From Gemmatimonadota bacterium (GTDB lineage: Bacteria; GCA-2686955): a DNA stretch of 64,000 bases. The position numbers and the translations under genes were made by a program. The notes under the pieces are model-generated. The model made no database searches and was not told the DNA's origin. It saw nothing but the letters and a program-made list of their open reading frames with translations. How positions within the stretch are numbered: the stretch's first letter is position 1; each line of letters opens with the position of its first letter. Below, in pieces: positions 1-64,000 of the stretch. The stretch spans positions 1 to 64,000 of the forward strand of contig NYZA01000143.1 in the NCBI GenBank assembly GCA_002686955.1, given 5' to 3'.

Positions 1-105
1 AGTCGGCCGGCTCTCGGTTGCGAGATTGTTGTCAAGCGCTTTGTTTTTGTGATGTTTCGCCTGTGGAGAGTGCTGGGAATCGCCCGCGGGCTCTGATCGG
101 TTACA

Positions 106-393
106 CTAGATGCGCCGCAAGTGTCTTGCCAGCAAACACTTGCGGCGCGTTTTTCGTTGGAAAAACTCGAGCTGGGCGGGCATGCGCTCGGCTGCCGAGG
201 GCGTTTTTCCAAGGTAGCATTCCATCCTCTCGAACTGCTTGTCGGTGATTTTCAGGATCCGAACGCTCCCCTCGGGAGGAAGCCAGCTCTTGACACGTGC
301 GAGGTGAACCGCGTTCAAGAGAGCCGCCTGATTGCGAATCTTGGCCTGCACGATCCGCTGCCACAGCCGTTTGCGCAGCGGACGGGACTCAGA
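106..393 (-). pseudogene. Relic of a type II CRISPR adaptation module: cas1 C-terminus joined in frame to cas2 C-terminus
   Basis: On the minus strand an open frame reads PLRKRLWQRIVQAKIRNQAA (about 388 down to 328). This resembles the end of type II Cas1 proteins (pattern PLKKxLWQxIVxAKIxNQA). It runs without a stop into HLARVKSWLPPEGSVRILKI and then TDKQFERM..YLGK..MPAQLEFF, which resembles the C-terminal half of type II Cas2. The Cas1 end, the Cas2 start codon and the Cas2 N-terminal half with its catalytic Asp are missing, so neither enzyme can work. The frame reads on through the hairpin at 112-148 before its TAG at 106-108. No cas9 or repeat array lies in the window. The family assignment is from remembered motifs and has not been checked by search. 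Confidence 0.6.
112..154 (+). terminator. Rho-independent terminator hairpin
   Basis: A perfect 13-bp stem (GCGCCGCAAGTGT at 112-124 with its complement at 136-148) encloses an 11-nt loop and is followed by a T-run (150-154) on the plus strand. It would end a plus-strand transcript entering from before the window. It also underlies the frayed 3' end of the cas relic on the other strand. I see no coding region or clear anti-repeat in bases 1-105. Confidence 0.7.
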
Positions 394-400
394 TCCGCAG

Positions 401-455
401 GCTCTGGGGCCCTCGCGCGAGCGGGGGCCTCAACCGTTTTCGTGCCGCGCTCGCC
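401..455 (+). repeat. Hairpin-forming interspersed repeat, copy 1
   Basis: This 55-bp stretch is largely identical to 1831-1884; both share GCGCGAGCGGGGGCCTCAAC. Each copy contains a GC-rich imperfect inverted repeat around the GCGCGAGC loop. The two copies lie on either side of the AAA/DUF4143 gene. Bases 456-626 between this copy and the gene show no other recognisable feature. Confidence 0.6.
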
Positions 456-626
456 ACCGCTGCCCAGTGGTCACCGGCTGGGCTCTCCGAAGCTGAAACG
501 GTACCGATCGATCCCGCCGAAGAAGCGCGTCCCGCGAGCTCTCATGGAGATCGAGATCGACGCAAGACACAAGAAACATGAATCTTCGGACTTGTGCTCC
601 GAGATTTCATGGCTTAACTTGCTTCC

Positions 627-1808
627 ATGATTCCCCGCCCCGTCCATCTTTCCCGCCTGGAGACCGCGCTAGCCCGGTCGCCGGTCACCGCGCTCTTGGG
701 TCCTCGCCAGTGCGGCAAGACGACCTTGGCCCGCCAGATCGCCGAGCAGCATGGGGCCGACTACTACGACCTCGAGTCGATGCAAGATAGTCAGCGGCTG
801 CGGAATCCCGAGCGTGCGCTGGAGCAAGCGGAGGATTTGGTCGTCATTGATGAGATTCAGCGTCTTCCTCACCTCTTCGAAGTGTTGCGTGTCGTCGTTG
901 ATCGTTCAAATGGGGGGGCGCGCTTCCTCATTCTCGGAAGCGCTGCGCCGAATCTGGTTCGCGAGGTCTCTGAGACCTTGGCGGGGCGAGTGGAGTTCGT
1001 TGATCTCACTGGATTCGATCTTGCGGAGGTCGGTCAGAAGAAGGGCTACGATCTCTGGGTGCGCGGTGGGTTTCCTAGATCGTTCCTGGCGGCAAGCAAC
1101 GACGACAGTTTTGCGTGGCGAGAAGGCTTCGTTCGTACCTTCCTCGAACGAGATATCCCTGAGCTCGGCTTGTCCGTCCCGCCAACGGCCATGCGACGCT
1201 TCTGGACCATGCTCGCACACTGTCATGGACAGGTCTGGAATGCCTCACGGATTGGACGATCGATGGGCTTGAGTGACAAGACGGTGCGTCGCTACTTGGA
1301 TCTGCTGACCGGTACGTATATGGTGCGCCAGCTCGATCCCTGGTTTGAGAACCTCAGAAAGCGCCAGGTCAAGTCCCCGAAAATCTACCTTCGTGATAGC
1401 GGAGTCCTTCATCACTTGCTCGCACTGCCCGACTATCACGGCTTGATCGGGCATCCCGCAGTCGGCGCGTCGTGGGAGGGCTTCGCGTTGGAACAACTGT
1501 TGCAGGTGCTTCGGCCCGCCCCGTCCTACTTCTGGTCAACCCATCAAGGCGCCGAGCTCGATCTTCTGGTGGTCTGGCGCGGAAAGCGCTTCGGATTCGA
1601 GCTCAAGTTCGCCGAGGCGCCGAAGACCACGAAGTCGATGCGCATAGCCATCGAGGATCTTGCTTTGCAGCATCTTTGGATTGTGCATCCCGGCCGTCAT
1701 GCCTATGAGGTCGATGAGCACATGTCGGTGCTGCCGGTGGAGGCGGTGCCACAGCTTTCCGCGGAGCTCGAAGCCAGATCGGGATTGGGCTCGGATCGAT
1801 CCGGGTAG
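627..1808 (+). CDS. AAA+ ATPase with C-terminal DUF4143 domain
   Basis: The 393-residue protein has a Walker A motif near residue 27 (GPRQCGKTT) and a Walker B-like VVIDEIQRLP near residue 72. A C-terminal half with the FELKFA motif follows. This is the usual two-domain layout and length of the widespread ATP-binding protein/DUF4143 family, whose C-terminal half resembles a nuclease fold. Cellular function in this family is poorly known; a defence or mobile-element role has been suspected. The gene stands alone, flanked by two copies of a hairpin repeat. The start is the ATG that gives MIPRPVHLSRL, normal for the family. Confidence 0.9.
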   Translation: MIPRPVHLSRLETALARSPVTALLGPRQCGKTTLARQIAEQHGADYYDLESMQDSQRLRNPERALEQAEDLVVIDEIQRLPHLFEVLRVVVDRSNGGARFLILGSAAPNLVREVSETLAGRVEFVDLTGFDLAEVGQKKGYDLWVRGGFPRSFLAASNDDSFAWREGFVRTFLERDIPELGLSVPPTAMRRFWTMLAHCHGQVWNASRIGRSMGLSDKTVRRYLDLLTGTYMVRQLDPWFENLRKRQVKSPKIYLRDSGVLHHLLALPDYHGLIGHPAVGASWEGFALEQLLQVLRPAPSYFWSTHQGAELDLLVVWRGKRFGFELKFAEAPKTTKSMRIAIEDLALQHLWIVHPGRHAYEVDEHMSVLPVEAVPQLSAELEARSGLGSDRSG

Positions 1809-2174
1809 CCTCTCGGTGGCCGGCCCCTGGGCTCTGAGGCCCCGCGCGAGCGGGGGCCTCAACCGTTCTCACTCCGCGCTCGCCAACATGGTCCCGCGCA
1901 CCATCGCCCCCTTTGTGGGGCGCGCCGAGCCAATCCGCATCGAGAGCAGAGAGGGCGTCGCGTTCGGGCTGAGCGGATCGACGGGGCGTGCCTGGCGCAG
2001 GAATCACGGATTTCGGCGAGTCAATGCTCAGTCCCCACCCTCTTCGACTTCGGTCGTCGGAGAGTGGGCCGCCCCCCCTCGCTGGCATTCCCCGAACATC
2101 CCCTCTATATTCCGGAGGTTGCTTCCCCCGGCCCCTAGCCCGCCACAAACGACGAACCTCGACTGGAGTCCCCC
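1809..2174. other. Intergenic stretch with repeat copy 2
   Basis: This 366-bp gap holds the second hairpin repeat (1831-1884). The rest, 1885-2174, shows no convincing gene on either strand; short open frames have low-complexity Arg/Pro/Ser composition typical of GC-rich non-coding DNA. The last 40 bp presumably contain the promoter of the sulfotransferase-like gene, but I see no clear -35/-10 pair. Confidence 0.5.
1831..1884 (+). repeat. Hairpin-forming interspersed repeat, copy 2
   Basis: Direct-repeat partner of 401-455. Here the stem is nearly perfect: GAGGCCCC pairs with GGGGCCTC around a GCGCGAGCG loop. It starts 22 bp after the stop of the AAA gene and could double as its terminator, although no T-run follows. 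Confidence 0.6.
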
Positions 2175-2792
2175 GTGGCCTCAGGTTTGACCTCATTCAT
2201 CCGCAAGATCCGCTTCGGCGATCCCGTGATCATCGTCTCAGGCTTGCCGCGATCGGGCACGTCGATGTGCATGAAGATGCTCGACGCGGCGGAGATTCCG
2301 ATCGTACAGGACGGGATTCGCGAGGCCGATGAGGACAATCCCAAGGGGTACTACGAGTACGAAAAGGTGAAGGACCTCGACAAGGGTGGCGACAATAGCT
2401 GGATCTCCGAGGCACGGGGCAAGGTCGTCAAGATCATCTCATTCCTACTCCCTCACCTGCCGCCCGAAAACAACTACAAGATCGTGTTCATGGGCAGGAA
2501 CATCGACGAGATTCTGGCGTCGCAGAACAAGATGTTGGTGCGGCGGGGCGAGCCGACCGATACGACGGCCGATGAGAAAATGAAGAAGCTCTATTCCGAT
2601 CACCTGATCAAGGTGAGGTCGATGCTCCGCTATCGCGACGAGATGGACTCGATCGTGATCCAGTACAACGACGTCCTGACCGATCCGCGCCCGCAAGCCG
2701 AGCAAATGAACGGGTTTCTAGGCGGTCAGTACGATGTAGAGCGAATGCTCTCGGTCGTCGACAAGAATCTGTACCGAAATCGGGCGTCGTAG
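2175..2792 (+). CDS. P-loop sulfotransferase-family protein
   Basis: The 205-residue protein begins with a beta-strand and a P-loop-like 5'-PSB motif, IVSGLPRSGTSMCMKML (residues 19-35), as in PAPS-dependent sulfotransferases. A later IVFMGRNIDEILASQ segment fits the 3'-phosphate-binding RNP/Arg region of these folds. It is shorter than classical sulfotransferases (about 250-300 residues) and close to the small bacterial sulfotransferase-family proteins of unknown substrate. There is no signal peptide. It converges on the gene at 2808 with a 15-bp gap. Substrate cannot be inferred; no PAPS-making gene adjoins it. Confidence 0.7.
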   Translation: MASGLTSFIRKIRFGDPVIIVSGLPRSGTSMCMKMLDAAEIPIVQDGIREADEDNPKGYYEYEKVKDLDKGGDNSWISEARGKVVKIISFLLPHLPPENNYKIVFMGRNIDEILASQNKMLVRRGEPTDTTADEKMKKLYSDHLIKVRSMLRYRDEMDSIVIQYNDVLTDPRPQAEQMNGFLGGQYDVERMLSVVDKNLYRNRAS

Positions 2793-2807
2793 AGGCGCCC
2801 GTCGAAG

Positions 2808-4361
2808 TCACTCCGTCGGCGCGATCGTCGAGTAGAACGAGAGATAGTCTTCGTTCACACCATCGTTGATCACTGCCGCGGGCGTGATCTCGAAACCGTA
2901 AATGAGCGGCACTTTGAATGCATCGAGCGTCAGGAAGATCAAGGGGACGATCTGCTTGAGCAAGAAGGGGAGCACCATCTCAATAATCGGATCGTTGAGG
3001 TCGACCAAGGGCTCCTCTTCGATCACAATTGTCGACTCGAAGTAGTCCGACATGAGCAGCTTGAGCAGTCCATCCAGGCGGACCCGCACGAGAAAGTCGG
3101 CGTCGGCGGTCACTGCAACCACCAACGCTCTTGTTGGGGTCCCGTCGATGTCGACCCAGAGCGTGAGCTCGGTCTCTTGCAGGAACATCTCGAGCTGCCC
3201 GACCAGAACTCCCGTCGTCTCGCCGATAACCGTGTAGGGAGCGGCGCGGGGAACCATCGTCACACCGGTCTCCGCGTCGGGGGCGATCGCATAGAGCTCG
3301 GGGAAGAAGAGCTGCAGGTCGGTGGTCGTGAAATCCCATGGAACGCCGTAGATCTCTTCGGAGTTCTCGTCCAAGACGATGCAGAAGGCGCCGGAATCGA
3401 AACCGGAATACAGGAATTCGTTGAGTGCATCGTCGGAGATAGAGACGGCGAAATCGTAGGGGTCGTTCGTCCCTGGAATCGTCGCTCCGAATGCGGGGGG
3501 TGTGTTGGGTGTGTAGAGGAATTCGTCGACTTGGGGGCCGCAAGGCGCGGTCCTGGAGTAGATGCGCCCCTCTTCCGACATTGTTACGCCCGAGCTGTTC
3601 TCGACGATCGCGTCGGGACGGAGATCCATTCCGAAGGGCACATCGAAGACCGAGAAATCTGTCTCGATCTCGAGATCGAGGAAGAACTCATCGATGTTCT
3701 CGGGGATGTCGACCCAGAGCGACTCTTCGACCATCAGCTCGAGCTCATCCTCGAGTGACTCTTGTAGGATATCGGCGATGATGTCGATGATGAAACACCA
3801 GTATTCCGTGTCGTACTGATACCCTTCAATCGAGGCGTTGACCCAGTTCATCGTGGTCTTCGCGTGTCCCCCCACGACATCGATCGAGCCCTGGCCTTCG
3901 GCGACTACGCGGTCGATGGTGATCACCGATGTGCAATCGTAGGTATCTAGACAGAGCGCTCCTTTTCCGTCCAACACGAATTGCATCTCGAGATTAGTGA
4001 TCTCGAAACTGGCGAAGACCGAATTCGCGCGACTGTCGATCGCGAGGATCGGTTGATCGAAGGTGACCCAGTCGACATGATCGATGTAGGCGGTGTAGGC
4101 GATCCAGCACCCCTCGTCGAAGATCTCCATGTTGTTGATCGAAAGGATCTCCGCTTCGAGCTCGTCGCCCAGGATCGGCTCAAGCTCCTCGGCGGCAATC
4201 TGGAAGGCCGAATCTTGCACGCGAGCGACGAGGCCGGAGGGGATCCACGACCCGCGCGGCGCGGCGACTCTGGACAGAGTGTCGGCGAACGCTTGCGTCG
4301 TTCCGAAGGAAAGACCGAGCGCGGTCGTGAGGAAGGGCAGAGATCGAATGGGGCGCTGCAT
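2808..4361 (-). CDS. Secreted protein, probable TULIP (BPI/LBP-like) lipid-binding fold
   Basis: The 517-residue protein starts with a Sec signal peptide ending near QAFA (residue 26). Very acidic, alternating amphipathic beta-strand sequence follows. The second half resembles the C-terminal domain of BPI/LBP/CETP proteins. It has SISDDALNEFLYSGFDSGAF, then FFPELYAI with a Pro-rich turn, long hydrophobic strands, a FLLKQIVPLIFL helix and a closing FKVPLIYGFEI segment. This order (ISDxxLNxxLY, FPELY, helix, VPLPxGFxI) is what I expect of a tubular lipid-binding protein, probably carrying lipids or binding hydrophobic ligands in the periplasm. The assignment is structural inference from motif order, not a family hit. 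It is divergent from the GH13 gene, 74 bp apart. Confidence 0.5.
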   Translation of the reverse strand: MQRPIRSLPFLTTALGLSFGTTQAFADTLSRVAAPRGSWIPSGLVARVQDSAFQIAAEELEPILGDELEAEILSINNMEIFDEGCWIAYTAYIDHVDWVTFDQPILAIDSRANSVFASFEITNLEMQFVLDGKGALCLDTYDCTSVITIDRVVAEGQGSIDVVGGHAKTTMNWVNASIEGYQYDTEYWCFIIDIIADILQESLEDELELMVEESLWVDIPENIDEFFLDLEIETDFSVFDVPFGMDLRPDAIVENSSGVTMSEEGRIYSRTAPCGPQVDEFLYTPNTPPAFGATIPGTNDPYDFAVSISDDALNEFLYSGFDSGAFCIVLDENSEEIYGVPWDFTTTDLQLFFPELYAIAPDAETGVTMVPRAAPYTVIGETTGVLVGQLEMFLQETELTLWVDIDGTPTRALVVAVTADADFLVRVRLDGLLKLLMSDYFESTIVIEEEPLVDLNDPIIEMVLPFLLKQIVPLIFLTLDAFKVPLIYGFEITPAAVINDGVNEDYLSFYSTIAPTE

Positions 4362-4435
4362 ATGGAGACTCCGTTTCGTGAGATCTAGCGCTCAGGATAA
4401 CCCTGGGGCAAGCGAAAGGTGGCTATCCTCTTCGC

Positions 4436-6376
4436 ATGAGTTTGAAGGAACTTGCGCGAGCCTTCGAACGTGTGCCGCGCTCTCTGCGTTTCGCCCCCTA
4501 TCACCTTCCGATGCGCTGGGTGGGGGATTGCGACGATGGGGGAGGCGCGCCGGTGCCGGTCGATCCGGTTTGCTTCTATCGAGACCGACTGGACTCGCTC
4601 CCTTCGCGGCCGAGGCAACGGCGATTGGACCGGGACTGGAGCCGGCGGGCGGTCGTCTACAACCTCTTCGTGCGGGGTGGGGCGGGCTTCGACCACGATG
4701 ACGATGGGGAGATCGGTGGCGCGCCGGGAGATCCGACCCTCAACGGGGACGGGCATCGCGAGACAGGCACCTTTTTGAAGGCGATCGCGATTCTGCCCCA
4801 TATCGCGCGGATGGGGGTGAACACGCTGCACCTGCTTCCGGTCACGGCCATCGGGGAGAGCGGACGCAAGGGGGAGCTCGGCTCGCCCTATGCGATCCGC
4901 AATCTCGAGCGCCTGGAACCGACCCTGGCCGACCCGATCCTGGGAGATCTTCCGATCGAGGCGCAGTTCGCCGCGCTGACCGAAGCGGCGCATCGAATCG
5001 GAATCCGGATCGTGCTGGAATTCGTGTTCCGCACGGCATCGCTCGACTCCGACTGGATCGAGGAGCACCCCGAATGGTTCTATTGGATCGATCGCCGGGT
5101 GCCGAATCGGGGTGCCGCGACGGCCGACCCGTCGCAGGGATTCGGCGCACCGCTCTTCGGGCGGCGCGAGCTCGACGAGATCGCCGAGGCGGTGACCGGG
5201 CCCCGAGGAGAAGGGCCGCTGGTGGGTGCCGCGCTGGCCAAGCGCTTGAGGGCCGGGAAGGGGCGCCTGCACCCTCCGCCGGCACGATATCGAGACTGGT
5301 TCGCCGCACCGCCGAAGCGGGTCGCGCAGGGGATCGACTCGGAGATCGTCGGTTTCGGCGATGAGAAGGAGCTCCGTGTTCCGCCCGCCTTCGCCGATTG
5401 GCCCCCCGACGACAATCAGCCGCCCTGGACCGATGTCACCTACGTGCGGATGTACGAGTCGGACGAGTTCAACTACATGGCGTACAACACCTTGCGCGCC
5501 TACGATCCGGATCTGGCCCGCTCCCGGAACGAGCTGCGTCCCCTTTGGAATCGGATCAGCCGTGTCGTGCCCGACTACCAGAGTCGATACGGGATCGACG
5601 GCGTGATGATCGATATGGGGCATTCGCTTCCGGCGCGCCTGCTCGCTGCGATCGTCTCGCGGGCACGAGCGGTCGACCCCACGGTCGCCTTTTGGGAGGA
5701 GTGCTTCACGGTGCGCCGGCAGAGCGCGGCGGCCGGATACGACGCCACTGTCGGCGAGCTGATCTTCACCGCCCACCGCCCCGAAAGCTTCCGAGCGCTG
5801 TTGCGCCAGCTGCGGCGTCCCGTTCCCTTGAGCTTCTTCGCAACGCTCGAGAACCACAACACGCCGCGCGCGGCAGACCGCCCGGCTGGGATCGAGGTCG
5901 GTTTCGCCGCATGGGCCCTCTCGGTCTTCCTGCCGGGCGCAATCCCCTTTATTCACGGGGGTTTCGAGCTGGCCGACACGGTTCCCATCAACACGGGGCT
6001 CGATTTCAGCGACGCGGATCTACTGCGATGGCGCGACCGCCCCCTCGCCCTCTTCGACCGCGCGGCGCTGCCCTGGAATCGGGCCGGCGACCTCCCCGAA
6101 GAGATCGCGAAAGTGCTCGAGCTACGCGCCCGAATCGCTCCCGCGCTGGCCGGCGGAGAGCGGCCACCGATCGAAGATGTCGACGGCCTGGGGAGAGGCG
6201 CGGTGGCGTTCCGAGTCGATGGAGGAGCCGGTAAGCTCTTGTTGGCAGCGTCGTTGGACGATCAGGAATCGGCCCTGATTCCGGATTGCGAGGGGGTCGA
6301 TCTGTGGACCGGAGCGAGAATCGACGGTTGCGCGGCGCTGCTCGGCCCTGGAAAATGGATGATTGTCCGACAATGA
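4436..6376 (+). CDS. GH13 alpha-amylase family glycoside hydrolase/transferase
   Basis: The 646-residue protein has an N-terminal beta-rich part, then an (alpha/beta)8 barrel with family GH13 landmarks. These are IARMGVNTLHLLPV, GSPYAIRN, an HPEWFYWIDRR segment recalling GlgE-type maltosyltransferases, and IDGVMIDMGHS with Asp393 as probable nucleophile. FWEEC contains the probable acid/base Glu421, and LENHNTPRA is region IV. Two landmarks are unusual. Region I reads LEFVFRTAS instead of the DxVxNH pattern, and the third catalytic Asp is Asn475 (NHN rather than NHD). It may be a transferase of an atypical subfamily or have altered activity. There is no signal peptide, so it acts in the cytoplasm, probably on alpha-glucans. 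Confidence 0.8.
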   Translation: MSLKELARAFERVPRSLRFAPYHLPMRWVGDCDDGGGAPVPVDPVCFYRDRLDSLPSRPRQRRLDRDWSRRAVVYNLFVRGGAGFDHDDDGEIGGAPGDPTLNGDGHRETGTFLKAIAILPHIARMGVNTLHLLPVTAIGESGRKGELGSPYAIRNLERLEPTLADPILGDLPIEAQFAALTEAAHRIGIRIVLEFVFRTASLDSDWIEEHPEWFYWIDRRVPNRGAATADPSQGFGAPLFGRRELDEIAEAVTGPRGEGPLVGAALAKRLRAGKGRLHPPPARYRDWFAAPPKRVAQGIDSEIVGFGDEKELRVPPAFADWPPDDNQPPWTDVTYVRMYESDEFNYMAYNTLRAYDPDLARSRNELRPLWNRISRVVPDYQSRYGIDGVMIDMGHSLPARLLAAIVSRARAVDPTVAFWEECFTVRRQSAAAGYDATVGELIFTAHRPESFRALLRQLRRPVPLSFFATLENHNTPRAADRPAGIEVGFAAWALSVFLPGAIPFIHGGFELADTVPINTGLDFSDADLLRWRDRPLALFDRAALPWNRAGDLPEEIAKVLELRARIAPALAGGERPPIEDVDGLGRGAVAFRVDGGAGKLLLAASLDDQESALIPDCEGVDLWTGARIDGCAALLGPGKWMIVRQ

Positions 6377-6479
6377 GGTGCAAATCTGAGAAGAAGCTCC
6401 CAGCACACACTGCGGGAGCTCGCCAAGAAAGCCGATAGGATTCGTGGGAGAAGGCGACGGCGTCCCGGTCGCTGACAAC

Positions 6480-7121
6480 ATGGATCCCCCCATGCAGATC
6501 ATCATTGCCGACGACGACGCGATCATTCGCAAGATACTCCAAAGATTCGTGGAGGACTGGGGGCACGAGCCTTTGGTGGCCGAAGATGGCGGCGAGGCGT
6601 GGCGGATCATTCAGAAATACCACGAGCCGTTGCTTCTGATCCTGGATTGGATGATGCCGGTGCTGGATGGTCCGGAGCTCTGTAGGCGGATCCGCGCGGC
6701 GGAGCAGCTCGAAGGCAGCTACATCCTCCTCCTCACCTCGCGCGAAGAATCGAAAGACCTTATCACCGGTCTCGAGGCCGGCGCAGACGACTACGTCAAG
6801 AAACCGTTCCAGTCCGCGGAGCTCAAAGCACGGGTCGAGGTCGGGGCCAGGGTCGTCGGGCTCAAGCGCAAGCTGGAGGCGCGCGTCGAGGAGCTGCGCC
6901 GGGCGCTCGAGGAGGTCGATCAGCTTCAAGGGCTGATTCCGATCTGCGCCTACTGCAAGAGGATCCGCGACGACGATAACTTCTGGCAGGGGGTCGAATT
7001 GTACGTCGGGGCACGCTCCGGCGCCGAGTTCAGCCACGGAATCTGCCCGGAATGTCACACGACACACGTCAAGCCGCAGCTGGAAAAGCTCATGCAGGCC
7101 AAGAAGGGCGACGGCGCGTAG
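6480..7121 (+). CDS. Response regulator: receiver domain plus C-terminal Cys-pair (CAYCK...CPEC) domain
   Basis: A CheY-like receiver occupies residues about 5-125: acidic pocket ADDDA, phospho-acceptor in LILDWMMP, LTSR, and Lys in VKKPF. A coiled linker (VVGLKRKLEARVEELRRALEEV) leads to a short C-terminal domain, IPICAYCKRIRDD followed by FSHGICPECHTTH. The two Cys pairs probably bind a metal; this module is common at the ends of environmental receiver and sensor proteins but has no settled function. There is no DNA-binding domain. Start is uncertain: ATG at 6480 or 6492 are both possible and neither has a strong ribosome site. No partner kinase is adjacent. Confidence 0.85.
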   Translation: MDPPMQIIIADDDAIIRKILQRFVEDWGHEPLVAEDGGEAWRIIQKYHEPLLLILDWMMPVLDGPELCRRIRAAEQLEGSYILLLTSREESKDLITGLEAGADDYVKKPFQSAELKARVEVGARVVGLKRKLEARVEELRRALEEVDQLQGLIPICAYCKRIRDDDNFWQGVELYVGARSGAEFSHGICPECHTTHVKPQLEKLMQAKKGDGA

Positions 7122-7150
7122 CGACGAGCGCTCTGCCTCGGCGCTCGGGC

Positions 7151-8119
7151 TCAGCGCTCAGCGCTTGCTTCCACGAAAACCTCCAGAGCGGGCCAGGGAT
7201 CCACGACCGTGCGGAGCAGGCGCATCGCCGGGACCGCGAAATGCGCGAAGTTCGGGCGGGCGCAATGTCGCGAGAGGTAAGCGAAGGCGCCGAGCGCTTG
7301 GAAGAGGCGTTGCACCACGGTTGCCTTCAGAAGTCGCTCGTCCAGCGCCGTGCCCTTCCAGCCCGCGAGCAGCGAGGCCCGCTCGGGCGCGCTCATCTCG
7401 ACATAGGGATCCCATAGGAGCGAGGCGAGATCGTAGGCGGCGGGGCCGCGACGCATCCCGGCCCAATCCAGGATCGCGACGGCGTTGTCTCGCCCGATGT
7501 GTAGATTCGTGGACTGATAATCGCGGTGCATGGTGGTCTGTGGACCGTCGAAAAGTGTCGCCGACAGATCTTCCAGCGCCTCGTCCACACCGGATCCCCG
7601 ATTGCGGCGGCCGAGAACCCCGAAAAAATGATGCGTGATCCCGTACCATGTTTCCCATCTCAGATCGTCGCGCGAGAAGGGCGGCAAAGCGGCGGATGGC
7701 AGCGTCACTTTTTGCAGTTCCGCGAGCGCGTCCAGCGCGGCCTCGTAGCCCACGAGCGCGCGCCGATCGAGCGTCCCCCCCGGCAGCGGATCGGGCGGGG
7801 GAGCGGCGCCGGCCGGCCCCAGATGACCCCGGGCAACCGAGAGCAGAGAATCGTCGCCGACATCCTCGTGCAGGGCGAGTCCCGCGCGTCGATCCCAGGC
7901 GATCAGCGCCGGCACCGGAACCCCGGCCTCGTGCAGCGCCCCGCCGATATCGATGATCCGCCGCAGCTCCGCGCCGTCGGGAGTGTGGCTGAGAACTCCC
8001 GCCTCCGTACGCCAGAAGCGCCGATTCGAGCCCGCGCCGTGCAGCGCGCGCATCCCTCCCTCGCAATGAGCGCGCAGAAAGCGATCGGCCCCGCCGGGAA
8101 GACCGCCCGGATCATTCAT
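7151..8119 (-). CDS. amgK: Aminoglycoside phosphotransferase-fold sugar kinase, probable anomeric MurNAc/GlcNAc kinase AmgK
   Basis: The 322-residue protein has the APH fold, with catalytic loop MHRDYQSTNLHIG and metal-binding AILDWAGMRRGPAAYDLASL. It starts at ATG 8117-8119 inside ATGAATGA, overlapping the murU stop, so the two are translationally coupled. AmgK phosphorylates C1 of N-acetylmuramic acid (and GlcNAc), giving MurNAc-1-phosphate for MurU in the recycling route that bypasses de novo UDP-MurNAc synthesis. The neighbours murU and namZ make this role much more likely than antibiotic phosphorylation. The operon reads from 10313 leftwards. Confidence 0.8.
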   Translation of the reverse strand: MNDPGGLPGGADRFLRAHCEGGMRALHGAGSNRRFWRTEAGVLSHTPDGAELRRIIDIGGALHEAGVPVPALIAWDRRAGLALHEDVGDDSLLSVARGHLGPAGAAPPPDPLPGGTLDRRALVGYEAALDALAELQKVTLPSAALPPFSRDDLRWETWYGITHHFFGVLGRRNRGSGVDEALEDLSATLFDGPQTTMHRDYQSTNLHIGRDNAVAILDWAGMRRGPAAYDLASLLWDPYVEMSAPERASLLAGWKGTALDERLLKATVVQRLFQALGAFAYLSRHCARPNFAHFAVPAMRLLRTVVDPWPALEVFVEASAER

Positions 8120-9095
8120 CGCCGGCCCCCGCTCCGCCACCGCGCGCCACCCGCGCCCAAGGAGCAACAATCGCCCCCTCGAGCACCTCCCCCGCACCCA
8201 CACTCGCCCCGTCGAACATAACCGTGTCGCTCAAGCGCGCCCCCTCCCCGATCTCGCACTCCCGCCCCGCGACACCCCACCCCGAAAGCCGCGCGCTCGC
8301 CGCCACCCGCGCCGAAGGAGCGATCCGCCACGAGGCGTTGCCGGCGGCCACCGGAAGGCCACCGCCCCATTCCGAAAGCGCCCCCCCCGCGATCGCCCCG
8401 TGCGCCGCGAGGTATCGCTCCGGCGTGCCCAGATCGTGCCAAGCAGCCCCCTCCGCCCGCCACCCCCGCACAACCAGCCCGGCATCGATCGCCGCGGTCA
8501 CCGAGGGCACGAAGGGAGCCGGACGCCCCGGTTCCAGACGATCGAGCCAGGGCCAGTCGAGAACCGCCACCCCCGAGTAGGTCCATGAGCCGGCCTCACC
8601 CGCCGCTCCGAAACCGAGCACATTCCCGCTACGATCCACCCGAACCGAATCGGTGGGCCGATGCGAGACCAGCGCCATCGTCATCGCCAGCCGCCCCGCC
8701 CTCAGCTCCTCCGACCTCGCGCGATGCGCCGCCAAGAGCGAGCCCAGATCGAGATCGGTCACCGCGTCGGCGTTGTGGAGCAGCACCGGCTCCCCCCTCA
8801 CCCGCCGCCGGAGCCACGGAACAAAGCCCGCGATCCCCCCCGCCGGCCCCTGAATCGTCTCCTCCACGATGCAATGCGCCCGCGGCTCCCCCTCGCGCCG
8901 ATCGAGAAAACGCGTCAGAAGCGCTGCATGGTGGTGGGCATTGACGCCGACAACCCCAACCCCCGCCCGCCGCAATCGCGTCATCACATGGTCGATCGCC
9001 GGAGCTCCAGCGACCGGCACGAGCGCCTTGGGAAGTCGATCGGTGAGCGGCGCCAGACGGGTGCCGAGCCCGGCGGCCAGGATGATGGCGTGCAT
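8112..9095 (-). CDS. murU: Nucleotidyltransferase, probable MurNAc-1-P uridylyltransferase, with left-handed beta-helix tail
   Basis: The 327-residue protein opens with the sugar-nucleotidyltransferase signature ILAAGLGTRLAPLTDRLPKAL and has the metal-site LLHNADAVTD. The catalytic domain (about residues 1-235) matches MurU/RfbA-type enzymes that make UDP-MurNAc from MurNAc-1-P and UTP. Beyond it lies an extra tail of about 80 residues, rich in Val/Ala/Gly hexapeptide-like repeats (IAPSARVAASARLSGWGV...), as in left-handed beta-helix domains. Characterised MurU proteins are shorter and lack this tail. The gene lies between namZ (18-bp gap) and amgK (8-bp overlap). Confidence 0.78.
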   Translation of the reverse strand: MHAIILAAGLGTRLAPLTDRLPKALVPVAGAPAIDHVMTRLRRAGVGVVGVNAHHHAALLTRFLDRREGEPRAHCIVEETIQGPAGGIAGFVPWLRRRVRGEPVLLHNADAVTDLDLGSLLAAHRARSEELRAGRLAMTMALVSHRPTDSVRVDRSGNVLGFGAAGEAGSWTYSGVAVLDWPWLDRLEPGRPAPFVPSVTAAIDAGLVVRGWRAEGAAWHDLGTPERYLAAHGAIAGGALSEWGGGLPVAAGNASWRIAPSARVAASARLSGWGVAGRECEIGEGARLSDTVMFDGASVGAGEVLEGAIVAPWARVARGGGAGAGDE

Positions 9096-9113
9096 GAGAG
9101 CCTCGGAAAGAAA

Positions 9114-10313
9114 CTAGCCAGCGTCGTACAACAAATACTCCAACCGCTCCATCCTCCAGGCCTCCTCCAAGGGCTCCCACCCCTGGGCGACCTCTCGCCA
9201 CCCCGCCCCCGCATCGATCGCTCCCCGCAGATCGCCGCCCCCCGACAGAAAATCGATCGGCATCTTCCCCTCCTCTCCCTCGAAAGGAGGATCGCACCAG
9301 AAGGCCTCGCCCGCCTGCGCCCGCGCCGCCGCCAACACCGCCACCCCCGCGCGCACGGGATGGAAACGCTCCCGATCGAGAACCTCGATCTGCGCCCCAC
9401 CGCAGAGCTCCCCGGCGAAGCGATCGTGGCCCGGCGTGAAGCGACAGGGACGAAAACAGACACCCGGCAAATCGGCCTTCCTCAGATCGCTCACCAGGCG
9501 GCGCGCATCGATCCACGGCGCGCCGAAAACCTCGAAAGGCCGCGCCGTCCCCCTCCCCACCGACAACCGGGTCCCCTCGACCAGCCCCATTCCCGGAAAC
9601 ACCGCCACAGAGTCGCTCGTCGGCAGATCGGGCGCCGGCATCACCCACGGCAGCCCCGTGCGATCGAACCAATGACGCGCCCCCCACCCGCGCATCTTCA
9701 CCACCCGCACCCCCACACCGATCCGCTCCGCGATCCAGCGCAGCGCCTCCCCGATCGAAAAACCATGACGCAGCGGCAACGAATGCAGCCCCACCACACT
9801 TTCGAAACCTTCATCGACACCCGGCCCCTCCGCGTGTCGCCCCCCCAGCGGATTCGGACGATCCAGCACCACAGCCTCGACCCCCGCCCCGCGGCAAGCC
9901 TGCAGACAGAGCGTCGCCGTCCAAAGAAAAGTGTGGCAACGCGCCCCGACCTCCGGAAGATCGATCACCAGCGCATCGAGCCCCGCCAGACTCTCGGAGC
10001 TCGGCTTCCGTTCGGCGCCATAGAGACTCACCACCTCGAGCCCGCTCGCCGCATCGGAAAACCCCTCCCAGCGATCCGCCATCTCCCCCCAGACCCCATG
10101 GCGCGGACCGAAAAGACGCACCACCTCGACATCGGGCGCCGCCCCCCGAAAACGATCGATCGCGTGCACGCGCTGGGAATCGATCGACGCCGCATTCACC
10201 AGCAGCCCCACCCGTCGCCCCTTGAGCTGACGAAATCGCTCGGCCACAAGAGAATCGAGCCCGGTCTGGATCGCTTTTCGGGAGGGAGAGCGGTGACGCT
10301 TCGGACGAGACAT
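9114..10313 (-). CDS. namZ: DUF1343 protein, probable exo-beta-N-acetylmuramidase NamZ
   Basis: The 399-residue protein matches the DUF1343 (GH171) family. It shows VGLLVNAASID near the N-terminus, RLFGPRHGVWGE, LVIDLPEVGARCHTFLWT, VVLDRPNPLGG, and GLVEGTRLSVGRGTARPFEVFGAPWID. NamZ releases MurNAc from the non-reducing end of peptidoglycan fragments. Many homologues are exported; here the basic N-terminus (MSRPKRHRSPSRK) has no hydrophobic signal, so the protein may be cytoplasmic. Together with murU and amgK downstream it makes a self-contained MurNAc salvage operon: cleave, phosphorylate, uridylylate. Confidence 0.8.
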   Translation of the reverse strand: MSRPKRHRSPSRKAIQTGLDSLVAERFRQLKGRRVGLLVNAASIDSQRVHAIDRFRGAAPDVEVVRLFGPRHGVWGEMADRWEGFSDAASGLEVVSLYGAERKPSSESLAGLDALVIDLPEVGARCHTFLWTATLCLQACRGAGVEAVVLDRPNPLGGRHAEGPGVDEGFESVVGLHSLPLRHGFSIGEALRWIAERIGVGVRVVKMRGWGARHWFDRTGLPWVMPAPDLPTSDSVAVFPGMGLVEGTRLSVGRGTARPFEVFGAPWIDARRLVSDLRKADLPGVCFRPCRFTPGHDRFAGELCGGAQIEVLDRERFHPVRAGVAVLAAARAQAGEAFWCDPPFEGEEGKMPIDFLSGGGDLRGAIDAGAGWREVAQGWEPLEEAWRMERLEYLLYDAG

Positions 10314-10455
10314 TTCGGCACTTTCGACAGATTCGTGATTCGCCGCGATCCTACCTGCTCACGCCCCAAACTCTCCATCCGCGATCGACGGACATGTCGA
10401 AGTCAAGATCCCGGGGGGACCGAGCACTGAGGATCGGGCGGCCGTGACCACCTCG

Positions 10456-10514
10456 CCAGGCCCGCCCCGCGGCTCCGCGCCATCCGAAGCGGCCTCAGCG
10501 ATTGGCCGTGGATC
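10456..10514 (+). repeat. Left arm of a ~58-bp imperfect inverted repeat
   Basis: Pairs with 11270-11327 on the opposite strand. The inner 24 bp (10491-10514, GGCCTCAGCGATTGGCCGTG then GATC) match perfectly, and the outer part matches in blocks (CCAGG, CCGCCC, GGCTCCGCG). The arms enclose the reverse-transcriptase relic and the DUF6713 gene, an interval of about 755 bp. Confidence 0.8.
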
Positions 10515-10593
10515 GATGAGGGCCAGGCGTGCATCAGAGTTGGTTGTCGGGATTCTTCCCTTTCGCGGCCTTTGCATCTCTCCACTCGAGCGT

Positions 10594-10773
10594 GAGCTGA
10601 AGGGAGGCGGGGATGGTGACAGAGCCTTGAAACCTACGGTGCAGGGTACGCCGCAAGGCGCACCACTCTCACCGCTGCTCGCACACTATTCTCGAAGCCA
10701 CGCTTCTCTCTGCGGCGAATATATTAGATAGGGTAGGAGCTCTGGACTGCCGAAAACACGGAGAAGAGCGCTA
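10594..10773 (+). pseudogene. Relic of a group II intron-type reverse transcriptase
   Basis: Codons 10624-10683 read ALKPTVQGTPQGAPLSPLLA, the highly conserved RT motif (PTxxGTPQGGxLSPLLAN) of group II intron maturases and related bacterial RTs. After a frame change, 10712-10773 reads AANILDRVGALDCRKHGE, like the ANILLDxVDxELxxRGH that normally follows directly. The rest of the enzyme, including the YADD catalytic motif, is gone. The fragment is too small to function. Confidence 0.65.
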
Positions 10774-10832
10774 AGGGTTCGCCGCGCAAACGTGACGACG
10801 AAACCGGAGAACATCCGAGAACATCAGGCAAC

Positions 10833-11249
10833 ATGGCGGCACTGATTTACTACCTTGGACTGGCGTGCCTCTTCACGCACGAACTCGACGCCGTCATCCA
10901 CGCGGAGTGGCGGCTTCTGTTCATCCTTCGGAATATGCCGAACGATTCCGCCGCCTCGCTCTTCGTTGCCCTTCACATTCCACTTTTCTTCGGGGTTCTG
11001 TGGCTCAGCAACCACCGTCGAAAAAGTGTACGCAACCTCACTCGACTCTCGGTCGCCGCGTTTCTGACCGTGCACGCGCTGCTTCACTTCAGCCTTTCCT
11101 CGAACCCGGCATACGAGTTCCACGGCACACTCTCGCTGATACTGATCCTATCGGCCGCGGTTTGTGGCATCGCGTATCTCTCGGCTCGAGGGCGCTCGTT
11201 CCTTCGCGCCCCCTCGCGATGGGAGCTGAGGAGAAGAGAGCAAGCCTGA
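10833..11249 (+). CDS. DUF6713-family small membrane protein
   Basis: The 138-residue protein has four predicted hydrophobic segments. It carries features I associate with DUF6713: YLGLACLFTHELDAVIHAEWR at the start, LHIPLFFGVLWL, then HALLHFSLSSNPAYEFHG and a last helix ILILSAAVCGIAYL. Conserved acidic and His residues sit inside or next to membrane segments. Function is unknown. It lies alone between the arms of an inverted repeat, so it may be cargo of a mobile element. The start is ATG 10833. Confidence 0.75.
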   Translation: MAALIYYLGLACLFTHELDAVIHAEWRLLFILRNMPNDSAASLFVALHIPLFFGVLWLSNHRRKSVRNLTRLSVAAFLTVHALLHFSLSSNPAYEFHGTLSLILILSAAVCGIAYLSARGRSFLRAPSRWELRRREQA

Positions 11250-11269
11250 TGCGCGGACGGCTCCCCGCG

Positions 11270-11327
11270 GATCCACGGCCAATCGCTGAGGCCGGTTCGG
11301 GCACGCGGAGCCATTGGGCGGACCTGG
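11270..11327 (-). repeat. Right arm of the ~58-bp imperfect inverted repeat
   Basis: Reverse-complement partner of 10456-10514; perfect over 11270-11293 and patchy beyond. It starts 20 bp after the stop of the DUF6713 gene. Bases 11328-11493 beyond it hold nothing recognisable. Confidence 0.8.
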
Positions 11328-11493
11328 CTACGAATGGCGATGACCGGCATGTCAATGCTCGGTCATCCCCCCCTTCTTCCGCCTGGCCGAACGAATCCTT
11401 CCGACGCACCTCCCCGGCTCGATGTCAGGGGAGGCTCCGATCGTAGCGTCACTTTTTCTCGTTTCGCCCCGAGAGCTTCTTGCTCCGGTCGAG

Positions 11494-11856
11494 CTACCAG
11501 ATCAGCGGTACTCCGAACGCGCTCAGCGCCGGATCGCGCGTGATCAGCGGCACTCCCTCGATTTCGGCTTGAGCGGCGAGCATGCGATCGAAGGGGTCTT
11601 TGTGGGGCAGAGGCCAGGCGCCGGCCCGCTGCGCGTGCGCGATTCCAACCGGTAACTCCCTGAACCCGGCTTTCAGGATCCACCCTCTCATGTCGGTCAC
11701 GAAGGGGCCGATCGACGGCAGCTTGCCGAGGCGGTGTTTCGTGGCGACCTCCCAGGCGCTCGCACTCGAGACCAGGATCTCATTGGCCGGAGACGCCAGA
11801 ATGCCGCGGGCGCGCATCGAGAGCTATGGGTCGGCGAAGAAAAGCCTTGCGCCGAT
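11494..11856 (-). pseudogene. Broken PIN-domain (VapC-type) toxin gene
   Basis: Residues encoded below 11817 match the PIN toxin consensus: ASPANEILVSSASAWEVATK, then HRLGKLP and, near the end, HKDPFDRMLAAQAEIEGVPLITRD. The frame continues upstream as FFADP-stop-LSMRARG, so a TAG at 11824-11826 interrupts the expected ADPxLS segment. The true N-terminus with the first catalytic Asp (LLDTH) is missing. That area is now occupied by the tetR promoter. An antitoxin gene is also absent. The remaining frame starting at 11817 would encode 107 residues, unlikely to be active. Confidence 0.75.
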
Positions 11857-11863
11857 CAAACGA

Positions 11864-11896
11864 TCAAACGTATGTTTGAATCAAACGAACGTTTGA
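11864..11896 (+). promoter_or_regulatory. Tandem TetR-type operators
   Basis: Two inverted repeats stand side by side: TCAAACgtatGTTTGA (11864-11879) and TCAAACGaaCGTTTGA (11881-11896). They share the half-site TCAAAC and end 8 bp before the tetR ATG. Paired palindromes immediately upstream of a TetR gene strongly suggest autoregulation of the whole efflux operon. Confidence 0.85.
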
Positions 11897-11904
11897 AACC
11901 GAGC

Positions 11905-12582
11905 ATGCCCGACACTCCCCTCCCGACCGAAGAACGCCCCGACACCCGCGAGCGCTTGCTCGACGCGGCCGAGCAGCTTTTCGCCGAGCGGGGGGTGACG
12001 GCGACATCTCTGCGGGCGGTGACCAAGGCGGCCGACGCGAATCTGGCCGCGGTGCACTACCACTTCGGCAGCAAGGAGGAGCTGCTCTCCGCCGTGGTGG
12101 CCCGCCGTGTGCGGCCGATCAACGAAGAGCGGCTTCGGCTTCTGGATCGACTCCAGGCGGGTTCGGGCGATCGTGCCGCCGATCTCGACGAGATCTTGAG
12201 CGCTCTGCTACTGCCGATGATTCGGGAGACGGGGCGCAATCCGGAGAGAGTTCCGACCTTCACGCGGCTGATGGGGCGGGTGCTGACCGATATGGGGACC
12301 GGCACGCATGCCCTCGTCGTGCACCATTTCGCCGAAGTGCTGCAGCGCTTCGCCGCCGCTCTCTCGCGGGCCCTTCCCCACTTAACGCCGGAAGAGATCG
12401 CCTGGCGGCTGCATTTCTGCATCGGCACGATGGCGTTCACGCTCGTTCATTCCCCCCATCTCGCCGAGATGTCGCGCGGTCTTTGCCGCTCCCATGACGC
12501 GGATCGGGTCATGGAGCAGATGATCCCCTTCCTGGCCGCTGGATTCCAGGCGCCCAGCTCGATCGACGAGGAAGCATCGTGA
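11905..12582 (+). CDS. TetR-family transcriptional repressor of the efflux operon
   Basis: The 225-residue protein has an N-terminal helix-turn-helix, RERLLDAAEQLFAERGVTAT then LRAVTKAADANLAAVHYHFG and SKEELL. Its C-terminal ligand domain (PTFTRLMGRVLTDMGTG...) resembles the CecR/DUF1956-type group. I chose ATG 11905 because it falls just after the operators; longer frames would read through them. Its TGA overlaps the GTG of the outer-membrane factor gene, so repressor and pump are co-translated. The inducer is unknown. Confidence 0.9.
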   Translation: MPDTPLPTEERPDTRERLLDAAEQLFAERGVTATSLRAVTKAADANLAAVHYHFGSKEELLSAVVARRVRPINEERLRLLDRLQAGSGDRAADLDEILSALLLPMIRETGRNPERVPTFTRLMGRVLTDMGTGTHALVVHHFAEVLQRFAAALSRALPHLTPEEIAWRLHFCIGTMAFTLVHSPHLAEMSRGLCRSHDADRVMEQMIPFLAAGFQAPSSIDEEAS

Positions 12583-14009
12583 CGCACCGGATCTGGCCCT
12601 TTCTCCTCTTGATTGCCGCGTCATGCGCCTCGCCACCACCGGTCCGGCCACCCGCGACGAGGGTCGAGATCCCCGGCGAGTGGCGGGCCGGGTCGACGGC
12701 CGCGGAGGACGAATCCGTCTCGTGGTGGAATCTGCTAGGGAGCGCGGCGTTGGACAGTCTCGTCGCCGAGGGGCTCGAGCGGAATCCGAGCCTCGATGGG
12801 GCGGCGGCGCGGATCGATGCGGCGGTGGCTCGGGCCAAGATCGCCGGCGCGGGGAGCTGGCCGCAGCTCGGGGTGGGCGGCAGCGGGAGTCGGTCGAAGA
12901 GGAGCTTCGTCGGCTTTCCGAGCTTCGGGCCGCCGGGCGGTGGGGACGAAGGTCCGATCTCGGTCGAGTCGAGCACATTCGGCGTGTCGCTCGACCTGAG
13001 CTGGGAGGTCGATCTTTGGGGACGGATCCGCAGCGGGCAATCGGCCGCTTTTGCGGATGCGCAGATGGCCGAAGCTCTTTGGCGGGGCGCACGTTCCAGC
13101 ATCGCGGGGCAGATCTGCAAGGCGTTCTTCGGAGTCGTCGAGGCGGATCAGCAGGCGGAGCTGGCGGAGGCGACGAGCGCCAACCGAGCCGAAATGCTGG
13201 AGAGGATCGAGGCCCGGTATGCGCGAGGGCTCCGCTCTTCGCTCGACGTGCATCGGGCGCGCGCCGAGCTCGAGTCGTCGAAAGCCCGGACGGCGCTGCG
13301 ATGCGCCCAGCGCGACTCGGCTCGGCGGCAGCTGGAGATTCTGCTCGGCCGATACCCCTCCGCTTCGATCGATGTCCGCTTGCTGCCCGATCCGCCCGAG
13401 AGGTTGCCGGCCGGACTGCCCGCCGATCTGATCGATCGCCGTCTCGATCTGGTGGCGGCGGAGCGGGCGGTGGCCGCCGCAGATCGACGCAGGGCCGAGG
13501 CGCGGCGCGCGCTCTACCCCCGCGTCATGCTGACCGGCAGCTCCGGAACCACATCCGATGAGCTCGGCGATCTGAGCGATGGAGATTTCGCGGTCTGGAG
13601 CATCGGCGCATCGATCTCTCAACCGCTCTTCCAGGGGGGGCGGATCGTCGCCGGAATCGACGCGGCCGACGCGGGGCTCCGCGAGGCGCTGGCGAACTTC
13701 GCGACGACCGCATTGCAGGCCTACGCCGAGGTCGAGAGCGCCCTCGACGCGGAGACGCGACTCGGGGAGCAGGTGCGGGCCCTCGCGAACGCGGTCGAGG
13801 CTTCGTCGCTGGCGCTACGGCTCGCCGAGACCCGATACTCCGGCGGGTTGGCCGATGTCTTGGTTCTCCTCGACGCGCAGCGATCCGACCACGACGCACG
13901 GAGCCGCCTGATCGAAGCCACCCGCCAACGGCTCGACAACCGGGTCAATCTACACCTCTCTCTCGGAGGTGGATTCCGCAGAGACGACGAATCGAGGAAC
14001 CCTTCATGA
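12579..14009 (+). CDS. RND efflux outer-membrane lipoprotein (NodT/OprM-type TolC family)
   Basis: The 476-residue protein has a lipoprotein signal ending LLLIAASC (Cys about residue 16). It has the duplicated outer-membrane-efflux layout: WWNLLGSAALDSLVAEGLER, SLDLSWEVDLWGRIRSG, then the second repeat GASISQPLFQGGRI and ETRYSGGLADVLVLLDAQR. It forms the outer-membrane channel of the tripartite pump. The GTG start overlaps the tetR stop, and its stop overlaps the next ATG, so expression is tightly coupled. Confidence 0.93.
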   Translation: MTHRIWPFLLLIAASCASPPPVRPPATRVEIPGEWRAGSTAAEDESVSWWNLLGSAALDSLVAEGLERNPSLDGAAARIDAAVARAKIAGAGSWPQLGVGGSGSRSKRSFVGFPSFGPPGGGDEGPISVESSTFGVSLDLSWEVDLWGRIRSGQSAAFADAQMAEALWRGARSSIAGQICKAFFGVVEADQQAELAEATSANRAEMLERIEARYARGLRSSLDVHRARAELESSKARTALRCAQRDSARRQLEILLGRYPSASIDVRLLPDPPERLPAGLPADLIDRRLDLVAAERAVAAADRRRAEARRALYPRVMLTGSSGTTSDELGDLSDGDFAVWSIGASISQPLFQGGRIVAGIDAADAGLREALANFATTALQAYAEVESALDAETRLGEQVRALANAVEASSLALRLAETRYSGGLADVLVLLDAQRSDHDARSRLIEATRQRLDNRVNLHLSLGGGFRRDDESRNPS

Positions 14010-15178
14010 CGCGCGTCAAACAGAGCCTGATCACCGTCGCTTTCGTCGCGGCGGGAGCCGTGGGCTACCACCTCTTGGTCGCGACCCGCCCGGCGGCATC
14101 GACACGGCCCACCGAACCGCTGGTTCCCCTGGTGCGTGTTCTCGCCGTCGAGCCGACCGAGGTGCGATTGAGCGTGTCGAGCCAGGGAACCGTGACGCCG
14201 AGCGCCGAGACTACTCTCGTGCCTCAGGTTTCGGGGCGGGTGGCCGCGCTCTCTCCCCGTCTCGCGGAGGGCGCCTTCTTCTCCGAAGGTGAGGTGCTGC
14301 TGGGAATCGATCCGACCGACTACGAGCTGGCGGCGGTTCAGGCCGAAGCGAGTATCGCCCGTGCTGAAGCCCGCGTGGCGATGGAAGAGGGAGAGGCCGA
14401 GCTCGCCCGCGCGGAATGGACGCGCATGGGAAAGGGTGGCGAGGCGAAACCGCTGGTCCTGCGGGAACCCCAGCTTCGCGACGCACGGGCCGCGCTGGCC
14501 GCGGCGCGGGCAAGCCTATCGCAGGCCCGCCTCGCGCTGAGTCGAACCGAGCTTCGCGCGCCCTACACTGGTCGGGTGCAGACCAAAATGGTCGACGTCG
14601 GGCAGCTCGTCGGTCCAGACACTCCGATCGCCCAGATCTACTCCGTCGACGCCGCCGAGGTGAGGCTGCCGATTCCGGCCTCCGAGCTCGCCTTTCTCGA
14701 TCTTCCGGCCGATCCGCTCGCATCGGGCGATGGGCCCGCCGTCCGCTTCAGCGCCGACTACGCGGGGCGCCCTTGCTCCTGGACGGGGCGGATCGTGCGC
14801 CGCTCGGGGCGGATCGATCCCCGCTCTCAAATGGTGCACTTGATCGCCCGGATCGAGCGCCCCTACGGGGACGCGCACGAAGTCCCCTTGGAGACCGGTC
14901 TCTTCGTGCGAGCCCAGATCACCGGCTGCGTCGAGGACGGGATCGTCGAGCTCCCTCGCGAGGCACTGAAATCGGGGGAACGGGTGCACCTGGTGAGCGA
15001 GGGCCGCTTGCTCTTCCGCTCGGTCGAGCTACTCCGCCTCGAGCCGGAGCGCGCCCTCGTGCGCGAGGGACTCGCGGCGGGTGACACCCTCTGCCTCTCC
15101 GATATCCAGGCCGCGGTGGAGGGGATGCGGGTCCGGGCTTCGACCCACGGTGCCGCCGGCGACGGGGGATCCTCATGA
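14006..15178 (+). CDS. RND efflux periplasmic adaptor (membrane fusion protein)
   Basis: The 390-residue protein has an N-terminal membrane anchor (ITVAFVAAGAVGYHLLVA) and a biotinyl-lipoyl-like half motif, VPQVSGRVAALSPRLAEGAF followed by FSEGEVLLGIDPTDYE. A helical hairpin rich in Ala/Glu/Arg comes next, then the second half RTELRAPYTGRVQTKMVDVG and beta-barrel segments. It links the inner-membrane pump to the outer-membrane channel. ATGA overlaps bracket it on both sides. Confidence 0.93.
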   Translation: MTRVKQSLITVAFVAAGAVGYHLLVATRPAASTRPTEPLVPLVRVLAVEPTEVRLSVSSQGTVTPSAETTLVPQVSGRVAALSPRLAEGAFFSEGEVLLGIDPTDYELAAVQAEASIARAEARVAMEEGEAELARAEWTRMGKGGEAKPLVLREPQLRDARAALAAARASLSQARLALSRTELRAPYTGRVQTKMVDVGQLVGPDTPIAQIYSVDAAEVRLPIPASELAFLDLPADPLASGDGPAVRFSADYAGRPCSWTGRIVRRSGRIDPRSQMVHLIARIERPYGDAHEVPLETGLFVRAQITGCVEDGIVELPREALKSGERVHLVSEGRLLFRSVELLRLEPERALVREGLAAGDTLCLSDIQAAVEGMRVRASTHGAAGDGGSS

Positions 15179-18100
15179 ACCGGGCGATCGAGTGGTTCGC
15201 CCACAACGCCGTCGCGGCCAATCTGATGATGATCTTCATCCTGGCCGCCGGAGCACTCTCGATCTCCACCCTCAAGACCGAGGTCTTTCCGGAGATCTCC
15301 TCCGGCTTCGTTTCGGTCGGGGTTCCCTACCCCGGTGCCACGCCGGCGGAGGTCGAGGAGTCGATCTGCGTGCGGATCGGGGAGGCGGTTCAGGGGATCT
15401 CGGGCATCGATCGACTCACGTCGACCGCGGTCGAGAACGCGGGCTCCGTTTTGATCGAATTGATTCCCGGTTTGGAGGTGCGCGAGGTTCTCGACGATGT
15501 GAAATCGGCGGTCGACGGCATCACAACCTTCCCGGAGAACGCGGAGGCTCCGGTCGTGCAAGAAGTCCGGCGGCTCAACCAGGTCGTAAATGTCGCGATC
15601 TCGGGGCCGGCCGAGGAGCGGGCGCTCAAGCAACTCGGCGAGCGCGTGCGTGACGAAATCGCCGCGCTACCCGGCATCACCCTCGTCAAGCTGACCAATG
15701 TTCGTCCCTACGAGATCTCGATCGAAGTGTCGGAGGCTGCCTTGAGGCGATATGGCGCCACCTTCGACGAGGTCGCCGCCGCGGTGCGTCGTTCCTCTCT
15801 CGATCTTCCCGCCGGATCGGTAAAGACCGAGGGCGGCGAGGTATTGGTGCGCACGAAAGGGCAGGTCTACCACGGTGAGCAGTTCGCCGAGCTGGTGGTG
15901 CGCACCCTGAGCGATGGTACTCGTCTGCGTGTCGCCGACTTGGCGAGGGTTGTGGACGCCTTCGCGGAAGGTGATCTGAGCAGTCGCTTCGACGGAGAGC
16001 CGGCGGTCGTGATCGAAGTGTATCGGGTCGGCGATCAGAACGCGCTCGATGTGTCGAGTGCCGTGGAAACCTATGTCGAGCAAGCGCGGGGCCGGATGCC
16101 CGAGGGCATCGACCTGACGACATGGATGGACATGGCCGTGGTGCTACGCGGCCGCCTCGGGCTGTTGCTGCGGAACGGTCGGTGGGGGATCGTGCTCGTG
16201 TTTCTGTCGCTGGCGCTCTTCCTAAGGCCGAGTCTCGCATTTTGGGTAACGATGGGTATTCCGATTTCGTTCATGGGAGCGCTGTGGTTACTGCCATCGA
16301 CGGGAGTATCGATCAATCTGCTCTCACTCTTCGCATTCATCGTCGTGCTCGGAATCGTCGTCGACGATACAATCGTTGTGGGGGAGAACGTTTTCACCCA
16401 CAGAGGACAGAACAAATCCGCTTTGCGCGCTGCGATCGACGGAACGCGCGAGGTCGCGACACCCGTCGTGTTCGCGGTGCTGACGTCGATCGCCGCGTTT
16501 TCACCGCTGCTCCGAATCGAGGGAACGATGGGACAGTTGATGCGGCAGATCCCGTCCGTCGTAGTCCTGACTCTCATTTTTTCACTGATCGAATCTCTGT
16601 TCATACTGCCGGCCCACCTCGCCCATCTCAAGAAACGCAAGCCCAACCCAACGTCCAAAGGCCCGATGCACACTTGGCGGCGTGTGCAAGACTCTTTCCA
16701 ACGCCTCATGGACAATTTGATCCAGAAAGCCTACGGACCCACACTCGAACGGGCTCTCGGTCTTCGTTACGCCGTCGTAGGATTGAGCCTCTTTCTGCTC
16801 TTCCTGACCGTCGGAACCATCGCCGGCGGACGAACCAAGTTCACCTTCTTCCCCAGCGTGGAAGCGGACAACGTCGTCGCCGGTCTCACGATGCCGCTGG
16901 GGACTTCGGTGGAGCGCACGTCCGATGCAGTGAAGAGACTCGAGGAGTCGGCGGAGCAGGTTCGTCGCGAGATGGAGGCAGCGGAAGGCGGCGCGGTCTA
17001 TTCACATGTCTTGGCTTCGATCGGCTCTCAGCCCTTCAAGGAACAACAGGGCCGGCACGCTCCGACCTCGCAACGAACATCGGTCGACGATTCGCATCTC
17101 GGCGAAGTGAACATCCAGCTCGTTCCATCCGAGCGGCGCAACACCGATGCGATCGACGTCGTGGAGCGTTGGCGTGAGCGGACCGGCCCGATCGCCGATG
17201 CCGTGGAGCTGAGCTTCAGCTCGAGCCTCTTCTCGAGCGGCTCCCCGATCGACATCCAGCTCTCCAGCAGAGATCTCGACGTGTTGACCGCGGCCGCAGG
17301 TGAGTTGAAGGCTCATCTGGCGACCTTCCCCGGGCTCTACGATATTTCCGATTCCTTCAGAGCAGGGAAAGAGGAGGTTCGGCTCTCGATCCGCCCCGAG
17401 GGTCAGACCCTCGGACTGAATCTCGTCGATCTCGCGCGGCAGGTGAGACAGGGTTTCTATGGCGAGGAGGCGCAGAGGATCCAGCGAGGCCGAGACGAAG
17501 TAAAAGTGATGGTGCGCTACCCGGAAAACGAGAGACAATCGATGGGTAGCCTCGAAGAGATGCGCATCCGTGTGCCGGGCGGGGGCGAAGTGCCCTTCGC
17601 TACTGTTGCCAGGGCGGAAATGAGCCGGGCGCCGGCCACGATCCGCAGGGTGAATCGTGCCCGTAGCGTTCAGGTGACCTCCGAAGCGAATCTCGATCTC
17701 GTCAATCCGAACGACGTCATCGAGAAGCTGGTATCGAGCTATCTCCCACAACTCGAGAGTCGCCATCCCGGGCTCCGCTACAGCCTCGAGGGTGAGCAGC
17801 GAGAGCAGGCGAGAACACTTGCAAGCCTGGGCCGCGGATTCGTCCTCGCGATCGTGATGATCTACGCGCTTCTGGCGATCCCTTTCCGTTCCTATATCCA
17901 ACCCCTGGTCGTCATGACCGCCATCCCCTTCGGTCTGATGGGCGCGATTTGGGGGCATTGGATCATGAGGAGCGACCTGACTATCCTCTCACTCTTCGGA
18001 ATGGTGGCGCTCACCGGCGTCGTCGTGAACGACAGCTTGGTGCTCGTCGACTTCATCAATCGAAAACGTCGCACCGGTCTTCCACTCGGCATCGCGATTC

Positions 18101-18384
18101 GGGACGCGGGCAAGGCGCGTTTCCGCCCGATCGTCCTCACCTCGCTCACGACATTCCTCGGATTGACCCCGATGCTTCTCGAAAGATCGCTCCAGGCCCG
18201 ATTCCTGATTCCCATGGCCACCTCGCTGGCCTTCGGAGTGCTCTTCGCGACCTTCGTTACGATGATCGTAGTGCCGGTCACCTACCTCATCATCGAAGAC
18301 ATCAAGGGAATGGTTCGGACTTCTCGCGAGTCGGCGACTATGATCGGCGCCTCGACCGATCTTTCAGGAAAGGGCACGCGGTGA
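15175..18384 (+). CDS. RND-superfamily efflux permease (HAE1/AcrB-like)
   Basis: The 1069-residue protein is full length for the family, with twelve expected membrane helices and two large periplasmic loops. N-terminal helix: NAVAANLMMIFILAAGALS. The proton-relay helix is conserved: FIVVLGIVVDDTIVVGENVF, with the Asp-Asp pair. The second-half helix reads GVVVNDSLVLVDFINRKRR. FPEISSGFVSVGVPYPGATPAEVEES is the typical start of the first porter loop. Drug or metabolite specificity cannot be told from sequence. It is third in a coupled pump operon. Confidence 0.95.
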   Translation: MNRAIEWFAHNAVAANLMMIFILAAGALSISTLKTEVFPEISSGFVSVGVPYPGATPAEVEESICVRIGEAVQGISGIDRLTSTAVENAGSVLIELIPGLEVREVLDDVKSAVDGITTFPENAEAPVVQEVRRLNQVVNVAISGPAEERALKQLGERVRDEIAALPGITLVKLTNVRPYEISIEVSEAALRRYGATFDEVAAAVRRSSLDLPAGSVKTEGGEVLVRTKGQVYHGEQFAELVVRTLSDGTRLRVADLARVVDAFAEGDLSSRFDGEPAVVIEVYRVGDQNALDVSSAVETYVEQARGRMPEGIDLTTWMDMAVVLRGRLGLLLRNGRWGIVLVFLSLALFLRPSLAFWVTMGIPISFMGALWLLPSTGVSINLLSLFAFIVVLGIVVDDTIVVGENVFTHRGQNKSALRAAIDGTREVATPVVFAVLTSIAAFSPLLRIEGTMGQLMRQIPSVVVLTLIFSLIESLFILPAHLAHLKKRKPNPTSKGPMHTWRRVQDSFQRLMDNLIQKAYGPTLERALGLRYAVVGLSLFLLFLTVGTIAGGRTKFTFFPSVEADNVVAGLTMPLGTSVERTSDAVKRLEESAEQVRREMEAAEGGAVYSHVLASIGSQPFKEQQGRHAPTSQRTSVDDSHLGEVNIQLVPSERRNTDAIDVVERWRERTGPIADAVELSFSSSLFSSGSPIDIQLSSRDLDVLTAAAGELKAHLATFPGLYDISDSFRAGKEEVRLSIRPEGQTLGLNLVDLARQVRQGFYGEEAQRIQRGRDEVKVMVRYPENERQSMGSLEEMRIRVPGGGEVPFATVARAEMSRAPATIRRVNRARSVQVTSEANLDLVNPNDVIEKLVSSYLPQLESRHPGLRYSLEGEQREQARTLASLGRGFVLAIVMIYALLAIPFRSYIQPLVVMTAIPFGLMGAIWGHWIMRSDLTILSLFGMVALTGVVVNDSLVLVDFINRKRRTGLPLGIAIRDAGKARFRPIVLTSLTTFLGLTPMLLERSLQARFLIPMATSLAFGVLFATFVTMIVVPVTYLIIEDIKGMVRTSRESATMIGASTDLSGKGTR

Positions 18385-19280
18385 CGAGATCCAAACTTCG
18401 ATCGGCGATGGTCGTGGGCGCCAGCGGCTATGTTGGTCGCAATCTGACCCCCGCGATCGCCGCGGCGGGCTATCGAGTGCTGGGCACCGGGCTGAGGAAC
18501 CTCGACTCGATCCCGCGCGGCCGGAGGATCAAGACTCGGGAGCTGGATGTGCGTGACCGATCGGCGGTTCAGGCCCTGGTCGAAGAGGTGCGACCCGAGA
18601 TCCTGGTGGACTGCACAACGGTCAGCGATCCGGCTCAGCTGGCCGCGGTGATCGTCGACGGATCGCGCAACCTCGCGACGGCGTCGGCCTCCGTAGGGGC
18701 GATCCATATCCTTCTGTCGACCGACAACGTTTTCGACGGGGCGAGCGGGTGGTACGCCGAGGAGGACCCGGTCTGCCCGGCCAACCCCTACGGCCGGGCG
18801 AAGGCGGCCGCGGAAGAGATCGTGATGCGCCTCTCGACCCGGCCCGTCATCGTGCGCACTTCCTTGGTCAGCGGCCTCGACCCCCTTGATCCTCGTTCTC
18901 AGTGGGTGGCGAACGCCTTGCACCAGGGAACTCCGGTATCCCTCTTCACCGACGAGCTTCGATGCCCCATCTGGATCGACGATCTGGTGGCATCGGTCGT
19001 CGAGCTTCTCGACGGCCGCCATCTCGGAGTCCTGCACGTCGTGGGTCCGGAGAGGCTTTCGCGATACGAAATCGGCGCGCTGATCGCGGAGTGGCTCGAT
19101 CTTCCCAAAGAAGCGCTGGTGCCCTCGCTGGCCAGTCGGTCCAGCATGGCTCGCACCCTCGATGGCTCGATGGCGACGGGACGGGCGCGGTCGGTCCTGA
19201 CGACAGATCCTCGCGGTTTCGAATCGCGCATCCTCGCATTGATCGAGGAGCGCGGAGGGGAAGAAGAGGAGAGCGAGTGA
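18381..19280 (+). CDS. NAD(P)-dependent sugar-nucleotide reductase/epimerase (RmlD-like)
   Basis: The 299-residue protein is an extended short-chain dehydrogenase: Rossmann motif VVGASGYVGRN, LLSTDNVFDG, catalytic YGRAKAAAEE and RTSLVSG, with RCPIWIDDL and the late VGPERLSRYEI as in dTDP-4-dehydrorhamnose reductases. The GTG start lies in GTGA, overlapping the RND permease stop, so it is co-translated with the pump although it is a soluble enzyme. No other deoxysugar gene is near. It may modify the exported compound or an envelope sugar; this is inference. Confidence 0.8.
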   Translation: MTRSKLRSAMVVGASGYVGRNLTPAIAAAGYRVLGTGLRNLDSIPRGRRIKTRELDVRDRSAVQALVEEVRPEILVDCTTVSDPAQLAAVIVDGSRNLATASASVGAIHILLSTDNVFDGASGWYAEEDPVCPANPYGRAKAAAEEIVMRLSTRPVIVRTSLVSGLDPLDPRSQWVANALHQGTPVSLFTDELRCPIWIDDLVASVVELLDGRHLGVLHVVGPERLSRYEIGALIAEWLDLPKEALVPSLASRSSMARTLDGSMATGRARSVLTTDPRGFESRILALIEERGGEEEESE

Positions 19281-19287
19281 AGAGAGT

Positions 19288-21102
19288 CTAGTCCGCGTAC
19301 CCGAGAGCTTTCAGCTCTTCGCGCAACCGAGGATTGGGATCGGGGGGACGGGGTGGGGTCCACCGAAGCTGCTCGAAGCGCGTCATGAGCGACCGATGGA
19401 CCTTGGGATTGGACAGGAGCCCGCTCCTGACATCGGTGCGGTCATCGCCGGCGGGGGCGAGAACATTTGCTCCGGTCCGAGGATCTAACGTGAGGGTCCA
19501 ACCGTCCGAACGGGTCGCGCAAATGGCGGGGTTCCGATCTCCGAGACGCGGCGAGCCGAGCGCCGGTGCTTCCGACCAGACGAGACGCGGGGAGCGATTG
19601 GAGGACCGATCCGCGAGCAGCGATCGCCCGTCGAGATCCACCATGCCGATCGCATCGCCCTCGACTCCGAAGATATCGAGCAGAGTCGGCGCCAGATCGG
19701 CCAATGACACCAAGTTCCGGGCAACACCGGGCGCTTCCTCACCCCCCACGCGAACCGGAGCACCCACCGGCGGCTTGATGATCAGCGGTACCCGCAGCAC
19801 CTCCCGGCGCAGCGACTTGCCGTGCTGAAAGACCCCATCTCTCCCAAACTGTTCGCCGTGGTCCGCCGCGATGATGATCCAGCTTCGTTCCCACAGCCCC
19901 CGCGCCTCCAGCGCCCGCCAGAGGAGGCCGATCTGCGCGTCGAGCCAGGCCACTTCGCCCCGATACCGCGCCCGAAGAGCGTTCGCGATCTCCGCCGAAG
20001 GCTCGGAGCCCGCGGCGGCGAGCCCTTCCAGCTCCGCGAGCGTGCCCTCTAGCGCGAAGGGCGGTGCGTCGAAGAGAGAGCGGTACGGCTCGGGTGCGTC
20101 ATAGGGCGCGTGCGGTGCGTCATCGTAGTAGTGGATCCAGAGCAGGAAGGGATCCTCGGCGGGCGCATCGAGAAGGAGCCAGCGGCGCGCGGCGAGCGTG
20201 GTCGGCACCGAGGAATCCGCCGTATCGAACCAGGCGCCGACAGTCTGCCACCGAGCGAGAAGCTGGCGCAGGGGCGGAAGATCCCAAACCGAGAGCTCGC
20301 GATGGAGTCGGCGCCGAAACCCCCGGTCGAGACCGATCGCGTCGGCGAGATCGAGGTCGGTGGCCGATACCATCCGAAGATCCCGCGCGCTCAAGGCATC
20401 CCCCACCCGAACCAGGCCGGGATCGAGCGCATGGAGATTCGATCGCACTCCATGCCGGTGCACCCAGCGACCGGTCATCATCGACGTGAGACTTGGGATC
20501 GTAAAGGGCGCGGTGGCGACCGCGTTGTCGAAGCGGATCGATTGGCGAGCAAGCCGATCGATGCGCTCCGTGTGAGCGTCCGCGGCTCCGTACGCACCGA
20601 GAACATCGGCCCTCAGCGTGTCGATGGTGAGCAAGACGACGCGCGGGGCGTCGCCGCGGGCGGCTGGAGCCGGTAGCGGCCAAGGGACCGCGATCGCGCC
20701 GACCACCAGCGCACCCGCCCACGCCGCTCGACCGCCGCGCACCGCCCCCCAGTGAACGATCGGCACCAGCGCAAGTCCCACCGCGCTGATCGGCAACTCC
20801 AAGCCGGTATCTCGGCGGACCAACGCCGTCCACAGAATCAGGACCCCCACCCGCAAGACCGCCGACGCAATGAGGGAAGCCGGGGCTGGCGATTCTCGTC
20901 GTCCCCCCGAGGACAAATGCGTCATGCAGCCGAAGGCGGCACCCGCCAGTGCGTACGACGCGCCCGACGCAACGATGAACTCCCAGCGCGCCACCGGCAA
21001 GAGGAGCCCCAGCCGAAGAAGCCGCACGCTCTCGACCAGGCCGAGCCCCCCCCAGATCGCGCCGTCCACCAGAGCGGCCCTGCGGCACCCGCGGATCGCC
21101 AC
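19288..21102 (-). CDS. Membrane-anchored sulfatase/alkaline-phosphatase-fold protein without formylglycine motif
   Basis: The 604-residue protein begins with four or five hydrophobic helices (about residues 1-150). A large sulfatase-fold domain follows: VVLLTIDTLRADVLGAYG metal site, ATAPFTIPSLTSMMTG, HYYDDAPHAPYDAPE, IIIAADHGEQFG. The residue that would be modified to formylglycine (C/S in C-x-P-x-R) is Thr here. Thr is the nucleophile in related phosphodiesterases and phosphoethanolamine transferases. Phospho-transfer or hydrolysis on an envelope substrate is therefore as likely as sulfatase action. The C-terminus LKALGYAD matches a motif shared with the gene at 38500. It converges with the gene ending at 19280, 7 bp apart. 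Confidence 0.8.
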   Translation of the reverse strand: MAIRGCRRAALVDGAIWGGLGLVESVRLLRLGLLLPVARWEFIVASGASYALAGAAFGCMTHLSSGGRRESPAPASLIASAVLRVGVLILWTALVRRDTGLELPISAVGLALVPIVHWGAVRGGRAAWAGALVVGAIAVPWPLPAPAARGDAPRVVLLTIDTLRADVLGAYGAADAHTERIDRLARQSIRFDNAVATAPFTIPSLTSMMTGRWVHRHGVRSNLHALDPGLVRVGDALSARDLRMVSATDLDLADAIGLDRGFRRRLHRELSVWDLPPLRQLLARWQTVGAWFDTADSSVPTTLAARRWLLLDAPAEDPFLLWIHYYDDAPHAPYDAPEPYRSLFDAPPFALEGTLAELEGLAAAGSEPSAEIANALRARYRGEVAWLDAQIGLLWRALEARGLWERSWIIIAADHGEQFGRDGVFQHGKSLRREVLRVPLIIKPPVGAPVRVGGEEAPGVARNLVSLADLAPTLLDIFGVEGDAIGMVDLDGRSLLADRSSNRSPRLVWSEAPALGSPRLGDRNPAICATRSDGWTLTLDPRTGANVLAPAGDDRTDVRSGLLSNPKVHRSLMTRFEQLRWTPPRPPDPNPRLREELKALGYAD

Positions 21103-21117
21103 CTTCGTGACAGGCTC

Positions 21118-22299
21118 CTATCTCAGATCGTGGGCACGCCGCTCCACCACCAACATCCGGCCTTCCGCCCGCTGCTTTCGATACCCCAAGAGGTGGAAGA
21201 GATCGTAGACGTACCAGCGCGCCACCGACGGATTGACGCGCAGCCAGTTCCGATGGGCGGGGTGCCGATCCACGCCCGGGAACCAATGGACGATGTTCGA
21301 GACCCGCAAGCGCCGGAGGATCCGCGAGATCCCTAGCCAGAAGGGCTCGACTTCACGCGCAAGGAAGAAACCGTCGTTTCCAACGGCCTGATAGAGGGGC
21401 AGCAAGACGCGGCATGGCTTGGGTGCCATGATCTGCCCGGAGCGATCGGTGGCCAGATGCTCCCCGGCCTCGATCCTCTGGAAGTTGCGGAACCCGGGCT
21501 CCATCTTGAATTCGTCCTCCGACTGGATCGGATGGCGGCTGGTGAGCTCCAACACCGGCGGAACGTGGGCGCTCGCGGCGGCGAGCTTTTCGCGTAGTAC
21601 GGCCACATCGTCCACCGCCCCTTCCGCAATGCAACCCGCGGTCTCGAGCGCGATCCAGATGGTCGCCGCCAGATGATCGACCGACGAATCGGCGTCGTGC
21701 TGCCCCCCCTCGACCGCGATCGAGATATGTCCTTCTCGCGTCATCAGCTCGGAAAGCGCGCCGTCGATCGTCTCTTCGAGCCCCAATATGATCGGAGCGG
21801 GGAAATGGAAGGCGAACTCTCGATTGCGCAAGGTGTCGGCGAAGCAGATGAAGGGTTCGCCGGGAGCCGAGCTGGTGTGCAAATCGAGAAAGACCACGGG
21901 TCCGCGCGCCTGGGCGACGGCATCGTCGAGACTGGCGAGAAGGGCGAGCTGCTCGCGTTCTTCGGGGTCGTCGTGTGCGGTCCGGCGATCTCGCCGCATC
22001 GTCCGAACCCCTTCTTCCGTCCACAGCCTGTTGAGATCGGTGCGCAGATAGCGCTCCCCGGCCTCGATCGCCGCCAGGTTTCCGGCGAATCCGATCAGAT
22101 CTCCCTTGAATTCGACACCATCGGAGCGGAGCCGCCGCACCACCCGATCGATCGCTCGGATCCCCGCCGATTCGTTTCCGTGCAATCCGCCGACGACGAT
22201 GACGCAGGGGCCCGCCGCGCCCGAAAAACGCCCGACGAGCCTCGCGATGGTCATCTCCGCGCTCTCCTCGGCGCCAGCTTCGAATCGATCCCGCATCAT
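21118..22299 (-). CDS. Succinylglutamate desuccinylase/aspartoacylase-family zinc amidase
   Basis: The 393-residue protein has the AstE/AspA metal motif HGNES (VVGGLHGNESAGIRA), the RTDLNRLW substrate Arg/Asn motif, VFLDLHTSS with the third zinc ligand, and a later Glu (IAVEGGQHD). These zinc enzymes hydrolyse N-acyl amino acids or related amides. An extra C-terminal 120 residues are predicted as beta-rich with a hydrophobic final helix. It lies 6 bp downstream of a GCS2-type amide ligase on the same strand, so ligase and amidase probably act on the same small molecule. Substrate unknown. Confidence 0.82.
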   Translation of the reverse strand: MMRDRFEAGAEESAEMTIARLVGRFSGAAGPCVIVVGGLHGNESAGIRAIDRVVRRLRSDGVEFKGDLIGFAGNLAAIEAGERYLRTDLNRLWTEEGVRTMRRDRRTAHDDPEEREQLALLASLDDAVAQARGPVVFLDLHTSSAPGEPFICFADTLRNREFAFHFPAPIILGLEETIDGALSELMTREGHISIAVEGGQHDADSSVDHLAATIWIALETAGCIAEGAVDDVAVLREKLAAASAHVPPVLELTSRHPIQSEDEFKMEPGFRNFQRIEAGEHLATDRSGQIMAPKPCRVLLPLYQAVGNDGFFLAREVEPFWLGISRILRRLRVSNIVHWFPGVDRHPAHRNWLRVNPSVARWYVYDLFHLLGYRKQRAEGRMLVVERRAHDLR

Positions 22300-22305
22300 C
22301 CGCTT

Positions 22306-24222
22306 TCAGCTCCGGAGCTGCTCCTCCAGAAGCACGCCCGCGATCGTCATGAAGTCCTTCTCCGTGACCAGGCCCACGAGGCGCTCGTTCTCGACCACGG
22401 GCAGACAGCCGACCCGGTGCTGCTTCATCAGCGCGATCGCCTCGAGTGTCGGCGTGCTCGGCGGCACCGACATCGGGTGCATCTGCATGATCTCGGAAAC
22501 CGGCACCGTCTTCGTATGGGCCTCGGCTAGGTTGCGCACCAGGAAGCGCAACAGAGATCGGTAGGTGACCAGGCCAACCAGGCGGTTCTCGTTGTCCTCG
22601 ACCGGAACGAAACGGATGTGCTGCCAGTCCATGAGGTTGACGACCAGATCGACGAGGTCGCCTTCGTTCACCGTGTAGAGGTCCGTGGACATGTACTGCT
22701 CGACCCGGGCGTAGTTCGATCTCCAGTCGCCGGCGTCGTCGATCGTGGCGAGACTCCACTCGTGAACCGGCTTGAGGCTCAGCTCTCGGGTGACGCAGCA
22801 GGCGGTGAGGGCGCTCAGCCGTTCGGCCTTCGTGCCCTTGCCCTTCATATCGGCATGGGACTGGATCACCCAGCAGGCACCCGTTTGACCGCTCGTGACT
22901 CGCGCCTCGATCACACCAAGGTAACGCTCGATGTCGTCCGCGTTGATGCCCGCGGTGGCGAGCCCCTCGCGCGCCATCGGGAGAAGCCGTTCCAAAACCA
23001 GCGTCAAGACTGGCTCCGGACTGCTCTTGTGAATCCACGATAGTTGCGCGCCCAATCCGAATCGGGCCGCCGCCAAGAAGTTCGCACGCGTGTCATCGAA
23101 ATCCATGACGCGCGTGATGTCGGCGTACTCCTCGGTCATCCCGGCCAGGAGCCCGAACCAGAATGCCGCATTCGCGACCTCGTCCACCGGTGTCGGTCCG
23201 GAGGGGATGTATCGGTTCTCGATTCGAAGATGTGGCTTGCCTTCGGAGATGCCGTAGCAGACGCGGTTCCAGCGGTATACGGTGCCGTTGTGGAAGCAAA
23301 GGGCGCGAAGCTGAGGCACACGACCGGCGGCGAGCTCCGCCAGCGCATCCTCCTCTTCCGCCGCGGCCATGAGCACGCGAAAACGGGCGATGTCCTCCTG
23401 GAAGATCTCCAGAACGGAGTCGTCCACCCACTTCGTCCCGAAACTGACTCGCGGCTGCACCGAGCGCTGGTGCGAACGGATGTTGCGGGTATCGATCGAT
23501 TGCTCGAAAAGCGCGATTCGGGTCTCCCGCCACAGCCGTTTGCCGAAGAGAAGCGGAGAGTTGCAGCAGATCGCCAGCAGCGGAGCGGCCGCGGCCTGCG
23601 CCATATTGTAGAGGCGGGCGAACTCGTTCGGTCCCACCTGGAAGTGGGTCTGAAAACTGGTGTTGCACGCCTCCAACATCACGGTGGCGTGGCTGATCAG
23701 AAGCTCGTCTACACCCTTGATCCGGAATTCGTAGTCTTTTCCGCGCAACGCGGTGAGCGACTCGTTCAGAGCCAAGTAGCGTGGGTTCTCGGTCATGTTC
23801 TCGAGACCGAGATGGGGGACGTCGAGCGTCGGCAGGATGCCGGTCATCACAACATCACCCCCCAGATCCCTCGCGGCCCCGCGGATCTTGCCCACGTACT
23901 CGGTGACCTGACGCTCGAGCGTACTCAGACAGGTGCCACCGAAGGTCAGAGGCGGCAGATTGAACTCGATGTTGAACTTCGCGAGCTCGGTAACGACGGC
24001 CGGGTCCTCAATACGTTCCAAAACCTGCTGGACCATCGGCGCCGGGCGCCAGTCGCGGTCGACCAGGAAGAGCTCCTGCTCGACACCGATTCGCCTCACA
24101 CCGGTCTCGAACGAGCCATCGATCAACATCCGTTCGAGCGCCCGCACATCGCTCAGGAGCTGCTTCATGAAGGTGCGGAGCTCCGAGGCTTCAAAACGGG
24201 CGGTCTGGGGGTGGTCACCCAT
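22306..24222 (-). CDS. GCS2-type carboxylate-amine ligase fused to a CBS-domain pair
   Basis: The 638-residue protein has a glutamate-cysteine ligase 2-like catalytic part (about residues 1-490): RRIGVEQELFLVD, FNIEFNLPP, FQTHFQVG, RIENRYIPSGPTPVDEVANA. It then has two CBS motifs: YMSTDLYTVNEGDLVDLVVN followed by RLVGLVTYRSLL, and MSVPPSTPTLEAIALMKQHR followed by RLVGLVTEKDFM. CBS pairs usually bind adenosine nucleotides and would make the ligase energy-sensitive. The substrate need not be glutamate plus cysteine; such homologues make varied amides. I chose ATG 24220-24222. Divergent from ubiX, with 189 bp between starts. Confidence 0.85.
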   Translation of the reverse strand: MGDHPQTARFEASELRTFMKQLLSDVRALERMLIDGSFETGVRRIGVEQELFLVDRDWRPAPMVQQVLERIEDPAVVTELAKFNIEFNLPPLTFGGTCLSTLERQVTEYVGKIRGAARDLGGDVVMTGILPTLDVPHLGLENMTENPRYLALNESLTALRGKDYEFRIKGVDELLISHATVMLEACNTSFQTHFQVGPNEFARLYNMAQAAAAPLLAICCNSPLLFGKRLWRETRIALFEQSIDTRNIRSHQRSVQPRVSFGTKWVDDSVLEIFQEDIARFRVLMAAAEEEDALAELAAGRVPQLRALCFHNGTVYRWNRVCYGISEGKPHLRIENRYIPSGPTPVDEVANAAFWFGLLAGMTEEYADITRVMDFDDTRANFLAAARFGLGAQLSWIHKSSPEPVLTLVLERLLPMAREGLATAGINADDIERYLGVIEARVTSGQTGACWVIQSHADMKGKGTKAERLSALTACCVTRELSLKPVHEWSLATIDDAGDWRSNYARVEQYMSTDLYTVNEGDLVDLVVNLMDWQHIRFVPVEDNENRLVGLVTYRSLLRFLVRNLAEAHTKTVPVSEIMQMHPMSVPPSTPTLEAIALMKQHRVGCLPVVENERLVGLVTEKDFMTIAGVLLEEQLRS

Positions 24223-24411
24223 GCGGACTCCTCGGCGAGAGACGCGTTGGGACGGAACTGCGATTGCGGGCCACTTGTGAAGTCTATCCGAATCGGGGCG
24301 CGGAGGATGGACCCTATGATGGGACGCAACCCGAGCTCGATGACGGGATCGGATCGGAAGCGCTACTCTCTTCATGCGCGCCGACCGATCCGCCTCATGA
24401 GAAAGAGCAGC

Positions 24412-24990
24412 ATGACCCGAGCGAAATCAACCCGACCCAGAATCGCGGTCGGCCTCTGCGGAGCTTCAGGCGCCCAGTACGGAGTCGAGCTTCTGCGGGC
24501 GCTCGCCGAGCGCGAGGTCGAGACCCATCTGATCGTGAGCCGGTGGGCCGATGCGGTTATGCGGACCGAAACCGACACCACCCTCGCCGAGCTGGAAGAT
24601 CTGGCGGAGGTGACCCACGACAATCACGACATGGCGGCTTCGCTTTCCAGCTCGAGCTTCCTCGTCGATGGAATGGTCATCATTCCGGCCTCGGTGAAGA
24701 CGGTCGCCGAAATCGCCGGTGGTTCGGCCGGCACTCTGATCGCGCGGGCCGCAGACAACATGTTGAAAACCCGCCGCAGGCTCATAGTTTGCATACGAGA
24801 AACCCCGATCAGTCTTCCTTGTATCGAAAACTTGCGCACCATCATGCTCGCCGGAGGCATCGTTGCTCCGCTCAGCCCGGGTTTCTACCATCGGCCGGCC
24901 GACCTCAGCGATCTCTACGCATTCATGGTTGGCAAAGTGCTCGATATGCTCTACATCGAGAACAGCCAGTTCCGCCGGTGGGGCGAGTAG
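24412..24990 (+). CDS. ubiX: UbiX-family flavin prenyltransferase
   Basis: The 192-residue protein has the UbiX start IAVGLCGASGAQYGVELLRA, a central IIPASVKTVAEIAGGSAGTL and the C-terminal signature RETPISLPCIENLRTIMLAG, then APLSPGFYHRP. UbiX attaches a dimethylallyl unit to FMN, making the prenylated FMN that UbiD decarboxylases need. It is the first gene of a five-gene operon whose next member is a UbiD. The cofactor maker and user are thus paired, and the pathway product (a prenyl phosphate) also feeds the cofactor. ATG 24412 follows an AAAGAGC purine stretch; ATG 24397 is an alternative. Confidence 0.93.
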   Translation: MTRAKSTRPRIAVGLCGASGAQYGVELLRALAEREVETHLIVSRWADAVMRTETDTTLAELEDLAEVTHDNHDMAASLSSSSFLVDGMVIIPASVKTVAEIAGGSAGTLIARAADNMLKTRRRLIVCIRETPISLPCIENLRTIMLAGGIVAPLSPGFYHRPADLSDLYAFMVGKVLDMLYIENSQFRRWGE

Positions 24991-25008
24991 GTCGGAGGGG
25001 AATCACAG

Positions 25009-26325
25009 GTGTCGCTCAGGTCATATCTCGATGAACTGGAACGTCTCAACGAGACCGAGGTTGTGACGACTATCGCCGACACTCGATTCGAGATCGCCGG
25101 AGTGTTGAAAGCGCTGGAGAACCGACCCGTACACTTCAGAAATGTACCGGGTTGTGAATTCAGTGTCGCCGGTAACCTACTGGCCTCCAAGGAAGGGATC
25201 GCCCGGCACTTTGGAATCGAAGTCGATCGACTGATACAGTGGATCGCCAAGGGAATCGACCAGCCCTCTCCCCCTCGGCGGGTTCGAAGCGCCCCTTGCC
25301 AAGAGGTCGAAATGAACGAGATCGACCTCGATCGGCTCCCGATCCTTCTTCATGGCCACGACGACGGTGGTCGCTACATCACGTCCGGTGTATGTGTCGC
25401 TCGCCACCCCGACCTCGGCCAGAATCTCGACTTCCACCGCGCGATGCAGATCGGAAAGGATCGGCTGGCGCTGCGGATCGTGCGGCATCGGGACTTCGAT
25501 CGTTTTCTCCGTGATCAGCAAGAGATGGATGTGGCCATCTGCATCGGCAACGGACCGAATGTGCTTCTCGCGGCGGCCACGAGTGTCGCTGGCGGCGGAG
25601 ATGAGCTCGAGATCGCCAATACGCTCGAAGCGCTCGACGTGACGCGCGCCAAGAGCGCCGACCTGTGGATCCCCGCCGATTGCGAGATCGTTTTGGAAGG
25701 CAAGGTGCGCCTCGACGACCGCGCATCGGAGGGACCCTTCGTCGATCTGACCGAGACGCTCGATGTCGTGCGCACCGAGCCGGTGATGACCGTCACGAGG
25801 ATCACGCACCGTCGCGACGCGATCTGGCAGGCTCTGCTGCCCGGAGGGCTGGAGCACAAGCTTCTGATGGGCATGCCGAGAGAGCCGACCATCTACAGGA
25901 ATGTGCGAGAAGCCGGTGTCAATTGTCGCGATGTGAGCATCACTCCAGGTGGCTGTTCCTGGCTGCATGCGATCATCAAGATTCGCAAGACCGGCGACGA
26001 TGATGTCGCAAAAGCCCTCGATGCCGCGTTCGCGGGGCACCGCAGCTTGAAACACGCCTTCGTAGTCGACGAAGACATCGATATTCTCGATCCCATTGCC
26101 GTCGAATGGGCTTTCGCAACCCGGTTTCAGTTCGATCGGGACGTGTATCCACGAGAGATCGAAGCGGGATCCAGCCTCGATCCTTCGGCGGAGCCGGGTA
26201 CGAAACGCACGGCGAAAGTGGGTTTCGATCTCACCGTCCCCTCCGGGACCGAAAGCGCACGCGAGAAGTTCGAGCATGCGCGCTTCCCCAGGGTTGATCT
26301 CAAGCGCTTCTTGGACAGGCAATGA
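25009..26325 (+). CDS. UbiD-family decarboxylase, probable anhydromevalonate phosphate decarboxylase
   Basis: The 438-residue protein is a UbiD-type prenyl-FMN decarboxylase, recognised by LPILLHGHDDGGRYITSGVC, MQIGKDRLALRI, ADCEIVLEGKV, SEGPFVDLTE and the RITHRRDAIWQALLPGG segment. Archaeal anhydromevalonate phosphate decarboxylases, which turn trans-anhydromevalonate 5-phosphate into isopentenyl phosphate, belong to this family and are of similar length. Specificity is inferred from the operon: the next genes encode a phosphomevalonate dehydratase-like pair and isopentenyl phosphate kinase. GTG start at 25009 with GGAGGGG upstream. Its stop overlaps the next start (ATGA). Confidence 0.85.
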   Translation: MSLRSYLDELERLNETEVVTTIADTRFEIAGVLKALENRPVHFRNVPGCEFSVAGNLLASKEGIARHFGIEVDRLIQWIAKGIDQPSPPRRVRSAPCQEVEMNEIDLDRLPILLHGHDDGGRYITSGVCVARHPDLGQNLDFHRAMQIGKDRLALRIVRHRDFDRFLRDQQEMDVAICIGNGPNVLLAAATSVAGGGDELEIANTLEALDVTRAKSADLWIPADCEIVLEGKVRLDDRASEGPFVDLTETLDVVRTEPVMTVTRITHRRDAIWQALLPGGLEHKLLMGMPREPTIYRNVREAGVNCRDVSITPGGCSWLHAIIKIRKTGDDDVAKALDAAFAGHRSLKHAFVVDEDIDILDPIAVEWAFATRFQFDRDVYPREIEAGSSLDPSAEPGTKRTAKVGFDLTVPSGTESAREKFEHARFPRVDLKRFLDRQ

Positions 26326-27500
26326 AGCTGATCGGCCACGAAGAATCGATGCTCTCCGGCGCCGAAGGAAAGGCCGCACGAAAGTGCATGCAGATCCTGA
26401 CCGCACTCGGCGAGATCTTCGGCGCGGAGAAGATGATCCCGGTCGAGACGGTTCAAATCTCGGGAGTTTCTTACGACAATCTGGGCGACGCGGGGCTGGA
26501 GTTCTTGCGAGAGCTGGCCGCCGACGGCCGCGCGAAGGTGCCGACAACACTCAATCCCGCCGGCATGGATACAGAGGACTGGAGGGCGCTCGGCATCCCC
26601 GAGGATTTCGCCCGAAAGCAGACCGAGGTCATCGCGGCGTTCACCAAGATGGGTGTCGATGCGACCTGCTCCTGCACTCCCTACCTCATCGGCAATCTTC
26701 CGAAGCCTGGCGCCCATATCGCTTGGGGCGAAAGCTCCGCCGTCACCTTCGCGAATTCGGTCCTCGGCGCTCGAACGAACAAAGAGGGCGGTCCTAGCAG
26801 CGTCGCGGCGTCGCTAACGGGATGCACGCCGGCATACGGCCTGCACCTCGACGAGCATCGTCGTCCGAAGGTGCGTGTGATGCTGGAGACCGATCTCGAA
26901 ACCAAGTTGGAGTTCGGAGCGTTCGGAAAGGCACTGGGGGAAGCGCTGGACGGCCGGATCCCCTTGATCGAAGGGATCTCGACGCGCCGCTGGGACCTTC
27001 TGAAAGCCCTCTGTGCCGCCTTCGCGACCTACGGAGGAGCCCCGATCTTCCATATCGCGGGGGGAACGAGTGAGCAGTGGAGCCCTCCGGCCGACGCGAT
27101 TTCGATCGGCCGAGATGAGATCGTCCGGGCCGCGCGGGCGCTCGATGATGGGGCGGATCGGGTCGATTTCGTCTTCTTGGGCTGCCCTCATCTCTCGCTC
27201 GATGAGCTGCGAGAGATCGCGGAGCTGCTCCGCGGCAAGACCGTCACGAAGGAGCTCTGGCTCGGCGTGGCACGGCGGATCAAAGAGCAGGCCGATGCGG
27301 CCGGAATCACCGAGATCTTGGTCGCCGCCGGAGCGAAGATGGCGTGTGATACCTGCCACGTCGTGGCGCCGCTGAGAGGTCGTTTCGATACCTTCGCGAC
27401 CAACTCGGCCAAAGGGATCTACTACGGTCGCTCTAAGAACCGCTTCAAAAGTGTGTTTCGAACAACTGAAGAGTGCATTCGACTCGCGACGGAGAAGTAA
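26322..27500 (+). CDS. Aconitase X large subunit, probable phosphomevalonate dehydratase large subunit
   Basis: The 392-residue protein belongs to the aconitase X (DUF521) catalytic family. Cysteines in TCSCTPYL (Cys118), FLGCPH (Cys288) and CDTCHVV (Cys345) are the expected ligands of a [4Fe-4S] cluster; HIAWGESSAVTFANS is the substrate-side motif. In archaea the large/small aconitase X pair dehydrates mevalonate 5-phosphate to trans-anhydromevalonate 5-phosphate. Other aconitase X enzymes are cis-3-hydroxyproline dehydratases, but coupling here to UbiD and IPK strongly favours the mevalonate role. It overlaps ubiD by 4 bp, and 3 bp separate it from the small subunit. Confidence 0.88.
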   Translation: MKLIGHEESMLSGAEGKAARKCMQILTALGEIFGAEKMIPVETVQISGVSYDNLGDAGLEFLRELAADGRAKVPTTLNPAGMDTEDWRALGIPEDFARKQTEVIAAFTKMGVDATCSCTPYLIGNLPKPGAHIAWGESSAVTFANSVLGARTNKEGGPSSVAASLTGCTPAYGLHLDEHRRPKVRVMLETDLETKLEFGAFGKALGEALDGRIPLIEGISTRRWDLLKALCAAFATYGGAPIFHIAGGTSEQWSPPADAISIGRDEIVRAARALDDGADRVDFVFLGCPHLSLDELREIAELLRGKTVTKELWLGVARRIKEQADAAGITEILVAAGAKMACDTCHVVAPLRGRFDTFATNSAKGIYYGRSKNRFKSVFRTTEECIRLATEK

Positions 27501-27503
27501 AGG

Positions 27504-27893
27504 GTGCGAGGCAGAATCGTCTACGATGGTGTCGCGGAAGGGCCGGCGCTGGTGTCGACCGAAGCGATCGGTTTCTACGGCGGTGTCGATCCCGATACGG
27601 GACGAATCGTCGAGGCCGGGCACCCGCTCGAAGGATCGTCGGTGGCGGGAAAAGTCCTGGTCTTTCCGCAAGGCAAGGGCTCCACGGTAGGCTCCTACAC
27701 ACTCTATCGGCTCCGCAAGAATGGAGTCGCACCGAGCGCCATGATCAACGAGGAGTGTGAAACGGTCGTCGCCGTCGGTGCGATCATCTCCGAGATCCCC
27801 TGCGTCGACCAGATCTCCTTGGAACGGATCCGAAGCGGTGACCTGGTTCGGGTGAGGGGTAGTGAAGTCATGGTCGAAAGGAGAGAAGGGTGA
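27504..27893 (+). CDS. Aconitase X small (swivel) subunit, probable phosphomevalonate dehydratase small subunit
   Basis: The 129-residue protein matches DUF126: EAIGFYGGVDPDTGRIVEAG, GKVLVFPQGKGSTVGSYTLY and a closing RIRSGDLVRV. The Ser of GKGSTVGS is the conserved catalytic residue in aconitase-type swivel domains. Its length is standard for the separate small subunit of two-subunit aconitase X enzymes. GTG start three bases after the large-subunit stop; the terminal TGA overlaps the next GTG. A 1:1 complex with the large subunit is expected. Confidence 0.9.
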   Translation: MRGRIVYDGVAEGPALVSTEAIGFYGGVDPDTGRIVEAGHPLEGSSVAGKVLVFPQGKGSTVGSYTLYRLRKNGVAPSAMINEECETVVAVGAIISEIPCVDQISLERIRSGDLVRVRGSEVMVERREG

Positions 27894-28708
27894 GCGCCTC
27901 CGTCGAAACGGTGATTCTGAAGATCGGCGGCAGCGTCATCACGAACAAGGACTCGAACCGATTCGAAATTCGTCGCGATGAAATCGGTCGCATCGCCTCC
28001 GAAATCGGTGCCGCGAGAGCCGCCAGGCCGATGCGCCTGGTCCTTGTACACGGTGCCGGCCCTTTCGGCCACACGATGGTGACGAACTACGGAATCGCCG
28101 AAGGGGTTGGGGTCCCGAAAGGAATTGAAGGCTTCGTTAGAACCCACAATTCGATGCAAGATCTCAACTACGTACTGATGTGTATCTTGCGCGACAAGGG
28201 GCTCCTGGGGTTTCCGATCCAACCCAGCGCCTGCATTCGCCAGAAGAGACGCGAGTTGATCTCGTTCGATACCGCGATCATCGCCGGTCTCCTCGACCTC
28301 GACGACGGAATCGTGCCGATTCTCTACGGCGACATGGTTCTCGACGAGTCGATCGGAGCAAGTGTCGTCTCGGGAGATGCGATCGTCGCTCATCTCGCGC
28401 CCGCTCTCCGAGCCGATCGAGTTCTTATGGGCACCGATGTCGAGGGCGTGTTCGAGGGCGATCCGAAGACCGATCCCGCCGCCGCATCGATCCCCACGAT
28501 CAGCGCCGAGAACCTCGATCGGGTGATGGAGTCGGTCCGCGGCGCGACGACGGTCGACGTCACCGGAGGGATGCAGAAGAAGCTGATCGAGATCCGCGAC
28601 AAGCTCGGCGGAATCGGGGTCAAGATCTTCGACGCGCTCGCACCGGGCAACGTCGAAAGGGCACTCCTGGGTCGCCAGGTAGGAACGGAAATCAGTCTCC
28701 GTCGGTAG
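27890..28708 (+). CDS. ipk: Isopentenyl phosphate kinase
   Basis: The 272-residue protein is an amino-acid-kinase-fold enzyme: ILKIGGSVITNK, LVLVHGAGPFGH with His61, VPILYGDMVLDE, VVSGDAIVAHLAP, VLMGTDVEGVFEGDPK, VDVTGGMQKKL. The His following the Gly-rich loop is the hallmark that separates isopentenyl phosphate kinases from other members of the fold; the enzyme makes IPP from isopentenyl phosphate and ATP. It is the last step of the archaeal mevalonate route and the last gene of this operon. Its 3' end overlaps the convergent O-antigen ligase gene by 17 bp. Confidence 0.92.
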   Translation: MSASVETVILKIGGSVITNKDSNRFEIRRDEIGRIASEIGAARAARPMRLVLVHGAGPFGHTMVTNYGIAEGVGVPKGIEGFVRTHNSMQDLNYVLMCILRDKGLLGFPIQPSACIRQKRRELISFDTAIIAGLLDLDDGIVPILYGDMVLDESIGASVVSGDAIVAHLAPALRADRVLMGTDVEGVFEGDPKTDPAAASIPTISAENLDRVMESVRGATTVDVTGGMQKKLIEIRDKLGGIGVKIFDALAPGNVERALLGRQVGTEISLRR

Positions 28709-30629
28709 TGGGCCCCTCCGAGCGGCGCATCGTCCAGATCAGTGCTCTTTCGACGAGATCGGCCTCCTGCCTCCGCCCTTCTTCGGAGTAGGACGCACCG
28801 ATTCGAGCCAGAAGTCTGTCGCGGGGTCCGCCCTTGCGGATCGCTTCGCGGTAGTCCCGGCGCGCTTCTGCTCTCTGACCGGAGATGGACAGAAGATTCG
28901 CACGCGTGGCGAGGAGCTCGTGCAGCGGTGCATGCGACAAGAAAGGGAGGACTCCGCCCGAATCGTCGGGCCAACGCTCATGTAGATCGAGCATGCGGTC
29001 CACGATCGCCAGCGCTCTGGTCGTATCCCCCGCGTCGAGAACCGATTCGCCCCAGACACCCCATAGCTCGTCGTCGTAGCAGAGGGGCGCGGCGCCGGCG
29101 GCTACCATCCTCGCCTCGCCTGGGCGACCGGCGCGCAGTAGAGCGAATGATAGATGCAGCGGCAAGCGGGCGTAGAGAGGATCGAGGGAGTGGAGATCCT
29201 CGTAGGCCGACACCGCCTCGGTCCAGGCGCGAAGCCGCTCGTGCGCAATCCCGATTCGGTAGAGCAGGCGGGGACTCCGGGGCTCCACGATGCGGGCCCG
29301 CTCGAGATGTGGGAGGGCTTCCGCCGGGCGGCCATGAATCAGGTGCCTTTCCGCGGCAAGCAGCTCCCCCTCCGTCCCCAGGGTGAAGCGCAGCTCTCGC
29401 GCACCGAGAAAGAGCGCCACCAGCCCGATCGGCGCCAGGATCGCGGCGCGCCCGATGCGGGTAGGGGTCCACGCGCGAGCGGATGGAGCGCCGAGCGCAC
29501 CGAGGACGCCGACCATTCCCCAAAAAGGCAGCGCCACCGAGAACCAGCGCAGATTCGGACTCGCGAGCCCATCGACCGCGACGCCCGCGATCCCGGCGAG
29601 GAGCGCCGCGCGCCAGATCGCCTTCTCGTCCCCCTCGTCCCGATCTCGCATCGCCCGCCGGATGAGCAACAAGGCGAGCATCGCTAGGAGCCCGAGTCCG
29701 ACGATCCCGAGCTCCGCGGCGACCTCCAACGCCTCGCAGTGCGCGTGGCCGGTGTTCGCCGTCAGATGGAGAAGGGGCGATTCCGGGGGACGCGCCGCCT
29801 GGATCGTTCTCGTGAAAGAGCCGAGGCCTTGGCCCAGCCTGGGTGCCTGCTCCACGAGCGAGAGAGCGCCGCGCCAGATCGTGCGCCGAACGAGCGCCGT
29901 TCCCGCGGGCCGAACGAAAAGCGCCCATGCCGCGGCGGCGGATCCGAACGCGGCCAGGGCCGCCAGGAGCGAGGTTCGCGGGTGGCGGGGATCCGCGAAG
30001 GCCTGCTGCACCAGAAGTGCCACCACCAGCCCCCCCAGCGCGGCCTCCGATCTTTGCGCGACGAGCACGATCAGCATGACTGCCAGAGCCCAATGGCCGA
30101 TCCGCTTGCCGCGGGCACGGACCAGTGCGATCGGAATCCAGGGCAGGATCGAAGCGGCCAGCACATTCGGATTGCCCGCGGCGGCCCCCATAGATCGAAT
30201 CCCGTCCCAGAAACGGGGAAAGGGAAGGGTCGCCAACACCGGAAGAACTACCAAAAAGGGGCGCAACATCGACCGGGGCTCGATCCCGAGCAGCGCCACA
30301 AGAGCGAAAGCGATGCCGCTGTGGTGGAGAAGCAGGGCTTGCCGCACCCGCGGATCGACCGGCGCGCCAAAGGCGCGAATCCAGCCCCATGCGCCGCAAG
30401 CGAGCAGCATAAACGCGATGGCGCGCGATGCCCCCCGCGCTACATCTTTGCGCATCGCCGCTCCGAGGCAGAGAGCGCCGACACCCAAGGCCGCGATCGC
30501 ACCTTTGATGCGAACCGGCTCGAGATGCTCCGGATGGTACGCGACCGCAACCGTCGCCATCAGCAACGCGGCGGCGAGGCCGAGGCGATCGGTGGCGCTC
30601 TTCGTACTCGATTCCTTCGATTTGAACAT
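28692..30629 (-). CDS. O-antigen ligase/polymerase-family membrane protein with C-terminal TPR region
   Basis: The 645-residue protein has about ten hydrophobic segments and a Wzy_C-like periplasmic loop (RRTIWRGALSLVEQAPRLGQ, then GLGSFTRTIQ... and NTGHAHCEALEVAAELGIVG, with the conserved HNxxLExxxExG-like pattern). After the last helix (about residue 415) a TPR-like helical region follows (LLAAERHLIHGRPAEALPHL, ERARIVEPRSPRLLYRIGIA). Such proteins ligate or polymerise O-antigen, teichuronic or glycoprotein glycans. It is not next to other glycan genes, but several lie between 35 and 48 kb. Confidence 0.82.
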   Translation of the reverse strand: MFKSKESSTKSATDRLGLAAALLMATVAVAYHPEHLEPVRIKGAIAALGVGALCLGAAMRKDVARGASRAIAFMLLACGAWGWIRAFGAPVDPRVRQALLLHHSGIAFALVALLGIEPRSMLRPFLVVLPVLATLPFPRFWDGIRSMGAAAGNPNVLAASILPWIPIALVRARGKRIGHWALAVMLIVLVAQRSEAALGGLVVALLVQQAFADPRHPRTSLLAALAAFGSAAAAWALFVRPAGTALVRRTIWRGALSLVEQAPRLGQGLGSFTRTIQAARPPESPLLHLTANTGHAHCEALEVAAELGIVGLGLLAMLALLLIRRAMRDRDEGDEKAIWRAALLAGIAGVAVDGLASPNLRWFSVALPFWGMVGVLGALGAPSARAWTPTRIGRAAILAPIGLVALFLGARELRFTLGTEGELLAAERHLIHGRPAEALPHLERARIVEPRSPRLLYRIGIAHERLRAWTEAVSAYEDLHSLDPLYARLPLHLSFALLRAGRPGEARMVAAGAAPLCYDDELWGVWGESVLDAGDTTRALAIVDRMLDLHERWPDDSGGVLPFLSHAPLHELLATRANLLSISGQRAEARRDYREAIRKGGPRDRLLARIGASYSEEGRRQEADLVERALIWTMRRSEGPTTDGD

Positions 30630-30686
30630 CCGACGGGAATCCTACCCCGGAACCCTCCCCCCGACCGCGAGATGTATGCTCCCCGC

Positions 30687-32018
30687 ATGGCCCATGGACT
30701 CCTAGTCGAATCGCTCGATCCCTCCGGCAACGGCGCACGCTTCGGCATTCGCCCCGGCGATCGCCTCGTTTCGCTCAACGGCTCCGAAGTGAACGACGAA
30801 ATCGACCTGCTCTTCCATTTCGAAAGCGACGAATCGAACGAGCTCGAATTCGCGAGAGAAGGCGATCGCAGATCGGTGACGTTGCCGGCGGGTGATGCAG
30901 GCATCGAATGGCGGGAATCGGAGATCCGCCTTTGCAGCAATAAATGTGTCTTCTGCTACGTGCATCAGAATCGCAAGGGGATGCGCAAGGCGATCTATGT
31001 GATGGATGAAGACATCCGCCTCTCCTTCCTCTACGGCGGCTTCACCACACTCTCGAATCTGACCGACGCCGACCGAAACCGAATCATCGCCCAACGTCTG
31101 TCCCCACTCTACGTATCGGTTCACGCCACCGACGAGCTGGTGCGCGCATCGATGCTCCGCGCACGGTCCCGCGCCAATCCGACCGCGATCCTCGACGATA
31201 TCGACTTTTTCGTGGAAAAAGGCATCGAGCTTCACACGCAGGCGGTGATCTGCCCCGGCATCAACGACGGCGAAGTGCTCGAGCGCACGATCAACGACCT
31301 CGCGGCGCGGCGCCCGGTCCTGCGCAGCCTGGCCTGCGTACCGGTGGGGCTGACCGGTCATCGCAAGAACCTGCCCCTCATGCGCCCTTTCGACACCGAA
31401 TCGGCGCGTGTCGAGATTGCCCGCATCGAACGACTCGCGCGGGAGCTCGACGAACCCTTCGTGTACGCGGCCGATGAGTTCTACTGCATCGTCGGCATCG
31501 AACCACCGCCGCTCGAGCACTACGGCGATTGGGAGCAGCTCGACAACGGTGTCGGCCTGATCCGTTACTGGGAAGAGATCGTGCGCGAGGCGAACGAAGC
31601 TCTGATCGCGCCTCGGTCGCCGCGTCGCGTTCTCGCCCTCACGGGTGTGTCGGCTCGGTCTTTCGTCGGAGACAACCTCGCACCGGCCATTTCCGACACT
31701 CTCGAAATCCGGGTCGCATCGGTGCGCAATACCCTCTTCGGTGAATCGGTTACTGTCGCGAATCTGCTGAGCGGCGAAGATCTGCTGCGAGGGATAGAAA
31801 GGAGCAGAGCAAGCGGCTTCGATCCCGACCTCGTTCTGCTGCCGCCGAAGATCTTGAACGAGGACCAGCTTTTTCTCGACGATCTGCCCTTCGGGGAGGC
31901 CCGTGCGCTAGCCGCTACCGAGCTACTTCCGGCGCCCGAAGATCCCTCGCTTCTCGCCGAGGCTCTCGGCTATCGGGGTCCGGTATTCGACAAGGGAGAA
32001 AGCGAGAAAGGCCGGTAG
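30687..32018 (+). CDS. PDZ-radical SAM-DUF512 protein
   Basis: The 443-residue protein starts with a PDZ-like segment (ARFGIRPGDRLVSLNGSEVN), then a cluster motif CSNKCVFCYVHQ and YVSVHATDE, followed by the DUF512 tail (YAADEFYCIVG, ALTGVSARSF, LLSGEDLL near the end). This arrangement defines a family widespread in anaerobic bacteria whose reaction is unknown. The CxxxCxxC motif binds the radical SAM [4Fe-4S] cluster. ATG 30687 is preceded by a second ATG at 30672. The last 49 bp overlap the convergent lipoprotein gene. Confidence 0.88.
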   Translation: MAHGLLVESLDPSGNGARFGIRPGDRLVSLNGSEVNDEIDLLFHFESDESNELEFAREGDRRSVTLPAGDAGIEWRESEIRLCSNKCVFCYVHQNRKGMRKAIYVMDEDIRLSFLYGGFTTLSNLTDADRNRIIAQRLSPLYVSVHATDELVRASMLRARSRANPTAILDDIDFFVEKGIELHTQAVICPGINDGEVLERTINDLAARRPVLRSLACVPVGLTGHRKNLPLMRPFDTESARVEIARIERLARELDEPFVYAADEFYCIVGIEPPPLEHYGDWEQLDNGVGLIRYWEEIVREANEALIAPRSPRRVLALTGVSARSFVGDNLAPAISDTLEIRVASVRNTLFGESVTVANLLSGEDLLRGIERSRASGFDPDLVLLPPKILNEDQLFLDDLPFGEARALAATELLPAPEDPSLLAEALGYRGPVFDKGESEKGR

Positions 32019-33256
32019 CGAACCGGCGCCAATGACGAGTTCATCCGATCGTCGTAGATCCGGGCCGGAACTCTGCCGGCATCCGCTGTGCCCCAGTAGT
32101 TTCCGACCGCGTCGATCGAATCCGGCCTGGCGTTTTTCGGCGTCGTGAGCGCGTGGTCGGAAGAGCTGGAAAAGTTGTTGCTACTGATGAGCGGGAAACA
32201 GTTCAACGCCAGACCGACATCGGTACCGAGCGTCGCCTGGAACTCGTTCCATTCCACTCGCATGCCGTTCGGGGCGACGGAGCAATGGGCTGCTTCGATG
32301 CCGGCACCATTGCCATCGAATAGATTGCGGACGATCACCGGCACCGAGTTGTAACTGATCTCGATGCCGATACTGCAATCGAGAAAGCGGCTATCCGCCA
32401 CGACGGTCTCGCTGTTCGATAGCACTACACCCGATTGCGCGCAATTGGAAATCACGCAGGAAGCGATCGAGCAGGGTGCGGCGTCGAAAAGCTCGACGCC
32501 ATAGGTCGCGCCGGCGATCGTACAGTCGGTGAGCGTCACCGGCGACCCGCTCGAATAGACGGCAACGCGCCCCATACCGGTGAAGCTGCAGGCATCGATC
32601 GTCGCATTCACGTTCTCGGCAAGCGACAGTCCTTCATAGAGATCGGAGAATCGCACGCCCCGAAATCGATGCGGCCCCGAGCCCGCTTCGAGGAGCACCG
32701 CACCGTCTCCGGACGGCGCCCCGGTGATCTCGATCGGCGCCTCGTCCGACTCCGCGCGGATCACCCCTTCCACTCGAAGCTCCGCTTCGGTTCCAAGCAC
32801 CAGACGGGTCCCGGCGGCCAAACTGAGCGTGCTGCCCGCGTCGATCGTGAGATCCCCGCCCAGGAAGTAGCTTCGGTCCGCGTCCAAATCGGCCCCTCCG
32901 ACTCCCATGGCGCCCTGGAGCTCTCTCTCCTCCAGGAGCACGATTTCGCCCAGATCGGTCGGCTCCTGGTTTTCCACGACGACCTCGCGGCGGCGGGTCA
33001 GTCCGTGGCCCAAGAACTCCACCTCGATCTCATAGGTCCCATCGTCCAAGGGCCCCAGCTCGAAACGCCCGGCGCCATCGGAGGTAGTCGTTCGACCAGA
33101 GGTCGAGACCAGGGCTGATGCGGCGGCATCGCCGTCTTCCAGGCTCAAGAGTCCCTCGATCCCGCCCTGTGAATCGGGCCCCGGTGGCTCGACGGAGCAG
33201 GCGGCGAGGAGCATCGCAATGATCGGCGCGATCGCGCGCGTGAGGTGGCGGCGCAT
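31970..33256 (-). CDS. Lipoprotein with carboxypeptidase-regulatory-like domain and right-handed beta-helix
   Basis: The 428-residue protein has a signal MRRHLTRAIAPIIAMLLAAC with the lipobox Cys at residue 20. A beta-sandwich segment of about 70 residues follows (GIEGLLSLEDGDAAASALVS, SDGAGRFELGPLDDGTYEIE), like surface-protein CarboxypepD_reg domains. Then come repeats typical of parallel beta-helices (IDACSFTGMGRVAVYSSGSP, TIAGATYGVELFDAAPCSIA, CVISNCAQSGVVLSNSETVV). The final GNYWGTAD is also typical of beta-helix surface proteins. Probably outer-membrane or surface attached; may bind or cleave polysaccharide. Confidence 0.82.
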   Translation of the reverse strand: MRRHLTRAIAPIIAMLLAACSVEPPGPDSQGGIEGLLSLEDGDAAASALVSTSGRTTTSDGAGRFELGPLDDGTYEIEVEFLGHGLTRRREVVVENQEPTDLGEIVLLEERELQGAMGVGGADLDADRSYFLGGDLTIDAGSTLSLAAGTRLVLGTEAELRVEGVIRAESDEAPIEITGAPSGDGAVLLEAGSGPHRFRGVRFSDLYEGLSLAENVNATIDACSFTGMGRVAVYSSGSPVTLTDCTIAGATYGVELFDAAPCSIASCVISNCAQSGVVLSNSETVVADSRFLDCSIGIEISYNSVPVIVRNLFDGNGAGIEAAHCSVAPNGMRVEWNEFQATLGTDVGLALNCFPLISSNNFSSSSDHALTTPKNARPDSIDAVGNYWGTADAGRVPARIYDDRMNSSLAPVRYRPFSLSPLSNTGPR

Positions 33257-33368
33257 GGCTGTTCTCCGTGACGGTTCATCGATCTCTTCGGCCCGATTCC
33301 AGGAAGCTCGATTCGACGGCACCCCCTTCGCGCTATGCTGCACGGAATCCCCTGAATCGAGGCCCCTC

Positions 33369-33782
33369 ATGAGCATCATGCCCTGCTCCGTCGATCAACG
33401 CGACGCGATGTTGCGCCACAACCTAAGGCTCGATCCCGATCTTCCCCGCGAGCTCCGGAACTTTCTCAGCTTTCGCGGGGCGGAGGTCGACATCGTCGAT
33501 TCAAGCCGGGCGAAAGACCCCTCGCGCGCGGCGGAGGCGATCCGCGACAAACGCGTTCTTCTCAGCTTCGATTCATCCCTCGCGGAGATCGCCGAGCCAC
33601 CGCGCAGGGGTAGGAGCGGCGGCATCGTCGTATTTCGCCTTCGCGACAAGCGCTGGGCGACTCTCGAGCCGGCGGTCCTGAGGCTCCTCGACCGATTCGA
33701 ACCGGGCCTGCTCGAAGGCGCGGTGACGATTGTCGAAGATGCGGGGATCGAACGACGCGAGCTGAAGGCGAAGCGACACTAG
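33369..33782 (+). CDS. DUF5615-like PIN-fold protein
   Basis: The 137-residue protein resembles the DUF5615/Mut7-C-type PIN-like family, with LRLDPDLPRELRNFLSFRGA, RDKRVLLSFDSSLAEI and GIVVFRLRD. In that family the early Asp and the Asp of the FD pair line the presumed nuclease site. Such genes are often the toxin half of toxin-antitoxin pairs, but no small antitoxin gene adjoins it. It is followed 21 bp later by a palindromic MITE-like element. ATG 33369 is preferred; the frame is open further upstream. Confidence 0.65.
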   Translation: MSIMPCSVDQRDAMLRHNLRLDPDLPRELRNFLSFRGAEVDIVDSSRAKDPSRAAEAIRDKRVLLSFDSSLAEIAEPPRRGRSGGIVVFRLRDKRWATLEPAVLRLLDRFEPGLLEGAVTIVEDAGIERRELKAKRH

Positions 33783-33803
33783 GACTCGTTCAATCCCAGC
33801 TAA

Positions 33804-33890
33804 GGGTTCGCGCAAGAGTAACTTGTCATTTGGCATCCCATCTGCCCCACATCTGGGCGCCAAGATGACAAGTTATTCTTGCGCGAACCC
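33804..33890. mobile_element. 87-bp MITE-like palindromic element
   Basis: Terminal inverted repeats of 31-32 bp (GGGTTCGCGCAAGARTAACT then TGTCAT and TTGGC) differ by one substitution and one indel and enclose 24 bp. TAA occurs directly outside both ends (33801-33803 and 33891-33893), consistent with a 3-bp target duplication. The element is too short to encode a transposase, so a parent element elsewhere would have to move it. It sits 25 bp before the der start and may contain or have replaced der's promoter. Confidence 0.75.
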
Positions 33891-33915
33891 TAACCGAGCA
33901 GCCGAGAACGCAAAT

Positions 33916-35346
33916 ATGTCAGACGACCAGCCGCGCCCAGAGATCGAAGCGGACGCCCCGCTCGATAACGCGGAGCCGTCCTCCAGCCCCATCGTCGCGG
34001 TCGTGGGACGCCCCAACGTCGGTAAATCGACCCTCTTCAACCGGATTCTCGGCCGCCGCCACGCCATCGTCGACGACCAGCCCGGCATCACGCGCGATCG
34101 TCTCTTTTCCGATGCGGACTGGGCCGGGCATCGGTTCACCCTGGTCGACACGGGCGGAATCGTCCCCGACTCCCCGCTGCCGATGGAAAGGCTGATCAAC
34201 TACCAGGTGGAGCAGGCGATCGACGCCGCCGATGTTCTGGTCTTTCTGATCGACGCCCAGGTCTCGCCCGGGGTCGATGATGAACGGGTGGCCCACATGC
34301 TGCGCGACACCGGCCGCCCGGTCGTGCTGGCGGCCAACAAGGCGGACAACGATGCTCTCGTGCTCGAGTCGAACCGCTACTGGTCCCTCGGTCTGGGCGA
34401 GCCCCACGCGATCTCGGCGACGCACGGCCGCGGAATCGGTGACCTGCTCGATCGCGTGACCGAGCTGCTCCCGGCCGATCCCCGCGTGGGGAGAGATGTC
34501 CCCACCGGCGTGCCCCGCGTCGCGATCATCGGTCGCCCCAATGTCGGCAAGTCGTCGCTGGTCAACGCCCTCACCGGTGAGGAGACCGCGATCGTCTCCG
34601 AGCTCCCCGGCACGACTCGTGACGCGGTCGACACCCTGGTCGAGATCGATGGCCGTCCCTATCTCTTCATCGACACCGCCGGGCTGCGCCGCCGGAGCAA
34701 GGTCGCTCGAGGGGTGGAGCATTTCTCGACCCTGCGCACGATCGCGGCGATTCAGCGCGCTGAAGTCGTTCTGGCACTGGTCGATTCCGAGGCCGGCGTG
34801 ACCGCCCAAGATGTGCGTGTGGCGGCGATGGCGGCCGATTCCGGCCGGGGCGTGGTCCTCGTCGCCAACAAATGGGATCTCGTCTCGACCGAGCCCGGGT
34901 TCAGCAAGCTCTTCGAAGAGGAGCTTCGTCGGAAGCTGCGCTTTCTCGGTTACGCCGCGCTGGAGCGGATTTCGGCCCTCACCGGTCGCCGCGTCACGAA
35001 GTTGAACCACGCGATCGATCGCGTGCACGCGCAGTTCCACCGCCGCATCCCCACGGCCGAGCTGAATCGCGCCGTCGAAGTCACGACCCGTCGCAATCCC
35101 CCGCCGGCGGTGAAGGGGAAGCAGATCCGGGTGCTCTACGCCGCGCAAGTCGGTGTGGCGCCGCAGCGTTTCGTCTACTTCGTCAATTCGCGAATCCCCC
35201 TGCCCGAGTCGTATCACCGATTCCTGAACAACCGGCTGCGGGCCGAGTTCGGGTTCGAGGGGGTGCCGCTCAGGCTCGAGCTTCGCCACCGGTCGAACAA
35301 GAAGGGACCGGGGATGGAGGAAGGGACGGGCGCGCGGCGCAAGTAG
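33916..35346 (+). CDS. der: Ribosome-assembly GTPase Der (EngA)
   Basis: The 476-residue protein contains two tandem GTPase domains: GRPNVGKSTLFNRI, DTGGIVPD, NKADNDAL, then GRPNVGKSSLVNAL, DTAGLRRRSK, NKWDLV. The C-terminal KH-like domain follows (LNHAIDRVHAQFHRRIPTAE, KGKQIRVLYAAQVGVAPQRF). Der is essential for 50S subunit maturation. ATG 33916 is chosen because upstream codons fall inside the palindromic element. A short acidic N-terminal extension (EIEADAPLDNAEPSS) precedes the first G domain. It is the only core housekeeping gene in the window. Confidence 0.97.
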   Translation: MSDDQPRPEIEADAPLDNAEPSSSPIVAVVGRPNVGKSTLFNRILGRRHAIVDDQPGITRDRLFSDADWAGHRFTLVDTGGIVPDSPLPMERLINYQVEQAIDAADVLVFLIDAQVSPGVDDERVAHMLRDTGRPVVLAANKADNDALVLESNRYWSLGLGEPHAISATHGRGIGDLLDRVTELLPADPRVGRDVPTGVPRVAIIGRPNVGKSSLVNALTGEETAIVSELPGTTRDAVDTLVEIDGRPYLFIDTAGLRRRSKVARGVEHFSTLRTIAAIQRAEVVLALVDSEAGVTAQDVRVAAMAADSGRGVVLVANKWDLVSTEPGFSKLFEEELRRKLRFLGYAALERISALTGRRVTKLNHAIDRVHAQFHRRIPTAELNRAVEVTTRRNPPPAVKGKQIRVLYAAQVGVAPQRFVYFVNSRIPLPESYHRFLNNRLRAEFGFEGVPLRLELRHRSNKKGPGMEEGTGARRK

Positions 35347-35464
35347 ACCGAAGAGATCTCCCGGGCGCCTCCCCGCTTCGCCGACCCCAAGCGTGCCCGG
35401 GCATCGCCGATCTTGACCTTGGCAACCCTCGAAAAAGCACGTATTCAGTGGCGAGTCTCGGGGC

Positions 35465-36751
35465 CTACCAGGTGCGGTTCTGCCCGGAATGGGCGGCGGC
35501 CCCGGTCGCCCGGCGCACCCGCCCCGCGATACGCCCCATATCGGCCGGCGTGAGCGTGGGATGGGTGGGCGCATAGGCCACCTCCGCCGGAATCCGGCGC
35601 GCCTCGTCGATCGACGATACCCGGCACCGATCGCGCAGGATCGGCAGGTCGGGCCACGCCGAGCAGTAGTCCTTCTGAAGATCGACGCCGAGCGCCAGGG
35701 CGCGCCGCACCAGGCCGTCTCGATCGGCCGACCGAATCGTGAAATGGAGCATCGTATCGCCGGGATCCTCGGGGGGTAGCTCCAGCCCCGGCAGATCGGC
35801 CAGCGCCCTCCTCAAGATCTCGCCGTTCCGCCGCCGCTTGGCGATCAGCTCGTCGGCCCGCTTTAGCTGCACGAGCCCCGCGGCGGCCTGCGCCTCGGAG
35901 AGCCCCGGCACGCGCCCTTCCATCGGGCGCAGGTCGAGCTCGCTCCTGTCGTCGTCCAACGCCGTTTCGATCCGCTCGCTCCTGCCCAAGATCTGCGCCG
36001 AGCGCATCACCGCGAACGCGCTAGCCGTGAACGCCGGGGGCCAACAGAGCGCGGCCGAGACAAGCTCCGAAACCAGCAATCGGGCCGTTCCTCCCGGCGC
36101 CGGGAGGGCATCGCGCAGCCGCCGCAGCCGATCCGCGAGCTCCGCGTCGTCGGTCGTGACCGCACCTCCACCCAGGGTCGAGATCCCCTTGCCCACTCCG
36201 AAGGCATGGCAGCCGATCCCGGTCGACCCCGCACGAACCCCGTCCCGTGTCGTCCCGAACGCCTGACAGGCATCTTCGATCAACTTCAGATCGTGCTCCC
36301 TGGCCACCGCGAGAACCGGATCGAGCGAGAGCGCCCGCCCGTTCAGATGCGCGACCATGATCGCTCTGGTGCGCTCCCCGACCGCCGCCCGCAGCCGCTC
36401 GGGATCGAGCAGGAATGTGCGCGGGTCGACGTCGACCGCCACCGGCTTGAACCCCGCGGCGACCACCACGACCGGCACGATCCAGAAGGTGTAGGCCGGG
36501 AGAATCACCTCGTCTCTGTCGTCCCCTTCGCTCAGCGCCTTCAGCGTGAAATAGGTCGCGGCGCGCCCCGAGGGGAAAGCGATCGCGTGCTCCTGCCTCT
36601 GCGCGGCCGCCAATGCCCGCTCGAAGCGGTCGACCGAATGGCCGCTACCCGCGGCTCGATCACGAGCGGGGCGCAGCAGCGTTCCGATCGCCTGTGCCCA
36701 TTCGCGGGCACCGTAAGAGAGGGATTGGCGCGGATAGGCGGGGAAGGGCAT
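35465..36751 (-). CDS. DegT/DnrJ/EryC1/StrS-family PLP aminotransferase
   Basis: The 428-residue protein has the family landmarks AIAFPSGRAATYFTLKALSE, EVILPAYTFW, LKLIEDACQAFGTTRDG and the PLP lysine in CHAFGVGKGISTLGGGAVTT. It is expected to transaminate a keto-sugar nucleotide. The C-terminal half is somewhat divergent (a hydrophobic AALCWPPAFTASAFAVMRSA stretch), and the usual GxNxRM motif near residue 290 is replaced by LDLRPMEGRVPGLSEAQAAA. Divergent from the carbamoyltransferase gene, 60 bp between starts. Confidence 0.85.
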   Translation of the reverse strand: MPFPAYPRQSLSYGAREWAQAIGTLLRPARDRAAGSGHSVDRFERALAAAQRQEHAIAFPSGRAATYFTLKALSEGDDRDEVILPAYTFWIVPVVVVAAGFKPVAVDVDPRTFLLDPERLRAAVGERTRAIMVAHLNGRALSLDPVLAVAREHDLKLIEDACQAFGTTRDGVRAGSTGIGCHAFGVGKGISTLGGGAVTTDDAELADRLRRLRDALPAPGGTARLLVSELVSAALCWPPAFTASAFAVMRSAQILGRSERIETALDDDRSELDLRPMEGRVPGLSEAQAAAGLVQLKRADELIAKRRRNGEILRRALADLPGLELPPEDPGDTMLHFTIRSADRDGLVRRALALGVDLQKDYCSAWPDLPILRDRCRVSSIDEARRIPAEVAYAPTHPTLTPADMGRIAGRVRRATGAAAHSGQNRTW

Positions 36752-36811
36752 GGCGGCGGATGATAACATCCGCAGTCCGTCTATCCGAAACCGCGGGGGA
36801 TCCTCCGAACG

Positions 36812-38503
36812 ATGCACGACCATATCTTGGGAATCTGTTGCTACGGCACCAACGATACCGGCGTGGCGCTCCTCGACCCCGAGGGCAAGCTGCTCTACAT
36901 GAGCGAAGAGGAGCGCTTCAGCCGTATCAAGAAGGACACCTCTTTCCCGGCCGCCGCGATCGACGATGCACTGCGACACACCGGCATTTCGATCGACGCC
37001 GTCTCCGATGTCGGCTTCTATTCCGATCTTTCCGGCGTGCGGCTCTCCGCGGCGCTCCACACGCTGCGCAATCTTCCTCTCTCTCTCCTCTTTCTCGGCG
37101 GTGGCGTCGACTCCTACCGTCGTCACCAGGGTTTCGCCCGCGTGCTTCGCGAGTTGACCGGCTTCTCGGGGAAGGTGCACCACTTCCCTCACCACCTCTG
37201 CCACGCGGCCTCCGCGTACTACCTCTCTCCTTTCGACAGCGCCGCCGTCCTCACCCTCGACGGCACGGGGGAGTTCACCACCGGCACCACGTGGCTCGGC
37301 GAAGGGATCGAGCTCCACCCTTTCGGCCGAGGCCAGTTCCCGCATTCGATCGGTCGGGTTTACGAAGCATTCACCCAATACCTCGGCTTCAAGCCGAACC
37401 GGGACGAGGGCAAGGTGATGGGCCTCGCGGGCCACGGCGACCCTGCCCGGTTCCGTTCGGCGCTCGCCGATCTCATCCACCTGGAGCCCGGCGGCCGCTA
37501 CCGCGTCAATCTCCGTTACTTCCTCTACCACCTCGGTAGCGACACTCTTTTCAGCCGCCGCCTGGTAGAGCGCTTCGGCCCGCCCCGTGTGCCGGAATCG
37601 AGTCTCGACGAACACTACCGTGACATCGCCGCCGCTGTCCAGGAGCGCCTCGAAGACGTAGGGCTACACTTGAGCCGCGCCCTCGCCGCCAAGACCCCGA
37701 CGCGCGACATCTGCCTCGCGGGTGGCGTGACGCTGAATACACAGATGAACGCCCGAATCGAAAGCGACGGCATTTTCGATCGGGTCTTCGTCCCTCCCCC
37801 GGCGGGCGACCCGGGAACCGCGCTCGGCGCGGCGAAGCTGGTCTACCACCGCGCGCACCGCGGCCGGTCGCGCGAAACGATGACACACGCCTACTGGGGG
37901 CCCTGCTACGACGACCAGGAATGCGAGCGCGCGGCGAAAGAAGCGGGCACGAGCTGGCGCCGAGTCGATGATCCGGGGGACGCCGCCGCCGAAGCGATCG
38001 CACGCGGCGAAATCGTCTCTTGGTTCCAGGGACGGATGGAGATCGGCCCTCGCGCACTGGGCAACCGCTCGATCCTCGGCGACGCACGCCGCTCCGAAAT
38101 GGCCGACGTCATGAACCGCCGGGTCAAGAAGCGCGAATCGTTCCGTCCCTTCGCCCCTGCCGTGCTGGCCGAACGTTGTGGCGACTATTTCGATCGCCCC
38201 GGCCCGCAGCCTTTCATGCTCAGCGTCTTCGGAGTGCGTGAAGAGCGCCGCTCCGAGGTCCCTTCGATCACCCATGTCGACGGCAGCGCCCGGGTCCAGA
38301 CCGTGCATCGCGAGTCGAACCCCGCCTTCTACAACCTGATCAAATGTTTCGACCGGCGCACTGGAGTGCCGGTAGTGCTCAATACATCGTTCAATGTGCG
38401 GGGCGAACCGATCGTCTGCACCCCGGCCGACGCGGCGGCGTGCTTTCAGAGCACCGATATCGACCGTCTCTACATGGGGCATATCGAGGTGATCGCTCGA
38501 TGA
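36812..38503 (+). CDS. NodU/CmcH-family carbamoyltransferase
   Basis: The 563-residue protein has an N-terminal Kae1-like ATPase domain (GICCYGTNDTGVALLDPEGK, EERFSRIKKDTSFP, HHLCHAASAYYLSPF, VLTLDGTGEFTTG, NRDEGKVMGLAGHGDP, CLAGGVTLNTQMN) and a C-terminal YrdC-like carbamoyltransfer domain (MEIGPRALGNRSILGDAR, VKKRESFRPFAPAVL, NTSFNVRGEPIV). This family carbamoylates hydroxyls of sugars or antibiotics using carbamoyl phosphate and ATP. Coupling by ATGA to a sulfatase-fold lipoprotein and neighbouring glycan genes suggest carbamoylated surface polysaccharide. Confidence 0.93.
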   Translation: MHDHILGICCYGTNDTGVALLDPEGKLLYMSEEERFSRIKKDTSFPAAAIDDALRHTGISIDAVSDVGFYSDLSGVRLSAALHTLRNLPLSLLFLGGGVDSYRRHQGFARVLRELTGFSGKVHHFPHHLCHAASAYYLSPFDSAAVLTLDGTGEFTTGTTWLGEGIELHPFGRGQFPHSIGRVYEAFTQYLGFKPNRDEGKVMGLAGHGDPARFRSALADLIHLEPGGRYRVNLRYFLYHLGSDTLFSRRLVERFGPPRVPESSLDEHYRDIAAAVQERLEDVGLHLSRALAAKTPTRDICLAGGVTLNTQMNARIESDGIFDRVFVPPPAGDPGTALGAAKLVYHRAHRGRSRETMTHAYWGPCYDDQECERAAKEAGTSWRRVDDPGDAAAEAIARGEIVSWFQGRMEIGPRALGNRSILGDARRSEMADVMNRRVKKRESFRPFAPAVLAERCGDYFDRPGPQPFMLSVFGVREERRSEVPSITHVDGSARVQTVHRESNPAFYNLIKCFDRRTGVPVVLNTSFNVRGEPIVCTPADAAACFQSTDIDRLYMGHIEVIAR

Positions 38504-40257
38504 CGCGGGTCCTCTGCGCCCTCCTCTTCTTCGCGGCCGCCGGCTGCGGTCTCGGCCCGTCTCCCCTCCCCTCGATCGTCCTGATCTCTATCGACACCCT
38601 GCGTGCCGACCACCTCTCCTGCTACGGCTACGATCGCCCCACCCCCTCGATCGACTCTCTCGCCGCCCTCGGCGTGCTCTACGAAAACGCCCACGCCTCA
38701 GCCCCCTGGACCCTGCCCTCCCACGTGAGCCTCTTCACCGGCCTCTATCCCTCATCGCACGGAGTCGTCGACACCGACCGCAGCCTCCCCCCCGCCATCG
38801 CCCAGCTCCCCGAGGCCCTGAAACGCCATGGCTACCGGACCGCTGGCTTCGGCGCCCATATCTACCTCGGCCGCAATTTCGGATTCGGCCGCGGCTTCGA
38901 CCATTACGAGATCACCCCCTATCGCAACGATCCTCAAGAGATCTCGCGCGGCGACCGAATCGTTACAAAGGGCCTTCAGTGGCTCGACTCGCGCAAGGCC
39001 GATCCGCGCCCCTTCTTCCTTTTCCTACACATTTTCGATCCCCATTGGGCATACGCCGCACCGGAGCCGTGGATCGGCAAGTACTCCTCCAATTACGTCG
39101 ACCGGATGGACGGCTCCCTTCCCGCTCTCACCCATTTCATCGACCGCCCCATGCCGGGCGAGCTTCGACAGCACGCGATCGACCTCTACGACGAAGAGGT
39201 CGCGTGGACCGACGCCCTGATCGGCCGCCTGATGCTCGAACTCAAAGCTCGAAGTATGTCGCCCATGGTCGTCCTCGTCGCCGACCATGGAGAGGAGTTC
39301 AAAGAGCACGGCTCGATGGGCCATGCAGTGACACTCTACAAGGAACAGACCCACGTTCCCCTGATCATCGTCGATCCCGAGGGCGAGCAAGGGCAACGGG
39401 TCGCGGCGCCGGTTCGCACCATCGATCTCGTTCCCACTTTGGCCGAACGAGTGGGTATTCCAAGCGATGATCCGATCTGGCAAGCGCTCGAGGGAGCATC
39501 GCTGGATCGGGTCGATCCCGAACGCCCGGTCGTGATCGAGACCACGCGCTGGGGCTCTTCCAGGAGCGCGGTGTTGCTCGGTGATCAAAAGGCGATCTCC
39601 CCTTCGAGCTATCACTGGCTGGGCCACTGGCGCCGTGACGGAGAAGTCGTGCGCGAGCCGGTGGCGCATTTCGAGCGCGAGGCGGCTCTCTACGATCTCG
39701 CCGCCGATCCGAATGAGGCCACCCCCCTTCCCTGGGATCCGCGGGCTCCGGCGGCACTCGCACTGGAAGACTGGCAGGAGCGAACTTGGAGAGGAATCCG
39801 AGTCGAAATGCGGATCGAGAAGGGGCTCGAAGCGTTCATCTGCCTGCACGGCGACATCGTTTGGCGCGACCAGGCGAAGCTCGATGATGGAATCCGCACG
39901 CTCCCCGTGCCGATCGAGGGCTCGCTGATCACGCTCTCGAACCTACCTGCCGGGCGGAACCTCCGTCTCGATCTGCCTCTGGAACCGACTCAGCTCGATT
40001 CCTTGGAAATAGAAGTGTCGGGGGACGTCTTGTGGATTCGAGCCGGGAAGGAAGAGGAGCGGAGGCTCACCGCGGGCGGCCGCTGGACAATCGCGGCTAG
40101 TGATCCCGGTGATCATCACCGAGGATTGCCCGAAGGCGAAGCCGCCGTGTCGCGAATCTCCGTACGCACCCGTTCCTTCGAGGCGGTGAGAGCCGCGAGT
40201 GAGCTCTCCGAGCACGACAGGGAAGTGTTGCGCTCGCTCGGCTATGTGGATGGGTAG
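38500..40257 (+). CDS. Sulfatase-fold lipoprotein without formylglycine motif
   Basis: The 585-residue protein has a lipoprotein signal (LCALLFFAAAGC, Cys at about residue 16) and a sulfatase-fold domain: IVLISIDTLRADHLSCYGYD, HASAPWTLPSHVSLFTGLYP, LHIFDPHWAY, VVLVADHGEEFKEHG. As in the protein at 19288, Thr replaces the Cys/Ser that becomes formylglycine, so a phosphodiesterase or transferase activity is possible. A C-terminal beta-rich domain (about residues 430-560) and the LRSLGYVDG end follow. ATG overlaps the carbamoyltransferase stop; 3' end overlaps the next gene by 16 bp in convergent orientation. Confidence 0.85.
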   Translation: MTRVLCALLFFAAAGCGLGPSPLPSIVLISIDTLRADHLSCYGYDRPTPSIDSLAALGVLYENAHASAPWTLPSHVSLFTGLYPSSHGVVDTDRSLPPAIAQLPEALKRHGYRTAGFGAHIYLGRNFGFGRGFDHYEITPYRNDPQEISRGDRIVTKGLQWLDSRKADPRPFFLFLHIFDPHWAYAAPEPWIGKYSSNYVDRMDGSLPALTHFIDRPMPGELRQHAIDLYDEEVAWTDALIGRLMLELKARSMSPMVVLVADHGEEFKEHGSMGHAVTLYKEQTHVPLIIVDPEGEQGQRVAAPVRTIDLVPTLAERVGIPSDDPIWQALEGASLDRVDPERPVVIETTRWGSSRSAVLLGDQKAISPSSYHWLGHWRRDGEVVREPVAHFEREAALYDLAADPNEATPLPWDPRAPAALALEDWQERTWRGIRVEMRIEKGLEAFICLHGDIVWRDQAKLDDGIRTLPVPIEGSLITLSNLPAGRNLRLDLPLEPTQLDSLEIEVSGDVLWIRAGKEEERRLTAGGRWTIAASDPGDHHRGLPEGEAAVSRISVRTRSFEAVRAASELSEHDREVLRSLGYVDG

Positions 40258-41567
40258 AGCGTACGCATTTTCCGGCCCAGCACGGCGATCCGCCCGGGGT
40301 GCTTGATCAACTCCGCGAAGAGCAGCGCCAACCGCCTCGGATGCGAATAGCAGCGGATCATGCTGGAGCGCCGGATCGCCGCCAGTCGCGCCGGCAACAG
40401 CTCGGAATCGTCCGCCGGCGGAATCAGACTGCCCGGCACACGATCGAAAACCGATACCAGCACGCCGTCGAGAGGCAAGCGACGGGCTTCTCGCAACATC
40501 CTCCGAAGATCGGATTCGGTATTGCCGGGCAGACCGATGATGAAGTACGCCTCCGTCTTGATTCCGGCACGCTTGCACTTTCGGACCGCCGTTTCGACGC
40601 GTTCGATCCCTTCGCTCCACGGCGCGGCATCGGTCGCGCTCCCCGAGTGCATCGCCTCGACCGATAGCGTGAGAGCGACACATCCAGCGGAGGCCATCTG
40701 CTCGAGCAATGCCTCGTTCTGCGCATCCTCGACCCGGATCCCGTTAGGCAGCTCCCAGGCCACTGGCGCTCCCTGCTTCCTCAGAATCGAAGAGAACAGC
40801 GACACGCGGCCGGCGTCGGCCGCGAAACGATCGTCTTCGATATGGATCGACCGCACTCCATGGTCCCGGTGCAGTCTGAGCATCTCCTCCGCCACACTTC
40901 CCGCTGGTCGTCCCACGAATCGACCGGTAGGAGTGGAGGGAACCGGGCAGTAGGCGCAGCCCAGTCCGCAGCCACGCGAGCTCAGCAAGGCCGTGTAGGG
41001 ATAACCGTGCGCCAACATCCCGCCGCAATAGTCCTCTACGGGAAATAGTGTACGGTCCGCGACCAGCCTCGGCCAGAGCTCGATGTCGGGCGGGCGCAAA
41101 CGCAGCTCGCCCTCGCCGCTGAATGCACCCGGAATCGCACTCGCATCGCCGTGGCTGGTCAGTGCATCCACCAGGTCGACCACGGTCGCCTCGCTCCAGA
41201 TCGGCAGCGCACCCCAGGAGTGGATCGCGCCCTCCCCAACGATCGCCCAGCTCCTTGCGGGGGGTCGCGCCCACGCCCGCGATCGGAGCACAACATCGGG
41301 ACCGGAGACGGCGACCGGCACTCTGGCCTCGATCAACTCCCCCATCATGCGGCAGCCGAGCTCCTCGCACCCGCGCGGAATCGAGACGAGCGCAAGATCC
41401 ACGGTGCCGGCCGCTGCCTGCGCGGCGATGATCCGCGGGGATGAGCGCGCCGTCTCGGCCACCAGCAGCTCGTGCCGGCGGGGAGCCAGCGCAGCGGCGA
41501 CCAGGGCCAGACCGAGGGGATAGGGCGCCTCGACCGGCGGCGAGAGATGGATCAACAGGATCCGCAT
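40242..41567 (-). CDS. B12-binding-type radical SAM protein
   Basis: The 441-residue protein has an N-terminal cobalamin-binding-like Rossmann part (RILLIHLSPPVEAPYPLGLA) and a radical SAM core with SSRGCGLGCAYCPVP, IHIEDDRFAADA, LSVEAMHSG and FIIGLPGNTESDL. This class includes methyltransferases and enzymes of hopanoid and antibiotic metabolism; substrate is unknown. It belongs to the minus-strand group 40242-46116, with a 22-bp gap from the SGNH-TPR gene upstream. Start taken as ATG 41567. Confidence 0.87.
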   Translation of the reverse strand: MRILLIHLSPPVEAPYPLGLALVAAALAPRRHELLVAETARSSPRIIAAQAAAGTVDLALVSIPRGCEELGCRMMGELIEARVPVAVSGPDVVLRSRAWARPPARSWAIVGEGAIHSWGALPIWSEATVVDLVDALTSHGDASAIPGAFSGEGELRLRPPDIELWPRLVADRTLFPVEDYCGGMLAHGYPYTALLSSRGCGLGCAYCPVPSTPTGRFVGRPAGSVAEEMLRLHRDHGVRSIHIEDDRFAADAGRVSLFSSILRKQGAPVAWELPNGIRVEDAQNEALLEQMASAGCVALTLSVEAMHSGSATDAAPWSEGIERVETAVRKCKRAGIKTEAYFIIGLPGNTESDLRRMLREARRLPLDGVLVSVFDRVPGSLIPPADDSELLPARLAAIRRSSMIRCYSHPRRLALLFAELIKHPGRIAVLGRKMRTLYPST

Positions 41568-41589
41568 CAACCTCTCCCGTTCATCGTTG

Positions 41590-44178
41590 TCAGCCCTCTC
41601 TCCCCAGCAGGCCCCTCGCCCTATCCGCTTCTGGGCTCTTCGGCGCCACCTCCAGAAGTCGCTCCCACCGCTCGGTCGCCCCCTTCGAATCGCCGGTGCG
41701 CAGATGCGCCTGACCCGAGAGAAAAAGAGCCTCGGCGGAGCCCGGATCGAGAGCCAAGACCGCGTCGGTTGCGTGCAGAGCCTCCCGGGTTCTGCCTTGG
41801 CGGAACGCCAGGCGCGCGTGCTGCAGATGGAGGGGCACCGATCCCGGCGCCGCCGCGATTCCCGCGGCGATCACCGCGCGCGCGGCGCCGAACTCGGCGG
41901 AGGCGATAAGCTCGCCCGCGAGCAGATTCTGGGCTACGGCCAGATCGGGAGCGACGTTGACAGCCTTTCGAAACGCGTCGATCGCAGCCCTGCGATCGTT
42001 CCTGGCCAGCGCCGAACCGGCATGGGCCAGGAAAGAGACCGCGGGCGCCAATCGATCCTCCGGCAGAGCGATTCCGCCCAGCACCGCTTCATCGATACGA
42101 CGACGCAGCTCTGCCTCTCTCGGCATCGTACGCCCGAGCTCGATGCACCGATCGGCGAATGCGTCGAGTCGCGCCCGATTCGGGTCGCGAGCAGGTCTCG
42201 GTTCAGGCTGCCGGTGCCTTGGTGTCTTCACTTGTCGGGCAGTAGGTGTTCTAGGCTTCAGTTTCGCCACGGGCTCCAATCCGGACAGCTCCGGCAGATG
42301 CTCTCTCAGCGCTCCGTAGACCGCCTCCGCCATCAAGCTCGCGCCTCTTTCGCTCTGCTGCACGGCACCCCGAAAAAGCAGATCGTGCCGATGCCGGCGA
42401 AAGACCGCGAGCATGTCCACCAGTCCACGCTCGGTTTCCTTAGCGACATTTCTCGTCGCTTCGTGATAGGCCGAGCGCTCCGGCTTCGTGCTGTGGAAAT
42501 CGTGCTGCGGCTCGACGACATAGAGAAGCTCGAAATCGAGGCTGTCCGCCAGGGAATCGAGTGCGAGCAGGTTGCTCTCGAATCGATCGAGCGGGACGCG
42601 GGCGTGTGTGCTGTCGGGCAGCGACGCTTTGGCGCCCAGCTCGATGCCTCGTCCAATCGCCCTCCATAGCTCAGAGCGTCTCACTCCGCGGGCGAACCGG
42701 TGGAGAATCGATCTCCACCGCGTGTCCAACCGGGCGGAAAGTTCGTGGTCCGGAAAGGACCTTGCGGGGCTGCCATCCTCTTGGGCATGGCTCACGACTA
42801 CGAGGTCCGGCGATAGCTTCTCGAGCTCGGCGCGCATGCGCTTCAGCGTTTGGTACGATGTGTACCCGGGGACTCCCGCGTTCAGCACCTCGAAATCGAA
42901 CTCGTCATTGCGGCTCAGCAGCCTCTCCAGCTCCCCCGGATAGGTGGCGCTTGGCGCGTCGATCGCTTCACCGAAGCAGGACGATCCACCGACACAGACC
43001 ACGCGGTAGCCATTACCCTCGGCTTCGACCTCGAGCTCTTCCCCACGACAGCCGAGAGTATTTATGTAACGGTTTCCTATCCCTGATCCCGGCACCAGCT
43101 TCCAGAGCGTGGCCGGATTCTCGATCGTCGCCCACCGATGGAAATCGAGCATTGTGGAGCTTGGGCCACGCGCACGCATGACGCCTTCCGCCGCGGTCAG
43201 AACGAGAGCCAGATTCAACCCCATGACCAGAGACGCAAACCGGAGTCGCCCCCGCTCGAACAAGCAAAAGCCGGTGAGCAACACACTTGCCCCTACTAGC
43301 GCGATCTCGACAAAGATCGTGCCTGCCTCAAAAAAGGCGCCCACGAACCCGGCACCCGCGAGTGCGGCCGCGGCTGCAATCGCTACGTTCACCGCGCCTC
43401 GGACGACCTTCTCCCGACCGAGCCAAGTGATGCCCATGAACCAGACCAGAAGCAGCCCTCCAACAACAGAGGATCGGCGCACGATTCGGCCGATCGACAG
43501 CGGCCCCCGAATCTCGGTCGGCAGTGGTACCACCGTCAAAGAGTGCACGAGCGCTCCACCGGAGATACATGAAACGCCGGTTCCGCCCCATTCTATGTTG
43601 CTATCATCGAGTTGATCGATCTCCGCGTCGTCGATTGAAAGAGCATGGATGCCGTACCGGCTCTGAACCGTCACTGCCGTCCGGACTCCGGGCGTCAAAC
43701 TGACGCTCGTACCTCCGGCGCCCAGCTTGTCCTTGGCGACAAAGCCGTTCGCGACATGTCGATTTGCACTCAGTCGGACCGTGTGGCGCGGTCGCACCCC
43801 GTCGCCCGCGCTCAGAAGTCCGGCGAGCTCTCCGACTTCCCGCTCGCGCTCGTGAAAATACAGATCACACACACTTCCCGGCTTCAGCGTCAAATCCAGA
43901 TGGATCCGCTGGTTCGCGAAGACCGCTCCCCGCAAGCGGCGCTGCTCTCCCGACTCCAGTTTCCATGGCTCGGCGGTACTCAGTGGGTGGCTGGGCAGGT
44001 GAGCGCCCGAAGGTGGGGCACCGGGTATCAAACGATCGTGTCGCTCATCGAGAAGGAAGGCGACCGCCGGTAGCAGGATCATCCCGAGCATGGCCGCGAC
44101 GACCGCGATCCGCCGGGGACGATCACGTTGATCGCGTTGCGCCGATGAAAGGGGCGGAGTGGATCGACCGGTGCTCAT
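41590..44178 (-). CDS. Multi-domain membrane protein: LamG-like region, TM helices, SGNH hydrolase, TPR tail
   Basis: The 862-residue protein starts with a membrane helix (VVAAMLGMILLPAVAFLL) and a beta-sandwich-like extracytoplasmic region (LRGAVFANQRIHLDLTLKPG, TAVTVQSRYGIHALSIDDAE) to about residue 215. About four hydrophobic helices follow (230-335). Then comes an SGNH/GDSL esterase domain (VVCVGGSSCFGEAIDAPSAT, LNAGVPGYTSYQ) and, after a Pro/Arg-rich linker, TPR repeats (ALARNDRRAAIDAFRKAVNV, LHLQHARLAFRQGRTREALH). SGNH domains of this type acylate or deacylate polysaccharide. It is adjacent to a protein with a similar N-terminal architecture. Confidence 0.75.
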   Translation of the reverse strand: MSTGRSTPPLSSAQRDQRDRPRRIAVVAAMLGMILLPAVAFLLDERHDRLIPGAPPSGAHLPSHPLSTAEPWKLESGEQRRLRGAVFANQRIHLDLTLKPGSVCDLYFHEREREVGELAGLLSAGDGVRPRHTVRLSANRHVANGFVAKDKLGAGGTSVSLTPGVRTAVTVQSRYGIHALSIDDAEIDQLDDSNIEWGGTGVSCISGGALVHSLTVVPLPTEIRGPLSIGRIVRRSSVVGGLLLVWFMGITWLGREKVVRGAVNVAIAAAAALAGAGFVGAFFEAGTIFVEIALVGASVLLTGFCLFERGRLRFASLVMGLNLALVLTAAEGVMRARGPSSTMLDFHRWATIENPATLWKLVPGSGIGNRYINTLGCRGEELEVEAEGNGYRVVCVGGSSCFGEAIDAPSATYPGELERLLSRNDEFDFEVLNAGVPGYTSYQTLKRMRAELEKLSPDLVVVSHAQEDGSPARSFPDHELSARLDTRWRSILHRFARGVRRSELWRAIGRGIELGAKASLPDSTHARVPLDRFESNLLALDSLADSLDFELLYVVEPQHDFHSTKPERSAYHEATRNVAKETERGLVDMLAVFRRHRHDLLFRGAVQQSERGASLMAEAVYGALREHLPELSGLEPVAKLKPRTPTARQVKTPRHRQPEPRPARDPNRARLDAFADRCIELGRTMPREAELRRRIDEAVLGGIALPEDRLAPAVSFLAHAGSALARNDRRAAIDAFRKAVNVAPDLAVAQNLLAGELIASAEFGAARAVIAAGIAAAPGSVPLHLQHARLAFRQGRTREALHATDAVLALDPGSAEALFLSGQAHLRTGDSKGATERWERLLEVAPKSPEADRARGLLGREG

Positions 44179-44184
44179 GATCGT

Positions 44185-46116
44185 CTACCAGAGACTCAGA
44201 AACACGAGGGGCGGCGTCGCGGTGTTGTCCAACCGCTCGACGACGATCTGAAGACGCCGTATGCGAACGCCCGGTTCGAATCCGGATCGGAATCCAACGT
44301 TTCCACTCCTTTCGGTCAACACTGGACGCTCGAGGATCGGCGCCCCGTTCACGAGCCCCGTCAGTCGCCCGTGGTCGTTTCGAAGAGCTAAACGTGTCCA
44401 CTGCCCCTCCCGCAAACGCCAAGAGCTCGAGCTGACTCCGACCGCCTCGCTACCGCGATAGTGGAGCAAGGCGCTCGAGAGGGAGTCGGTGCTGCTGACC
44501 CTGAAGGCGTGATGCGATTCGACGGTTCTTCGCGAGATGAGATCGATGCCGCCTCCCGGGCCCAAAGCTTGGATCTCGGCGCTGATTTCGGTGATCGCGA
44601 GCTCATTCGATTCGGGCATCGCAAAAAGAAGTTCATCGAAGTGAGAAAGCGTGACGGTGGAATCCCGCCCGAGGCCGACGGGGTTCGGAGGGCGGGTGGA
44701 ATCGGGGAATGCCGGCAACCAGATCCACTGGCTCGGATCGAGCACTTCGGAATGATACAGCGCGGGGTCACCGGGCAACTGGGCCCGAGAGGGTGCACCC
44801 GTTACAGTCAGCACCGTGTCGGTCATTGGAAGCGACGGCACGATTCCCGGTCGATTGTGGTACCGCCTCCCCCGCAAAGTATCGATCGCTGCGGAACCGC
44901 TTTCTGATCGCCGGCCAGGCAAGGTCACCGCGGTGCGGTCCCCCGACCGACCAAGCCGCGAGGCCACTACGAGCGTGTCGACCGTCACCATCGACGCTTC
45001 GGTTTCCTCGGACGGTCGCATCAAGACGACCAAGGTGTCGGCGGAGACCAGCTTCGTCTCCATCTCCTGGCCCAGCTCGATACGACGGGTCAAATACGGG
45101 TTGTTTTGGCCAAGCCCGCCCCCTTTTCCGCCTCTTGGCCGCAAGGGCAAATGCTGAGCCCAGATCACCGCTACCGCCAAAAGGGGCAGGTGGAGAAGAC
45201 CAACTGCGCTTTTTCGAACCGACCTGGACCGAGAGAGCCAGTGATAACGCAAACAGACGAAGCAGGCCAACCCAATGCCAGCCATACCCGCCATACCGTA
45301 ACCTCCCGAAACAATCCCACCCCACATCGATCCGGCCACGATGGCGACCGCCCAGGCTGCCTGGTTGAGCGTCCTTCTGATCGCGACGACGAGACCGACT
45401 CCCGCCTCGGCCCAAACCGAAAGCGCAATCCAAAGCAGGACCACGACCGACAGATTCCTCGCCACTCGTAATATGCGATCCAGGCGAAGGGGAGGCTTCG
45501 TCCCGGTCGGAAGAGAGGTTGCCTTGAGCTCTCTCATCCTCACTATTCCGGATAACGACTCCACGCCGATCTCACCCCAGCCGTGACAGAGGTGAACCCA
45601 GCTTCCGTGGTCCACGCCGTTGACGTAGAGCCAATGCGTGCCCGCCCGACTCTTGATCCGAATGGAGTGCCAGGCTCCGGCCTCGAACCGGGGGATTGCC
45701 GGGACCGCCGATTGCCCGGATCGCCGGCGCGGCCCATAGACAGCTCCAGGAAGCGTTCCCAAGACCACCTCATGACCGACGGCCGGACCAGACCCCAGAG
45801 AATCGAGTGTCCGCCGTGCGGCGCCCATTCCGACCGGCACCGCGTGAAAGCTGACGCCACACTCCCCTCCGGTGGGGAGCATCAGCTCGACCCGCAGATC
45901 GAGATCGCGAAGGAGCTCCCGCTCCAGCCGCAGCTCATCACCAGGAAAGACGACCCGCTCGCCGGCCAAACCCACGGCGGCATCCGCCTCCACCCACCTC
46001 AGGTCGGGCGAGGGGGGACGGTAACCCGCCAGCTTCTCGTCTCCCACCGACGCCGCCATCAGCCCCGCGAGGAGCACGCAGAGCACGATCGCGAATTGGG
46101 CTATCCGTCTGAGCAT
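44185..46116 (-). CDS. Membrane protein with two LamG/concanavalin-like domains
   Basis: The protein (about 643 residues) starts with a signal or anchor helix (IAQFAIVLCVLLAGLMAASV). It has a beta-sandwich-like region ending RFEAGAWHSIRIKSRAGTHW then LYVNGVDHG, as in LamG/DUF1080-type folds, a set of membrane helices (about 225-330), then a second similar beta-sandwich ending REGQWTRLALRNDHGRLTGL then VNGAP. Between the helices and the second domain is a low-complexity Thr/Val-rich stretch. No enzyme motif is seen. It resembles the N-terminal part of the next protein, suggesting duplication. Start ATG 46114-46116 shares bases with the start of the plus-strand GT39 gene. Confidence 0.6.
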   Translation of the reverse strand: MLRRIAQFAIVLCVLLAGLMAASVGDEKLAGYRPPSPDLRWVEADAAVGLAGERVVFPGDELRLERELLRDLDLRVELMLPTGGECGVSFHAVPVGMGAARRTLDSLGSGPAVGHEVVLGTLPGAVYGPRRRSGQSAVPAIPRFEAGAWHSIRIKSRAGTHWLYVNGVDHGSWVHLCHGWGEIGVESLSGIVRMRELKATSLPTGTKPPLRLDRILRVARNLSVVVLLWIALSVWAEAGVGLVVAIRRTLNQAAWAVAIVAGSMWGGIVSGGYGMAGMAGIGLACFVCLRYHWLSRSRSVRKSAVGLLHLPLLAVAVIWAQHLPLRPRGGKGGGLGQNNPYLTRRIELGQEMETKLVSADTLVVLMRPSEETEASMVTVDTLVVASRLGRSGDRTAVTLPGRRSESGSAAIDTLRGRRYHNRPGIVPSLPMTDTVLTVTGAPSRAQLPGDPALYHSEVLDPSQWIWLPAFPDSTRPPNPVGLGRDSTVTLSHFDELLFAMPESNELAITEISAEIQALGPGGGIDLISRRTVESHHAFRVSSTDSLSSALLHYRGSEAVGVSSSSWRLREGQWTRLALRNDHGRLTGLVNGAPILERPVLTERSGNVGFRSGFEPGVRIRRLQIVVERLDNTATPPLVFLSLW

Positions 46117-48043
46117 GAAAAGGGCTGAGTCCTCGCCGATCGTCTTGCCTGACACCGGTTCTACCGCTGATACTACAGCGCCTCGTCAATCCACTACTCC
46201 CCAAAGCGACCACGCAAAGAGGCTTCGCATCGTCACACCGAAGCGCAAGGAACGGAGTGAAAGCGGGCGTATTTCACGCTCGCTGGCGATCATCGTGATC
46301 GTGGGGGCGTTGCTCCGGCTTCGAGGAATCGGGTTCAGCATGATGCTGCCGGAGGGCTTCATCGGCCATTGGCACCCCGACGAGTTCGGAGTGGTGGGCT
46401 GGGGGGGAAATCTGTGGCCCGATCTCGATCCCCACTACTGGGGCTACCCCGCGCTCCACCTTTATGCGATCGGCGCGCTCAATGGACTGGGCTATCAGAT
46501 CGCGCGGCTGCTGGGGCTGGAGAGCGGGCTCGACTATCGTGCATTCATCGATGCCGTCTTCGGCCTGCGCTATTTGATCGCGCGCCTCGTCTCGGTCGTT
46601 GCCGGATGTGCGACCATCTATCTGATCGGGCGCCATGGTGCGGTCATCGCCGGGGGCAGGGGATGGCTCGGGGCGCTCGGGGGCGCGGTTCTCCTCGCCC
46701 TGAGCCCACTGCACATTCAGCACTCCCACTACGGAACACTTGATGCCCTCTTCACGCTGCTGTGCACCGCATCGCTCTTCGCCTTCATGCGCCTCCGGTC
46801 GCGCGGTGACATCGGCGCGCATCTATTGGCGGGGCTTCTCCTCGGGCTGACGGTTTCGGAGAAGTACAACGCCGTTGTGCTCCTGGCGCCCTACGTGGTC
46901 GCCCTACTCCTCCTCGCTCGGCACGATTCGCGCCGCAGCTGGATCAAGGGATCGCTCGCGGGCTTGAGCGTGGCGCTGGTGGTGGCGCTGACGATCAATA
47001 TCTATCTCTTCTTGCACTGGACGACATCCTCGGCGGAGCTCGCGCGGAATATTCAAAAGGTCGTGTTCTACGAGGCCCGCTACCCGGACGATCTCTGGGT
47101 GAAGTACCTCGATCTGCTGCGGCTCCATGTGGGACACAGCCTGATCGCACTCGCGATCATCGGGTGTGTTGCGTGGATCTGGAAGCGAGATGCGGCCGCC
47201 GCGATCGGTGCAACCTACCTGTTGAGCTTCTACGCCCTCCTGACGGTATTCACGCTGCAAACACCGCGCTACGCCCTGCCGCTCGTCCCCGTTCTATTGC
47301 TCCTGACGATGCGCGGATCGTGGACGACCGCAAGAGGTCTATGCGCGCTCCCGATTCTCTATGGGAAGCGGCGATTCGATTTCATCACGAGGGTGGTCGC
47401 GGTGGTTTTGCTGGTAGTCTCGGTGACTGAGACCGCTCCCGCTCTCGGCGCGCTCGGGCCGCTCTTCACCTCGCCGGACACCCGCCTGCGGGCATCGAGG
47501 TGGATCGAGGCGAATGTCCCGGCGGGCACCCGAATCGCCCTCGAATCGTCCGGCCACTACGGCCCGACACTCGACGACCGAAGTTTCGATCTGATCGAGC
47601 TCAATTTCCTCGAGGGCCACGTTGGGTACGGCAAATTCATTCGGGAGGTGCCCTATCTCCTCGTGGGCCACGATGAGATCTACTCACCGGACGATATCGC
47701 CGTCGGGTGGACGACCTACTCACGCGTGATCGACGCCACGCATCCGATCGAGGCTCGCGCGAAGGCCGAGGCCTTGGCCAGATCGTTGGACCTCAATGTT
47801 TGGGAACTGCGCGAGAACGCCCGCACCGCCGATTTCGAGGCATTGCTTCGACTTCGTCCCGGCTACATCGTTGTCACGGAGTTGATGTATCAAAACTCCG
47901 AGACCCTCGCCTTCCGATCGTTCTACGAGAAGCTCGACGAAGATCCTCGCTGTCGACTCGTGCGACAATTCCCGGGGCTGCTCCACGAGTACTCCTTCCA
48001 CCACCCCGAGATCCTCGTGTACGAGGTGAACTCGAAGTTCTGA
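46115..48043 (+). CDS. GT39-type (ArnT/PMT-like) integral membrane glycosyltransferase
   Basis: The 642-residue protein has about ten hydrophobic segments and an early acidic loop motif HWHPDEFGVVGWGGNL then DPHYWGYPALH. This fits GT-C fold lipid-phosphate-sugar transferases, whose catalytic Asp lies in the first periplasmic loop. A soluble C-terminal region of about 180 residues follows the last helix (LRASRWIEANVPAGTRIALE onward). It likely transfers a sugar from a polyprenyl-phosphate donor to lipid A, glycan or protein. The ATG at 46115 overlaps the start of the divergent gene (CATG); the N-terminal 40 residues are Ser/Thr/Arg-rich and a later start cannot be excluded. Confidence 0.8.
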   Translation: MKRAESSPIVLPDTGSTADTTAPRQSTTPQSDHAKRLRIVTPKRKERSESGRISRSLAIIVIVGALLRLRGIGFSMMLPEGFIGHWHPDEFGVVGWGGNLWPDLDPHYWGYPALHLYAIGALNGLGYQIARLLGLESGLDYRAFIDAVFGLRYLIARLVSVVAGCATIYLIGRHGAVIAGGRGWLGALGGAVLLALSPLHIQHSHYGTLDALFTLLCTASLFAFMRLRSRGDIGAHLLAGLLLGLTVSEKYNAVVLLAPYVVALLLLARHDSRRSWIKGSLAGLSVALVVALTINIYLFLHWTTSSAELARNIQKVVFYEARYPDDLWVKYLDLLRLHVGHSLIALAIIGCVAWIWKRDAAAAIGATYLLSFYALLTVFTLQTPRYALPLVPVLLLLTMRGSWTTARGLCALPILYGKRRFDFITRVVAVVLLVVSVTETAPALGALGPLFTSPDTRLRASRWIEANVPAGTRIALESSGHYGPTLDDRSFDLIELNFLEGHVGYGKFIREVPYLLVGHDEIYSPDDIAVGWTTYSRVIDATHPIEARAKAEALARSLDLNVWELRENARTADFEALLRLRPGYIVVTELMYQNSETLAFRSFYEKLDEDPRCRLVRQFPGLLHEYSFHHPEILVYEVNSKF

Positions 48044-48150
48044 CCCGGGGCTTGTTCAAGCGCTGAGCAGGCCTGAGCGCCCCATGAACAGGGTGTTCTT
48101 CATTCGAACAGATCACGCCTTTTCCCGCCCCACAAACAAGCAACTTACGT

Positions 48151-48166
48151 TGGCACGCACGTTGCT
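48151..48166 (+). promoter_or_regulatory. Sigma-54 (RpoN) -24/-12 promoter
   Basis: TGGCACG-CACG-TTGCT matches the RpoN consensus TGGCACGN4TTGCW at every fixed position, with correct GG-to-GC spacing. It ends 32 bp before the ATG of the flagellin-like gene. Such promoters require an AAA+ activator and commonly serve flagellar, pilus or stress genes. Confidence 0.92.
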
Positions 48167-48198
48167 TGATGTCCTGGCGTGGAGCAGAGGAGAGGGTC

Positions 48199-49002
48199 AT
48201 GAAGCCACTGGAATCGGTGGGCGGAACCCGCCCCCCAACACATATTTGGAGCCCCGAGCGCCCGCGCGAAGCACAACGCGAACCCGCAACCGGCGGCGCT
48301 GACGCGCAGCCCGAACTCCGCCCAGTTTCGTTCGAGACACAACTGACGGACCAACAGCTCAACCGTCGAACCGATGCGAGAGAGCTTCGTAGCGGAGCCA
48401 CCGATCTCGCTCGACTCAGCCGTGCGGCGGGAAAGATGTCGGGATCGCTTCGCGAGCTTCGCTCCTTGGCGTCGCGATCGAGCGAGATCAGCGTGAAGGA
48501 CGAATGGAGTCGCGCCGAGATTCAAGGGCGTGTACAGGAGCTGATGCGCTATATGCGCAACGTCGCGGCCGATTCGAGGCCGGAGCCGCCCAGGTTCTCG
48601 ATCGAGACATCGAGGGGATCGATCGAGTTTCCACCCAGCGATCTCAGCCAGACCGCCCGGCAGATGGAGCGAGAGATCGATCTGAACAGCGTTTCCAGCG
48701 CCCGAACGAGCGTTGCGGCCGCGGGCCGGGCGCTTCAGGCGATACGCGAAATGCGCGCCGAGCTTTCCGAGTTCTCGAGGCAACAGCTCGCGCCGGCCCG
48801 GAACGCTGCCGATGTCGCGCGCGCCAATGCCGAGGCAGCCGAATCGACCCTGATGTGGGACGAATCCGCTCTCGAAGACGCGCACGCCGCGCAGGAAGCG
48901 GCGGACTCGGTGGCCGCCGTTCTCAAGGAGCAACTGGCCGAGACCCTCCGCGCGCACGAGACCCTCGACGGAGCCAGAATCGGCGCGCTCCTCACTGCCT
49001 GA
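48199..49002 (+). CDS. Flagellin-like helical protein under sigma-54 control
   Basis: The 267-residue, Ala/Arg/Glu-rich protein has no signal peptide. Residues about 58-120 (LRSGATDLARLSRAAGKMSG, then IQGRVQELMRYMRNVAADSR) recall the D0/D1 N-terminal helices of flagellins (GxxxxxAxDxAxL, then ..LQxMRxLAxxA). The C-terminal helices (NSVSSARTSVAAAGRALQAI, PARNAADVARANAEAAES) recall the flagellin C-terminal coil. Similarity is weak and the first 45 residues are Pro/Arg-rich, unlike flagellin. A strong AGAGGAGAGGG ribosome site and the sigma-54 promoter support a real gene. Its stop abuts the dsrK relic on the other strand exactly. Confidence 0.55.
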   Translation: MKPLESVGGTRPPTHIWSPERPREAQREPATGGADAQPELRPVSFETQLTDQQLNRRTDARELRSGATDLARLSRAAGKMSGSLRELRSLASRSSEISVKDEWSRAEIQGRVQELMRYMRNVAADSRPEPPRFSIETSRGSIEFPPSDLSQTARQMEREIDLNSVSSARTSVAAAGRALQAIREMRAELSEFSRQQLAPARNAADVARANAEAAESTLMWDESALEDAHAAQEAADSVAAVLKEQLAETLRAHETLDGARIGALLTA

Positions 49003-49218
49003 TCAGTGCCACTCCCAGTCGATGAAGCCGGGCTGGACCTCTTCCATTGCGTTGACCATCAGCTCGACCAGTCCGCTGTAATAGATCCCCGCCTTCTCCC
49101 ACGCATCGTAATAGTTGATGATATCTCGGAGCTGGCCCTTGCAGTTGCTGCATGGAGCGCATAGGTACTTCAGCGCGAGCGCTGCGCGAGCCGCACTCCG
49201 GAGCCGCCGGTCGTATGG
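49003..49218 (-). pseudogene. C-terminal fragment of a DsrK-like iron-sulfur protein
   Basis: Reading minus, the frame directly follows the TAG of sat with no start codon. It encodes 71 residues: ALALKYLCAPCSNCKGQLRD then GIYYSGLVELMVNAM and ending WEWH-stop. The CxxC pair followed by KGQLRD and GLVELMVNAM looks like the end of DsrK, the HdrD-like subunit that reduces DsrC trisulfide at the membrane. The N-terminal part of a dsrK lies 7 kb away in the opposite orientation (55926-56298). Without start or upstream domains this piece is not functional. Confidence 0.7.
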
Positions 49219-50484
49219 CTACTTCTTGACGTCGCCGGTGGCGGCGCCGTGCATCTTGATCTCCACCTTCTCTTCCAGATTGTCGTAGTAGTTCTTCAAG
49301 ATCGCGACGACCTCGGGCTTCGAGAACTCCTTCGGCACCGGCTTTCCTTCGCTCATCAGCTTGCGAAGCATCGTGCCCGACAGAAGCAGGCGAGATCCGC
49401 CCTGATACTGGCCCTCGTCGTCGATGACCGCCTTGCTATCGTGCGGGCAGGTCTTCATCGAAGCCATGGTGCCGCAGTCGTAGCAGTAGAAAGTCCAATC
49501 GAGGGGCAACGGCTGCAGATCGAGCGCGCCCTTCGGAATCTCATGGAAGATCTGCTGCGCGTCGAATGGGCCGTAGTAGTCGCCGACACCGGCGTGATCC
49601 CGGCCCACGATCAGGTGGCTGCAACCGTAGTTTTGCCGGAAGACCGCGTGGAGCAGGGCCTCACGCGGACCGGCGTAGCGCATCTCCATCGGATAACCAC
49701 CCTGGATGATCCGCTCTTCACGGAAGTAGTTCTTCACGAGGGCGTCGATGGCGGAAACCCGGACATCCGCGGGGATGTCGCCTGGCTTCAGCTTGCCGAC
49801 GAGCTGGTGGATGTAAACGCCATCGCAAATCTCATTGGCGATCCACGCGAGATAGGCGTGCGAATTGTGCATCGGATTGCGAAGCTGCAAGGCCGCGACC
49901 GTGCTCCAACCACGCTCCTCGAACATAGCCCGCGCCTCCGCCGGACGCTGGTAGATCTCCTTGAACATCTCGGGGTAGTAAGACTCGGAGAGCACCTTGA
50001 CCGGGCCGGCGAGATTCACGTCGGCCTGCTCCATCACCTTCGCAACGCCGGGGTGCTCCGGGTCGGTAGTGGTGAAGATCTGTTTGCACTCGAAGGCCTT
50101 GTCGATCGTGTACTTCTCGGTGACCTTCATGGTCCCCATGATCGCGCCGGTTTCGGTGTCGACCAGCGCCACCTCCTCACCCAGTCCGATCGAGTCCGAC
50201 AGACCTTGCTCGGCCGAGAGGGTGATCGGGATCGGCCAGAAAAGACCGTTCAGTGATGGCAGCGTGAATTCAGCGCAGCATCCTTTCCAGTCGTCCTTGT
50301 TCATGAATCCCGTCAACGGGGTGAACGCACCGATTCCCATCATGATGAGATCTGAGGTCTCCCTCGTCGTCATCGGGACCTTCTTGAGGCCTTCGGTTTT
50401 CGCCAGCTCCGCATCCCTCTCCTGCCCGTCGAGCAGAAGCGGCTTGAGATCTTGCCCGCCATGGGGCTTGACCAACATGCTCAT
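49219..50484 (-). CDS. sat: Dissimilatory ATP sulfurylase (sulfate adenylyltransferase)
   Basis: The 421-residue protein is a full-length homo-oligomeric Sat: [40 protein letters not shown] (nucleotide-binding RNPxHxxH), [36 protein letters not shown], and a Cys-based site [18 protein letters not shown] seen in dissimilatory enzymes. It makes APS from sulfate and ATP or, run backwards, ATP from APS. I chose ATG 50482-50484 because GGAGAAAG precedes it. It lies 26 bp downstream of the qmoA'-'qmoC fusion. APS reductase (aprAB), its partner, is absent from the window. Confidence 0.93.
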
Positions 50485-50510
50485 ATTCTCTTTCTCCAGT
50501 GTGTTTCTAC

Positions 50511-51857
50511 TCACGAGGGCGCGAATGCCATGCGTTCATGAACCATGGCCAGCGTTCTGTAGAGCAAATGCGCGGATTTCGAGTAGGGAGTTGTCAGGAA
50601 AAGACAGAGCACGGCACCCAGGTGAACCACGTAGAGCGCGCAGTTGAGAGCGGTGGGCAGAAAGAACCGCCCGGCTTCAACGAACACACCCGAGAAGATC
50701 ACCAGAGCTACGATGCTCAAGAAAAAACTGTCGAACGCCGTGGACGCACCAGATTCGGATTCCTTCGCGAGTCGATTGCGCACCAGCATGATACCATCGA
50801 CGACCAGGAAGATCGCCGAGAGGTTGCCGAGTAGCTTGAAGGGGTGCTCCAGCGGCAAGGGCATGATCTCCCCCATGCCGTATATCTCTACGATCAGCAG
50901 GCCGGAGGTCACGGCGGCACCGATGAACCCCCACACCAGCGCCAGGTGACCTGTCTTTCGATTGTGGGCCGTTCCACAGTCGCCGAATCGCCGGTGCGTA
51001 CCGATCTCAACCAAGACCGGCCAGAGACTCGCCAGAAACGAGCCCTGTCGCGATCCGGCGCCATCGAGCCCCGTCCAGAATCGCCACCCGCTCCGCCAGA
51101 GCGCCGCCGCCACAAGACCCGCGGTAGGGAAGAACACGGCATAGATCAAACTGTGCGGAACGAAGAGCTCGTATGCGAAATCGCCATGCGGAAAAGGAGC
51201 CCGCGGCACGGCGAGGTGTCCGGTGATCGCCAGTGATGCCACGAAGAAAAGGATCGGTACGCTCAAGAGAACCGGCCAAGTCACGTTGGCCTTGGCCACG
51301 AGACGGCCCAGCACCGCCGGCACGGCCAATCTCTCGATTACCTTGGCTCTCACCGCCTGAAGCACATCCCCCGGGCGCGCGTTCTTGGGACACCTGGAAG
51401 TGCAGTCGTTGCATTGGTGACAAAGCCATATCGCCGGATCGGCTGCGAGCTCATCCATCAGTCCCCAACGAGCGAGCTGTACTTGCCGTCTGGGAGAGGC
51501 GATCTCCGCGGTCGTCAGATCGCAGACCGCCGTGCAGGTACCACACTGGCAACACTTCGTGATCGACTCGCCCCCTCCGGAGCGAATCGCCTTCCGATTC
51601 GCGGCGATCACTTCCGTCTCGGTCATCAAGCGAATGCGCGGGTTCCGTTCGATGCGCCCAACATTGATCTCCATCCCACAAAGAGGTGGACAGAGTTTGG
51701 GGAAGTAGTTGTGATTCCGCAGGACGCGCCCCCCGATCGAGGGCTCGCGTTCGATGAGGACAACATCGTGGCCGGCGTCGGCGGCCTCCAGGGCCGTCGT
51801 TACTCCTGCGATCCCTGCTCCGATCGTAAGGATGGATCTCGATGCCGGTGTGGTCAC
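50511..51857 (-). pseudogene. In-frame fusion of a qmoA 5' part to most of qmoC
   Basis: Residues 1-85 are the start of QmoA: FAD Rossmann motif ILTIGAGIAGVTTALEAADA and YFPKLCPPLCGMEINVGRIE. From about residue 86 the protein is QmoC: ITKCCQCGTCTAVCDLT, RWGLMDELAADPAIWLCHQC then NDCTSRCPKNARPGDVL, giving two [4Fe-4S] motifs. About six membrane helices of the NarI-like cytochrome b part follow to the normal end. The rest of qmoA, all of qmoB and the qmoC start are missing. The Qmo complex passes electrons between menaquinol and APS reductase. The 448-residue chimera is open throughout but unlikely to perform this role. It starts 15 bp from the IS element end. Confidence 0.8.
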
Positions 51858-51872
51858 GGAGAACTCCCTAGC

Positions 51873-53188
51873 TGAAGTTTCCCGGATCCGTCATGCAGCC
51901 ATCTTGACCAGGATAGATAGAAACGAGTTTTTGTGCCGAATGCGTTCATCAGGGCAAAGTGTTCGTAAATCAGATGGTTTCACGGCGTCGGTAAACTGTC
52001 TTCTGGCGTCAAAGAATGCGTAGAACCGTCGCGTTGTTGCGTTGTGCAGCCGTGCGGGAGTTTGCGCCGTTTGATCGGTGTGGATCCAGGTTAGAGTGGC
52101 TGCCATCATGCAGAAGTGGAGGTGATTGGTCACCGCCACGGGGTTCCTGGTTTGGCTTCTTGCGCTGCCGATCTCCTGCTTCAGCTCCTTGAAGGCGGCC
52201 TCGATCTTCCAACGGGCAGCATAGTATTCGATGACTTGCTCCACCGTCAGGTTGAGGTCGGTGGTGAAGAGCGCAACCCAGGAGGTTTTGCGGTAGATCC
52301 ATTCGGTGACGGCGAGGATAGTGCCTTGGTCGAAGGCGCGCGCAACGGCAATGAGCATCTCCCGTGCCTGTTCGATCTTGGTCTGAAACGTCACCGGGGT
52401 ACGGCCAACTGTCATCTTCGCCGCGGCAATGGCCTTCTTGGAGTGATAGAAGCGGAAGGCAAGGGGCAGGCATGCCCAGCCTCCCTTGATAGGCTTCAAG
52501 AGACCGATGGTCACGATGAGCTGCGCCCAGGCGTACCGCGTTTGGTTAGCTTTGGCAGCGTGGTCAAAGAACCACTCGCAGCCGAAGATCTTCCTGCCGG
52601 TCTTGGGGTTGATGCTGTCATCAATGGCGACAAGCAACCGCTCATCAACGTATGGAGATGGGATCATCATCCATACCGTGCTCCAGAGCTCCGCCCAGCG
52701 CAGCTTCGGTGGGGCCATAAACGTGTAGTAGCGGCGGAGGCTCACGCTCTCACCGAAGACCCAATGCAGAGCTCGAAGGAGATTTGAGGTACGTGCTGTC
52801 GAGAAGGGCATGATGATGGCCAGCATCGTCGAAACGAACCAGCGCGCCCTTTCACTACCGTTACGAGATGCTGGGAAAACCATACTCAAAGGACGAAGCA
52901 GATCGGCTACACTGGCCATGGAACGGGGCATCTCTTATGGTGTTGGCTGTCTTTTGTTCTCACGTAAGACATCACCACATACGAGGTTCCCGTTCCACAC
53001 CCCTGTCCGCTGTGACGGCGCCGACGCAGCGTGCCGATCGTAGCGCCGTGCCGCGCCACACACCAAACACGTGGCCGCTAAATAGGACGCAAAAGCCTGG
53101 CGACACTATATGCGTTCACAAGTGCCGCGATCTGCAACTGCGTCAATTATATTGTGTCGCTACACGGCCACGGAACCGTGAAACTTCA
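51873..53188 (-). mobile_element. IS4-superfamily insertion sequence
   Basis: The 1316-bp element is bounded by 19-bp imperfect inverted repeats: TGAAGTTTCCCGGATCCGT (51873-51891) and the complement of TGAAGTTTCACGGTTCCGT (53170-53188), two mismatches. It carries one intact transposase gene. The flanking bases (ACTCCCTAGC on the left, ATCAAGAGGA on the right) show no target duplication, which suggests that sequence next to the element was deleted or that two copies recombined. It interrupts the sulfate-reduction island between qmoA and dsrN. The 240 bp between the transposase start and the right repeat hold nothing else recognisable. Confidence 0.85.
51891..52931 (-). CDS. DDE transposase (IS4/IS701-like)
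   Basis: The 346-residue protein contains a DDE fold: first Asp in LLVAIDDSINPKTGRKIFG, second Asp in ALFTTDLNLTVEQ, and the Glu in YYAARWKIEAAFKELKQEIG, which matches the Y-R-E-K signature of IS4-family enzymes. The reading frame is intact, so the element may be active. The stop codon lies inside the left inverted repeat, as in many compact insertion sequences. Confidence 0.88.
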   Translation of the reverse strand: MPRSMASVADLLRPLSMVFPASRNGSERARWFVSTMLAIIMPFSTARTSNLLRALHWVFGESVSLRRYYTFMAPPKLRWAELWSTVWMMIPSPYVDERLLVAIDDSINPKTGRKIFGCEWFFDHAAKANQTRYAWAQLIVTIGLLKPIKGGWACLPLAFRFYHSKKAIAAAKMTVGRTPVTFQTKIEQAREMLIAVARAFDQGTILAVTEWIYRKTSWVALFTTDLNLTVEQVIEYYAARWKIEAAFKELKQEIGSARSQTRNPVAVTNHLHFCMMAATLTWIHTDQTAQTPARLHNATTRRFYAFFDARRQFTDAVKPSDLRTLCPDERIRHKNSFLSILVKMAA

Positions 53189-53777
53189 ATCAAGAGGATC
53201 GCACTCGACGGCCCATCTCGCGAGATTGACCGACACATCGGTCGTGCTGGTCGTCGACGTATCGAAGTCGACACGTACGGTTGCCGCCCAAGTGCTCGGC
53301 TGCCGAGAGCTGGAACCGGATTTGCAGCTCCGGGGCGTCATCCTCAATCGTGTCGGCACCAGTCGTCAGGAGAAGGTGATTCGAGAGGCGATCGCCATCG
53401 AGACCGGATTGCCAGTCCTCGGCGCGATTCCCCGACTCGAAAGAGAGCTGCTACCCAGCAGATATCTCGGTTTGGTCACCGCGTTCGAGCACCCGAGAAT
53501 GACGGAGGTTCTCGGTAAACTGGCCACGCTTGCCGAAGAGCGGATCGATCTCTCGCAACTGCTCGAAGTCGCGCGCTCCGCGCCAACTCTTGCGCGGCTG
53601 GCGCCGCATCGTTCACACACCAGTGTTTCCAAGCCGGTCAACATCGGCGTCCTCAGAGATCGTGCGTTCTCCTTTTACTATCCGGAGAATCTCGAAGCGA
53701 TCGCGGGGAGCGGCGCGGAGCTGATCGAGATCTCGCCGCTCCGGGACTCCACGCTGCCCGCGATCGATGCACTCTAC
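53189..53777 (+). pseudogene. dsrN (cobyrinate a,c-diamide synthase-like siroheme amidase), both ends lost
   Basis: The frame encodes the middle of a CbiA/DsrN protein: STAHLARLTDTSVVLVVDVS, GVILNRVGTSRQEKV, GLPVLGAIPRLERELLPSRY then LGLV, and NIGVLRDRAFSFYYPENLEA. The ATP-binding N-terminus is cut off by the insertion sequence. Homology stops at DALY (53777), just before the expected GGG-rich glutaminase motif, and the frame runs on with unrelated codons. DsrN amidates siroheme for the dissimilatory sulfite reductase; dsrAB and dsrD, its usual neighbours, are missing. Confidence 0.75.
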
Positions 53778-53847
53778 GCTATCTGCACGCGCTCGGAACC
53801 CCGGAATGGGCTCCAAGCATGGCGCGAGCCGCCGCGGGAGGCTGGCG

Positions 53848-54096
53848 ATGAACGACGAATCGGGCACCAACGCTCTCACCGCACCCGCGGTCGTGCTGGC
53901 CGTGGCGGAAGAGAATCCCACGCTTCTGGTTCCGGTGATCCCGGACCTTGTGCGCCTCAGCGCGGATGAGGATCTGCGTCCGGATCTCGCGTCCGCCCTG
54001 TCCATCGTCGTCGATCGATGTCCGGGCGAGCTTGGTCGCTCTCTGACCGATGCAGTGAACACGGAACTCAGGAGGAGAGGTCGACGTCATGCCTAG
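53848..54096 (+). CDS. Small helical protein, HEAT-like
   Basis: This 82-residue open frame starts at an ATG that overlaps the TGA of a short unrelated frame end (codons to 53851 reading RYLHALGTPEWAPSMARAAA then GGWR-stop, gene unknown). The sequence (VPVIPDLVRLSADEDLRPDL then ASALSIVVDRCPGELG) looks like one or two HEAT-type alpha-alpha repeats. Its stop overlaps the start of the TPR gene, suggesting co-translation. No function known; it could be an accessory of the dsr operon. Confidence 0.5.
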   Translation: MNDESGTNALTAPAVVLAVAEENPTLLVPVIPDLVRLSADEDLRPDLASALSIVVDRCPGELGRSLTDAVNTELRRRGRRHA

Positions 54097-54673
54097 TGGA
54101 CGAACCGGGAAGATCCCCGGCCTCGAGCAAGCCGTCCGGGCGCGACCGGAATCCGCGCAAGCTCATTTCAAGCTCGGAACCGCGTTCAAGGAACTGGGGC
54201 AGCTCACGAAAGCCGAGGAGGCCTTGCGCAAGGCGACGGAACTGGATCCATCGATGTACGAGGCGTGGGTGAATCTGGGGGGCGTGCTCTTCGCACGGTG
54301 GGATTTCGCGGGTAGCGTCGAGGCCAACCGCAAGGCCGTCGAGTGCGATCCGGAATGCGTCCGGGGACACTACAACTTGGGGCTCGGGCATCTGTACCTC
54401 AACCGCCCCGAGGAGATGGTCGAGAGCTTCAAGCGAGTTGTGGAGTTGGACAAGGAGAATGCCGGAGGTCACCACCACCTGGCGATCGTCCAAAACGCGC
54501 TTGGCGATCTGAACCAAGCGATCATCAGTCTGGAAAGAGCCAAATCGCTCGGATTCTCTCCAGACCCTTCATTCATCAAAGAGATCGAGAAAGCTCTGTC
54601 CCGTCGCGAAAGCGAAGGCGGAGTCGTCTCGTTCGAAATAGACAACCACCCCAGAGAAGACAGCTCGGATTGA
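54089..54673 (+). CDS. TPR-repeat protein in the dsr cluster
   Basis: The 194-residue protein is built of about four tetratricopeptide repeats: AHFKLGTAFKELGQLTKAEE then ALRKATELDP, YEAWVNLGGVLFARWDFAGS, GHYNLGLGHLYLNRPEEMVE, HHHLAIVQNALGDLNQAIIS. There is no signal peptide, so it probably scaffolds cytoplasmic proteins. The start overlaps the previous stop and dsrC follows 16 bp later, so it may assist DsrC or the membrane DsrMK complex; inference only. Confidence 0.75.
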   Translation: MPSGRTGKIPGLEQAVRARPESAQAHFKLGTAFKELGQLTKAEEALRKATELDPSMYEAWVNLGGVLFARWDFAGSVEANRKAVECDPECVRGHYNLGLGHLYLNRPEEMVESFKRVVELDKENAGGHHHLAIVQNALGDLNQAIISLERAKSLGFSPDPSFIKEIEKALSRRESEGGVVSFEIDNHPREDSSD

Positions 54674-54689
54674 GCAAAGGAGATCACTC

Positions 54690-55007
54690 GTGGCGGATTT
54701 TCAAGTTGGCGACTACACCATCGAGATCGACGAAGACGGTTTCATTCAGGAACCGGACCGTTGGGACGAGGCCGTGGCCCTGGCGCTGGCGGGAACGGAA
54801 GGAGTATCCGACCTCACGGACGACCACTGGAAGGTCGTCAATTTCCTGCGTGAGTACTACATCGAGTTCGGCGTGGCTCCGATGATTCGCAAACTCTGCA
54901 AGGCCACCGGCTTCAAGCTGAAGGAGATCTACGATCTCTTCCCCTCGGGCCCCGCCAAGGGTGCCTGCAAGGTCGCGGGTCTGCCCAAACCGACGGGCTG
55001 CGTCTAA
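54690..55007 (+). CDS. dsrC: DsrC sulfur-carrier protein
   Basis: The 105-residue protein has FQVGDYTIEIDEDGFIQEPD, EYYIEFGVAPMIRKLCKATG and the C-terminal arm KGACKVAGLPKPTGCV. Both redox cysteines are present: Cys104 second from the end and Cys93 eleven residues before it. That distinguishes true DsrC from TusE. In sulfate reducers DsrC accepts sulfite-derived sulfur from DsrAB as a trisulfide that DsrMKJOP reduces. It is the only apparently intact dsr gene here; DsrC can also act in sulfur transfer or regulation. GTG start with AAAGGAG upstream. Confidence 0.95.
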   Translation: MADFQVGDYTIEIDEDGFIQEPDRWDEAVALALAGTEGVSDLTDDHWKVVNFLREYYIEFGVAPMIRKLCKATGFKLKEIYDLFPSGPAKGACKVAGLPKPTGCV

Positions 55008-55109
55008 CGCGAGTGCGCGCGCCCCGGCAATCCGGTGTTGGTGGAGCGAGCCGCCCACCAAACGATTCCGGGCGTAGCGTCCCGCCGGCGGACGGAAACC
55101 GAGCTTTGA

Positions 55110-55922
55110 TCGCCATGGCCGAGGAACATCCAACAGCTCACGCTGCCGTGGATCAAGCCAAATTCCGTCGACAACCCACACGGCAGCGGCGGTGTTTGGG
55201 CGCGCCTGGCTCTTGAGGTGTTGCTTTTCCGATCGCTTTTTCGCAACACGAGTACGACGGTGCGCCCCGACGGCACGGTTCTTCACACTCCCTCCAAATA
55301 GTTGTGGGCGGCTTCCCTCGGCTTCCATTGGTGTTTCCTCGTAGTGGTGATCAGGCACATGGGCTTCTTCACCGACCCGGTTCCCCGAGTAGTCAGTTCT
55401 CTTTCCGGACTGGACGGATTCCTCGATATCGGCGTACCGGGTCTGCTCTTATCCGGTGCCTTCCTCTTCGCCGCCACGCTCTTTCTCCTCGGACGAAGGC
55501 TCTTCTCCGCGCAGCTTCGTTACATCTCCCTTCCGGCGGACTACTTCCCTCTCTTCTTGATCGTATCGATCGCCGCCACCGGTCTCGCCCTGCGGCATCT
55601 CGCAAAGACCGATATCGCTTCGGCGAAGGCGATGATCATGGGACTCGTCACATTCGCGCCGGCTTCGGGCGCGGAGCTCCACTGGCTCCTATATGCGCAT
55701 CTGTTCCTCGTTTGCGTGCTCTTCGCCTATTTCCCATTCAGCAAGCTCATGCACGCCGGAGGAGTGTTCCTGAGCCCCACTCGGAACCTCGCCAACGACA
55801 ACCGGGCGACGCGCCACATCAATCCATGGAATCCGCCATTCGAGGTCTACAGCTACGAGCAGTACGAAGACCAGTTCCGAGACAAGATGAAGGCGGCCGG
55901 AATCCCGGTAGAGAAGGAGTAG
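55110..55922 (+). pseudogene. dsrM (cytochrome b subunit), 5'-truncated with an in-frame amber codon
   Basis: The frame reads LPWIKPNSVDNPHGSGGVWA then RLALEVLLFRSLFRNTST and SK, a TAG stop at 55299-55301, then LWAASLGFHWCFLVVVIRH and on to the normal DsrM end (HINPWNPPFEVYSYEQYEDQ). Homologues have an aromatic residue at the TAG position, so a TGG or TAY codon has mutated. An in-frame TGA at 55107 and loss of homology before about 55128 mean the first ~95 residues with heme-ligand helices are also gone. DsrM is the menaquinol-oxidising cytochrome b of the DsrMKJOP complex. A shorter product from 55302 is conceivable but would lack key helices. Confidence 0.8.
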
Positions 55923-55925
55923 GCG

Positions 55926-56298
55926 ATGGCACACGAACCACAACCCGACGAGATGGTCTACTACGACCGAGACGAGCTCTCGAACGTGCGAATCGCCCTT
56001 CCCGAAACGGGATGGATGGATACCCCGGTGGATCTGCGGCCCGGGAGCTTCATCTATCCCGCGAAGGGCAAGCACCTCGAATACCTCGGGATGGCGAATC
56101 CCAGGCAATGGGCGCCGGCCGATCAAGACTGGAAGCTGCCCAGCAACTGGAAGGAGATCATCATAGACGGTATCCGTGAGCGCCTGGACAAGTACCGTTC
56201 ATTCCAAGTGTTCATGGATATCTGCGTTCGTTGCGGCGCCTGCTCCGACAAGTGTCACTTCTACATCGGAGGCGGCGATCCAAAGAACATGCCTATTC
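55926..56298 (+). pseudogene. N-terminal part of dsrK
   Basis: Starting 3 bp after dsrM, the frame encodes the N-terminal domain of DsrK: RPGSFIYPAKGKHLEYLGMA, DQDWKLPSNWKEI, and VFMDICVRCGACSDKCHFYI then GGGDPKNMP with the first [4Fe-4S] motif. Homology ends at about 56298, where dsrP sequence begins in another frame; the dsrK frame drifts to a stop at 56507. The second cluster motif and the catalytic HdrD-like CCG domains are missing. A DsrK C-terminal piece occurs at 49003-49218 on the other strand. Confidence 0.85.
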
Positions 56299-56784
56299 GG
56301 GAGTCGCAGCTACTGGACATTGCTTGGTGTCCTGGCTCTCATGGTTCTCGCCGGATTGTCCTGCTACCTCTACCAGTTGAAGATCGGGCTGACGATTACC
56401 GGCTTGTGCCGGGACGTGCCCTGGGGCTTCTACATCTCGCAGTTCACCTTTCTCGTCGGCATCGCTGCGTCGGCGGTGGTGCTGATGTTGCCGTACTACC
56501 TACATGATTTCAAGGCGTTCGGGAAGATCGTGATCCTGGGCGAGTTTCTGGCGATCTCAGCGGTGATCATGTGCATGCTCTTCATATTCGTGGACATGGG
56601 ACAGCCGACCCGTGTGCTCAATGTTGCTCTCTTCCCGACTCCGAATTCGCTCATGTTTTGGGACATGACGGTTCTCTTCGGCTATCTGGTGCTCAATGTC
56701 GTCATCTCCATGGTGACGTTTCGGGCTGAAATGCAGGGGGTTCAACCGCCAAGATGGATCCGCCCGAAGCTACAGCCGGAATAG
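56299..56784 (+). pseudogene. N-terminal part of dsrP (NrfD-like membrane subunit)
   Basis: From GSRSYWTLLGVLALMVLAGL the frame matches DsrP: CRDVPWGFYISQFTFLVGIA then ASAVVLMLPYYLHD, FGKIVILGEFLAI, VDMGQPTRVLNV and PNSLMFWDMTVLFGY. Its own start codon is lost at the junction with dsrK, and the product stops after about 160 residues (RAEMQGVQPPRWIRPKL) of the usual 380-400, where the sequence passes into the convergent UDP-sugar dehydrogenase gene. Four of about ten helices remain. dsrJ and dsrO, normally between dsrK and dsrP, are absent. Confidence 0.82.
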
Positions 56785-58080
56785 GTGGGGGGACCTGACG
56801 CCACGAAGTGCGTTGCGTGTATCTACCACAACAGGGCCATCGGGCGAGCGCAGCAATGTGTAGTCAAAAGCCTCGTGATCGGTAATCACTACGATACAAT
56901 CCCTGGCGGCGATCTCTTGCCCATCGAAGGCGACGGATTCCAGTTCGACGCTTCCCGCGGCGTAGGTAGGAATCATCGGATCGCTATAGGCAACGTTCGC
57001 CCCCCACTTGGTGAGCTGCTCTATCACATCGAGCGCGGGTGATTCTCGAGAATCGTCCACGTTCGGCTTGTAGGCAACCCCGGCGATCAAGACGCTCGCG
57101 CCGCGCACCGCCTGAGAACGGGAGTTCAGTGCCTCCGCCACTTTAGTAGCGACATAATGAGGCATGCTCGTGTTCACATGTCCCGCCAATTCGATGAATC
57201 GCGCTTCGAACCCATGCTGTCGAGCTTTCCAGGAAAGGTAGAAAGGATCGATAGGAATGCAATGACCACCGAGCCCCGGACCGGGATAGAAAGGGGTGAA
57301 TCCGAATGGTTTTGTAGCCGCCGCCTCGATGACCTCCCAAACATCGATGCCCATCTCGTTGCACATTAGCGCCAATTCGTTTACCAATCCGATGTTGACA
57401 CTTCGAAAAGTGTTTTCGTGTAGCTTCACCATCTCGGCGACTCTCGTCGATGAGACGGGCACGACATGGTCGACCGTCTTGCGATAGAGGGACTGGGCTA
57501 CGTTGGTGCATGTCGTCGAGTGACCACCAACCACCTTCGGGATGTTGCGTGTGTGAAAACGTGCATTACCGGGGTCCACACGTTCCGGAGAAAACGCCAG
57601 GAAGAAATCCTCAGCGACTCGCAAACCGGTGCTCTCGAGCCTTGGTAGGATCAGCTCGTCGGTCGTACCCGGATAGGTCGTGCTCTCAAGGATCACGAGC
57701 TGACCGGTACGCAGGTGCTTCGCGATCTCCGTGACCGCAGCGGCGATGTACGAGACATCCGGGTCTTTCGTCTTACGGAGCGGTGTCGGCACACATATAT
57801 TTATCGTATCGACGCTTGCGAGCAGCGAGAAGTCCGTGGTTGCGGTCAATCGACCCTCTTCGACCTGGGCGGCGAGGTCCTCGGATGACACATCGCCAAC
57901 GTACGATTCTCCTCTGTTGATCCGCGCACACTTCGTCTCGTCCACATCGAAGCCGAGGACCGACATGCCCGAGCGAGCGAACTCGCATGAGAGCGGAAGT
58001 CCGACGTAACCCAAGCCGATCACTCCACAACGTACTGTTCCGGATTCGATCTTTTCGGTCAGTTCCTGTGCGCGGCTCAT
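56770..58080 (-). CDS. UDP-N-acetyl-hexosamine 6-dehydrogenase (WbpA/WecC family)
   Basis: The 436-residue protein has the nucleotide-sugar dehydrogenase layout: NAD motif CGVIGLGYVGLPLSCEFARS, ICVPTPLRKTKDPDVSYI, ESTTYPGTTDE, SPERVDPGN, GPGLGGHCIPIDPFYLSWKA with the catalytic Cys, and AYKPNVDDSRESPALDV. GGHCIPIDPFYLSWKA is typical of enzymes oxidising UDP-GlcNAc or UDP-ManNAc to the uronic acid for surface polysaccharide. Its start overlaps the stop of the upstream receiver protein gene, an unusual coupling of signalling with polysaccharide synthesis. Confidence 0.92.
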   Translation of the reverse strand: MSRAQELTEKIESGTVRCGVIGLGYVGLPLSCEFARSGMSVLGFDVDETKCARINRGESYVGDVSSEDLAAQVEEGRLTATTDFSLLASVDTINICVPTPLRKTKDPDVSYIAAAVTEIAKHLRTGQLVILESTTYPGTTDELILPRLESTGLRVAEDFFLAFSPERVDPGNARFHTRNIPKVVGGHSTTCTNVAQSLYRKTVDHVVPVSSTRVAEMVKLHENTFRSVNIGLVNELALMCNEMGIDVWEVIEAAATKPFGFTPFYPGPGLGGHCIPIDPFYLSWKARQHGFEARFIELAGHVNTSMPHYVATKVAEALNSRSQAVRGASVLIAGVAYKPNVDDSRESPALDVIEQLTKWGANVAYSDPMIPTYAAGSVELESVAFDGQEIAARDCIVVITDHEAFDYTLLRSPDGPVVVDTRNALRGVRSPHLFRL

Positions 58081-59291
58081 GGGGCGTTCTCTTTTGATTG
58101 TTTCGGTGGTTTCTCGTGGTCGGTCCGCTCAAACGAGAGTGAGCGATGGATATCGATCATTTGGACTCCGCCAGCGTACTGGGTCGTGACGACATTGGCC
58201 AAGCCGGCGAGCTTCTTGGTAATCTCTCTGATGCGAAGGCTCTCGCGCTCGATGCTCTGAAGCTTGCGGATGATATCCGCATTTGCATCTGGGTGTTTGC
58301 GGAGAAGTAGATCGGCATTACCCATGATCGAGCAGAGCGGGTTGTTGATCTCATGGTTGATACTAACCGCGGCTTCCGTAACGGCCGCAAGCCGCTGAAC
58401 CCGAACGAGCTCATCTTGCTTCTCTCGCAATGCGCGCATCGCGGCGGAGGTGGCCTTGTACTGCCGCAGCAACTCCTTGTTCGACAACCAGAGACGTGCC
58501 ATCAGTTGCCGATTCTCGCTCTTGAGACGGTTTCTCACCCAAGCCTCTTCGAGAAAAGCCTCCAGCTTTCGGTGCTCCAACGGCTTGGTCAGATACTCGT
58601 CGGCGCCGATCTTCATCGCCTCGACCGCGACCTTCTCCGACCCGAACGCCGTCATCATGACGACGAGAGCGTCCGGATCGTCCCTTCTGATCGCCTTTAG
58701 AACCTCGAGTCCGTTGGGGGCCGGGATCTGTATGTCGAGCAAGACGACGTCGGGTCGAAACGATCGGAAAAGCTCGAGGGCGCTTGCACCGTCCGCGGCG
58801 TGAGAGACGGTGTACATTTCATGTCCAAGCCGAAGGCGAACCAGCTCGGCATTGTATTCGTTGTCCTCGACCAAGAGCAGTTTCCGCCTCTTCGATTCGT
58901 CCGAATCCACATCACCCGGGCGGAGAAGGGACCGGGCGACTCGCTCGAGCTCTCTGAGATCGACGGGCTTCGGCAGCGAGGCATCTACCGCGAGCTCCTC
59001 CTCACTCACGAGCGTGTCATCGATCAAGAGGGGAGAAACGACCATGATCGGCACCCGCTGGTTTCGCCCCTTCTTGCGAGCCCTCTCGATCACCTCGAAT
59101 CCGGACAGGCCATCGAGCATCAGGTCGAGAACGAGGAGGTCGAAGGGGTCGCTCATCAGCGCGGCCAGGCCCGCCTGACCGTCGACGAAGGGGATCACGT
59201 CGGCAGGGAGCCGCTTCAGAACCGCCGCCGTAGCCCCCACGGACTCTCCATCTCCGTCGATCAGACAGATCCGGAATCTTCTACTCTCCAT
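58077..59291 (-). CDS. Tandem receiver protein with C-terminal HisKA-like domain, no ATPase domain
   Basis: The 404-residue protein has receiver 1 (residues about 7-125; LLVLDLMLDGLSGFEV, LPKPVD), receiver 2 (about 137-255; LLVEDNEYNAE, VLLDIQIPAPNGLEV, LTKPLE), a coiled coil (RQLMARLWLSNKELLRQYKA) and a dimerisation/phospho-acceptor helix pair with SINHEINNPLCSIMGNADLL. The HATPase_c domain is absent and the protein ends naturally soon after VQMIDIHRSL. It may therefore act as a phosphorelay hub receiving phosphate from separate kinases. It is coupled to the UDP-sugar dehydrogenase gene by a 4-bp overlap, and divergent from the FapA gene (228 bp of unassigned DNA between them). Confidence 0.85.
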   Translation of the reverse strand: MESRRFRICLIDGDGESVGATAAVLKRLPADVIPFVDGQAGLAALMSDPFDLLVLDLMLDGLSGFEVIERARKKGRNQRVPIMVVSPLLIDDTLVSEEELAVDASLPKPVDLRELERVARSLLRPGDVDSDESKRRKLLLVEDNEYNAELVRLRLGHEMYTVSHAADGASALELFRSFRPDVVLLDIQIPAPNGLEVLKAIRRDDPDALVVMMTAFGSEKVAVEAMKIGADEYLTKPLEHRKLEAFLEEAWVRNRLKSENRQLMARLWLSNKELLRQYKATSAAMRALREKQDELVRVQRLAAVTEAAVSINHEINNPLCSIMGNADLLLRKHPDANADIIRKLQSIERESLRIREITKKLAGLANVVTTQYAGGVQMIDIHRSLSFERTDHEKPPKQSKENAP

Positions 59292-59519
59292 CTGGACTCC
59301 GATCCCGTCGCACTCCTATTGCGAAAAGGGAAGCTGATTTCGGCCGATGTTTCAACCATGGCCGGCCACCCGCGCCGGGCTTCCGGTTCCGATCTCTACC
59401 ACCCACAAGCGCTTCCTCTTGTCGATGGACCCAAGACTCCAGTTTAGCATGACCCGCGGAACCCGGCGCCGCGATCCCGGGCAAGTGTGGCGGCAGCCTG
59501 CAGTCGAGGGAAGCTGGGC

Positions 59520-62342
59520 ATGAGCGACTCCAATCACGCGAAACGAAAACCCGGCAGTCGGCAACCGACATTCAGGATCGCGATCGCCGACGATGATCGC
59601 ACGGCCAAGCTCACGAGACGCGGCTGTCCCCACGGCCCGGCTCCTCGGGAGGAGGAACTGAGAGAAGCGGCTCTGAGCGCTGGAGTCAAGATCCCTCTCC
59701 CGAAGGGGATCAGCGAGAAAGTCTCGAAGCTCTGGGACAAGCTCCGCGGCGGAGGGGCGTCACTCGTGATCGCGCGGGCCCTCGCGCCGGTTCCCCCGAC
59801 TCCCGGCACCTGGGAGCTACGCGATAATCCGCCCCTGCCCGTCCGCCGGGGCGAACCGTTGGCCCGCTGGTTGGAAGGTGAGGCCGGAAGAGACGGTGTA
59901 TCGATACGCAGAAAACGAATTCGCGCGCCCGAGCTGAAAACAGGCGTGAGACCCTGTTCGGCCCGGATCCGAGTCATGGAGGGAAGTGCGGCGGCGGTCG
60001 CGAGGCTATTCGGCGTCCCCACTCTCGAAAAGGGATTCCTGGATCTAGTGCCGTTGATCGCGCTCTCGCCCGACCGTCTAGAGGCCACGGCGACAATCCC
60101 CCCGATGCTTGCCTGCAAGGCCGAAGTCACGGGGAAGATGATCATCACAGCGGTTCGTGCGTGCGGCGTTGTTCACGGAGTGGATGAGGAGGGAATCACC
60201 GCGGCTGTAAAGGTGGCGAGGGCGAGCCAGAAGCCGGTCGCCGCGGTCCCAATCGCCTCCGGAACCAAGCCCACCGCGGGCGAGGTCTCCCGTTACGACT
60301 TTTTCGCTGCGGAGGACGCCGCCCTCACGCCCGGCTCGATCATCGCTTCTCGAAAGGTACGAGCAACCGGTCGAGACGGCCAAGATGTCACGGGCCGCAG
60401 GATTCGCTTCGATTCCGCGGAAAGACCGGAGCTCCGCGCAGGCGTTGGCGTGGAGCTCGACGAGGAGTGTGGTGAGCTCGTCGCGACCAGATACGGCCAG
60501 CTTCGCTTCTTGGGGGAGGAGATCGCGCTTCGGCCACTCATCAAGATCTCGGCGGACCGTCTCTCGGCCGCGATGGAGGCTTTTGCGACTGTCGCGGTGA
60601 TCCGACGCAACGACAGGGGTGCAATTGAGAGCGACGAAATCGAAACCTCGGAGGAGATCCTGATCCAGGCTCTCCTTCACGATGGAATCTCGGAAGCGCG
60701 GATCCTGCCCGAGGAGGTGGGCGCTCTGGCCCGAGACTGTCGCGAATTGGGCCCGGACGCCGAGCGCGGCGCCCGCCGACTCGTCGCCAGAGGAATCCCC
60801 GCGCGCAAGGGCGAAGACGCCACAATCGATTTCGAATTCATGATCGATGGGGACGACCCGATCCGCACCTTCGGCGATCCTGGGGCTCATTTGGGCGATC
60901 GGTGGATCGATGTTGGCCAGATACTCGCCACCAAAACCGCACGGGAAGAGGGAGATGATGGAGTGGGAGTCGACGGCGAAGCGATCGAGGCGGAGTCGGG
61001 GCGCGATCTGATGATCGAGGCGGGGGAAGGCGTCGAGGTCGATCGATCCGGGCTCGTGTTCGTCTCGCATGGCCCAGAGACAACTCTGCCTGCCCTGTGT
61101 GGAAGCACCCTCACCTGTGAGAGCATGGTGGGGGTCTCGGAGGATCTCCTGCTGGCGCATTTCCCGAGAGACGGTGCGCGGAAAGGACTGACGATCCCGG
61201 ACCGTGCGGGAATCGTGGCGGCGCTCCGGCGGGCAGGTGTCGAGCACGGTATCGTCGACGCAGAGGTGGACTCTCTGGCCGAGAAGGCGGGAAAGACCTG
61301 GACTCCGGGAACGCCTCGGATCGAGCTCGCGGTCGGAACCCACCCGGCTCACGGCGAGCCCGCTCGCTTCGTCTGCCACATCGATACACAGAACAAGTTC
61401 GTAGGCGCGGAGGGGGACGAACGGGTGGACTTCAGAGAGATGATCCACTCTCGCGCGGTCGAAGAGGGCCACCACCTGGCCTCGCGCGTGCCACCCACCA
61501 AGGGCGCAGCACCGGGCAAGAGCGTGCTCGGCACGGAACTGGCCTGTAGGGATGGCTTCGACCGTACTCCGCGCCCCGGACGGGGCGTCAGGCTCTCGGA
61601 AGACGGCCGCGAGTACTACGCGACACGCGAAGGCGTCTACAATCAGCGGAAGAACTCGATCGAGGTCTTGGAGAACTACGTCGTCGATGGCGATGTCGAT
61701 TTCTCCGTGGGCCATGTAGACACCAAATGCATGGTCACCGTCGAAGGAACGGTCGCCGCGGGTTTCGATGTCCGCGCCGATGGCCCGGTCTTCGTGGGTC
61801 GCTCAGTCGAAGACGCTGTCATTCGAACGACCGCGTCGGTCTATGTCGGAGAAGGCATCTACTTTGCCAGCCGAGCCGAGGTGTACGCGGGGGAAGAGGT
61901 CGATGTGGCCGTCGTCGATCGGGCTTTGATCGTTGCTGAAGGGGACGTAATGGTGCGCCGAGAAGCGATCAACGCAGACATCCGAACGCTTGGAACCCTA
62001 CGCTTCGGTCGGGTGAAGAGCAGAGCTGTGGGTGGAGCATTGAGAGCCGCGAAGAGGATCGAGGCAGAGACGATCGGCAGTGAGTTGGGCACCACGACTC
62101 TCGTGGAGGTCGGTGCCACCGTGGGCCTCAGCGACGATGCCCCCCCCGAGCCACCGGAAACGGGCTGGGCCAATCTAATCCCCCGAAACGGAGGGTACGG
62201 GGCCACGGTTCGCGTGAGAGGAAAAGTGCATCCAGGCACGATCATCAGAATTCTCGCTTGGTCTCGAGAGTTGCACGAGACGATGGCGGGCGTAGAGTTC
62301 TACCTCGATCCGGACTGGACTATCCGAACCAGGAACCTGTAA
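59520..62342 (+). CDS. Large DUF342 (FapA) protein
   Basis: The 940-residue protein contains repeated FapA-type N-terminal modules in tandem. Recognisable pieces include LARWLEGEAGRDGVSIRRKR, EITAAVKVARASQKPVAAVP-like helices, DFFAAEDAALTPGSIIASRK then VRATGRDGQDVTGRRI, and LLAHFPRDGARKGLTIPDRA. A C-terminal beta-helix follows (ENYVVDGDVDFSVGHVDTKC, VTVEGTVAAGFDVRADGPVF, ISASVYVGEGI-like repeats). FapA proteins are polymer-like bacterial proteins linked to flagella, chemotaxis or polysaccharide in various genera, with no defined reaction. At 940 residues it is much longer than usual (about 450-650). ATG 59520 is chosen; an upstream in-frame extension is possible. Confidence 0.8.
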   Translation: MSDSNHAKRKPGSRQPTFRIAIADDDRTAKLTRRGCPHGPAPREEELREAALSAGVKIPLPKGISEKVSKLWDKLRGGGASLVIARALAPVPPTPGTWELRDNPPLPVRRGEPLARWLEGEAGRDGVSIRRKRIRAPELKTGVRPCSARIRVMEGSAAAVARLFGVPTLEKGFLDLVPLIALSPDRLEATATIPPMLACKAEVTGKMIITAVRACGVVHGVDEEGITAAVKVARASQKPVAAVPIASGTKPTAGEVSRYDFFAAEDAALTPGSIIASRKVRATGRDGQDVTGRRIRFDSAERPELRAGVGVELDEECGELVATRYGQLRFLGEEIALRPLIKISADRLSAAMEAFATVAVIRRNDRGAIESDEIETSEEILIQALLHDGISEARILPEEVGALARDCRELGPDAERGARRLVARGIPARKGEDATIDFEFMIDGDDPIRTFGDPGAHLGDRWIDVGQILATKTAREEGDDGVGVDGEAIEAESGRDLMIEAGEGVEVDRSGLVFVSHGPETTLPALCGSTLTCESMVGVSEDLLLAHFPRDGARKGLTIPDRAGIVAALRRAGVEHGIVDAEVDSLAEKAGKTWTPGTPRIELAVGTHPAHGEPARFVCHIDTQNKFVGAEGDERVDFREMIHSRAVEEGHHLASRVPPTKGAAPGKSVLGTELACRDGFDRTPRPGRGVRLSEDGREYYATREGVYNQRKNSIEVLENYVVDGDVDFSVGHVDTKCMVTVEGTVAAGFDVRADGPVFVGRSVEDAVIRTTASVYVGEGIYFASRAEVYAGEEVDVAVVDRALIVAEGDVMVRREAINADIRTLGTLRFGRVKSRAVGGALRAAKRIEAETIGSELGTTTLVEVGATVGLSDDAPPEPPETGWANLIPRNGGYGATVRVRGKVHPGTIIRILAWSRELHETMAGVEFYLDPDWTIRTRNL

Positions 62343-62448
62343 TGCGACGCTCGGCGCTCAAGCTGATTCGAAATCCGTCGATCGGATGGAAGGAATCCCG
62401 TCCGCCCGAAGCCGAGCAACGCGGCGGAAAGACGAAAGGAACGGGGAC

Positions 62449-63186
62449 ATGACAGATTCGATCGCCCTGACAGTGGGCGCGGAGCGTACCGAGCGTTGGG
62501 CCCAGGCGCTGATCCTGGCCGGTTTCAACATCGTGAGCGGCGAGCAGACCGGAGAGGCCAATCTAGCGATCGTCGACGGAACCGTCGGGTCGGGACCAGC
62601 CGATGTTCCAACCCTGCGAATCCCCGCTGGCGAGGATCCGCCACCGGAGCGAGTGATCGCGCTGGTTGCGGGAAAGCTCGAGGAGATCCGCCGAGAGTGG
62701 TTCGCGGCGGGAGTCGATCCTGTCACCGGGATGCCGGGGCGTGAGAGTCTATTTGCCCGCGTGGAGAACGAGGTGGAGCTCTCCGCGCGCATCATGAAGC
62801 CATTCGCTGCCGCGATCCTGGATCCGGACGGCATCGATTCGCTTGCCGCTGGCCTGGGCCAAGAGGCCGCGAATCGAGCACTGTCCGAGTTCGCCCAATT
62901 CGTTCGACAACGCCTGCGTCGCGTCGACGGTCTGGGTCGCTGGGGAAGCGAGGAGATCGCGCTCATCATGCCCGCCACCTACCCAACACAGGCGATGACC
63001 GTTATCGCCCGACTCCAGGACCATCTCGCTGGAAGCGATCTTGCCCCGGGACGAATCCGTTCCTTCACCGCCGCCGTTGCGGCCTATCCGATCGACGCGG
63101 ATTCAGCCGGCCGTCTCATGGAGCTGGCGGAACAACGACTGGCCGATGCCCGCCGCAAGGGCGATGGCCGAATCGTGATGGTGTAG
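62449..63186 (+). CDS. GGDEF-fold protein with degenerate active site
   Basis: The 245-residue protein has an N-terminal receiver-like or linker part (residues 1-80) and a diguanylate-cyclase fold: DPVTGMPGRESLFARVENEV, then LGRWGSEEIALIMPATYPTQ and ADARRKGDGRIVMV. The signature reads GSEEI instead of GG(D/E)EF, and the metal Asp of the first motif appears as LDPDGIDSL. Catalysis is doubtful and the domain may bind GTP or c-di-GMP, or act structurally. ATG 62449 has GGAACGGGG upstream. It follows the FapA gene by 106 bp on the same strand and may form an operon with it. Confidence 0.72.
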   Translation: MTDSIALTVGAERTERWAQALILAGFNIVSGEQTGEANLAIVDGTVGSGPADVPTLRIPAGEDPPPERVIALVAGKLEEIRREWFAAGVDPVTGMPGRESLFARVENEVELSARIMKPFAAAILDPDGIDSLAAGLGQEAANRALSEFAQFVRQRLRRVDGLGRWGSEEIALIMPATYPTQAMTVIARLQDHLAGSDLAPGRIRSFTAAVAAYPIDADSAGRLMELAEQRLADARRKGDGRIVMV

Positions 63187-63333
63187 ATCGCCCGGCGGAG
63201 GCTCGTCGCTGCACCGATGGGTCCGAGGCGGTGTACGCCGGCGCACATGTCGGGCGATTCGTTTCGCGCTACGCCGCGATCTCGATCGGTCAACTAGTTG
63301 GTACGTAGCGCCAAATATCGATACACGCCTCTT

Positions 63334-63349
63334 TGGCACGTCTCTTGAG
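63334..63349 (+). promoter_or_regulatory. Weak sigma-54-like site
   Basis: TGGCACG-TCTC-TTGAG has a perfect -24 half, but the -12 GC dinucleotide is GA, which normally abolishes RpoN recognition. It lies 53 bp before the lipoprotein ATG in a 215-bp intergenic region (63187-63401) that otherwise shows no signal. Confidence 0.25.
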
Positions 63350-63401
63350 AGATAGGCGGTCCGGAGCTCGTTACTCTTCACCGCTTTCAGGAGAACCCTC
63401 A

Positions 63402-64000
63402 ATGAGACGCACGCTCACCGTTCTGACAACGCTTTCCGCCGCCACCTGGGCGATCACCGGTTGCGCGGACACTCCCCTCGGCAGCCTCGGATCCGACGAT
63501 GCCAATCTGGAAAGCTCGATGGATTCCAGCTATGGCGATTTCACCGACACGCACCAAGAATCGATGGAAGGCGCGGTCTACGCCGGAGACGACCGCGACG
63601 GCGACGGCGCCCTCGATCTCGCGCCCTTGGAAGGAAATGCATCGCTCCCGGTGGCCTGGGGGCGCAGGCCCAGTGGACCGATGCGACGCGTCGTCGAGAC
63701 CTTCTATCCCGATCCCCGTCACGCCGAGAGCACGATTCGGCGCACGATGCACGGTCGGCTCTATGTGGACCGAAGCGACGACGGGATTCGAAACCCCGGC
63801 GTGAAGGGATTCGCCGATGATTGGAAACGATCGACTCGCTTCGTTCGCCTGGATGATGATGAGTGGCGCATGACGTCGATCACACCAGCCCAGATCCGTC
63901 TCGCGAATCGAGACGCCCAGACCGTGTTCATCGAGAACGTCACGATCTGGGTCGATGGCGCAGAGGCCGTGTCGATCGATGATCCGAACGCCTTCCTCGA
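63402..64000 (+). CDS. Lipoprotein, 5' part (runs off the window)
   Basis: ATG 63402 with CAGGAGAA upstream starts MRRTLTVLTTLSAATWAITG then Cys, a clear lipoprotein signal (Cys at residue 21). The next 100 residues are Asp/Ser/Gly-rich, with a DDRDGDGALDL stretch that could bind calcium. Then come basic and aromatic segments (RRVVETFYPDPRHAEST, LYVDRSDDGIRNPGVKGFAD) and, late in the visible part, QTVFIENVTIWVDGAE. No family is recognised. The frame is open to the end of the window (199 codons seen). Confidence 0.8.
   Translation, partial: MRRTLTVLTTLSAATWAITGCADTPLGSLGSDDANLESSMDSSYGDFTDTHQESMEGAVYAGDDRDGDGALDLAPLEGNASLPVAWGRRPSGPMRRVVETFYPDPRHAESTIRRTMHGRLYVDRSDDGIRNPGVKGFADDWKRSTRFVRLDDDEWRMTSITPAQIRLANRDAQTVFIENVTIWVDGAEAVSIDDPNAFL

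Follow-up and report, generated by a model that had tools for sequence, protein, structure and literature searches.

A five-gene bacterial operon proposed to encode an archaeal-type lower mevalonate pathway

For a long time, descriptions of the archaeal mevalonate pathway confined it to archaea. The bacterial operon reported here resembles the modified mevalonate pathway of Aeropyrum pernix (Hayakawa et al. 2018, as cited in PMC10040528 and PMC13001223) in combining the large and small subunits of a phosphomevalonate dehydratase (PMDh), a UbiD-type decarboxylase and an isopentenyl phosphate kinase (IPK), with the same cluster cysteines and, elsewhere in the genome, an archaeal-type HMG-CoA synthase beside a thiolase and an OB-fold gene. 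Unlike in the archaeal pathway, the host is bacterial, five lower-pathway genes including ubiX are gathered in one operon, and the HMG-CoA reductase of the source genome matches the TIGR00532 (class II) model.

Among bacteria, an archaeal mevalonate pathway is attributed to 'Candidatus Promineifilum breve', a member of the Chloroflexota as confirmed by its taxonomy, by Kanno et al. 2024, as cited in a 2026 review (ref. 64 in PMC13001223); going by that citation, the present case is alike in placing the archaeal pathway in a bacterium and differs in lineage. The alternative mevalonate pathway of the Chloroflexi, described in Roseiflexus castenholzii, makes use of a mevalonate phosphate decarboxylase and an IPK (PMC3857490). 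It shares with our locus a bacterial IPK without a phosphomevalonate kinase, but AcnX and UbiD are found here and mevalonate phosphate decarboxylase there. Finally, the hydroxyproline dehydratases among bacterial aconitase X (AcnX) proteins (PMC8184944) have the same fold and a two-part architecture (type IIa), whereas their substrate-site residues and cluster ligands differ and they belong to a separate clade.

Organization of the operon

The window, that is the whole stretch of 64,000 nucleotides that was analysed, carries at 24412-28708 five genes on the + strand in the order UbiX, UbiD, AcnX large, AcnX small and IPK (Table 1). UbiX and UbiD are separated by an 18-bp gap, UbiD and AcnX large overlap by ATGA, the two AcnX genes are 3 bp apart and AcnX small overlaps IPK by GTGA. 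Five tightly coupled genes with these last three junctions had been proposed originally, and both their order and their coupling are borne out by the coordinates and by the Pfam and NCBIfam matches; likewise, the predicted cysteines Cys118, Cys288 and Cys345 and the IPK His61 are all seen in the sequences. As both flanking genes lie on the opposite strand, the transcription unit consists of exactly these five genes. A sigma-70 scan found no promoter-like site in the stretch scanned. Only 36 bp separate the start codons of ubiX and of the divergent gene, and downstream of the convergent neighbour lies a gene for a radical SAM protein with PDZ and DUF512 domains (29739-32018).

Genes, order and conservation are direct observations. 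Indeed, all five genes recur with unchanged order in another member of the family, a genome of a second genus, at 61-71% protein identity; being kept across genera, the arrangement is not due to chance.

Table 1. Locations of the operon genes, their neighbours and the upper-pathway gene rows (window positions unless a contig is named)
Feature	Location	Strand	Profile match or remark
Glutamate-cysteine-ligase-like domain fused to two CBS domains	22306-24375	opposite	divergent from ubiX
UbiX-type flavin prenyltransferase, 192 aa	24412-24990	+	Pfam Flavoprotein 9e-38
UbiD	25009-26325	+	GTG start; Pfam UbiD 5e-55
Aconitase X large, 392 aa, proposed PMDh large subunit	26322-27500	+	Pfam AcnX 2.7e-140, 468 bits
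Aconitase X small (swivel), 129 aa	27504-27893	+	Pfam AcnX swivel 4e-34, 117 bits
Isopentenyl phosphate kinase (IPK), 272 aa	27890-28708	+	Pfam AA_kinase 5e-38
O-antigen-ligase/TPR gene	28692-30629	opposite	convergent neighbour of the operon
Type 2 IPP isomerase (IDI2), mevalonate kinase, HMG-CoA reductase	source genome, contig C256, L031:5480-8857		in a row
Archaeal-type HMG-CoA synthase, thiolase, ChsH2/OB-fold gene	source genome, contig C232, L055:2425-5041		in a tight row

Upper pathway and other routes to IPP

The source genome (G000) is a metagenome-type assembly of 270 contigs that is 84.5% complete, and the second family genome (G001) is 83% complete. When the former was searched for the upper mevalonate pathway, HMG-CoA reductase, mevalonate kinase and HMG-CoA synthase were all found (Table 1). 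The mevalonate kinase exceeds its profile cut-off, and the HMG-CoA synthase reaches 527 bits with TIGR00748 (cut-off 353). The latter has a thiolase within about 20 bp, followed directly by the ChsH2/OB-fold gene, an arrangement familiar from archaea. The same row adjoins genes reading as phosphoglycerate mutase and leucyl aminopeptidase. The second family genome, 83% complete, yielded no full HMG-CoA synthase and no IDI2, and its mevalonate kinase is truncated by a contig end; the gaps in HMG-CoA synthase and IDI2 may be due to incompleteness.

Could IPP be made by another route, whether the MEP pathway, the classical mevalonate pathway or a phosphomevalonate decarboxylase with IPK, and the operon have a side function? 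An incomplete genome leaves room for this, and mixed gene sets do exist, as in the distant genome G455, in which a PMDh-type AcnX occurs together with a mevalonate diphosphate decarboxylase-like gene beside UbiD. We nevertheless consider it very unlikely in view of the pattern of presence and absence observed directly across the pathway. Dxr and IspH were found in neither family genome (84.5% and 83% complete), in line with the original proposal, whereas they were found in G025, in G041 and in MEP-using control genomes; the chance that both genes were lost from both assemblies is estimated at about 0.0007 if independent, with 16% and 17% of the genomes missing. Furthermore, as in an archaeal-type pathway, the source genome has HMG-CoA synthase, HMG-CoA reductase and mevalonate kinase, and neither phosphomevalonate kinase nor mevalonate diphosphate decarboxylase was found in it at 84.5% completeness. 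Its only match to the Pfam GHMP-kinase model is the mevalonate kinase, the same model detecting three mevalonate (di)phosphate decarboxylases (35-40 bits) and scoring one example phosphomevalonate kinase marginally (22 bits). Both family genomes being incomplete, these absences are not absolute. As none of Dxr, IspH, phosphomevalonate kinase and mevalonate diphosphate decarboxylase turned up, the cell probably depends on the archaeal-type pathway alone for its IPP, and the lower part of this pathway is, judging from the genes, very probably the route that this bacterium uses.

Enzymes of the lower pathway

The AcnX pair shows the trait of type IIb PMDhs, namely separate large and small subunits. 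The top PDB match of the large subunit is the Thermococcus kodakarensis PMDh (7CNR, 319.6 bits), the hydroxyproline dehydratases reaching about 199 bits; the small subunit exceeds the cut-off of NCBIfam NF003046, and its top PDB match is chain B of the same entry (E=4e-36). The diagnostic residues can be read directly from an alignment of 23 sequences, in which C118, C288 and C345 fall on archaeal PMDh columns and correspond to C122, C297 and C356 of the A. pernix PMDh, residues that mutagenesis identified as the ligands of a [4Fe-4S] cluster (PMC10040528). Cysteine sites A, 1 and 2 are thus filled by C118, C288 and C345, and site C of the type I enzymes is occupied by Val347, with no cysteine; the type I row of this alignment is PDB 7D2R, which appears to be an engineered S449C/C510V variant (PMC8184944), so that its residues at the C288 and V347 columns are not wild type. 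A stretch NKEGGPSS/NREGGPS[SA], reading NKEGGPSS in the window AcnX, is common to this protein and the T. kodakarensis PMDh and is missing in the hydroxyproline-type and the other bacterial AcnX proteins of the alignment. In the tree of large subunits, a single group (99/98) unites the window and the second family genome with the T. kodakarensis PMDh (a PDB entry, the one sequence representing archaeal PMDh) and with eight genomes from another bacterial phylum, and the hydroxyproline dehydratase falls into a separate group (100/99), one AcnX of which adjoins proline racemase-like and proline dehydrogenase-like genes.

The pair therefore sides with the archaeal enzyme and away from hydroxyproline dehydratases, as had been anticipated. 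Bacterial AcnX members first became known as hydroxyproline dehydratases (PMC8184944), and the hydroxyproline model is the only strong AcnX model in NCBIfam, to which the window protein scores 276 bits, far under the cut-off of 700. That the pair is such an enzyme is nonetheless extremely unlikely: the archaeal PMDh leads the hydroxyproline dehydratases by 120 bits among PDB matches, the IPK shares the operon, the genome has a full upper mevalonate pathway and, decisively for our rejection of this function, the residues are PMDh-type, with Val347 at site C, and the tree splits the window from the hydroxyproline group. We propose that the AcnX pair is a phosphomevalonate dehydratase, its activity and the [4Fe-4S] type of its cluster being predicted from the sequence.

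The UbiD protein matches the Pfam UbiD, UbiD_C and UbiD_N domains and TIGR00148 (331.9 bits), and its R144, E241 and D246 occupy the catalytic R-E-D/E positions. In a tree built without archaeal AMPD, it clusters with UbiDs from five other bacterial genomes that are encoded close to PMDh-type AcnX, and E. coli UbiD, 6h6v and AnInD fall elsewhere. Operon context and this clustering with AcnX-linked UbiDs suggest that it is an anhydromevalonate phosphate decarboxylase. UbiX passes the NCBIfam cut-offs of NF004685 (201.9 bits, cut-off 188) and TIGR00421 (192.7 bits, cut-off 108.9), has PAD1 (6qlg, E=5e-45) as top PDB match and is 70% identical to its counterpart at the corresponding position of the second family genome. 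The substrate of UbiX is dimethylallyl phosphate, or the diphosphate in some homologues. The attractive idea of the original prediction that a product of the pathway supplies this substrate remains plausible, but the loop is indirect, because the pathway gives IPP and then DMAPP through IDI2, and the UbiX substrate is one or two steps removed from the pathway.

The IPK scores 216.3 bits against the NCBIfam IPPK_Arch equivalog (cut-off 120), has its active-site His61 in HGAGPFGH (pattern HGxGxFGH), and its PDB matches are IPKs (top 3ll9, E=2e-47). In the IPK tree, the window groups with the second family genome and genome G189 (97/97 with G189), the tree being poorly resolved outside these three genomes. 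In G189, which is without an AcnX match, HMG-CoA reductase, mevalonate kinase and IPK are adjacent (L135:5798-8671).

In the proposed route, mevalonate 5-phosphate would be supplied by the thiolase, OB-fold protein and HMG-CoA synthase of contig C232 together with the HMG-CoA reductase and mevalonate kinase of contig C256. The AcnX pair, with a [4Fe-4S] cluster presumably held by Cys118, Cys288 and Cys345, would dehydrate it to trans-anhydromevalonate 5-phosphate, which UbiD would decarboxylate to isopentenyl phosphate using prenyl-FMN made by the adjacent UbiX. IPK would then phosphorylate isopentenyl phosphate to IPP, from which the type 2 isomerase of contig C256 would yield DMAPP. We regard it as highly probable that the operon and the upper genes constitute such an archaeal-type mevalonate pathway to IPP in a bacterium, with enzyme activities assigned by homology. 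The reading first given to the operon is hence supported, on the side of the MEP genes as well as on that of AcnX phylogeny.

Host, distribution in bacteria and meaning

A metagenome-type assembly of 270 contigs permits misbinning, but that the contig is archaeal DNA placed in a bacterial genome is next to impossible and was rejected on the gene content of the window, which also has an AcrB/HlyD/outer-membrane efflux set, NamZ, FapA and O-antigen-ligase-like genes, all the more as the contig with IDI2, mevalonate kinase and HMG-CoA reductase also bears a gene that we take, by eye, to encode ribosomal protein bL21 and the operon is found again in an independent genome of the family. A nucleotide-sugar dehydrogenase gene is present in the window as well. 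The host is a Gram-negative bacterium, not an archaeon.

Among 386 bacterial genomes, close AcnX matches are limited to the two family members, and the IPK cut-off is passed in eight. The family comprises two genomes among the relatives searched, all other relatives sharing the domain only; the host lineage is thus sparsely sampled. A scan with two N-terminal peptides as patterns returned the sister genome and nine distant Firmicutes-type loci and is uninformative on distribution. Outside this lineage, AcnX proteins of the PMDh group occur in at least eight of 400 genomes of the phylum of genome G061, which is probably Chloroflexota, since among bacterial phyla with mevalonate genes IPK has been reported only there (PMC3857490). 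In four of these eight, UbiD and both AcnX genes lie close to UbiX, and in a fifth they lie close to IPK; the UbiDs of these clusters are 45-58% identical to that of the window. All five genes together were found at none of the loci read in this phylum.

Two further arrangements were encountered. In G455, a mevalonate diphosphate/phosphomevalonate decarboxylase-like gene (L170:5586-6509; TIGR01240, 249 bits) points away from the UbiD gene in a UbiD-AcnX-AcnX-UbiX cluster, with which it is divergent, so that the lower mevalonate pathway may exist there in two forms. Genomes G025 (L034:9649-11324) and G310 (L100:6778-8439) carry another kind of bacterial AcnX pair, with an NREGAEST motif (Watanabe types IIc-f), an upstream glyoxalase-like gene and a downstream acyl-CoA synthetase-like one.

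The initial claim of novelty, that no well-described bacterial operon holding all five genes was known, was too strong, given the Chloroflexota case published in 2024 and the four-gene clusters elsewhere. The operon represents a further bacterial lineage with the archaeal pathway, not the first. What appears to be new is this further lineage, the five-gene packing that unites ubiX and IPK, and the archaeal-type upper pathway in the same genome. It is likely that a bacterial lineage outside the Chloroflexota depends entirely on an archaeal-type mevalonate pathway complete with its upper half, and that a five-gene operon for dehydratase, decarboxylase, cofactor-producing enzyme and kinase brings its own prenyl-FMN supply.

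Another lineage is thereby added to the one published bacterial case, as cited in the 2026 review. Together with the clusters in the probable Chloroflexota, the operon suggests repeated entry of the pathway into bacteria or its transfer between phyla, and this spread bears on the evolution of mevalonate pathways. Furthermore, the compact operon is a ready-made cassette for a low-ATP lower pathway and offers a bacterial system in which to probe the link of UbiX to an essential UbiD.
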